From Comamonadaceae bacterium (lineage in GTDB: Bacteria > Pseudomonadota > Gammaproteobacteria > Burkholderiales > Burkholderiaceae_C): a stretch of DNA of 33,972 nt. Location of the stretch: NCBI GenBank assembly GCA_013297985.1, contig JAAFIY010000032.1, positions 1 through 33,972 of the forward strand, written 5' to 3'. Positions 1 to 33,972 of the stretch are shown piece after piece. The position numbers and the translations under genes are program-made. Positions within the stretch are counted from its first letter, which is position 1. Each line of letters begins with the position of its first letter. The notes under the pieces are model-generated. The model saw only the letters and a list, made by a program, of their open reading frames with translations, searched no databases and was not told the origin of the DNA.

Positions 1-412
1 TAAGCGCCAAGTCTTGCAGCATGTGCTGGTTCATTTCTTGTTGCACGCAGCTGATGCTTTCTACGCCGCCGGCCACGTACACACTGCCTTCGCCCGCAAT
101 GATGCGTTGCGCAGCCAGCGCAATGGTCTGCAGGCCCGATGAGCAAAAGCGGTTGACGGTGACACCCGAGGCCGTCACCGGCAAATCAGCCATCAGCGCA
201 ATTTGGCGCGCAATGTTGGCGCCGGTGGCGCCTTCGGGGTTGGCGCAGCCCATGATGACGTCTTCGACTTCAGCGCCATCAATGCCAGCGCGCTGCAGCG
301 CGTGCTTGACGGCATGGCCGCCCAGCGTGGCGCCATGCGTCATGTTGAAGGCGCCGCGCCAGCTTTTAGCCAGTGGGGTGCGGGCGGTCGAAACGATTAC
401 GGCAGATGTCAT
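1..412 (-). CDS. Thiolase (acetyl-CoA acyltransferase), 3' end outside window
   Basis: This is the N-terminal 137 residues of a thiolase; the C-terminal two thirds lie beyond the left edge. Thiolases cleave 3-ketoacyl-CoA with CoA in the last step of beta-oxidation, or run the reverse condensation. The start MTSAVIVSTARTPLAKSW is typical of the family, and the nucleophilic cysteine is in NRFCSSGLQ (Cys90). The start is fixed by an AGGAG seven bases before the ATG. The gene lies 57 bases downstream of the FadJ-like gene on the same strand, so the two are probably cotranscribed and work on the same acyl chains. The Cys/His pair near the C terminus cannot be checked here. Degradative and biosynthetic thiolases cannot be separated from this fragment, although the context favours degradation. 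Confidence 0.93.
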   Translation of the reverse strand, partial: MTSAVIVSTARTPLAKSWRGAFNMTHGATLGGHAVKHALQRAGIDGAEVEDVIMGCANPEGATGANIARQIALMADLPVTASGVTVNRFCSSGLQTIALAAQRIIAGEGSVYVAGGVESISCVQQEMNQHMLQDLAL

Positions 413-469
413 GGCGTGCTCCTAATTAGATAGCAACAAATCGAATAAATATCAGCGGAATCGACCGAT

Positions 470-2581
470 TCAGTTAAAGGTCTTGCCTTCGGCGGCCAGT
501 TTGGCCAACAGGGGCGCGGGCTTCCAGAAGCTGGCGTCGTCATACGGATTGGCGGCAAAGCGCTGCATGGCGGCCACCACGTTGAACAGGCCCAACTGGT
601 CTGCGTAGTGCATCGGCCCGCCGCGGAAAATGGGGAAGCCGTAGCCCGTCAGGTAGACCATGTCGATGTCGCTGGCCTTGCTGGCAATGCCTTCTTCCAA
701 GATGTGCGCGGCTTCATTGACCAGGGCAAACACCAGGCGTTGCACGATTTCTTCGTCAGAGATCTTGCGGAGCGCAATGCCCAGCGTGGCGCGGTGCTTG
801 TCGATCATTTCTTGCACCAGAGCGCTGGGAATGGCATCACGCTTGCCCGCTTGGTAGTCGTACCAGCCAGCGCCCGTCTTTTGGCCAAAACGGCCCATTT
901 CGCACAGCAAGTCGGCCGTCTTGCTGTAGCGCAGGTTGGCTTGTTCGGTGGCGCGGCGCTTGCGGATGGCCCAGCCAATGTCATTGCCCGCCAAGTCGCC
1001 CATGCGGAAGGGGCCCATGGCAAAGCCGAACTTCTCAACCGCCTTGTCAATTTGCTGGGGGCTGGCGCCTTCGTCCAACATAAACCCTGCTTGGCGGCTG
1101 TATTGCTCAATCATGCGGTTGCCAATAAAGCCGTCGCACACGCCCGATACCACCGCCGTCTTCTTGATCTTCTTGGCCACACCCATCACCGTGGCCATCA
1201 CGTCTTTGGCGGTGTCGGCGCCGCGTACCACTTCCAGCAGCTTCATGACGTTGGCGGGGCTGAAGAAATGCATGCCCACCACGTCTTGCGGCCGCTTGGT
1301 GAAGTGCGCAATGGCGTTGACGTCCAGCGTGCTGGTGTTGCTGGCCAGGATGGCGCCGGGCTTCATGACGGTATCGAGCTGTTTGAAGACTTTTTCTTTC
1401 ACGCCCAACTCCTCAAACACCGCCTCAATCACCAAGTCGGCATCTTTTAGGTCGTCGTAGCTCAGTGTGGTGCTGAGCAAGTCCATGCGCTGCTGAAACT
1501 TGTCGGCCTTGAGCTTGCCCTTGGCCACTTGCGCTTCGTAGTTTTTGCGCATAACGCCTACGCCGCAGTCCAGGGCTTCTTGCTTCATCTCGAGCATCTT
1601 GACGGCGATGCCCGCGTTCAAGAAGTTCATGGCAATGCCGCCACCCATGGTGCCTGCGCCGATGATTGCTACGTTTTTAATAGCGCGCTGTGGCGTGTCT
1701 TCGGGCACATCGGGGATTTTTGACGTGGCTCGCTCAGCCATGAAGATATGCCGCAAGGCGCGGCATTCGGGCGTCCACATCAGGTTGATAAAGATCTCGC
1801 GCTCAAACAGCATGCCGTCGTCAAACTTGCGCTTGGTGGCGGCTTCTACCGCATCCACGCATTTGGCGGGCGCGGGGTAGTTTTTCGACATGCCCTTGAC
1901 CATGTTGCGCGCAAACTGAAAGTAGGCGTCGCCCAGCGGGTGTTTGCAAGGCAGGTTGCGCACCAGCGGCAGCGCACTGCCGTCGGCGTGTTTGGCCGCC
2001 ATTTCTCGGGCGAAAACCAAAGCTTCGTCGGCCAGGCTTTCGGGCGACGCGGCCATCTTGTCAAACAGCTTTTGGCCGGGGATTTGGGCCAGCAGTTCCG
2101 CTTTCACCGGCTCGCCGCTGACGATCATGTTCAGGGCCGGTTCCACACCAATCACGCGGGGCAAGCGCTGCGTGCCGCCGGCGCCGGGGATCAGGCCCAG
2201 CTTCACTTCGGGCAGCGCCACGCTGCAGCCCGGCGCGGCGATTCTGTAGTGGCAGCCCAGTGCCAATTCAAGCCCGCCGCCCATGGCCACCGAGTGCACC
2301 GCAGCCACCACGGGCTTGGGGCTTAGCTCCAACGCACGGATCACCGACAGCAAGTTGGGCTCAGCCAGCGCCTTGTCGGTGCCGAATTCTTTGATGTCCG
2401 CGCCGCCCGAGAACGCTTTGCCCGCACCCGTGACCACGATGGCCTTGACGGCCGCGTCGGCATTGGCGCGGTTGAGGCCGTCGGTCAGCCCCAGGCGAGT
2501 GGCGTGGCTTAAGCCGTTGACCGGGGGGTTGTGCATCGAGATCACGGCCACATCGCCGATGACTTGATATTGGGCAGTCAT
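470..2581 (-). CDS. Fused enoyl-CoA hydratase / 3-hydroxyacyl-CoA dehydrogenase (FadB/FadJ type)
   Basis: A 703-residue multifunctional beta-oxidation enzyme. An N-terminal crotonase domain (about 1-185) carries the hydratase glutamates in GGGLELAL (Glu105) and LPEVKLG (Glu125). A Rossmann NAD domain starts at IIGAGTMGG (about 307) and has the dehydrogenase His438 and Glu450 in MHFFSPANVMKLLE. Two C-terminal 3HCDH domains end in GFPIFRGGPMHYAD. It should hydrate 2-enoyl-CoA and oxidise the resulting L-3-hydroxyacyl-CoA in the cytoplasm. AAGGA six bases before the ATG supports the start. The thiolase follows it, and livF precedes it across a 207-base gap holding a palindrome, so it may have its own promoter. 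A paralogue of similar size lies at 25201-27357; the two differ clearly in their N-terminal domains and may prefer different chain lengths (inference). Confidence 0.95.
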   Translation of the reverse strand: MTAQYQVIGDVAVISMHNPPVNGLSHATRLGLTDGLNRANADAAVKAIVVTGAGKAFSGGADIKEFGTDKALAEPNLLSVIRALELSPKPVVAAVHSVAMGGGLELALGCHYRIAAPGCSVALPEVKLGLIPGAGGTQRLPRVIGVEPALNMIVSGEPVKAELLAQIPGQKLFDKMAASPESLADEALVFAREMAAKHADGSALPLVRNLPCKHPLGDAYFQFARNMVKGMSKNYPAPAKCVDAVEAATKRKFDDGMLFEREIFINLMWTPECRALRHIFMAERATSKIPDVPEDTPQRAIKNVAIIGAGTMGGGIAMNFLNAGIAVKMLEMKQEALDCGVGVMRKNYEAQVAKGKLKADKFQQRMDLLSTTLSYDDLKDADLVIEAVFEELGVKEKVFKQLDTVMKPGAILASNTSTLDVNAIAHFTKRPQDVVGMHFFSPANVMKLLEVVRGADTAKDVMATVMGVAKKIKKTAVVSGVCDGFIGNRMIEQYSRQAGFMLDEGASPQQIDKAVEKFGFAMGPFRMGDLAGNDIGWAIRKRRATEQANLRYSKTADLLCEMGRFGQKTGAGWYDYQAGKRDAIPSALVQEMIDKHRATLGIALRKISDEEIVQRLVFALVNEAAHILEEGIASKASDIDMVYLTGYGFPIFRGGPMHYADQLGLFNVVAAMQRFAANPYDDASFWKPAPLLAKLAAEGKTFN

Positions 2582-2673
2582 GAAGAGTCCTTAAAAGATC
2601 GGGCAAGCAACAGGCCGCCAACTTGCGCAGCGGCGGTGTGACGCGCCACCCATGCAAAGCGGCCGCAGTCTGT

Positions 2674-2695
2674 AAAAAGAACGGTCGTGCTTTTT
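2674..2695. promoter_or_regulatory. 22-bp imperfect palindrome upstream of the FadJ-like gene
   Basis: The arms AAAAAG-N-ACG and CGT-N-CTTTTT flank a 2-base centre. Nine of ten arm positions pair; the exception is 2680/2689. It is the most symmetric sequence I found in the 207-base gap between livF and the FadJ-like gene, about 93 bases upstream of that start. The ACG-NN-CGT core has the general shape of TetR-family operators, which commonly control beta-oxidation genes, but I cannot assign a regulator. T-runs on both sides leave a weak AT-rich terminator for livF as an alternative; the almost absent loop argues against it. Confidence 0.45.
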
Positions 2696-2788
2696 TTGAT
2701 TCTAGGGGCAGCAGCGCTGGGCGTGCCCGGCTTTGTCCCTGTTGAGACAGCAGCGCCAGTCAAGGGCAGACCCAGCCTGCCCAAGATG

Positions 2789-3484
2789 TCAAACCTCGAG
2801 CCACTCCTTGCGGATGTAGCTGTTGTCCCGCAGCGCCTGCGGTGTGCCATCAAACACGATGCTGCCGTGGCCCATGACCAGCACACGGTCAGAGATGTCC
2901 ATGGCAATGGTGAGCTTTTGCTCAATCAAGAGCACCGAAATGCCGCGGGTTTTGAGGGCCTTCAGGTATTGGCCCACCAACTCAACGATCTTGGGCGCCA
3001 AGCCTTCGGTGGGCTCGTCGATGATGATGAGATCGGGGTCACCCATCAAAGATCGGCACAGCGTCAACATTTGCTGCTCGCCCCCCGACAACACGCCTGC
3101 CTCGGTGTGCTGGCGCTCTTTGAGGCGCGGAAACAGCTGATACATATCGTCAAATGACCAACGCCCGTTTTTCTTGCCGCGTTTTTCGCCCAGCATCAGG
3201 TTCTGGTGCACGGTGAGCGTGGGGAAGATGTCTCGGTTTTCAGGCACGTAGCCCAGGCCTAGGTGCGCAATCTCATACGCTTTTTTGCCGACCACGTTGC
3301 GGCCTTGCCAATCGACGTTGCCGGTGGCGTCCACCATGCCCATGATGGCCTTGGCGGTGGTGGAACGGCCTGAGCCATTGCGGCCCAGCAAGGCCACGAT
3401 TTCACCGTCACCCACTTCAAAGTTCACGCCGTGCAGCACATGGCTTTTGCCGTAAAAGCCGTGCAGGTTGACTACTTTCAACAT
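2789..3484 (-). CDS. livF: Branched-chain amino acid-type ABC transporter ATPase LivF
   Basis: A 231-residue ABC ATPase of the LivF family, expected to pair with LivG under the LivH/LivM channel at the inner membrane. The signature LSGGEQ is at 132-137, Walker B IIIDEP ends in Glu157, and the H-loop position is Gln189 (LLIEQK), as is usual for LivF. The Walker A loop at 34-41 reads GRNGSGRS: the conserved lysine is Arg40, encoded by CGT. The gene otherwise looks intact and normal in length, so this is probably an inherited divergence and not damage. It starts 2 bases after the livG stop and is the last gene of the transporter set before the fad genes. The substrate is unknown; Liv-type systems move amino acids, amides, urea or aromatic and aliphatic acids. 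Confidence 0.93.
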   Translation of the reverse strand: MLKVVNLHGFYGKSHVLHGVNFEVGDGEIVALLGRNGSGRSTTAKAIMGMVDATGNVDWQGRNVVGKKAYEIAHLGLGYVPENRDIFPTLTVHQNLMLGEKRGKKNGRWSFDDMYQLFPRLKERQHTEAGVLSGGEQQMLTLCRSLMGDPDLIIIDEPTEGLAPKIVELVGQYLKALKTRGISVLLIEQKLTIAMDISDRVLVMGHGSIVFDGTPQALRDNSYIRKEWLEV

Positions 3485-3486
3485 GG

Positions 3487-4281
3487 TCAGTGCGCTCCTG
3501 CTTGGGCATCGGCCACATGCGAGCCCAAATAGGCCTCTTGCACCTTGGCGTTGGAGCGGACCTTTTCGGGGGTGTCGTAGGCAATCACCTCGCCGTATAC
3601 CACCACCGCAATCTTGTCAGCCAAGCCAAACACCACGCCCATGTCGTGCTCCACCGTCAGCAAGGTCTTGCCCTGGGTGACTTCGCGAATCAGGTTGATG
3701 AAACGCGCGGTTTCGGTTTTGCTCATGCCAGCGGTGGGCTCGTCCAGCAAGATCACGTTGGCACCGCCCGCAATGGTGATGCCGATCTCAAGTGACCGCT
3801 GCTCGGCATAGGTCAGGTTCATGGCGAGCACATCGCGCTTTTTGTCCAGCCGAATCATCTGCAGCAACTCATCGGCGCGGTCATTGGCGTCAGTTAGATC
3901 GGCCAAGAACTTGAGGAATGTGTAGCGATACCCCAGGCTCCACAACACGCCACAGCGCAGGTTTTCAAACACGCTGAGCTTGGGAAAGATGTTGGTGATC
4001 TGAAAACTGCGAGACAAACCCGCGCGGTTGATCTCAAAGGGTTTTTTGCCGTCAATGCGCTGGCCATTGAGCAGCACCTCGCCGCTGCTAGGCGCAAACC
4101 GCCCACTGATCAGGTTAAACAGCGTGGACTTGCCCGCGCCGTTGGGGCCAATTACCGCGCAGCGCTCACCAGTGGGCACCGCCAGATTCACGCCGCGAAT
4201 GATCTCGGTCTTGCCAAAGCTCTTGCGAAGTTCTTTAAGTTCCAGCGCGTAGGGCTGGCCTGTTGATGTGGCCGTGCTCAT
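3487..4281 (-). CDS. livG: Branched-chain amino acid-type ABC transporter ATPase LivG
   Basis: A 264-residue ABC ATPase of the LivG family. Walker A GPNGAGKS at 45-52 is canonical, Walker B ends LLDEP (Glu181), and the H-loop has His212 in VEHDM. The ABC signature is LTYAEQ (156-161) instead of LSGGQ, so its half of the composite ATP site is divergent. The C-terminal AYLG end typical of LivG is present. The ATG overlaps the stop of livM as ATGA (4278-4281), giving translational coupling. With LivF it should power the importer. The combination of a good Walker A here with a good signature in LivF predicts one functional and one weak ATP site. Confidence 0.94.
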   Translation of the reverse strand: MSTATSTGQPYALELKELRKSFGKTEIIRGVNLAVPTGERCAVIGPNGAGKSTLFNLISGRFAPSSGEVLLNGQRIDGKKPFEINRAGLSRSFQITNIFPKLSVFENLRCGVLWSLGYRYTFLKFLADLTDANDRADELLQMIRLDKKRDVLAMNLTYAEQRSLEIGITIAGGANVILLDEPTAGMSKTETARFINLIREVTQGKTLLTVEHDMGVVFGLADKIAVVVYGEVIAYDTPEKVRSNAKVQEAYLGSHVADAQAGAH

Positions 4282-5570
4282 AGCGACTCCCGGCGTTTGA
4301 TTTCTTTTTCAATTTCTTGCTGAATCACGTCCCATTCAAGCTTGAACTGCCGTCGCACCACCTCAAACAACCCCAGGCCCGTGATCATCACCATGGCCGC
4401 GCCAAACCAGCTGTTGAGGCCTTTGCTGTCCAGCGTGGCACCCATGTACTCAAGCTCCGGGCCCATGGCTTGATTGATCTGGAGGTGGTAGACCATTTCA
4501 ATCATGGCGCCAGCGCCCACGAAGGCCACAAATGCGGTGCCGCCGAGCGCCAGGTAGCTGGTCCACAAGCGCTTGAGCTTGCCGAAGGCCGCCACCCGCA
4601 AGTTCATCATGATCAGGCTGGCGATGCCGCCAGGCGCATACATCACCATGAACAAGAAGATCAGGCCCAGGTACAAGAGCCAAGCCTTGGTGAGTTCAGA
4701 CAAGAGCACAAAGGCCAAGATCATCAAGATGCCACCAATGATGGGCCCAAAGAAGAAGGTGGCCCCGCCCAAGAACACAAACAGCAGATAGGCGCCCGAG
4801 CGCACACCGCTGACGGTCTCAGAAGTCACGATCTCAAAGTTCAAGGCGCCAAGACCGCCCGAAATCCCAGCAAAGAAGCCCGCTACCAAGAACGCGTAGA
4901 AGCGCACCTTTTGCGTGTCATAGCCGATGAACTCGACCCGCTCAGGGTTGTCGCGCACAGCGTTCAAGATTCGACCCAGCGGCGTGCGAGTCAATGCAAA
5001 CATGAGCGCCGTACACACAAAGGTGTAGATGGCGATCAGGTAGTACAACTGCACCTGCGGCCCATAGGTGATGCCAAGGGGTTTGCTGCCAGCGACCCGG
5101 TTACCGCTGATGCCGCCTTCGCCCCCAAAAAAGGTGGGGAACATCAGCGACATGGCCCACACCAGTTCACCCACACCCAAGGTGATCATGGCAAACGGGG
5201 TGCCCGCTTTCTTCACGCTGAAGGAGCCAAACAGCGCGGCAAAAAACAGCCCGGCCAAGCCACCAATGATGGGCAGCAAGCTCACCGGAATGGGGAATTT
5301 GCCCGCGCTGACCAAGTTGAGCGTATGGATCGTCAAAAACGAGCCCATACCGGCATACACCGCGTGGCCAAAGCTCAGCATGCCGCCTTGACCCAAGAGG
5401 ATGTTGTAGCTCAGGCACACGATGATGGCGATACCCATCTGGCTGAGCATGGTGTGCGACAGCGAACTGGTCCAGATCATGGGTGCAAACAACAGCACCA
5501 ATGCAAACAGCGACCAGATGACAATGCGCCCCACGTTAAAGGGCTTGAAGCGATACACAGCTTGGTTCAT
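4278..5570 (-). CDS. livM: Branched-chain amino acid-type ABC permease LivM with C-terminal extension
   Basis: A 430-residue inner-membrane permease of the LivM family. The core (about 20-320) has many hydrophobic helices, the conserved LSYNILLGQGGMLSFGHA segment (53-70) and the cytoplasmic coupling loop GRILNAVRDNPERVEFIGYD (199-218). From about 325 the protein runs some 105 residues past the usual family end. This tail holds two further likely membrane helices (about 339-358 and 388-405) and a charged end rich in Glu, Lys and Arg. E. coli LivM is of similar total length, but its extra segment is N-terminal, so the layout here differs. The gene starts four bases after livH ends and overlaps livG by four bases. 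Confidence 0.94.
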   Translation of the reverse strand: MNQAVYRFKPFNVGRIVIWSLFALVLLFAPMIWTSSLSHTMLSQMGIAIIVCLSYNILLGQGGMLSFGHAVYAGMGSFLTIHTLNLVSAGKFPIPVSLLPIIGGLAGLFFAALFGSFSVKKAGTPFAMITLGVGELVWAMSLMFPTFFGGEGGISGNRVAGSKPLGITYGPQVQLYYLIAIYTFVCTALMFALTRTPLGRILNAVRDNPERVEFIGYDTQKVRFYAFLVAGFFAGISGGLGALNFEIVTSETVSGVRSGAYLLFVFLGGATFFFGPIIGGILMILAFVLLSELTKAWLLYLGLIFLFMVMYAPGGIASLIMMNLRVAAFGKLKRLWTSYLALGGTAFVAFVGAGAMIEMVYHLQINQAMGPELEYMGATLDSKGLNSWFGAAMVMITGLGLFEVVRRQFKLEWDVIQQEIEKEIKRRESL

Positions 5571-5574
5571 CGCC

Positions 5575-6522
5575 TTAGCCCTCCCGCGTGCCGAGCAGGC
5601 CCTTGGGCCGGAATATCAAGATAAGTACCAAGAACAAAAACGGCAGGATGGGGGCCACTTGGCTCACTTTGAGCTTCCAAAGTTCATACCCAAACGTTTC
5701 GCTTGTGATGGCGACCCCGACGTGGCTGAGCACCGTTTGTAGTGAGGCATCAATGGCCACCGCAAAGGTTTGAATCACGCCGATCAGGATCGACGCGACA
5801 AAGGCACCCGACAGCGAGCCCATCCCCCCCACCACCACCACCACAAAAATGACGGCACCCACTGCCGCAGCCATACCAGGCTCGGTCACGAAGGCGTTGC
5901 CACCAATGACCCCGGCCAAACCCGCCAAGGCCGCGCCGCCGCCGAACACCAGCATCAACACGCGCGGCACGTTGTGGCCCAGTGCCTCCACCTGATCAGG
6001 GTGCGTGAGAGCCGCTTGAATCACCAAACCGATGCGGGTGCGGGTGAGCAGCAACCAAATCGATACCAGCATGAGCAAGGCCACGCCCATCATGAAGCCC
6101 CGGTACATCGGAAACTGGGTGCCGTAGATGGTGAACAAAGGGCCGTCTAGCTCGGCTGGCACCCGGTAGTCCAGCGGCCCTCGGCCCCAGACCAGCTGCA
6201 CCAGCTCCAACAAGATGTAGCTCAGGCCAAAGGTAATGAGCAGCTCGGGCACATGGCCAAAGATGTGCACTTTGCGCAGGCAGTATTTTTCAAACAGCGC
6301 ACCGATCAAGCCCACCAAAATTGGCGCAAGAACCAGCGCAGCCCAGAAATTGAGCACCTGCACCGTGGTGTAGGCAAAGTAGGCACCCAGCATGTAGAAG
6401 CTGGCGTGCGCAAAATTAAGCACCCCCATCATGCTGAAGATGAGTGTCAGGCCCGAACTGAGCATGAACAGCAGCAAGCCGTAGCTCAGCCCGTTCAGCA
6501 GCGAAATAACGTAGAACTCCAT
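5575..6522 (-). CDS. livH: Branched-chain amino acid-type ABC permease LivH
   Basis: A 315-residue polytopic membrane protein of the LivH family, forming the translocation channel with LivM. It begins MEFYVISLLNGLSYGLLLFM and has the family segments GLTLIFSMMGVLNFAHASFY near the N terminus and FVTEPGMAAAVGAVIFVVVV in the middle. It ends in a typical IFRPKGLLGTREG. The length is normal. The gene is separated from the binding-protein gene by 150 bases containing a strong hairpin, and is followed within four bases by livM. Substrate specificity cannot be read from the permease. Confidence 0.94.
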   Translation of the reverse strand: MEFYVISLLNGLSYGLLLFMLSSGLTLIFSMMGVLNFAHASFYMLGAYFAYTTVQVLNFWAALVLAPILVGLIGALFEKYCLRKVHIFGHVPELLITFGLSYILLELVQLVWGRGPLDYRVPAELDGPLFTIYGTQFPMYRGFMMGVALLMLVSIWLLLTRTRIGLVIQAALTHPDQVEALGHNVPRVLMLVFGGGAALAGLAGVIGGNAFVTEPGMAAAVGAVIFVVVVVGGMGSLSGAFVASILIGVIQTFAVAIDASLQTVLSHVGVAITSETFGYELWKLKVSQVAPILPFLFLVLILIFRPKGLLGTREG

Positions 6523-6626
6523 TCAGACCTCTGGATGGCAGACCGTGGAATGTGTTGGGCTGTGGGGCCGCCAGAAGAAAACAGCGCCGGGCACCACGCT
6601 TTGCGGCGCGCGCCAGGCGCTGATCA

Positions 6627-6658
6627 GGCTGCGGGGCTCAGTGAGGGCCCCAGCAGCC
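6627..6658 (-). other. GC-rich stem-loop between the binding-protein gene and livH
   Basis: GGCTGC then GGGGC pair with GCCCC and GCAGCC, with one bulged A (6652) and a nine-base loop. The stem of 11 pairs lies 15 bases beyond the binding-protein stop and about 100 bases before the livH start. There is no T-run on the minus strand, so it is not a classical terminator. In many ABC importer operons a hairpin at this place stabilises or partly terminates the mRNA so that binding protein is made in excess over permease; that role is inferred here from position. Confidence 0.6.
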
Positions 6659-6672
6659 GAAGGGCGACCAGA

Positions 6673-7914
6673 TCAACCTGGGCGCTTCATTTGGCACGAC
6701 GTGGGCGTGCTGGACACAAAGGGCTCTAGCTGGCGCACCACAGCAAAGTTAAAGCCGGTGTTTTCTTCGCTGTAGGGATTGGCGGCGGTCGCACGGGTCC
6801 ACTTGCTGATGAACATGTGCTGCTGCAACTGATGGTCGGTGCGGCGCATTTCCACTTCACCAGATACGCCTTGGAACTTCAAGCCGCTCATGGCCATGGC
6901 CACCTTGGTGGGGTCGGTGCTCTTGGCTTTGGCCATGCCTTCAGACAGCAAGCGAATACCCAGGTAGGTCTGGAAGGTGTAGAAATCGTCGTTAAAGCGC
7001 TTCTTGAACTCATTGCGCAGATCGCGCAGGTCGCCGGTGTAGTTGGAGTGGCTAATGGCCACTTGGCTGACGTTCATGTCCTTGCCTTGCGCCAAGGCGG
7101 TGGGTGTGCCGGTGACACCCGCGTAATAGGCATACAGCGGAATGTTCAGGCCCGCGTCATTGAGCGCCTTGACCAGCAGGGTCATGTCGGTGCCCCAGTT
7201 ACCAGTCACGATGGTGTCGGCACCCGATGCCTTGATCTTGGCCACGTAGGGGGCGAAATCTTTGACCTGGCCCAGCGGGTGCAGGTCTTCGCCGGCGATC
7301 TTCACGTCAGGGCGCTTGCGGGCAATGCCTTCCTTGAAGTAACGCGCCACTTGCTGGCCGTGTGCGTAGTTCTGGTTGATCAAGTAGACGCTTTTCACGT
7401 CTTTTTGGTCGCGCATGTAGCTGGTGAGGGCTTCCATCTTCATCGACGTATCGGCGTCGAGGCGGAAGTGCCAGAAGCTGCAGCGCTCGTTGGTGAGAGC
7501 CGGGTCAACCGCTGCGTAGTTGATGTAGACAACTTCTTTGCCGGGGTTGCGCTCGTTGTGCTTGGTGACCGCATCAGAAATGGCTGCCGCAGCGCCGGAG
7601 CCGTTGCCTTGGGTCACATAGCGAAAGCCTTGATCGATGGCGGCGCGCAGCGCGTTCAGCGATTCTTGCGGCGAGCCCTTGTTGTCAAAGCCCACTACCT
7701 CAAATTTAGCGCCAGCCGGGTTCAGCTTGGCGTTGGCATTGAGGCGCTCCGCCACAAACTGCCAACTCTTGAGCTGGTTCTGACCCACGTTAGCAAAGGG
7801 GCCAGAAAAGGGATCGATGTGAGCGATGCGAACGGTTTCGCCCTTCTGAGCATGGGCCATGGCGGCCAAGCTCATCACGGTGCCAAACATCACTGCCTTG
7901 ATTGCAAAACGCAT
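6673..7914 (-). CDS. Liv-type periplasmic substrate-binding protein
   Basis: A 413-residue solute-binding protein of the type I periplasmic fold (LivK-like, Peripla_BP_6). A Sec signal peptide with likely cleavage after AMAHA (about residue 22) precedes VRIAHIDPFSGPFANVGQN, the usual first strand and ligand loop. It should capture the transported compound in the periplasm and deliver it to LivHM. GAGGAGA before the ATG is a strong ribosome site, as expected for an abundant protein. It is the first gene of the transporter set and follows the acyl-CoA ligase after 134 bases. That neighbour, and the fad genes after livF, make a fatty, dicarboxylic or aromatic acid as plausible a ligand as an amino acid (inference). 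Confidence 0.93.
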   Translation of the reverse strand: MRFAIKAVMFGTVMSLAAMAHAQKGETVRIAHIDPFSGPFANVGQNQLKSWQFVAERLNANAKLNPAGAKFEVVGFDNKGSPQESLNALRAAIDQGFRYVTQGNGSGAAAAISDAVTKHNERNPGKEVVYINYAAVDPALTNERCSFWHFRLDADTSMKMEALTSYMRDQKDVKSVYLINQNYAHGQQVARYFKEGIARKRPDVKIAGEDLHPLGQVKDFAPYVAKIKASGADTIVTGNWGTDMTLLVKALNDAGLNIPLYAYYAGVTGTPTALAQGKDMNVSQVAISHSNYTGDLRDLRNEFKKRFNDDFYTFQTYLGIRLLSEGMAKAKSTDPTKVAMAMSGLKFQGVSGEVEMRRTDHQLQQHMFISKWTRATAANPYSEENTGFNFAVVRQLEPFVSSTPTSCQMKRPG

Positions 7915-7996
7915 GGAATATGTCTCCTCGAAAAAACAACTAAAAGCTTACAAGTGGGGTGCGACTGTTCAGGACAGGGAATGCCCTATCGAGTCA

Positions 7997-8027
7997 CCCG
8001 AATGACCCCTTCGCTATCGCATTCGGG
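7997..8027. other. Inverted repeat between acyl-CoA ligase and binding-protein genes
   Basis: CCCGAATG (7997-8004) and CATTCGGG (8020-8027) are exact 8-base complements separated by 15 bases. They lie between the acyl-CoA ligase stop and the binding-protein start, both on the minus strand. No T-run follows on either strand, so termination is doubtful; an operator or an RNA hairpin in the leader is possible. No promoter could be assigned with confidence in this 134-base gap. Confidence 0.4.
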
Positions 8028-8048
8028 ACAACGCAACGATGCCGCAGA

Positions 8049-9680
8049 TCAAACAGTTGTGGGCAACTGGTAGTCCTTTAGCAATTCGCGCAGACGGGTC
8101 TTGAGCATCTTTCCGGTGGCGCCCAGGGGAATGGCGTCCACAAACACCACGTCGTCAGGTATCTGCCACTTGGCAATCTTGCCGTCGTAGAAGCCTTTCA
8201 GGGTGTCGGCGTCCACCTCGGCGCCCGGGCGTTTCACCACGACGACGATAGGCCTTTCGTCCCACTTGGGATGTTTCATGCCGATGCAGGCGGCCATTGC
8301 TACGGCGGGGTGCGCCATGGCAATGTTTTCGATGTCAATCGAGCTGATCCATTCGCCGCCCGACTTGATGACGTCCTTGCTGCGGTCGGTGATCTGCATG
8401 AAGCCTTCTGGGTCGATGGTGGCCACATCGCCCGTGGGAAACCAGCCATCTACCAGCGGGTCACCGCCCTCGCCCTTGAAGTAGCTGCCGATCACCCAGG
8501 GGCCTTTGACCAGCAAGTCGCCATAGGTCTTGCCGTCCCAGGGTAACTCTTCGCCGTTGTCGCCCACGATCTTCATATCCACACCAAAGATGGCGCGGCC
8601 CTGCTTCAGGCGCAGCTTCATTTGCTCGGCTTCGGGCAATGCGGTGTGCTTGTTTTTCAGGGTGCACAGCGTGCCCAGCGGGCTCATCTCAGTCATGCCC
8701 CAGGCGTGCAGCACTTCCACGCCGAAATCGTCGCGGAACGAAGCGATCATCGCGGGCGGGCAGGCAGAGCCGCCAATCACCGTGCGCTTTAAGGTACTGA
8801 ATTTCAAGTTGCCCGCTTTCATGTGGCCCAGCAGCATTTGCCACACCGTGGGCACACCCGCCGAATACGTCACCCCTTCGGCTTCCAACAGCTCGTACAC
8901 CGATTTGCCGTCCAGCGCCGGGCCAGGAAACACCAGCTTGCAGCCAGTCAGCGCGGCTGAATAAGGAATGCCCCAGGCATTGACGTGAAACATGGGCACC
9001 ACGGGCAGCACGGCATCGCGGGCGCTGATGCACATCACGTCAGGCAATGCCGCCGCGTAGGCGTGCAGCAAGGTGCTGCGATGGCTGTACAGCGCGGCCT
9101 TGGGGTTGCCGGTGGTGCCACTCGTGTAGCACATGCTCGACGCGGTGTTTTCGTCTAACTTGGGCCAGGTGTAGCTTTTGGGCTGCGAGCCAATCCAGTC
9201 TTCGTAAGCCACCAGGTTGGGCACGCCACTGTCGGTGGGCAACTTGGCGCTGTCGCACAAGGCTACGTAGCGCTTGATACCCGGGCAACGGCTGTGGATG
9301 GCCTGCACGATAGGCAAAAACGTCATGTCAAAGCACAAGACTTCGTCTTCGGCGTGGTTGGCGATCCAGACCACTTGGTCGGGGTGCAGGCGCGGGTTCA
9401 GGGTGTGCAGCACGCGGCCAGAACCGCTCACCGCAAAGTACAACTCTAGGTGCCGATAGCCGTTCCAAGCCAAGGTGGCGACTCGGGCGCCTCGAGCCAA
9501 AGCCAGCGTGTCGAGTGCACGCGCAGCCTGTTTGGCGCGGCCAGCCACATCGGCCCAGGTGTAGCGGTGGATATCGCCTTCTACGCGGCGCGAAACAATT
9601 TCACCATCGCCGTGGTGGCGCTCGGCAAAGTCGATCAGGCTTGAAATCAGCAACGGCTGGTCTTGCATCAGGCCATGCAT
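8049..9680 (-). CDS. Medium/long-chain fatty acyl-CoA ligase (AMP-forming)
   Basis: A 543-residue ANL-superfamily ligase that adenylates a carboxylic acid with ATP and transfers it to CoA. The phosphate-binding motif [10 protein letters not shown] is at 185-194, the aromatic A5-type segment [12 protein letters not shown] follows, and [12 protein letters not shown] and GATGKMLK (catalytic Lys527) complete the C-terminal domain. The style is that of bacterial FadD-like and 3-methylmercaptopropionyl-CoA ligase proteins. The reading frame is open for 65 further codons upstream, but the ATG at 9680 has GAGGAG seven bases before it and starts the conserved N terminus, so it is chosen. It sits upstream of the Liv transporter on the same strand and probably activates what the transporter imports or a derived acid. 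Confidence 0.92.
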
Positions 9681-9786
9681 AGGAGGTCTCCTCGCTCTTT
9701 TTTTGAACAGTTGTACAAAGGCGCGGCATTGTGCAGCCGCCCCCGCGCCCCGCAGCGCAGGACAAACCCCGTGATGCTGCCCAAAG

Positions 9787-9809
9787 ATGCATTCACGTGG
9801 GAAATGCAT
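9787..9809. promoter_or_regulatory. Inverted repeat in the acyl-CoA ligase / selO divergent region
   Basis: ATGCATT (9787-9793) and AATGCAT (9803-9809) form a perfect 7-base inverted repeat around a nine-base centre that itself begins with the palindrome CACGTG. It lies in the 195-base region between two divergent genes, 67 bases before selO and 107 bases before the ligase start. A second small palindrome, TTGTACAA, occurs near 9711-9718. Either could be a regulator site; no regulator is identifiable. Confidence 0.35.
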
Positions 9810-9875
9810 GCCTTTCGAAGGGGCGAGCCGCCCTGCCGCCCTTGAACCCCATGCAAGCAGGACAATCTGCGCCAC

Positions 9876-11411
9876 ATGAATGCCCCCCTGCCCTTTTCAG
9901 TCGCGCCGCCTGGGTCGGCCTTGCCCGCCTTGAGTTGGGTTAACCGATTTGCCAGCCTTGGCCCCGATTTCTATACCCGAGTGGCCCCTCGTGCGGTGCC
10001 TGCGCCCCATTGGGTGGGCCGCAATCTAGGGCTGGCGCACGATCTGGGCCTGGACGATGAATGGTGGGCCCACTACGACACCTTGCAGGCCTTGGCTGGC
10101 AACGCCACGCTGCCGGGTGTGCAGCCCCTGGCAAGCGTTTACAGCGGCCATCAGTTTGGCGTGTGGGCGGGTCAGTTAGGCGATGGACGTGCCTTGCTGT
10201 TGGGCGAACGCACCGATGCGGTTGGGCTGGGTTGGGAATGGCAGCTCAAGGGCAGCGGCCTCACGCCCTATTCGCGCATGGGCGACGGCCGCGCGGTGCT
10301 GCGGTCCAGCATCCGCGAATACCTGGCCAGCGAGGCCATGCATGGTCTGGGCATCCCCACCACCCGAGCGCTGGCAGTTGTCGGCACCCCCCTGACGGTG
10401 CAGCGCGAAACCGAAGAAACCGGCGCCGTCGTGACCCGTGTCGCGCGCAGTTTTGTGCGCTTTGGTCATTTCGAACACTTCGCCGCGCGCGAACAAACCG
10501 AACTGTTGCGCCGTCTGGCCGACTATGTGATCGAGCACTATTACCCGCAAGCAGCACACGCTGCCCCTCCCGGCGGCAACGCCTATGCGGGCCTGCTGCG
10601 GCTGGTAGCGCAGCGCTCGGCTGAGTTGGTGGCCCAGTGGCAGGCGGTGGGCTTTTGCCATGGCGTGCTCAACACCGACAACATGAGCATCCTGGGGCTG
10701 ACCTTGGACTACGGCCCCTTCCAGTTCATGGACGCGTTTGATCCGGCGCACATCTGCAACCACTCCGACACCCAAGGCCGCTACGCTTTTGCGCGCCAGC
10801 CCAGCGTGGTGCACTGGAACCTGTTTTGCCTGGGCCAAGCCTTGTTGCCTCTGATCGGCGAGCAAGAACATGCGCTGGCTGCCCTGGAGCCCTTCCGTGC
10901 GGACTACCCGGCGGCCTACATGCGCTTGATGCTCGCCAAGCTGGGGCTGGGCCGTGCCGAATTGGACGCCACCGCCGCACGCGAGCTGATTGACCCGCTG
11001 CTCAAGCTGATGGGGCAAGACAAGGTGGACTACACCGTCGCTTGGCGGCGTTTGTCCCACGCGGTGGCAAGCAGCACCCATCAGCCCGAAACGGCGGCCT
11101 TTGCGCCGGTGCGAGACTTGTTTATAGATCGCCCCGCGTTTGATACTTGGTTGCTATTGTTTTTGAAGCACCTTACGCACATCAATAGGGCGCAAGCGGC
11201 TGAAATCATGCTGAACGCCAACCCGGCAGTTGTGCTGCGCAACCACCTGGGTGAAGAGGCCATCCGTGCCGCGCAGCAAGGTGACTTCAGCGTCGTACAG
11301 GGCCTGCAAGATCTCTTGGCCCAACCCTTTGCCACCGCTGCAGACACCAGATCCGAAGCCGGTTTTGCGCCCGATTGGGCGTCTTCCATTTCTATTTCTT
11401 GCTCATCATGA
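9876..11411 (+). CDS. selO: SelO family protein adenylyltransferase (YdiU)
   Basis: A 511-residue pseudokinase-fold enzyme that transfers AMP from ATP to Ser, Thr or Tyr of protein targets; in E. coli the targets include redox proteins. Family blocks are YSGHQFGVWAGQLGDGRA (89-106), the lysine in QLKGSGLTPYSRMGDGRA (from 123), HGVLNTDNMS (262-271) and DYGPFQFMD (278-286). The last residues are SCSS, where animal SelO carries selenocysteine; here it is plain Cys. Residues 426-442 (11151-11201) coincide with a copy of the intergenic repeat seen elsewhere in the window, with low-GC and rare codons (TTG, CTA, AGG), while the sequence on both sides (RDLFIDRPAFDTW, NPAVVLRNHLGEEAI) is ordinary SelO. 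The stop overlaps the msrB start as ATGA. Confidence 0.95.
   Translation: MNAPLPFSVAPPGSALPALSWVNRFASLGPDFYTRVAPRAVPAPHWVGRNLGLAHDLGLDDEWWAHYDTLQALAGNATLPGVQPLASVYSGHQFGVWAGQLGDGRALLLGERTDAVGLGWEWQLKGSGLTPYSRMGDGRAVLRSSIREYLASEAMHGLGIPTTRALAVVGTPLTVQRETEETGAVVTRVARSFVRFGHFEHFAAREQTELLRRLADYVIEHYYPQAAHAAPPGGNAYAGLLRLVAQRSAELVAQWQAVGFCHGVLNTDNMSILGLTLDYGPFQFMDAFDPAHICNHSDTQGRYAFARQPSVVHWNLFCLGQALLPLIGEQEHALAALEPFRADYPAAYMRLMLAKLGLGRAELDATAARELIDPLLKLMGQDKVDYTVAWRRLSHAVASSTHQPETAAFAPVRDLFIDRPAFDTWLLLFLKHLTHINRAQAAEIMLNANPAVVLRNHLGEEAIRAAQQGDFSVVQGLQDLLAQPFATAADTRSEAGFAPDWASSISISCSS
11151..11201 (+). repeat. Repeat copy R3, in frame inside selO
   Basis: The blocks TGCTA (11152-11156), GAAGCACCTT (11165-11174) and GGGCGCA (11188-11194) have gaps of 8 and 13 bases. 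These are exactly the gaps in the intergenic copy at 25129-25181 read on the minus strand, and AGCGGCT follows. By eye about 33 of 45 aligned bases match that copy. It encodes LLLFLKHLTHINRAQAA of SelO. In this reading frame the intergenic form would have a TAG stop at the ATAGCT block; here the codon is AAG. The copy is diverged, so chance similarity is not fully excluded. Confidence 0.65.
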
Positions 11412-11848
11412 GTTCTGTCAGCACTTCCTACCCTGTGTCAAAAACCGACGATGAATGGCGCCAGTTGCTCGCTGCCAAAGCGGCTGCTGGTCAAGCCGAG
11501 CCGCTGGCCTACAAAGTCACTCGGCATGAAGACACTGAGCGGGCCTTCACCGGCCGCCTGGCCGACGAAAAGCGCGCCGGGGTCTACCACTGCATTTGCT
11601 GCGACAAGGCCTTGTTTGACGCTGCCACCAAGTTTGATTCCGGCACCGGTTGGCCGAGCTTTTTCGCCCCAGCCAACGCTGCGGCTGTGGGCACCAAGGT
11701 CGATCGTATGCTTTGGATGACGCGCACCGAAGTGCACTGCGCCGACTGCGGCGCCCATCTGGGCCATGTGTTTGACGACGGGCCCGCCCCCACGGGGCTG
11801 CGCTATTGCATGAATTCAGCGTCGATGTCGTTTTCGCCTGCTGCCTAG
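11408..11848 (+). CDS. msrB: Peptide-methionine (R)-S-oxide reductase MsrB
   Basis: A 146-residue MsrB that reduces the R epimer of methionine sulfoxide in proteins. Zinc-binding pairs are CICC (Cys62, Cys65) and CADC (Cys111, Cys114); the catalytic cysteine is Cys134 in LRYCMNSASM; DSGTGWPSF at 78-86 is the family core. The sequence has no signal peptide, so the enzyme is cytoplasmic. The start ATG overlaps the selO stop by four bases (ATGA), and upstream in-frame residues are just selO DNA in another frame, so this start is preferred. Coupling to selO fits a shared role in oxidative protein damage. Confidence 0.96.
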   Translation: MSSVSTSYPVSKTDDEWRQLLAAKAAAGQAEPLAYKVTRHEDTERAFTGRLADEKRAGVYHCICCDKALFDAATKFDSGTGWPSFFAPANAAAVGTKVDRMLWMTRTEVHCADCGAHLGHVFDDGPAPTGLRYCMNSASMSFSPAA

Positions 11849-11909
11849 GCAGTCCCACGTGGCGCCCTTGCTGCCGGTCGGCAGCCCACCTATGGCAGAT
11901 ACAGTCTGC
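11841..11909 (+). other. Three short palindromes at the msrB end / yciB leader
   Basis: CTGCCTAGGCAG (11841-11852) spans the msrB stop. GCTGCCG-GT-CGGCAGC (11870-11885) lies in the middle of the 66-base gap. GCAGA-TACAG-TCTGC (11895-11909) ends five bases before the yciB ATG, which has no visible Shine-Dalgarno. None is followed by a T-run. The last hairpin is well placed to affect yciB translation; this is inference from position only. Confidence 0.35.
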
Positions 11910-11914
11910 ATCCC

Positions 11915-12487
11915 ATGAAGCTGTTGCTTGATTTCTTTCCCATCGTGGTGTTTTTTGTCGCCTACAAAATGGCTGACATCTACACCGCCACGGCCGTGTT
12001 GATGGCCGCCACCTTGGTGCAAATGGGTGCCATTCGACTTCTGGACGGCAAGCTGCAAACCCTGCACAAAGTCACTCTGGCGATGGTGCTGGTGTTTGGC
12101 GCGCTTACCTTGGCGCTGCATGACGAGCGCTTCATCAAATGGAAGCCTACTGTGCTGTATGGCGCCATGGCGCTGGTGCTGGGCGTGATGCTGTGGGGGC
12201 TGCGTAAGAACGTGCTCAAACTCTTGCTGGGCGCACAGATGGAACTACCCGAAACCGTGTGGCACCGCCTGGGCGCCGCCTGGGTGGGCTACTGCGTGTT
12301 CATGGCGGCCATCAATGGCTATGTGGCGGCGTCGTTCAGTACCGAGACGTGGGTCAATTTCAAGCTCTGGGGTTACATCTTTCCGCTGGTGTTCATCATC
12401 GGCCAGGGCTTTTATGTGGCGCGCCACTGGAAAGACCCGGACGAGCCCGCCGCCGAAGCGCCAGTTCCCCCAGAGGCCAAACCGTGA
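11915..12487 (+). CDS. yciB: Septation protein A / YciB family inner membrane protein
   Basis: A 190-residue integral membrane protein of the YciB (IspZ, septation protein A) family. It begins [20 protein letters not shown], the family hallmark, and has about five hydrophobic helices; the segment [19 protein letters not shown] is also typical. E. coli YciB is an inner-membrane protein linked to envelope synthesis and the division machinery, with a role that is not fully settled. The C-terminal tail is short and rich in Pro, Ala and Glu. The stop overlaps the GTG of the bolA-like gene by four bases. No good ribosome-binding site is visible; a small hairpin precedes the start. Confidence 0.95.
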
Positions 12488-12765
12488 CGGTGGAGCTGGC
12501 CCAAGCGGCCGAACTGCACCAACGGCTGCGCGCCACCTTGGCACCCACCGCGCTGGAAGTCATCGACGAAAGCGCCAGCCACGCAGGCCATGTGGGAGCC
12601 GGTGCGGCGGGCTTTGGTACCCACTTTCGGGTGCGCATTACGAGCCCTCTTTTTGCCGGTTTGCGCCCCGTGGCGCGGCATCGCCTTGTGTATGATGCCC
12701 TGCAGGATTTCATCGACCAGCGTGGCGTGCACGCGCTGGCCATCGAAGCCAAGCCCGCGCCCTAG
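12484..12765 (+). CDS. BolA family protein
   Basis: A 93-residue BolA-like protein. The fold's pattern is present: an N-terminal helix ([15 protein letters not shown]), [14 protein letters not shown], a strand [14 protein letters not shown] with R-HRLVYDAL after it, and the terminal strand [10 protein letters not shown]. BolA proteins partner with monothiol glutaredoxins and act in iron-sulfur handling or envelope-related transcription. It starts with GTG at 12484 (VTVELAQ), inside the end of yciB (GTGA overlap), so translation is coupled. The pair yciB-bolA followed by a parvulin is a common betaproteobacterial arrangement. Confidence 0.9.
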
Positions 12766-12766
12766 G

Positions 12767-12803
12767 GCGGCGTCCGCGAAAGGCCCAAAAAAGGGCCCGC
12801 CGC
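12767..12803 (+). other. GC-rich hairpin after the bolA-like gene
   Basis: GGCCC (12782-12786) pairs with GGGCC (12793-12797) over an A6 loop. GCGGCG (12767-12772) can extend the stem with CGCCGC (12798-12803) across a nine-base bulge. It begins just after the bolA-like stop. No T-run follows on the plus strand, so it may slow or protect the transcript but not terminate it. The remainder of the gap up to 12940 shows no clear promoter. Confidence 0.45.
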
Positions 12804-12940
12804 GCAGGGGTTGCGGAACCTGCAGCCGCCAACCCTGGTCGCATAAGGGCCATGACGCCCCATGGGCACATCCAGCGCATCTTGCCGTCACGCCCGCTGC
12901 GCGTTCACACACTTTTTTGGCTCTGGAGAGAGGTTCCCTG

Positions 12941-13720
12941 ATGAAGAAAACCGTTGTGGCTCTGGTCGCGGCCGCTGCCTTTTGCGTGCTGGGCACCGCT
13001 GCTGCGCAAAACGTCGCCATTGTCAATGGCAAGGCCGTGCCCAAGGCGCGGGTGGATTTGCTGGTGAAGCAGTTGGAGCGCTCGGGCCGCCAAGTCACGC
13101 CCGAGATGCAGCCCATGCTGCGCGAGGAAGTCATCGCCCGCGAAATCTTCATGCAAGAAGCCCAGCGTCGCGGCATTGATGCCAGCGAAGAGTACCGCCA
13201 GCAGATGGATTTGGCGCGCCAAACCATCATGATCCGCGCGCTGTTTGAAGACTTCCAAAAAACCAACGGCGTGACCGAAGCCGACGTCAAGGCCGAGTAC
13301 GACAAGTTTGCTGCCGCCAACGCGGGCAAAGAGTTCCGCGCCCGCCACATCTTGGTGGAAAAAGAAGACGAAGCCAAATCGGTAATTGACGCGCTGAAGA
13401 AAGGCGGCAAGTTTGAAGACCTGGCCAAGCAGCGGTCCAAAGACCCGGGCTCTGCCGCCCGCGGTGGTGATCTGGATTGGGCCGCACCGGGCAGCTATGT
13501 CAAAGAGTTTGCCGAAGCCCTGCTCAAGCTCAAAGTGGGCGAAGTCACCGATTCGCCGGTGCGCAGCCAGTTTGGCTGGCACATCATCCGGGTGGATGAA
13601 GAGCGTCAAGCCAAACTACCGGCGGTCGATGAATTGCGCCCGCAAATCACCCAGCAGCTCACCCAGCAACGGCTGCAGAACTTCCAAGAAGAGCTGCGCA
13701 AGAAGGCCCGCGTGGAATAA
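12941..13720 (+). CDS. Periplasmic parvulin-type peptidyl-prolyl isomerase
   Basis: A 259-residue secreted PPIase. A signal peptide (MKKTVVALVAAAAF, cleavage near residue 22 after TAAA) is followed by a SurA-like N-terminal helical region (about 24-125) and one rotamase domain (132-219) starting FRARHILVE and ending FGWHIIRVDEER. The middle has the family block SKDPGSAARGGDLDW. A helical C-terminal tail follows. It probably assists folding of exported proteins. GGAGAGAGG lies before the ATG. The gene is the last of the plus-strand run and ends at a strong terminator. It is shorter than SurA (one rotamase domain, not two) and resembles the Burkholderiales PpiC/PrsA-like proteins. Confidence 0.94.
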   Translation: MKKTVVALVAAAAFCVLGTAAAQNVAIVNGKAVPKARVDLLVKQLERSGRQVTPEMQPMLREEVIAREIFMQEAQRRGIDASEEYRQQMDLARQTIMIRALFEDFQKTNGVTEADVKAEYDKFAAANAGKEFRARHILVEKEDEAKSVIDALKKGGKFEDLAKQRSKDPGSAARGGDLDWAAPGSYVKEFAEALLKLKVGEVTDSPVRSQFGWHIIRVDEERQAKLPAVDELRPQITQQLTQQRLQNFQEELRKKARVE

Positions 13721-13778
13721 ATCCAAGGTCTATCCAAGGCAGTGAGTCTTTCGGGCTGATGCGCCCGTCAATTCTGCG

Positions 13779-13810
13779 AAAGCCGCTACGAATTATGTAG
13801 CGGCTTTTTT
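13779..13810 (+). terminator. Rho-independent terminator after the parvulin gene
   Basis: An 11-base perfect stem (AAAGCCGCTAC / GTAGCGGCTTT) encloses the seven-base loop GAATTAT and runs into TTTTTT. It lies 58 bases after the parvulin stop and 12 bases before the end of the convergent DUF1624 gene. On the minus strand the stem is followed by only three Ts, so it may also stop that transcript, less strongly. Confidence 0.93.
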
Positions 13811-13821
13811 CTTTCCGTGGG

Positions 13822-14652
13822 TTAGCGGCGAAAGGCCCAAGTCGCCAGCCAGAGTAGCCCCAACAGAACCGGCTGGTGGAGCATGTAGTAGCTCAAAGAC
13901 CATCGACCCAAGGGCGCCAGGCGCCGCCAACCCAAGCGTGCGGCGCCCCGCGCCTTGTTGGCGCCGGGGCTTTCGCGGCGTACCCACCACCGACCCAGCG
14001 CATAGCCCACGCACATCGCGGCCAACCACGGCAGCACCGGCACGTAGTCTTCGGTAACCGGCTTGCGGTCCACAAAGCCCAGGCCATTGAGCCAGCGGCC
14101 GTTGAACCACTGCGCCACCTCGGGGCTGAAGATGTCGCTAGGTGCCCAGGCCCGGCTGGCCAGAGCCAAGGCTGCCATCACCCACGGCAACACCGGCCAA
14201 CGCTCAAACGCGGGTGCCAAGACCCGCACCACCAGCAGCATTACCGCCAAGCCGTGCAGCACGCCAAAGTGGATATAGCTGCGCGGAAACATCCCCCAAG
14301 ACGCCACCGACACTACTAGCGCGCAGCCCGCCACTTGCGCCCAGCGTCGCCAAAACCGGCGCCAGCTCTGCCCCTGCGCCACCGCAATCGCCTGCGCGGC
14401 GCCCGCGCAGCCCACAAACAGTGTGACGATGGCTGTTCGCTGAAGCCACCAAAACGGGTCTTTGAGCATCTGCAGTTGCACCCAACCGAACAGGTGCAAG
14501 TCCCAACAGAAGTGATAGACCGTCATCCACAGCATGGCAGCGGCGCGCAGGGCATCTAAGGCCGCGTCTCGGCCCCCGGGCGGCACGGTCGCTAAGGCGG
14601 TGTCGAGGGCGCGGGGCTTGTGAACCGCGTCACGAGTGTTACGGCTGGTCAC
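13822..14652 (-). CDS. DUF1624 / heparan-alpha-glucosaminide N-acetyltransferase-like membrane protein
   Basis: A 276-residue polytopic membrane protein. RDAALDALRAAAMLWMTVYH (28-47) is the family's opening; FCWDLHLFGW follows, and helices run to LSYYMLHQPVLLGLLWLATW at the end. DUF1624 proteins belong to the acyltransferase-3-like superfamily of membrane acyltransferases, but bacterial members have no settled substrate. The ATG at 14652 is used; the first 25 or so residues are hydrophilic. It stands alone on the minus strand, divergent from the DUF1800 gene across 152 bases and convergent with the parvulin gene. Confidence 0.88.
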   Translation of the reverse strand: MTSRNTRDAVHKPRALDTALATVPPGGRDAALDALRAAAMLWMTVYHFCWDLHLFGWVQLQMLKDPFWWLQRTAIVTLFVGCAGAAQAIAVAQGQSWRRFWRRWAQVAGCALVVSVASWGMFPRSYIHFGVLHGLAVMLLVVRVLAPAFERWPVLPWVMAALALASRAWAPSDIFSPEVAQWFNGRWLNGLGFVDRKPVTEDYVPVLPWLAAMCVGYALGRWWVRRESPGANKARGAARLGWRRLAPLGRWSLSYYMLHQPVLLGLLWLATWAFRR

Positions 14653-14804
14653 GGGGCGGTGTCATGGTTTTCGTGCCAACTGGCGGCACACTGATGAGGC
14701 ATTGCAGCGAATGGCTGGCGGTGCGATAACCCGTAAGTCGATGCCCCGCGTAGGGGTGGCGGCAAACAGACCTTGAACGAGAACCGACACCCGAGGAAGC
14801 AGAG

Positions 14805-16850
14805 ATGTTGAGCATTCTCCCCCGACCCGCCACACCCGATTCAGCGCAACCCGCCGCCCCAACCGGCACCGAGGCGCCGCAGATGTCGCCGGGCAACATC
14901 GCCTTGGGCGCACTGGGGGCGGCTGCAGTTCTCGCCGCCAGCGTGGGCCAGCGGCCCGACAGCTCCACGCCCCAGATGTTTGAGCGGCAAGCCTTGGAGC
15001 ACGCCCGCACCGACACCGGTTTTTTTGAGCGCTTGGCGCCGTCCATGGCGCAAGCAGCCCCGGCGGCGGGGTTTGATGCGGCGTCGCTCTTTACCTTTGC
15101 CGAGCGCCAATTGCCCACCGTGTTCCCGGGCCCAGTGCCCACGCAAACGGTGCTGCCGTTCGTGGTGCGGGTGTATCCCAACGGCAACGCTATCGGGGTT
15201 GGCGGTGAAGCGGTGTACGTAGCCGGGCCCATCGTCGGCAATGTGGTGACCTTTGTGGGCGCTTTGGGTGACTTTGGGTGCGTGGCTACCAACACCGCTT
15301 GTGGCCCGCGTCCGGCCAGCATCAACGAAGTGTCACGCTTCTTGTCGCAGTCCACTCTGGGGGTGCGGCGCAACCAGATCAACTTAGCGCTTAGCCGCAG
15401 CTACGAGGGCTGGATTGCCGAGCAAATGGCCACGCCCATCACCGGCGGCACCCATTTTGATTGGCTCATCGGCGCAGGCTACAACGGCCCCGACAACCGC
15501 GACAACTCCAACGGGCTGGACAACACCATCTGGCGCCGATTCATGACCGGTGAAGACCTCTTGCGCCAACGCATGACCATGGCGCTGAGCCAAATCATGG
15601 TGGTGTCGGTCTTGGGTATTGACTTCTCGTGGCGCCAGTTTGCGGTAGCCAACTACCTGGACATCTTGGAGCGCAACGCGTTTGGCAACTTCCGAACGCT
15701 GCTCGATGAAGTCACCCGCAGCACCGCCATGGGCATCTATCTCACCTACCGCGGCAACGCCAAGGCTGACCCACGGCGCGGCAGCGAGCCCGACGAAAAC
15801 TACGCCCGCGAGGTGATGCAGCTTTTCACCATCGGCCTGCAGCAATTGGGCCCTGACGGCGCACCCAATGTGGCGGGTGGGCGCATCACCGAGACCTATG
15901 ACCAAAGCGACGTGAGCGGCCTCGCCCGCGTCTTTACCGGCTGGGATGTCGACACCACTGGCTTTGCCAACAACGACCGCCCGCCCGAAATCCACCGTCG
16001 TCCCATGATCAACGTGGCCAGCCGCTACGAGACCGGCGCCAAAACCTTCCTGGGTGTGACGATTCCTGCAGGCACCAGCGCGGCCGATAGCTTGCGCATT
16101 GCGCTGGACACGCTGTTTATGCACCCCAACACGCCGCCCTTTATTAGTCGGCAGTTGATTCAGCGCTTTGTCACTAGCAACCCCTCGCGCAACTATGTGG
16201 GCCGGGTGGCTGCGGTGTTTGCCAATGACGGGCGCAACATTCGGGGCAACTTGGCGGCGGTGGTCAAAGCCATCTTGCTCGACGTTGAGGCCCGCGACAT
16301 GAATCTGGCGGGCACCAGCAGCTTCGGCAAGGTGCGCGAGCCGGTGCAACGCTTTTTGAACTGGGCCCGGGCCTTCAGCCCAGGCAGCACCTCAGGTCGC
16401 TGGACGCTGGGCGACATGTCTGACCCCGCCACGCGCCTGGGCCAAAGCCCCATGCGCTCGCCATCAGTCTTCAACTTTTTCAGACCCGGCTATGTGCCGC
16501 CCAACACGCCCTTGTCGGCCGTGGGCTTGGTGGCGCCCGAACTACAACTAAGCACCGAAACCTCGGTGGCGGGCTATGTGAACTACATGCAAAACGCGGT
16601 GCAGTTGCGCAACCTAGGCGACGTGTTGGTGGACTACGCCAGCATCATGCCGCTGACCAACAACTCACTGGCCCTGGTGGAAGAGCTCAACGTGCTGTTG
16701 GCAGGCGCATCGCTGTCCAGCGACACCCGCATCCTGATCAAGAACGCGCTGGACACCATCCCCGTGCCCAACGACGCGGGCCGCCAAAACCGCCTGCGTG
16801 CCGCGCTGGTGCTGGTGCTGGCAGCGCCTGAATACATCGTGCAAACCTAA
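14805..16850 (+). CDS. DUF1800 domain-containing protein
   Basis: A 681-residue protein with a DUF1800 domain from about 165 to the end. Recognisable blocks are SRFLSQSTLGVRR, DENYAREVMQLFTIGLQQLG, ARVFTGWD, GKVREPVQRFLNWARAF and SPSVFNFFRPGYVPP. The N terminus has a hydrophobic stretch (about 29-46) that may be a signal anchor, after a proline-rich start. Function is unknown; the family is almost always next to a DUF1501 protein, as here, and the pair is presumed to work together outside the cytoplasm. GAGGA lies eight bases before the ATG. The upstream 152-base gap has a small CCCC-GCGTA-GGGG hairpin but no promoter I can support. Confidence 0.93.
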   Translation: MLSILPRPATPDSAQPAAPTGTEAPQMSPGNIALGALGAAAVLAASVGQRPDSSTPQMFERQALEHARTDTGFFERLAPSMAQAAPAAGFDAASLFTFAERQLPTVFPGPVPTQTVLPFVVRVYPNGNAIGVGGEAVYVAGPIVGNVVTFVGALGDFGCVATNTACGPRPASINEVSRFLSQSTLGVRRNQINLALSRSYEGWIAEQMATPITGGTHFDWLIGAGYNGPDNRDNSNGLDNTIWRRFMTGEDLLRQRMTMALSQIMVVSVLGIDFSWRQFAVANYLDILERNAFGNFRTLLDEVTRSTAMGIYLTYRGNAKADPRRGSEPDENYAREVMQLFTIGLQQLGPDGAPNVAGGRITETYDQSDVSGLARVFTGWDVDTTGFANNDRPPEIHRRPMINVASRYETGAKTFLGVTIPAGTSAADSLRIALDTLFMHPNTPPFISRQLIQRFVTSNPSRNYVGRVAAVFANDGRNIRGNLAAVVKAILLDVEARDMNLAGTSSFGKVREPVQRFLNWARAFSPGSTSGRWTLGDMSDPATRLGQSPMRSPSVFNFFRPGYVPPNTPLSAVGLVAPELQLSTETSVAGYVNYMQNAVQLRNLGDVLVDYASIMPLTNNSLALVEELNVLLAGASLSSDTRILIKNALDTIPVPNDAGRQNRLRAALVLVLAAPEYIVQT

Positions 16851-16874
16851 GCCCTTCGACTGGAGACCCACCCC

Positions 16875-18323
16875 ATGTTTTTTCGCTCCCGCTCCAACGA
16901 AGCTGATCCCCTCACCTGGGGCCACGCGCTGCAAACGGCGGCTGACCAGCGCAGCCCCGGTATGGCTTCACGCCGTGAATTTTTAAAGCGCGCCAGTGCG
17001 CTGTCGGTGGCTGGTGCAGCGACACCCTTGGCGCTGAACCTAGCCGCCATCGGCGAAGCCGCTGCCCAATCCAACCCCACCGACTACAAAGCCCTGGTGT
17101 GCGTGTTTTTGTACGGCGGTAATGACTGGGCCAACACGCTCATCCCTTATGACGACGCAGGCTATGCCCAATACGCGCAGTTGCGCGCCGGGGTGGCCAT
17201 TGACCGCAATTTGCTCACCGGTAGCGTGTTGAATCCGCTCACCAACATCGGCGGTCGCCAGTACGCGTTGGCACCGGGCTTGGCCCCGCTGGCCGCCACC
17301 TTCAACGCGGGCTTTGGCACCATCTTGCCCAACGTGGGCACCTTGATTGAGCCCACCACCAAGCAGCAATACCAAAACCGCTCGGTGGATTTGCCGCCTA
17401 AACTTTTTTCGCACAACGACCAGCAAAGCTTTGCGCAGTCGTCCGCGCCAGAAGGTGCCATCAGTGGCTGGGGCGGCCGCATGGGCGATGTGTTTGCCAG
17501 CAGCAACGGCAACAGCACCTTTACCTGCATAAGCGTGTCGGGCAACGCGGTCTACCTCACTGGCCGCAGTGCGGTGCAGTACCAAGTCACCACCAGCGGC
17601 CCGGTGGCCATTAACGGCATTCGCCAACCCTTGTTTGGCTCGCGCGGTGCGTCCGATGCGCTGCGCACCCTCATGACCAACGACAGCCCACAACTGATGG
17701 AAAGCGAATACGCCACCATCACCCGCCGCGCGGTAGATGCGTTTGACTTGGTGCAAAACGCCGTGACTCCCATCACGCTGGCCACGCCGTTTCCTGCAGG
17801 TAACGGCTTGGCCGACCAATTGCGCATGGTGGCCCGCCTGATTGCTGCGCGCAACACCATTGGCGTGCGGCGCCAGGTGTTCTTTGTGTCGATGGGCGGC
17901 TTTGACAACCACGACAGCTTGCTCACCCAACACCCCGGGCTTCTGCAGCGCGTGGGCTCGGCGATTGGCGCCTTTAACCAAGCCACGGTAGAGCTGGGCG
18001 TGGCAGGCCAGGTGACCACCTTCACCGGCACTGACTTTGGCCGCACCCTCACCGGCAACAACAATGGCTCTGACCACGGCTGGGGCGGCGTGCAATTTGT
18101 GTTGGGCGGGGCGGTGCAAGGCCGCACCTTTGCAGGCGCCCTGCCCACCTTGGCCAACAACGGACCCGACGACGTCGGCCAGGGCCGCTTGCTGCCCAAC
18201 ATCAGCGTGGATCAGATGGGCGCCACGCTGGCTAAATGGTTTGGGGTGTCGGACACCAACATGGCGATGGTGATGCCCAACTTGGCCAACTTCACCACCA
18301 AAGACCTGGGCTTTATGGGCTGA
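16875..18323 (+). CDS. DUF1501 domain-containing protein with Tat signal
   Basis: A 482-residue DUF1501 protein. A twin-arginine motif SRREFLKRAS (32-41) and the following hydrophobic segment to about 65 predict Tat export, so it is probably folded with a cofactor or metal before export. The domain shows LVCVFLYGGNDWANTLIPYD near 75-94, FFVSMGGFDNHDSLL and TFTGTDFGRTLTGNNNGSDHGWGG, which fit the alkaline-phosphatase-like (sulfatase) superfamily to which DUF1501 is related. The start at 16875 has GGAG upstream; an internal Met30 directly before the Tat motif lacks one. It follows the DUF1800 gene by 24 bases and is surely cotranscribed. Confidence 0.93.
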   Translation: MFFRSRSNEADPLTWGHALQTAADQRSPGMASRREFLKRASALSVAGAATPLALNLAAIGEAAAQSNPTDYKALVCVFLYGGNDWANTLIPYDDAGYAQYAQLRAGVAIDRNLLTGSVLNPLTNIGGRQYALAPGLAPLAATFNAGFGTILPNVGTLIEPTTKQQYQNRSVDLPPKLFSHNDQQSFAQSSAPEGAISGWGGRMGDVFASSNGNSTFTCISVSGNAVYLTGRSAVQYQVTTSGPVAINGIRQPLFGSRGASDALRTLMTNDSPQLMESEYATITRRAVDAFDLVQNAVTPITLATPFPAGNGLADQLRMVARLIAARNTIGVRRQVFFVSMGGFDNHDSLLTQHPGLLQRVGSAIGAFNQATVELGVAGQVTTFTGTDFGRTLTGNNNGSDHGWGGVQFVLGGAVQGRTFAGALPTLANNGPDDVGQGRLLPNISVDQMGATLAKWFGVSDTNMAMVMPNLANFTTKDLGFMG

Positions 18324-18342
18324 TGCTCCGTCTGAACTGGGC

Positions 18343-20358
18343 CTAACGGTGCACGATGGCAAATGTGCCCGGGGCCTTGTCCAGCAGGCCGAAGAACTTC
18401 ACCAAGTCCAGCCTGCTGCCGCTCACGCTCAATTCATCGCTGGTGAGCAGGTCACGCGCCTTGGCAGTGCCTGCCACCACCCGCACCAGCATGTCGCGCG
18501 TCAGGCGCACGGTGGCGTTGGGGGCGGGGTCACCCGGGCGCGCTAGGCGGTGGTGCATGACCGAATGGTGAATCAGCAGCGTGTGGGCTTCGTCCAGATC
18601 AGTCACCACCAAATTCACCCGCAGTGACACCCCCGCAGCGGATTCGGCGTTGAGCGAAGCCGCCATGGCCTCTAAGAACCGTTGCACGGGCACTTGGCGC
18701 AGCATGTCCACCGCACTGGCCTTGTTCACGCCCTGCGTGGGCGGGCCCTGGCGCAATTCCATCGCGGCGGTCAGATAGGCATTGCGCCAAGTGGCCGATT
18801 CGGCGGCGTAGGCCATTTGCTCATGCGTGCGAGCCAACAGCTCGCGGGCGGCCTGGTGTTTGGCGTCGGCCATCACCAAGTGATTCAGCAACTCTGCTGC
18901 CCAGCGCAAGTCATCGGCATCAAACGCGGCTTGGGCGGCTTGCATCAATTTTTCAGGCCCCAGCAGCGCCAAGTAGCGCTTGCCCTTTTCAACCGGCGCC
19001 AGTGGGTTCAGGTTGGCCGGGTTGCCGTCGTACAGCCCGAGGTAGTGCTGGTACACGGCTTTCACGTTGTGGCGCATGTCGCCGTAGTAGCCTCGTGCGG
19101 CCGGGTGGCGGGCGATGCTGTCGGGCAGGCTCACGATGTCGGCAATCTCATTGGGCCCCAGCCCTTGGTTGATATGGCGCACGGTTTGGTCATGGGTGTA
19201 TTTGTAGGCGTCGCGCTGCACGCTGAGATGTTCGCGAATGCGCTCGGGGCCCCAAATGGGTGGGCCGTGTTGGCCAATGAACACTTGGGTGTCACCCAGT
19301 TCGTCTAGCGCGTTTTGCAAATAGCGCGACCACAAGAGCGCGTCACGCACCTTGGCGCCGCGAATGGGCAGCAGGTTGTGCAAGGTGTGCGCCACGATTT
19401 CGGCGCCGTTGTACAACTTGAGCGAGGGGATGGTGAAGGTGAGTTCTGCCGGGCATTCAGCGCCGGGGACGTCGTAGAACACAAAGTCAAGCCCGTCCAG
19501 GGTCATGGGCTGGCGCGGCTTGAACACCACAAAGGTGGGCGGCAGCACCCCCACGGCGCCGTACACCACGTCTTTGCCCAAGCCCGTATCCACATTGCCA
19601 GTGGCATTGCGCGGCAGGTTCTTGCCAAACTGGTACATCGAACGCCGCCCCATGGCCGTGCCCACCATGATGTTTTCACTGGTGGCTTCTTCCATAAAGC
19701 CGTGTGACGCAATGATGGGCAGCTTGCGCTCGGCCGCCTCTTGCGCACTCACCACGCCCAGCACCCCGCCAAAGTGATCCACATGCGCATGGGTGTAAAT
19801 CACGGCCGACACCGGCCGATTGCCCAGGTGCTGGCGGGCAAAGGCCAAGGCAAAGGCGGCTGATTCGCGGGCCGACAACGGGTCCACCACGATCCAGCCC
19901 GTTTGGCCCTGGATCAGCGTCATGTTGGCAATGTCAAAGCCGCGCAGCTGCCACACGCCATCCATCACTTTGAACAAGCCCGCTTGCGCGTTGATTTGCG
20001 CGTGGCGCCACAAGCTGGGGTTGACTGTGGGGGCGGCCGGGCCGTTCAAAAAAGCGAAGGCGTCAAAGTCTTTGAGCACCGCGCCGTCGGCCGCGAGGAT
20101 TTGCCCAGTGGGCTTGGCCACCAAGCCGCGCTGGGCGTCGGCCATGGTTTGGGTGTCCCAATTTTTGATGAGCTCGGTCGCCTGGGCATGAGTGCGCGCC
20201 ACGCTGGGGCTGACCTGAGAGGAACCGACCGGGGCGCCCGCATTGGGAGCTGCGGCGTCTTGCCGACCACATCCGCTGAGGGCCAAAACCGCCAGGCTCC
20301 ACGCCACCACCCGCCCCGCCCGCTGCCAAGCGCTTTTGCCGCCAGCTGCTCTGACCAT
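18343..20358 (-). CDS. Lipoprotein alkyl-sulfatase-like metallo-beta-lactamase-fold hydrolase
   Basis: A 671-residue relative of SdsA1-type alkyl sulfatases. A lipobox LSGC with Cys30 predicts a lipoprotein anchored to the envelope. The metallo-hydrolase domain has the binuclear motif HAHVDH (190-195), acidic ligands in VPGAECPAELTF (about 298-309), HTLHNLLPIRGAKVRDALLW (from 324) and QHGPPIWGPE near 363. It continues through the alkyl-sulfatase dimerisation region (about 370-520) into an SCP2-like C-terminal domain. The likely reaction is hydrolysis of alkyl sulfate esters to alcohol and sulfate, feeding fatty acid oxidation. The reading frame is open 120 codons further upstream, but ATG 20358 follows AAGGGG and directly precedes the signal sequence. 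Confidence 0.9.
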   Translation of the reverse strand: MVRAAGGKSAWQRAGRVVAWSLAVLALSGCGRQDAAAPNAGAPVGSSQVSPSVARTHAQATELIKNWDTQTMADAQRGLVAKPTGQILAADGAVLKDFDAFAFLNGPAAPTVNPSLWRHAQINAQAGLFKVMDGVWQLRGFDIANMTLIQGQTGWIVVDPLSARESAAFALAFARQHLGNRPVSAVIYTHAHVDHFGGVLGVVSAQEAAERKLPIIASHGFMEEATSENIMVGTAMGRRSMYQFGKNLPRNATGNVDTGLGKDVVYGAVGVLPPTFVVFKPRQPMTLDGLDFVFYDVPGAECPAELTFTIPSLKLYNGAEIVAHTLHNLLPIRGAKVRDALLWSRYLQNALDELGDTQVFIGQHGPPIWGPERIREHLSVQRDAYKYTHDQTVRHINQGLGPNEIADIVSLPDSIARHPAARGYYGDMRHNVKAVYQHYLGLYDGNPANLNPLAPVEKGKRYLALLGPEKLMQAAQAAFDADDLRWAAELLNHLVMADAKHQAARELLARTHEQMAYAAESATWRNAYLTAAMELRQGPPTQGVNKASAVDMLRQVPVQRFLEAMAASLNAESAAGVSLRVNLVVTDLDEAHTLLIHHSVMHHRLARPGDPAPNATVRLTRDMLVRVVAGTAKARDLLTSDELSVSGSRLDLVKFFGLLDKAPGTFAIVHR

Positions 20359-20505
20359 GTTTGCCCCTTGTGTTGTGCAAGCCATGCTGCGCGACGGCGC
20401 TGTCACGCGCATCAGGCATAGTCCCGCCCCGTGCACTGTGGCTGTCGCCTGCGCGTCGGCCGGGGCACACTGAGTTGCGCCCAGCAAAACAAATCGCCCT
20501 TTCAC

Positions 20506-21426
20506 ATGTCGCCCACACACCTCCCCATTCGCAAAGCCGTGTTCCCGGTGGCGGGCCTGGGCAGCCGCTTTTTGCCCGCCACCAAGGCCATCGCCAAAGA
20601 AATGCTGCCGGTGGTGGACAAACCCCTCATCCAATACGCGGTAGATGAAGCGGTGGCCGCAGGCATCACCGAGCTGATCTTTGTCACCGGCCGCACCAAG
20701 CGCAGCATTGAAGACCACTTTGACACCGCCTACGAGCTAGAAACCGAACTGGCCGCGCGCGGCAAGGCCGATCTGCTGGCCGCAGCCCGCGACGTGTTGC
20801 CCCCAGGCATCAGCTGCTGCTATGTGCGCCAGCCCCAAGCCCTGGGCCTGGGCCACGCGGTGCTGTGCGCCGCCAACATCGTGGGCGACGAGCCCTTCGC
20901 CGTGCTGCTGGCCGACGACCTGATCGATGCCCTGCCCGGCCAGCCCAACGCCTTGGCGCAAATGGTGGCGCACTACAACGCAAGTGCCGCCAGCGTGCTG
21001 GCCGTGCACGACGTGCCGCGCGAACACACCAAGCGCTATGGCATCGTGAGCGTGGGCGGATCGACTCATGCCTCACATAGCCCAGAAGCCCACCGCATCC
21101 AAGCCATCGTCGAAAAACCCAAGCCCGAACTGGCCCCCAGCACCCTGGGCGTGGTGGGCCGCTATGTGCTGCCCGCGCAAATCTTCGACGCCTTGCGCAC
21201 CACGCCCAAGGGCGCAGGCGGCGAGATCCAGCTAACCGACGGCATCGCCACACTGATCGCCCAAGGCCAGCCCTTTGACGCGCTGCGCTTTACCGGCCAG
21301 CACTTTGATTGCGGCAACAAGCTGGGGTATTTGCAGGCCACCATGGCGCTGGGTTTGCGCCATGCGGAGGTGGGGGAGGCGTTTGCTGAGCACTTGGCGG
21401 CAGTGCAGAAGTTGCAAGGCAAATAG
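20506..21426 (+). CDS. galU: UTP--glucose-1-phosphate uridylyltransferase
   Basis: A 306-residue GalU. Signature segments are [20 protein letters not shown] with the nucleotide-binding glycines near the N terminus, [39 protein letters not shown] and [13 protein letters not shown]. It makes UDP-glucose for cell-surface polysaccharides and sugar interconversion. ATG 20506 ([11 protein letters not shown]) gives the family's normal N terminus although no Shine-Dalgarno is visible; the frame is open 25 codons further upstream without conserved residues. It is divergent from the alkyl sulfatase gene and convergent with the ACAD gene, with repeat R1 in between. It appears monocistronic. Confidence 0.96.
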
Positions 21427-21432
21427 GGCTGT

Positions 21433-21475
21433 AGCGGCCTGTTTTTGGGCGCAGGTAGCTATCTCTTTTGTAGCA
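21433..21475 (-). repeat. Repeat copy R1, between galU and ACAD (shortened)
   Basis: Read on the minus strand: TGCTA (21471-21475), 8 bases, ATAGCTACCT (21453-21462), 13 bases, GGCCGCT (21433-21439). It lacks about ten bases, including the GGGCGCA block present in the copies at 25129-25181 and 30908-30959, but keeps ACAGGCCGCTA exactly as in the former. It fills most of the 68-base space between the two convergent genes. No strong terminator is seen there. Confidence 0.75.
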
Positions 21476-21494
21476 ACAGACTTCTGGCAAGACC

Positions 21495-22658
21495 CTACCT
21501 CCCCCCCAAGCCCAAACTCCTCGAGATGAGCTCTTTCATGATCTCATTCGTGCCCCCATAAATCCGCTGCACCCGCGCGTCGGCATAGGCGCGGGTGATG
21601 GGGTATTCCCACATGTAGCCATAGCCGCCGTGCAGTTGCACGCATTCGTCCATCACCTTGCATTGCAGATCGCTGCACCAGTACTTGGCCATGCTGGCCT
21701 CGGTGGTGGTGAGCTTGCCTTCCAGCAGGGCTTGGGTGCAGCGGTCGACAAACACCTGGGCAATTTGCACTTCGGTTTGCAGTTCGGCCAGGGTGTAGCG
21801 GGTGTTTTGAAAGTGGCCTACCGTGGTGCCAAAGGCTTTGCGTTCGCGCACATAGGCCACGGTTTGGTCCACCGCCGCCTGCGCCGCCGCCACGGCGGTG
21901 ATGGCGATTTGCAGGCGCTCCCAGGGCAGTTCGGTCATCAGCGCGGCAAAGCCTTGGTTGAGCTGGGGCAGGCCGCCCAGCAGGTGCTGCGGCCCCAAGC
22001 GCACGTTGTTAAAAAAGAGTTCTGAGGTGTCCTGCGCCTTCAGGCCCAGCTTCTTCAGGCGTTTGCCTTTTTCAAACCCCGGCATGCCGCGTTCCACCAA
22101 AAACAGGCTGATGCCTTTGGCGCCCGCATCGGGCTGGGTTTTGGCCACCACGATCACCAAGTCGGCATGCCAGCCGTTGGTGATGAAGGTTTTGCTGCCA
22201 TTCAGCAACCACGTGCCATCGGGCTGCGGGGTGGCGGTGGTTTTGATGCCTTGCAAATCGCTGCCCGCGGCGGGCTCGCTCATGGCAATGGCGCTGATCA
22301 TTTCACCGCGCACCATGGCGGGCAGCAGGCGGGCTTGTTGCTCGGGCGTGCCGTAGTGGGCAATGTAAGGGGCCACGATTTCGCTGTGCAGGCTCCAGCC
22401 AATGCCGGTGCAGCCCGCGCGGCTGAGTTCTTCAAATTGAATGACGCTAAAGCGGCGGTCCACCCCCAGGCCGCCCAGGTTCTCGGGCAGCGTCATGCAC
22501 AAGAAGCCCAACTCACCGGCGCGGTTCCAAATTTGCCGGTCGACATAGCCCTGCTCTTCCCACGCGGCGTGGGGCGGGGCCACTTCTTTGTCGACAAACT
22601 TGCGAAAGCTGTCGCGAAAGGCTTCGTGGTCGGCATCGAAAAGGGTGCGTTCGATCAT
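21495..22658 (-). CDS. Acyl-CoA dehydrogenase (long-chain type)
   Basis: A 387-residue FAD-dependent acyl-CoA dehydrogenase catalysing the first step of beta-oxidation. FAD and substrate motifs are AIAMSEPAAGSDLQGIKT (123-140) and RERKAFGTTVGHFQNTRYTL. The C-terminal IYGGTNEIMKELI has Gly where medium-chain enzymes carry the catalytic Glu (YEGT); instead Glu247 in ELPWERLQIA occupies the helix-G position used by long-chain and isovaleryl enzymes. The ATG at 22658 overlaps the stop of the M19 gene as ATGA, so the 68 open codons upstream are not part of it. It is the last gene of a minus-strand pair convergent with galU. Confidence 0.94.
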   Translation of the reverse strand: MIERTLFDADHEAFRDSFRKFVDKEVAPPHAAWEEQGYVDRQIWNRAGELGFLCMTLPENLGGLGVDRRFSVIQFEELSRAGCTGIGWSLHSEIVAPYIAHYGTPEQQARLLPAMVRGEMISAIAMSEPAAGSDLQGIKTTATPQPDGTWLLNGSKTFITNGWHADLVIVVAKTQPDAGAKGISLFLVERGMPGFEKGKRLKKLGLKAQDTSELFFNNVRLGPQHLLGGLPQLNQGFAALMTELPWERLQIAITAVAAAQAAVDQTVAYVRERKAFGTTVGHFQNTRYTLAELQTEVQIAQVFVDRCTQALLEGKLTTTEASMAKYWCSDLQCKVMDECVQLHGGYGYMWEYPITRAYADARVQRIYGGTNEIMKELISRSLGLGGR

Positions 22659-23731
22659 GGGGTGGCTCCGTTCATGGCGGCTTTCACAATTCGGGCGTAG
22701 TTGCCTATCAACACGCCCTGCAACACGGCGTCGCTCAGGCCGCGCTGGCTGAGGTTGTTGGCCACTTCGGCCAAATCGGCGTAACTGGTCATGAGTCGGC
22801 GGGGCCACACGCCTTCCATGTCGGTGCCAAATGCCACGTGGGCGGGGCCAATCAGGTCGCACATGCGCATGATTTCGTCGGCATAGGCACGAATGCTGTT
22901 TATGGGGTAGCCGGGGTCACCGGGCACGCGCAGACTCCACAGGCCCACCGCGCCACCATGCGCCGCAATCTTGCGTGCGGTGGGCAATGCCAATGATCGC
23001 GCCATGTAGCCCGGGCCATCAGGCGTGCCGCCTGCGGGCGTAATCCATGAATGCGACCACACCATGGCAGCGTTGCTGGCAGCCAATGCGCCATCCACCA
23101 AAGCGGGGGTGCCGTGGGCCAAATCCACCACGATGCCAAGGCGCTTGCACTCCACCACCACCTGCGCGCCCAAGGGCGTTAGGCCGCCGTGCACCGGTTC
23201 GGCGGTTTGGTGGTCGCCCAGAGGGCTGCGGATGTAGTGCACCAGTTGCATGTGGCGCACGCCCATGGCGTGGGCTTGGGCCACCCGCTCTGGCTTGCCT
23301 TCTAGAAAGTTGGCCGATTCAGTGGCCAGCAGCAGGCGCGGTTGACCAGCCAAGGCAGTGTCGATGTCAGCCACCGTGAGTGCTTTCACCACCTTCCACT
23401 GCTGCAGGCGGCCTTCGTATTCGGCCATGCGGGCTTCAAAGTAGTCCCACAACTCGCCGGGTTTGGGCACAGCGGTTTGCTGCAAGCGACCGCTGGGGCT
23501 CATCCATTTTTGGTCGTCTACCACTGCCCAGGCCAGCAGCATGATGGCGTTGTCTTGCATGTGCTTGTGCAAGTCCAAGCCAAACAAGCGGGGCAAAAAC
23601 TGCCCGTAGTGCGAATGCATGTCGGCAACAAAGGGCTTGCGGGTGGGTGCCTGTGCCCATGCGCGGGCTGACACAAGGGTGCCCGCTGCGGTGGCTGAAA
23701 ACTGGCGGCGGTTGAATTGGCCTGGGCCCAT
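22655..23731 (-). CDS. Membrane dipeptidase (peptidase M19)-like protein, Tat-exported
   Basis: A 358-residue protein of the renal dipeptidase fold. [22 protein letters not shown] (7-28) is a Tat-type signal peptide. Metal-site candidates are HSH (His39, His41) in VADMHSHYG, the Glu in [10 protein letters not shown], the His in VDLAHGTP and in WSHSW, and Asp in GTDMEG. Classical M19 enzymes have His-x-Asp at the first site, so the second His is a substitution. Start: ATG 23731, with AAGG eight bases upstream; an in-frame TTG lies ten codons earlier. It overlaps the ACAD start by four bases, an unexpected partner, so the substrate may not be a peptide. Confidence 0.85.
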
Positions 23732-23793
23732 GTCACATGCCTTTGAAGGGTTGGTGGCCAAAGCTTGCCTTAAGCCCTGGTGTCTCCATTTTT

Positions 23794-23824
23794 ACCAAGC
23801 ACTTGCTTGGTGAAAGTCTATACT
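23794..23824 (+). promoter_or_regulatory. Perfect palindrome and -10-like box upstream of the thiolase gene
   Basis: ACCAAGCA (23794-23801) and TGCTTGGT (23804-23811) are exact complements around CT. The flanking TTT and GAAA nearly extend the symmetry. TATACT (23819-23824), one base from TATAAT, lies just downstream; no good -35 is visible at the usual distance, where the palindrome sits. The thiolase ATG is 69 bases further on and the divergent M19 gene starts 63 bases to the left. This layout fits repression by a dimeric TetR-like regulator of fatty acid genes; the regulator is not in the window. Confidence 0.7.
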
Positions 23825-23892
23825 GCCGCGCCATTGGCGATTGGGCGTTTTTTGCCCGCTTGCCCGCCTTCATCCACTCACGGGAGCCCGCC

Positions 23893-25098
23893 ATGTCAGA
23901 AGCCTTTGTGTACGACGCCATCCGCACGCCCCGAGGCAAGGGCAAAAAAGACGGCAGCCTGCATGAAGTCAAGCCCGTCAACTTGTTGGCTGGGCTGCTC
24001 AGCCAGATGCAGCAGCGGCATGACTTGGACACCGCGCAAATTGACGACGTGGTGATGGGCGTGGTGTCGCCCGTAGGCGAGCAAGGCTCGGTGATCGCCA
24101 AGGTGGCCGCGCTGAAAGCGGGCTGGGATTTCCGCTGCTCTGGCGTGCAGCTCAACCGCTTCTGTGCCAGTGGCCTAGAGGCGGTGAACATGGCCGCGCA
24201 AAAGGTCAAAAGCGGCTGGGAAGACCTGGTGGTGGCCGGTGGCGTGGAATGCATGAGCCGCGTGCCCATTGGCTCTGACGGCGGCGCCTGGGCGCAAGAC
24301 CCAGAAACCAACCTGGCCACCGACTTTGTGCCCCAGGGCATCGGCGCGGATCTGATCGCCACGCTAGAAGGCTTCAGCCGCGACGACGTGGACGCCTACG
24401 CGGTTGAAAGCCAGCGCCGCGCCGCCAAGGCGCGAGAAAGCGGCTACTTTGCCGGTGCCTTGCAGCCCGTTGTGGATGCGCTGGGCCAGACCATCCTGGC
24501 CGAGGATGAGTTCATCAAGCCCCGCACCAACCTGGAATCACTGGCGGGGCTGAAACCCGCCTTCGCCCAAATGGGCGCCATGGGTTTTGACGCGGTGGCG
24601 CTGCAGCGCTATCCGCAAGTCGAGCGCATTCATCATGTGCACCACGCGGGCAATTCGTCGGGCATCGTCGACGGTGCGGCCGCCGTGCTGGTGGGTAGTG
24701 AAGCGGCAGGCCGCACCCACAAGCTCACGCCCCGCGCGCGCATCGTGGCAGTGGCTTTGTCAGGGGCTGACCCCACCATCATGCTCACAGGCCCCATGCC
24801 TGCGGCGCGCAAGGCACTGGCCAAGGCGGGCATGACGATTGACCAGATTGATTTGTTTGAAGTCAATGAAGCCTTTGCCGCCGTGCCCATGCGCTTTATG
24901 AAAGAAATGGGCGTGCCGCATCAAAAGGTGAATGTGAATGGCGGCGCCATTGCCATGGGTCACCCTCTGGGGGCCACGGGCGCGATGATTTTGGGCACCC
25001 TGATTGATGAGCTGCACCGCCGCAAGCTGCGCTACGGCTTAGCCACGCTGTGCGTAGGCGGCGGCATGGGCATTGCCACGATTGTGGAGCGCATCTAG
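23893..25098 (+). CDS. Acetyl-CoA acetyltransferase / 3-ketoacyl-CoA thiolase
   Basis: A 401-residue thiolase. The nucleophilic Cys91 is in [11 protein letters not shown], the catalytic His357 in [11 protein letters not shown] and the acid/base Cys387 in [22 protein letters not shown] is also present, so all active-site parts are intact. It should cleave 3-ketoacyl-CoA. GGGAG seven bases before ATG 23893 and the [16 protein letters not shown] start fix the N terminus; the open frame extends 52 codons upstream through the promoter region. The FadB-type gene follows after 102 bases that hold repeat R2, giving the thiolase-FadB pair of a fatty acid oxidation complex. Confidence 0.95.
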
Positions 25099-25128
25099 CG
25101 CACGCGGATCGCCCCGTCTTTAAACCCT

Positions 25129-25181
25129 AGCGGCCTGTTGCGCCCTAAAAAAGGGCGTAAGCAGCTATCGAAATAATAGCA
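25129..25181 (-). repeat. Repeat copy R2, between thiolase and FadB-type genes
   Basis: Read on the minus strand: TGCTA (25177-25181), 8 bases, ATAGCTGCTT (25159-25168), 13 bases, GGGCGCA (25139-25145), 3 bases, GGCCGCT (25129-25135). The middle contains the hairpin CGCCCT-AAAAA-AGGGCG (25141-25157). It takes up about half of the gap between the two genes and ends 19 bases before the ATG at 25201, which has no clear Shine-Dalgarno. I take this as the reference copy of the family. Confidence 0.85.
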
Positions 25182-25200
25182 ATCGCACTTACGCAAGTCC

Positions 25201-27357
25201 ATGCAAACCATTCGCTACACGCTGTCTGATGACGGCATTGCCACCCTCACGTTTGACGAACCCAATTCGCCCGTCAACACCATGTGCGTGGCTTGGCAGA
25301 ACGACATCAGCGCCGCAGCGGCCCAACTGGTGGCCGACAAGCCCAAGCTGCGCGGCGTGATTCTCGCCAGCGCCAAAAGCACCTTTTTTGCCGGTGCCGA
25401 CTTGAAAGGCGTGATGCGCATGACCGAGGCCGACGCGCCCCGGGTGTACGAAGAAATCCAGCGCACCAAGGCCGCGTTTCGCACCATTGAAACGCTGGGC
25501 GTGCCGGTGGTCAGTTGCCTCAATGGCACCGCCTTGGGCGGCGGCTGGGAAGTGGCTTTGGTGGGCCACTACCGCATTGCCGTGGCCGACAAACGCATTC
25601 AGTTTGGCCTGCCCGAAATCACCCTGGGGCTGATTCCTGGCGCGACCGGCATCACCAAAATGACCCGCTTGCTGGGCCTGTTGGCGGCGCAGCCCTACAT
25701 CCTAGAAAGCAAGCTGTTTGGCCCCGCTGAGGCGAAGGAGCTGGGCTTGGTGCATGCGCTGGTCGACTGCGCCAACGAGTTGCTGCCCGCCGCAGTGGCC
25801 CACATCAACGCCCACACCGGCAAGGCCGAAGCAGCCCGCCATCCGTTTGATGCGCCTGACTATCGGATGCCCGGCGGCAAGCCCAGCAGCCCCAGCATTG
25901 CCATGGGCCTGTCCGTCGCGCCTGCCATGCTCAAGAAGAAAACCCGTGGCCTGTACCCGGCACCCGAATTTGCTTTGGCCGCCATGGTGGAAGGCGCCAG
26001 CGTGGACTACGACACCGCCACCCGCATCGAAAGCCGCTACCTGGCCCGCCTGATGGTGGGGCCGGTGGCGCGCAACATGATCAACACCTTTTTCTTTAAC
26101 CTGAACGCCATCAAGTCGGGCCAATCGCGCCCGGCAGGTGTGCCGCGCTACAAGCCGCAGAAGGTGGGCATCTTGGGCGCCGGCATGATGGGCGCGGGCA
26201 TTGCCTATGCGCAGGCCAGCCGCGGCATTGCCACAGTGATCAAAGACGTGAGCCTTGAAAAAGCCCAGGCCGGGCGCGACTACACCACGCGGCTCACCCA
26301 GCCCAAGGTAGAAAAAGGCCGCCTGAGCCCGCATGCGCAAGCTGAAATGCTGGGCCGCATCACCCCCACCGCCAGCGCAGCGGATTTGGCGGGTTGCGAC
26401 TTGATCATTGAAGCTGTTTTTGAGCAGCGCGACCTAAAGGCCCGGGTCACCCAAGAAGCCGAGCCCCACCTGGCCCCGGGCGGCTTCTTCGCCAGCAACA
26501 CCAGCACCTTGCCCATCAGCGGCTTGGCCAAGGCCAGCGCCAGCCCAGCCAAGTTCGTCGGCATCCACTTCTTCAGCCCCGTGGACAAAATGAAGTTGGT
26601 GGAAATCATCCGTGGCAGCCAGACCGATGATGAAACCGTAGCGCGTGCCTATGACTACGTGCAGGCCTTGGGCAAGGTACCCATCGTGGTGAATGATTCG
26701 CGCGGCTTCTACACCAGCCGCACATTTGGCACCTATGTCATGGAAGGGGCAGCCATGCTGGGCGAAGGCATCCCTGCAGCGCTGATTGAAAACGCTGCCG
26801 TGCAAGCGGGCATGCCGGTGGGGCCGCTGGCGGTCATGGATGAAACTGCGCTGTCTTTGAGCGTGCACGTGCTCGACCAAACCCGCGCCGACTTCGCAGC
26901 CGACGGCAAAACCTACACTGCAGGTGCCGGTGAGTTGTTGGTGGAGCGCATGGTCAAAGAATTCAAGCGCCCAGGCCGCGCGGGCGGCGCGGGCTTTTAT
27001 GAATACCAGCCCGACGGCCGCAAGCGTTTGTGGCCCGAGCTGCCCGCCCACTTCGGCGGCCAGCGCACTGATGTATCGGCTGCCGACATCAAAGACCGCC
27101 TGCTGTATCGCCAAGCGGTGGAAACCGCCCGCTGCCTGGCCGAAGGCGTCCTCACCACCGTGCACGACGGCAATGTGGGCAGCATCTTTGGCATTGGCTT
27201 TCCGGCCTGGACGGGCGGGGCGCTGCAGTTCATTTACGGCCAAGGCATTGACGCCTTCGTGCAGCGCTGCAGCCAATTGGCCGCAGCGCATGGCGCGGGC
27301 TTTGCGCTCACGCCGCAGATCATCGATACCCTGCGTAAGCACCAGCCGGTGTATTGA
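25201..27357 (+). CDS. FadB-type 3-hydroxyacyl-CoA dehydrogenase / enoyl-CoA hydratase
   Basis: A 718-residue multifunctional enzyme. The crotonase domain has Glu117 (GGGWEVAL) and Glu139 (LPEITLG) for hydration. A linker of about 100 residues follows. The NAD domain opens with VGILGAGMMGAG (322-333) and carries His456 and Glu468 in IHFFSPVDKMKLVE. The C-terminal domain ends GFPAWTGGALQFIYGQGID. With the thiolase upstream it should form a beta-oxidation complex. It is the second such enzyme in the window. The start is the ATG at 25201 (MQTIRYTLSDDGIATLTFD), with only a weak ribosome site. The GNAT gene starts two bases after its stop. Confidence 0.95.
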   Translation: MQTIRYTLSDDGIATLTFDEPNSPVNTMCVAWQNDISAAAAQLVADKPKLRGVILASAKSTFFAGADLKGVMRMTEADAPRVYEEIQRTKAAFRTIETLGVPVVSCLNGTALGGGWEVALVGHYRIAVADKRIQFGLPEITLGLIPGATGITKMTRLLGLLAAQPYILESKLFGPAEAKELGLVHALVDCANELLPAAVAHINAHTGKAEAARHPFDAPDYRMPGGKPSSPSIAMGLSVAPAMLKKKTRGLYPAPEFALAAMVEGASVDYDTATRIESRYLARLMVGPVARNMINTFFFNLNAIKSGQSRPAGVPRYKPQKVGILGAGMMGAGIAYAQASRGIATVIKDVSLEKAQAGRDYTTRLTQPKVEKGRLSPHAQAEMLGRITPTASAADLAGCDLIIEAVFEQRDLKARVTQEAEPHLAPGGFFASNTSTLPISGLAKASASPAKFVGIHFFSPVDKMKLVEIIRGSQTDDETVARAYDYVQALGKVPIVVNDSRGFYTSRTFGTYVMEGAAMLGEGIPAALIENAAVQAGMPVGPLAVMDETALSLSVHVLDQTRADFAADGKTYTAGAGELLVERMVKEFKRPGRAGGAGFYEYQPDGRKRLWPELPAHFGGQRTDVSAADIKDRLLYRQAVETARCLAEGVLTTVHDGNVGSIFGIGFPAWTGGALQFIYGQGIDAFVQRCSQLAAAHGAGFALTPQIIDTLRKHQPVY

Positions 27358-27359
27358 CG

Positions 27360-27878
27360 ATGCCTGGGCCGCGCGTTGGTTCAGCAAGGGGCCGGGCATC
27401 GGCGGTGCAGCTGCGAAACCCTCGCGCGGGCGACTTCGGCTGGGTGGTGCAAGCCCACGGCGAGGTGTACGGCCGCGAATACGGCTGGAACGCCGAGTTT
27501 GAAGCCCTGGTGGCTGAACTCGTCGCCCGCTTCATTCGCCGCTTTGACCCGGCTTGGGAGCGCTGCTGGATTGCGGAACTCAACGGCCAGCGCGTAGGTG
27601 CCGTGTTTGTGGTGCGCAAAAGCGCCACGGTGGCGCAACTGCGCATGCTGGTGGTGACGCCTGAGGCGCGTGGCCTGGGCCTGGGCGCGCGGCTCACTGA
27701 CGAATGCCTGGCCTTCGCCCGCGCCAAAGGCTACCGCCGCATGGTGCTGTGGACTAACAGCCTGTTGGTGGCCGCGCGCCACATCTACCAAAGCCGAGGC
27801 TTTGACCTCACCGGCAGCGAAGCCCACCACAGCTATGGCGCTGACTTGGTGGGTGAAACCTGGGCGCTGAAGCTGTAG
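27360..27878 (+). CDS. GNAT family N-acetyltransferase
   Basis: A 172-residue GNAT protein. The acetyl-CoA loop is in LRMLVVTPEARGLGLGARLTDECL, with strands CWIAELNGQRVGAVFVVR before and ARHIYQSRGFDLTG after. It resembles the C-terminal acetyltransferase half of MarR-GNAT fusion proteins (GWVVQAHGEVYGREYGWNAEFEALVA), but no MarR domain precedes it. The substrate is unknown. ATG 27360 is two bases after the FadB-type stop, so it is probably cotranscribed; conservation appears to begin at about residue 15 (VQLRNPRAGD), so a later start is possible. Confidence 0.88.
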   Translation: MPGPRVGSARGRASAVQLRNPRAGDFGWVVQAHGEVYGREYGWNAEFEALVAELVARFIRRFDPAWERCWIAELNGQRVGAVFVVRKSATVAQLRMLVVTPEARGLGLGARLTDECLAFARAKGYRRMVLWTNSLLVAARHIYQSRGFDLTGSEAHHSYGADLVGETWALKL

Positions 27879-27969
27879 GAGCGGCGCCGTTTGCCGCGCC
27901 CCAAGTCAGCAAGAAATGTCAGGTCGCCCCAGGCAGTATCAAAGTCCCTCAATCACTTGGAGCTTTGAC

Positions 27970-28431
27970 ATGCCATCTGCCTACCAAATCAGCCACGCCG
28001 CTGACGCCATTCGCGTGGTCGGACTTGAACTGCGCACCCACAACGGCGAAGCCATGCACACCATTGGCCCGCACTGGGGGCGCTTTATGGCCGATGGCTG
28101 GGCCGATCGGGTGCCGGGCCGCGTGGGCAGCGATGTGTATGCCGTCTACACCCACTTTGAGCATGCGGGCCTGAACAACACCGGTTGGTATTCGTTGGTG
28201 ATTGGTGTGGCGGTTGAAGCCACCGCCACAGTGCCTGCTGGCCTGGTGCAGGCGGTGATTCCCGCCGGTCGCAAGGCGGTGTTTGCCTCTGCCCCCGGCC
28301 AGCCGCAAGCGGTGGTGCAAGCGTGGCAAACCGTGTGGGCCACCGAGCTGCCCAAGACCTTTGTGGCCGACGCGGAGCGCTACCAAGCCGATGGCCAGAT
28401 CAGTCTGCTCATCGGGCTGCATCCGCAGTGA
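27970..28431 (+). CDS. Stand-alone GyrI-like / AraC effector-binding domain protein
   Basis: A 153-residue protein made almost entirely of one GyrI-like (AraC_E_bind) small-molecule-binding domain, starting MPSAYQISHAADAIRVVGLE and ending GQISLLIGLHPQ. Such domains bind hydrophobic or cationic ligands in regulators, inhibit gyrase (SbmC) or hydrolyse some ligands. GGAG seven bases before ATG 27970 sets the start. Its stop overlaps the GTG start of the AraC-type regulator that carries a similar domain, so the two are made together and may share or compete for a ligand. The preceding 91 bases show no clear promoter. Confidence 0.87.
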   Translation: MPSAYQISHAADAIRVVGLELRTHNGEAMHTIGPHWGRFMADGWADRVPGRVGSDVYAVYTHFEHAGLNNTGWYSLVIGVAVEATATVPAGLVQAVIPAGRKAVFASAPGQPQAVVQAWQTVWATELPKTFVADAERYQADGQISLLIGLHPQ

Positions 28432-29327
28432 AAACCGACACACGCCCAGCGCCCCCGCCGAGCCGCGCCCACGGCTGGGTGGACTACCACGCCCGCATGG
28501 CGCGGCTGTTGGAGCATGTGCACACCCATTTGGACGACGATCTGAACCTGCACACCCTGGCAGAGGTGGTGCACCTGTCGCCCCACCATTGGCACCGCAC
28601 CTATCACGCGCTGATGGGCGAAACCCTGGCCGCCACCGTGCGCCGCCTGCGCTTGCAGCGTGCCAGCGGCGAACTGGCCCACAGCACCCGCCCGGTGGCT
28701 GACATTGCCCAGCGCAGCGGCTACCCCAATGCGCAGGTGTTTGCGCGGGCTTTCAAGGCGGCTTATGGCCAGTCGCCCAGTGAATTTCGCCGCCTGGGCA
28801 GCCACGCGGCGCTGGCGGGTCTTGGCGCCGCAGCACCGCTGCCCCCGGGGTTTGAAGTCACCATTCGCCATGTGCCACGCATTCGGCTGGCGGGTCTGAC
28901 CCATCGGGGCTCTTACATGGGCGTGGGCCGGGCATTTGATGGCGCCCTGCCCCATCTGCAGGCCCACGGCCAATTGCGCGACGACAGCCGCTGGGTGGCG
29001 GTGTACCCCGACGACAGCGAACTGGTGCCCACCGCCCAACTGCAGTGCCAAGCGGGTTTGTCGGTGCCTGCACATTGGCCAGTGCCTGCGCCTCTGCAAG
29101 CCTTTGAAGTGGGCGGCGCTCCGTGCGCGGTGCTGCGCTACCAGGGGCCGTACTCGTCCATGCATGCGGCTTACCGTTGGCTGTTTGGCCCCTGGCTGGC
29201 CGCCAGCGGCCATGCGCTGGCCGATCAGCCGGTGTTTGAGGAATACCTCAACAGCCCGCGCCAAGTGGCCCCCAGCGAATTGCTCACCGACATTTGCCTG
29301 CCGCTGGCGCTTGAGCAGCCCACCTGA
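28428..29327 (+). CDS. AraC family regulator with GyrI-like effector domain
   Basis: A 299-residue regulator. The AraC/XylS DNA-binding domain is N-terminal (about 18-122), with two helix-turn-helix units: LHTLAEVVHLSPHHWHRTY and PVADIAQRSGYPNAQVFARAF. The C-terminal half (about 135-297) is a GyrI-like ligand domain starting EVTIRHVPRIRLAGL. This order matches Rob-type regulators. The start is GTG at 28428 (VKTDTRP), overlapping the previous stop as GTGA; no ATG at this place keeps the frame. The chromate transporter genes follow 33 bases after its stop on the same strand and are possible targets (inference). Confidence 0.91.
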   Translation: MKTDTRPAPPPSRAHGWVDYHARMARLLEHVHTHLDDDLNLHTLAEVVHLSPHHWHRTYHALMGETLAATVRRLRLQRASGELAHSTRPVADIAQRSGYPNAQVFARAFKAAYGQSPSEFRRLGSHAALAGLGAAAPLPPGFEVTIRHVPRIRLAGLTHRGSYMGVGRAFDGALPHLQAHGQLRDDSRWVAVYPDDSELVPTAQLQCQAGLSVPAHWPVPAPLQAFEVGGAPCAVLRYQGPYSSMHAAYRWLFGPWLAASGHALADQPVFEEYLNSPRQVAPSELLTDICLPLALEQPT

Positions 29328-29360
29328 ATATCGGCTCCGCTTGGGCGTTATCGTTGCGTC

Positions 29361-29993
29361 ATGGCCGAACCGCAACACCCCAATCAAGACGCCAGCGCTG
29401 CCGCGCCCGAAGCCGCGCCGCGCCCCGAATCGCCCAGCCACCTGTTTTGGGCCATGACCACGCTGGCCCTGCAAGGCTTTGGCGGCGTGTTGGCGGTGGT
29501 GCAGCGTGAGTTGGTGGAAAAGCGCCGCTGGCTCAGCAAAAAAGAGTTCGTTGAAGACTGGGCGGTGGCGCAAATCCTGCCAGGCCCCAACGTGGTCAAC
29601 CTGTCTTTGATGATTGGCGCACGCCACTTTGGCTGGCGCGGCGCGGTGGCGGCCTTAGGCGGCATGTTGGTGTTTCCGCTGATCGTGGTGCTGCTCTTGG
29701 CCGCTGCGTTTGCCAGCGTGGCCGATCACCCCAGCGCCCAGGCGGCCTTGCGCGGTATGGGTGCCGTGGCGGCAGGCCTGATCACCGCCACGGGCTTGAA
29801 GTTGATTGGCGCGCTCAAAGGTCACCCGCTGGGGCGTGCGGCCTGCGCCGGGCTGGCGCTGCTGGTGTTTGTGACGATTGCCCTGTGGCGCTGGCCGCTG
29901 GCCGGTGTGCTGTTAGGCCTAGGCAGCGTGGCGTGTGTGTGGACTTATGTGCAACTGGGCCGCTTGGAGAACGCGGCGGGTGGCAAGCCATGA
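29361..29993 (+). CDS. Chromate transporter, first CHR-domain subunit
   Basis: A 210-residue single-domain CHR protein. After a polar N-terminal tail of about 27 residues come HLFWAMTTLALQGFGGVLAV, the ELVEKRRWLSKKEFVEDWAV segment and ILPGPNVVNLSLMIG, the family core. Short CHR proteins are made as pairs whose products have opposite membrane topology and together export chromate or a related anion. The next gene overlaps by four bases (ATGA). Chromate as the true substrate is inferred from the family; sulfate or other oxyanions are possible. Confidence 0.92.
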   Translation: MAEPQHPNQDASAAAPEAAPRPESPSHLFWAMTTLALQGFGGVLAVVQRELVEKRRWLSKKEFVEDWAVAQILPGPNVVNLSLMIGARHFGWRGAVAALGGMLVFPLIVVLLLAAAFASVADHPSAQAALRGMGAVAAGLITATGLKLIGALKGHPLGRAACAGLALLVFVTIALWRWPLAGVLLGLGSVACVWTYVQLGRLENAAGGKP

Positions 29994-30583
29994 CACCGGT
30001 TCTTGCCCTCACCCCCGCAGATTGGCTGGCGCTGTTCGGCCACTTCATGAGCCTGTCGCTTTTGGCGGTGGGCGGCGCCATCACGGTGGCGCCCGACATG
30101 CACCGCCTGTTGGTCGATCAACGCGCTTGGTTGACTGACATGCAGTTCACCCAATCCATTGCCATCGCTCAAGCCGCGCCTGGGCCCAACGTGCTGTTTA
30201 TTGCGCTGTTGGGCTGGCATGTGGGGCTGAACGCGGGGGGCTGGCCGCTGGCGCTGCTGGGTGTGGCCATTGGCATGACGGGCATCCTCATCCCTAGCTG
30301 CACCCTCACCTATGTGGCTGCGCGCTGGGGCCACCGCAATCAACATCTGCGCGCGGTGCGGGCCTTTAAGCAGGGCTTGGCGCCCCTGGTGATTGCGCTG
30401 TTGATTGCCACCGGCTACATCTTGGCCACGGCGGGCCTGGAAGATTTCAGCGCCCAGTGGCGCACCCTGTGGCCCCAATGGGCGATTGCCGCCGTGGCCA
30501 CCGTGGTGGTGTGGCGCACCAAGCTGCACATGCTGTGGTTGCTGGGCGGCGGCGCGGTGCTCGGCGTACTGATTTGGGGTTAG
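29990..30583 (+). CDS. Chromate transporter, second CHR-domain subunit
   Basis: A 197-residue single-domain CHR protein, partner of the preceding one. It has HFMSLSLLAVGGAITVAPDM near the start, QRAWLTDMQFTQSIAIAQAAPGPN in place of the first subunit's core, then several hydrophobic helices to the C terminus. The two subunits are clearly diverged from each other, as in heterodimeric short-chain CHR systems. The start ATG 29990 overlaps the previous stop; the upstream open frame is only the other gene read in a different phase. It ends 18 bases before the convergent lipoprotein gene. Confidence 0.92.
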   Translation: MTPVLALTPADWLALFGHFMSLSLLAVGGAITVAPDMHRLLVDQRAWLTDMQFTQSIAIAQAAPGPNVLFIALLGWHVGLNAGGWPLALLGVAIGMTGILIPSCTLTYVAARWGHRNQHLRAVRAFKQGLAPLVIALLIATGYILATAGLEDFSAQWRTLWPQWAIAAVATVVVWRTKLHMLWLLGGGAVLGVLIWG

Positions 30584-30601
30584 CTGACGCTGCGGCGTGG
30601 A

Positions 30602-30964
30602 TCAGCGCGGGTTTTCAAAAAACACGATGTTGCTGTAGTCGCTGATTTCAAAGTACACCCGCTTTTCGCCCGGGTCGACCTGCATGTTCAGGTTCTCATC
30701 GAGCACGCCATAGCCATAGCGGTAGTTGCGCGGCTTGCCGTCGGTGGTGCCAAGCGCGGTGCTGAGTTTGTCCACCTTCAAAAAACGGCGCACCACCTTG
30801 TCGCCCGCGTACACCTCGAGCACGCCGTTGGTGCCGGTCCAGTTTTGGATGTCGCGCTGGATTTGGTTTTGTTGCTCTTGGGTGCAGGCGCTGATCGCAA
30901 GCAAAAAAGCGGCCACTGCGCCCATTTTGATTGCCGAAGCAGCTATTGATTTTGTAGCATTCAT
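30602..30964 (-). CDS. Small predicted lipoprotein, function unknown
   Basis: A 120-residue protein I do not recognise as a named family. MNATKSIAASAIKMGAVAA followed by FLLAISAC gives a signal peptide with lipobox ISAC and lipidated Cys27. The mature part starts with a Gln-rich stretch (TQEQQNQIQRDIQNW) and continues as a small, probably beta-rich domain (VLEVYAGDKVVRRFLKVDKL, RVYFEISDYSNIVFFENPR). AGGGAGG before ATG 30964 is a strong ribosome site, and the ATG overlaps the rlmB stop (ATGA). Residues 3-19 of the signal peptide are encoded by repeat copy R4, so this export signal appears to derive from an intergenic element. Confidence 0.82.
   Translation of the reverse strand: MNATKSIAASAIKMGAVAAFLLAISACTQEQQNQIQRDIQNWTGTNGVLEVYAGDKVVRRFLKVDKLSTALGTTDGKPRNYRYGYGVLDENLNMQVDPGEKRVYFEISDYSNIVFFENPR
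30908..30959 (-). repeat. Repeat copy R4, encodes the lipoprotein signal peptide
   Basis: Read on the minus strand: TGCTA (30955-30959), 8 bases, ATAGCTGCTT (30937-30946, exact), 13 bases, GGGCGCA (30917-30923, exact), 2 bases, GGCCGCT (30908-30914, exact). Block order and spacing match the intergenic copy at 25129-25181. It starts two bases inside the lipoprotein start codon region and ends exactly at codon 19, coding for A3 to A19. The centre has lost the hairpin pairing of the reference copy. Confidence 0.85.
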
Positions 30965-31833
30965 GATGCGGCGGCCTCCCTTTGCCGCAAGACGTCGTAC
31001 AGGCACACACCGGCGGCCACCGACACATTCAGGCTCTCTACCGCGCCGCGCATGGGGATGCGGATCATGGTGTCACAGGTCTTGCGGGTCAGTTGCCGCA
31101 GGCCTTGGCCTTCAGCCCCCAGCACTAGCGCCAGCGGGCCGCGCAGGTCGGTGGTGTGCAGTTCACCTTCCGCATCGTCCGACGTGCCCACGCACTGAAT
31201 TTGTCGCTCTTTCAACTCGTTCAGGGTACGTGCCAAGTTGGTCACCATGAAGTAGGGCACCGTCTCGGCCGCGCCGCTGGCCACCTTGGCCACGGTGGCG
31301 TTCACACCCACGGCGTGGTCTTTGGGCGCAATGATGGCGTGCGCCCCGGCGCCGTCGGCCACGCGCAGGCAGGCGCCCAGGTTGTGCGGGTCGGTGACGC
31401 CGTCTAGCACCAATAGCAGCGGCATCACGCCGCGTTCTTGCAATTCGTCCAGCAGGTCGTCCAGCGAATGGCGCTGTGGCAAGGGCTGCACCTTGGCCAC
31501 CACACCCTGGTGGCCGGCGGTGCCGCACAGGCGCTGCAGGCGGTCGCTTTCGGCATCAATCAAGCGGCAGCCCGCTTCTTTGGCGCGATCAACAAACTGG
31601 CGCATGCGGGCGTCGCGGCGGCTGGGGTCTACATAGACCTCCAGCACGCTTTCGGGTGCGGTTTTGATGCGCACGCCCACGGCGTGAAAGCCAAAGAGCA
31701 GTCGGGTGGCACCGGCAGTGGCACCGGAACTAGCGCCAGCACCAGGGGCAGCGTGGTCTTCAGCGGAAGCCCCTCCCACGCTGGGCCCAGAGCGAGGGCC
31801 AGAGCGGGGGCGGGCGGGTTTGGGAGCGGTCAT
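30961..31833 (-). CDS. rlmB: 23S rRNA (guanosine-2'-O)-methyltransferase RlmB
   Basis: A 290-residue SpoU/TrmH-type methyltransferase. A low-complexity Pro/Ala/Gly N-terminal stretch (about 1-40) precedes the substrate-binding domain starting LLFGFHAVGVRIKTAPESV. The knotted SPOUT domain has LDGVTDPHNLGACLRVAD, LVLGAEGQGLRQLTRK and MRGAVESLNVSVAAGVCLYD, the three family motifs. It should methylate G2251 of 23S rRNA. ATG 31833 is taken; the frame is open 37 codons further upstream without family similarity, and no strong Shine-Dalgarno is seen at either. The 129 bases before it (to the ABC ATPase stop) hold nothing I can name. Confidence 0.93.
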   Translation of the reverse strand: MTAPKPARPRSGPRSGPSVGGASAEDHAAPGAGASSGATAGATRLLFGFHAVGVRIKTAPESVLEVYVDPSRRDARMRQFVDRAKEAGCRLIDAESDRLQRLCGTAGHQGVVAKVQPLPQRHSLDDLLDELQERGVMPLLLVLDGVTDPHNLGACLRVADGAGAHAIIAPKDHAVGVNATVAKVASGAAETVPYFMVTNLARTLNELKERQIQCVGTSDDAEGELHTTDLRGPLALVLGAEGQGLRQLTRKTCDTMIRIPMRGAVESLNVSVAAGVCLYDVLRQREAAAS

Positions 31834-31962
31834 GCGCGGCCTAGCGGTAGGTGGCGCGCCCGCTGTAGTCGGTGAGCTAGGCGCGAAGCAGCCAAGCATC
31901 GCACAGGCGGCACCTTGGGCCCACCCAACGCCCCCCGCTGGCACGCGGGCCCGACGGCAGGC

Positions 31963-32745
31963 CTACAGGGCCGGGGCCAAGGGCGGATGGACGGAGGCCT
32001 TGATGCCCGTGGCGGGCGCAACAGCGGCGGCGGCTGAAGTGTCGGGCCCTTCCATGCGCGAGACCTGGCCCGCCTCAATGGTGATGCGCCGGTCGCAGCG
32101 CGCGGCAATGGATCGGTCATGCGTCACCAGCACCAGCGTGGTGCCGAGCTCTCGATTGAGCTCCAGCATCAGGTTCATCACCGTCTCGCCGGTGGCAAAG
32201 TCCAAGCTGCCCGTGGGCTCATCGGCCAGCAGCAGTTTGGGCTTGACCACAAAGGCGCGGGCCAAGGCCACGCGCTGCTGTTCGCCGCCTGAAAGCACCT
32301 TGGGGTAGTGATTCAGGCGTTCGCCCAGGCCCACTCGCTTGAGCATTTCGGTGGCCATGGCACGGGCATCGCGGCGGCCGGCCAATTCCAGGGGCAGCAT
32401 GACGTTTTCCAACGCGCTCAAATTGGCCATCAATTGAAAGCTTTGAAACACAAAGCCCACCTTGGCCCCGCGCAGCGCAGCGCGTTCATCTTCACCGCGG
32501 GCAAACAGGTCTTGGCCGTCAATGAACACCGTGCCCTGCGTGGGCACGTCCAGCCCAGCGATGATCGACAGCAGCGTGCTTTTGCCCGAACCCGAAGCGC
32601 CCACGATGGCCACCGTCTCACGCGCCGCAAGGCTGAAGTGGATGTCGCGCAGAATCGTCAGGGTGCCAGTGGAATCAGTCACCGATTTGGTGACGTGCTG
32701 CACGTCTACCACCGGCACATTCATTTCAGGATTGGGCGAGGTCAT
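31963..32745 (-). CDS. ABC transporter ATPase, LolD/YbbA type
   Basis: A 260-residue ABC ATPase of the MacB/LolD/YbbA group. Walker A GASGSGKST is at 49-57, the Q-loop in VFQSFQLMANLSALENVMLP, the signature LSGGEQQR at 151-158, Walker B LLLADEPTGSLD, and the H-loop in LVLVTHDRS. A 20-25 residue Ala/Pro tail ends the protein. In E. coli ybbA is divergent from tesA and followed by the permease ybbP; here tesA is divergent as expected but rlmB follows, so no permease is in the window on this strand. ATG 32745 shares CATG with the esterase start. A later Met8 is an alternative start. Confidence 0.92.
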   Translation of the reverse strand: MTSPNPEMNVPVVDVQHVTKSVTDSTGTLTILRDIHFSLAARETVAIVGASGSGKSTLLSIIAGLDVPTQGTVFIDGQDLFARGEDERAALRGAKVGFVFQSFQLMANLSALENVMLPLELAGRRDARAMATEMLKRVGLGERLNHYPKVLSGGEQQRVALARAFVVKPKLLLADEPTGSLDFATGETVMNLMLELNRELGTTLVLVTHDRSIAARCDRRITIEAGQVSRMEGPDTSAAAAVAPATGIKASVHPPLAPAL

Positions 32746-33418
32746 GGTTTCTTTCAAAAGCCGACGGGATGCTAGCGCGGCACTGCTTGCGCTCGCTGCA
32801 ATAGGGTCTTCCCCAGGCCTTTTCGCGCAGACCTCAGCGGCGGTCAGCCCAGCAGCCCGTGGGCGCACCGTGATCGTGCTGGGCGATTCGCTCAGCGCCG
32901 AATACGGCTTGAAGCGCGGCAGCGGCTGGGTGGCGCTGCTAGAGCAACGCCTTGCCCAGCGCAACATCAACGCCCGGGTGGTCAACGCCAGCATCAGTGG
33001 CGACACCACGTCGGGCGGCCGTTCGCGCCTGCCCGCCCTGCTGCGCCAGCATCAGCCCAGCCACGTGATCATTGAGCTGGGCGGCAATGACGCCCTGCGT
33101 GGCTTGCCTCTGGCCATGACACGCGACAACTTAGCCACCATGACGCGCCAAGCGCTGGACGCTGGGGCCCGTGTGCTGCTGGTGGGCATGCAGGTGCCGC
33201 CCAACTATGGCGCGGCCTATACCCGCGACTTTGCCGCCACGTTTGAGACCGTGGCCAAAGAATTCAAAGTGCCGCTGGTGCCGTTTTTCTTAAAAGGGGT
33301 GGCCGACGGCCCCAACCCGCTGGCGCTGTTCCAGGCCGACCGCATTCACCCCACTGAGGCGGCGCAAGCCATCATGCTCGACAACGTCTGGCCCGCCCTG
33401 CAAAGGCAATTGCAGTAA
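32744..33418 (+). CDS. tesA: Periplasmic GDSL arylesterase / lysophospholipase L1-like (TesA)
   Basis: A 224-residue SGNH hydrolase. A signal peptide (about 1-29, ending GLFAQ) is followed by IVLGDSLSAEYGL with Ser49, NASISGDTTSGG (block II Gly), IELGGNDALRG (block III Asn) and DRIHP with Asp199 and His202, a complete catalytic set. TesA-type enzymes hydrolyse acyl-CoA thioesters, lysophospholipids and aryl esters in the periplasm. ATG 32744 is the only start that includes the whole signal peptide; the long open frame before it is antisense to the ABC ATPase gene. The mnmH ATG follows its stop directly (TAAATG). Confidence 0.93.
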   Translation: MVSFKSRRDASAALLALAAIGSSPGLFAQTSAAVSPAARGRTVIVLGDSLSAEYGLKRGSGWVALLEQRLAQRNINARVVNASISGDTTSGGRSRLPALLRQHQPSHVIIELGGNDALRGLPLAMTRDNLATMTRQALDAGARVLLVGMQVPPNYGAAYTRDFAATFETVAKEFKVPLVPFFLKGVADGPNPLALFQADRIHPTEAAQAIMLDNVWPALQRQLQ

Positions 33419-33972
33419 ATGCCTTTGACGCCGATTGCCGCTGACCAGGCCCTGCAACATTTCGACCGCTTTAGCGCCGTGATTGACGCGCGCAGCCCGT
33501 CTGAATGGGCGCTAGACCACCTGCCCGGCGCGCTCAACTGGCCCACGCTAGACGACGCCCAACGCGCTCAAGTGGGCACCTTGTACAAGCAAAGCAGCCC
33601 GTTTGACGCCCGCAAGCTCGGCGGCGCGCTGGCCGCTGCCAACATCGCGCAGCACATCCACACCCACGTGATGCCGCTGCCCAAAAGCTGGAAGCCGCTG
33701 GTGTACTGCTGGCGGGGCGGCCAGCGCAGTGGCTCGCTGGCGCTGGTGTTGTCGCAAATCGGCTTTGCGGTGCACTTGGTTGAGGGCGGCTACAAGGCCT
33801 TTCGCTCGGCCATGCTGGCCGACACCCTGGCCCAGGTGGCACGCTTGCAATGGCGGGTGATTTGTGGGCCCACCGGCTCGGGCAAAACGCGGCTGTTGCA
33901 AGCCCTGGCCAATGCGGGCCAACCCACGCTGGACTTGGAAGCACTTGCGGGCCACCGCAGCAGCGTGCTGGG
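33419..33972 (+). CDS. mnmH: tRNA 2-selenouridine/geranyl-2-thiouridine synthase, 3' end outside window
   Basis: The N-terminal 184 residues of MnmH (SelU/YbbB). The rhodanese domain has FSAVIDARSPSEWALDHLPG and the catalytic Cys97 in YCWRGGQRSGSLA; the P-loop domain begins with GPTGSGKT (150-157). MnmH replaces the sulfur of 2-thiouridine at tRNA wobble position 34 with selenium through a geranylated intermediate, and needs selenophosphate from SelD, which is not in this window. Its ATG abuts the tesA stop (TAAATG), so it is likely cotranscribed with the esterase. The C-terminal half is cut off by the right edge. Confidence 0.95.
   Translation, partial: MPLTPIAADQALQHFDRFSAVIDARSPSEWALDHLPGALNWPTLDDAQRAQVGTLYKQSSPFDARKLGGALAAANIAQHIHTHVMPLPKSWKPLVYCWRGGQRSGSLALVLSQIGFAVHLVEGGYKAFRSAMLADTLAQVARLQWRVICGPTGSGKTRLLQALANAGQPTLDLEALAGHRSSVL

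Follow-up and report, generated by a model that had tools for sequence, protein, structure and literature searches.

The idea that repeat DNA can form part of a signal peptide is already in print. In Yersinia, the signal peptide predicted for YPO1552 is encoded in part by the 168-bp repeat RU-2 (YPAL), and the available text reports signal sequences unrelated to RU-2 in YPO1552-like proteins of other genera and treats such repeats as possible building blocks (Delihas 2007, PMC2759123). RUs are described with long stable hairpins, and the accessible parts of the two sources give one main signal-peptide case (PMC2759123, PMC2229807). The Rickettsia palindromic elements are presented, in the sections available, as selfish stem-loops of 105–146 bp that lie in frame within protein genes, as in the guanylate kinase case (PMC2229807). 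Among Betaproteobacteria, the accessible description of BRE gives 1 to 29 copies in seven Comamonadaceae strains, mostly intergenic and some within coding sequences; in Bordetella the element is 75–91 bp long, has 69.0% GC and is often tandem (PMC3110155). The part of the Rhodoferax ferrireducens genome paper that is available mentions only CRISPR repeats (PMC2755013).

The window analyzed here is a stretch of 33,972 nucleotides from a Comamonadaceae bacterium, in which a repeat copy, R4, covers the 5′ end of a lipoprotein gene (Table 1). As far as the available descriptions allow comparison, this repeat resembles RU-2/YPAL in coding for part of a predicted signal peptide, in a protein with relatives whose leaders are unrelated to the repeat. 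Unlike RU-2, it is ∼60 bp long, shows no stable fold in four of the five copies folded (z −0.13 to −0.82; the fifth, from genome G206, has z −2.35), occurs at several genes in several genera and on both strands, and often supplies leaders in the variant of their own genome. It shares with the Rickettsia elements, as those are described, insertion in frame in protein genes, but it differs in its ∼63 conserved columns, in the same lack of a fold and in probably giving rise to replacement leaders rather than to an insertion of the guanylate kinase kind. Like BRE it is a short betaproteobacterial repeat found in Comamonadaceae; however, it is shorter, has 45–52% GC (over 60 bases, six genomes) and is present in at least 55 dispersed copies, as counted by pattern. 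It is thus probably a different element, set apart by the published description of length, GC content and copy pattern, not by sequence. REP and REPIN sequences, which go with RAYT transposases, are short and numerous, come in lineage-specific variants and form hairpins. The repeat described here is likewise short, numerous and variable by lineage, but R4, with a z of −0.13, lacks a stable hairpin. In the literature searched, mostly papers outside subscription, we found no precedent for such leaders throughout a family, for service in both orientations, for recurrence at the same genes or for a match to the variant of the own genome. We judge it probable that this ∼60-bp Comamonadaceae repeat encodes, in a single frame of each strand, an Ala/Ile-rich predicted signal-peptide body, and that its copies have repeatedly replaced the leaders of proteins that were already exported, the lipoprotein of the window among them.

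The 3.76-Mb draft genome of the window has 55 occurrences of the motif ATAGCTGCTT–gap–GGGCGC, against none for the reversed control, and 50 of the 55 copies span 29 bases, the commonest spacing. Around ATAG, the columns that exceed 0.5 bit extend from −14 to +48, with one stray column at −29. R4 has the conserved core and spacing of this many-copy repeat: as the preliminary description had stated, it keeps ATAGCTGCTT and GGGCGCA exactly and at the commonest spacing. Against a profile built from 32 entries of its own genome, R4 excluded, it scores 55.1 bits, and the best score in the window read backwards is −4.7. R4 is confirmed as a genuine copy of an interspersed repeat. An Rfam scan of the window returned no match at the gathering score. 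The copy within selO is read differently from R4, as had been noted: with the gene starting at 9876 and the element at 11153, it stands in forward frame 1, whereas R4 is in forward frame 0. Two weak repeat-like stretches, at 1668–1723 (15.3 bits, in a coding region) and 418–473 (4.2 bits), are perhaps decayed copies.

Table 1. Features of the window and repeat-headed genes of other loci (positions without a genome label refer to the window; leaders are predicted)
Feature	Position or genome	Strand	Score or basis
Lipoprotein gene, 120 aa, no Pfam family	30602..30964	−	
Predicted lipoprotein leader MNATKSIAASAIKMGAVAAFLLAISA plus Cys27 (30886–30884)	30884..30964	−	sequence, lipobox, hydrophobic peak
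rlmB (SpoU rRNA methylase)	30961..31944	−	Pfam: SpoU_methylase domains
GGGAGG, probable ribosome-binding site of the lipoprotein gene, within rlmB	30975..30980	−	sequence; role inferred
R4 repeat copy, forward frame 0, about codons 2–22 of the lipoprotein	30898..30960; 56-base core 30903–30958	−	55.1 bits
Repeat copy between listed genes	25125..25180	−	62.0 bits
Repeat copy near two gene ends	21419..21474	−	55.3 bits
Weaker repeat copy	13746..13801	−	36.9 bits
Repeat copy within selO, frame other than that of R4	11153..11208	+	30.8 bits; Pfam: SelO
L006, catalase-family protein, repeat leader	window genome		
L029, M16 peptidase, repeat-coded N-terminus as an extension before an ordinary hydrophobic leader	window genome, G000:C114, repeat at 27614		
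L177, SoxX, repeat leader	G206		
L196, SoxX and SoxA, one repeat leader each	G034:C13:53700-55900		
L205, ABC permease	G034		
L215, TctC receptor	G216		
L218, PBP-like protein	G216		
L221, protein without Pfam match; counterpart L226 in G254	G216		
L235, lipoprotein resembling L162; 65-residue piece without Pfam match	G216		

The 120-residue lipoprotein placed at R4 by the preliminary description is borne out. Its minus-strand sequence, 30964..30884, is ATG AAT GCT ACA AAA TCA ATA GCT GCT TCG GCA ATC AAA ATG GGC GCA GTG GCC GCT TTT TTG CTT GCG ATC AGC GCC TGC, so that I-S-A directly precedes Cys27. A lipoprotein leader is predicted from the basic residues at the start, the hydrophobic core and the lipobox before the Cys; its hydrophobic peak falls on residues 16–27, with seven of these 12 residues coded by the repeat. 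Pfam gave no match to the 120 residues up to an E value of 1. The codons 3 to 19 formerly assigned to R4 do lie within the element, but its conserved columns extend over about codons 2 to 22. The suggestion that the repeat supplies the start holds only for other loci: the ATG used with R4 falls beyond the conserved columns and shares bases with the TGA of rlmB as ATGA (30964–30961), whereas in some orthologues (L035, L123) the ATG is inside the repeat. The upstream gene we presume to be rlmB, a name that the preliminary description also used and for which Pfam gives only SpoU_methylase.

The preliminary description had further proposed that insertion of the element possibly made a secreted protein out of a sequence that had been cytoplasmic or silent. 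This would agree with the fact that R4 encodes most of the leader. However, 7,995 of the 7,999 scored candidates are relatives of the lipoprotein, and all 120 of the best of these 7,995, query included, keep Cys-x-QEQQ; the lipobox is strict in 110 of them and has Met or Gln at position −2 in ten. The leaders of these best 120 appear hydrophobic by eye, and one of them (P0100) is listed with just six residues before the Cys. Because the query and its 119 listed homologues all retain Cys-x-QEQQ, export of the lipoprotein is predicted to be older than the repeat, and R4 to be the present leader of a protein that would be exported anyway. Together with the orthologues that have other leaders (82 of 109, below), this makes the origin of a new exported protein at this locus highly improbable.

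We examined the leader DNA of 110 orthologue loci, made up of the 30 top matches in 250 family genomes (45 with the gene) and the top 80 among 551 in named genomes. Nearly all of the loci are from Comamonadaceae, as are most of those from named genomes, and some genomes are in both sets; 109 were scored (L049 omitted). Repeat scores of 5.7 to 59.9 bits were reached by the leader DNA of 27 of these 109, and the other 82 lie at −0.3 bits or less. A grey zone from −1.5 to −0.3 holds three loci, two from one genome; a Hydrogenophaga bin (L066, also L032) falls there at −1.5. Apart from that bin, loci titled Limnohabitans and Hydrogenophaga are without repeat leaders, and loci titled Rhodoferax, Curvibacter and Brachymonas have them. 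Signal peptides and the repeat are both rich in Ala codons, and one might ask if the likeness arose by chance. Yet the scores form two groups, 854 control segments taken from these loci reach at most −4.4 bits, never the level of the 27, and bases specific to one genome's repeats (TATGCCGGC in G206, TACCTGGGC in G034) recur in its leaders. Chance resemblance is accordingly an extremely improbable explanation. Three loci titled Rickettsia typhi, Bordetella parapertussis and Akkermansia muciniphila (L118, L122 and L128) have lipoproteins that group with Comamonadaceae; these bins are probably misnamed.

A tree of the mature lipoprotein joined with RlmB (96 distinct rows, 25 with the repeat) places the repeat state in eight changes, of which the starred branches force at least two. 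The state is clustered on the tree, with none of 500 shuffles giving so low a number, and much of it is therefore inherited. Both inheritance and repeated change are present in the leader state. A single ancestral insertion, homogenized afterwards by gene conversion (concerted evolution) and lost elsewhere, would explain why 20 of the 25 repeat rows share one tree region (20 repeat and six other rows) and why near relatives are alike in detail (L073 with L083, L084 with L087). However, the rows of G000, G034, G014, Brachymonas and Curvibacter sp. CHRR-16 lie outside this region, and genus g113 has both states, with a repeat leader in G206 and none in G112 (L047, −24.1 bits). In addition, SoxX, with its reverse orientation, and the M16 peptidase would need several old insertions in any case. 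We regard one ancestral insertion as unlikely.

The repeats of each genome have their own form: besides the G206 and G034 bases given above, TTGTGCA characterizes G255 and AGGGCGC the window genome. We drew 15 copies per genome 200 times and matched each leader copy to the best-fitting genome; the copy sets had been collected with different motifs, so the profiles are only partly comparable. The own genome fitted the lipoprotein leader copy best in 199 of 200 draws for G000, 200 for G034, 200 for G206 and 198 for G255. The leaders of G216 (17 of 200) and G250 (51 of 200), two genomes whose variants are alike, were not best fitted by their own genome. At other repeat-headed genes, eight of nine tested copies fit their own genome best, with L215 as the exception and L221 and L226 outside the set. 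Because the leaders of these four genomes track the variant of their own genome, either new copies arrive or existing copies are converted, as opposed to an old insertion drifting alone. Conversion after a single insertion would also yield this match.

The capacity to encode a leader-like stretch lies mainly in two reading frames. Of 184 translated copies, 121 have no stop in forward frame 0 and 124 have none in reverse frame 1; open translations that are also hydrophobic (a 12-residue window with a Kyte–Doolittle value of at least 1.6) number 19 and 20 in these two frames (39 of 368) and 1 of 736 in the other four. In shuffled copies they make up 1 to 5 percent. The peptide reads xATKxIAAxA forward and AAIxLIAS in reverse. 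Of the 50 window-genome copies that span 29 bases, 25 have a stop in the leader (forward) frame. The triplet just before GGGCGC in these 50 is most often TAG (19), and the ATG found in R4 occurs in two.

A check that had been proposed, the search for further N-terminal signal peptides among the copies, led to more predicted leaders. We collected 159 entries from seven genomes (99 + 60) by the repeat motif, not by a start codon; the 99 include at least two chance core matches (L172, L215). Leaders were picked by hand as having a start near the copy, an ORF of at least 110 codons, GC3 in frame and hydrophobicity of at least 2.0; an ORF at L250 fitted this rule and was excluded as antisense to a longer coding-like frame. 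In 11 of the 159 entries, the repeat lies at the beginning of a coding-like ORF whose N-terminus is a predicted hydrophobic leader or first membrane helix, and all 11 are read in forward frame 0 or reverse frame 1. The repeat encodes at least 11 of the 12 residues of the hydrophobic peak in eight of the 11, five in L235, four in L177 and none in L029. The signal-peptide status of all these leaders rests on sequence and hydrophobicity. Pfam assigned nine of 10 proteins (Catalase, Peptidase_M16_C, Cytochrom_C, SoxA-TsdA_cyt-c, BPD_transp_1, TctC, PBP_like_2, ABC_trans_aux and MlaA) and gave nothing for L221; the names SoxX and catalase-family are our reading of the sequences together with Pfam. 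A related start elsewhere in the window genome, which had also been anticipated, was found as MNATFFIAAYADF in L029. When 399 family genomes were searched for repeat cores with an ATG two codons ahead of them, 40 matches appeared in 24 genomes, and four of the 30 fetched are clear predicted leaders (M16 twice, MlaA and ABC_trans_aux). The earlier interpretation holds in part: the repeat is predicted to serve as a leader and heads exported proteins more widely than was claimed, but no new export was created at R4. The repeat also stands at the N-terminus of proteins that do not look exported (L214, L141); export is therefore no condition for an N-terminal repeat. In L028 (G000:C113), a repeat copy is placed just upstream of, and is open in frame with, a gene that resembles enolase.

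Two of these genes were followed across genomes, in each case among the 30 loci that best matched a query with the repeat, which are not a random sample. SoxX is present in 141 of 250 genomes, and six of the 24 scored loci among its best 30 have repeat leaders, all in reverse orientation, with 18 lacking them. The six come from G034, G206, G112, G063, G030 and G238, in four genera; those of G034 and G206 helped to build the profiles, the remaining four did not and are independent, and the anchors are approximate. One locus without the repeat (L336) scores −5.3, slightly over the control maximum of −6.6. By eye, the G063 copy carries ATATTCCATTGGGCT and resembles two further copies of that genome. 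The M16 peptidase is present in 225 of 250 genomes, with repeat leaders in 22 of the 26 scored loci among the best 30 and none in the remaining four. In L379 and L390 the M16 leader peptide is similar and the DNA has no repeat match, which suggests that this peptide may be under selection.

Replacement of leaders by repeat copies would most likely proceed as follows. All that a signal peptide requires is a basic beginning, a hydrophobic core and a site for cleavage. A copy would reach the 5′ end of a gene whose product is exported, by new insertion or by copying between repeats; if in frame, it could take over as the leader because these few features suffice, and the old leader would then decay. 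Neutral replacement would be enough, with no benefit needed. L029, in which a repeat-coded start is followed by an ordinary second leader, may represent an intermediate. With less assurance than we attach to the replacement of leaders itself, we lean toward a broader reading, in which the repeat is a selfish, family-wide mobile signal-peptide cassette, usable on either strand, that has many times overwritten the leaders of numerous unrelated proteins in Comamonadaceae. Export signals would then change in step with the repeat variant of the genome and not with the genes that they head.

A signal peptide is short and tolerates change, its sequence is poorly conserved, and the source of a replacement is rarely visible. 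In this case one can point to a donor and count its copies, which makes leader turnover testable and would allow replacements to be dated by repeat variant. The findings also carry a warning for annotation: N-terminal similarity among unrelated exported proteins of Comamonadaceae can be repeat DNA and not homology.

As to possible mobility genes, there is one Y1_Tnp (PF01797) gene per genome in each of four genomes. A core-motif scan of its flanks found two full repeat copies in G034, but a AATTGGGGTCAGA-like motif lies nearer the gene; core matches number two in G206 and one in G216, by eye not continuing as repeat, and G000 has none. In the G034 locus (L292, 950–2700), the AATTGGGGTCAGA-like motifs flanking the Y1 transposase gene are short and inverted, and the two repeat copies are further out. 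Elsewhere in G034, a soxX-like gene and soxA share the 2.2-kb stretch of L196, and the predicted leaders of both are made from the repeat in reverse orientation.
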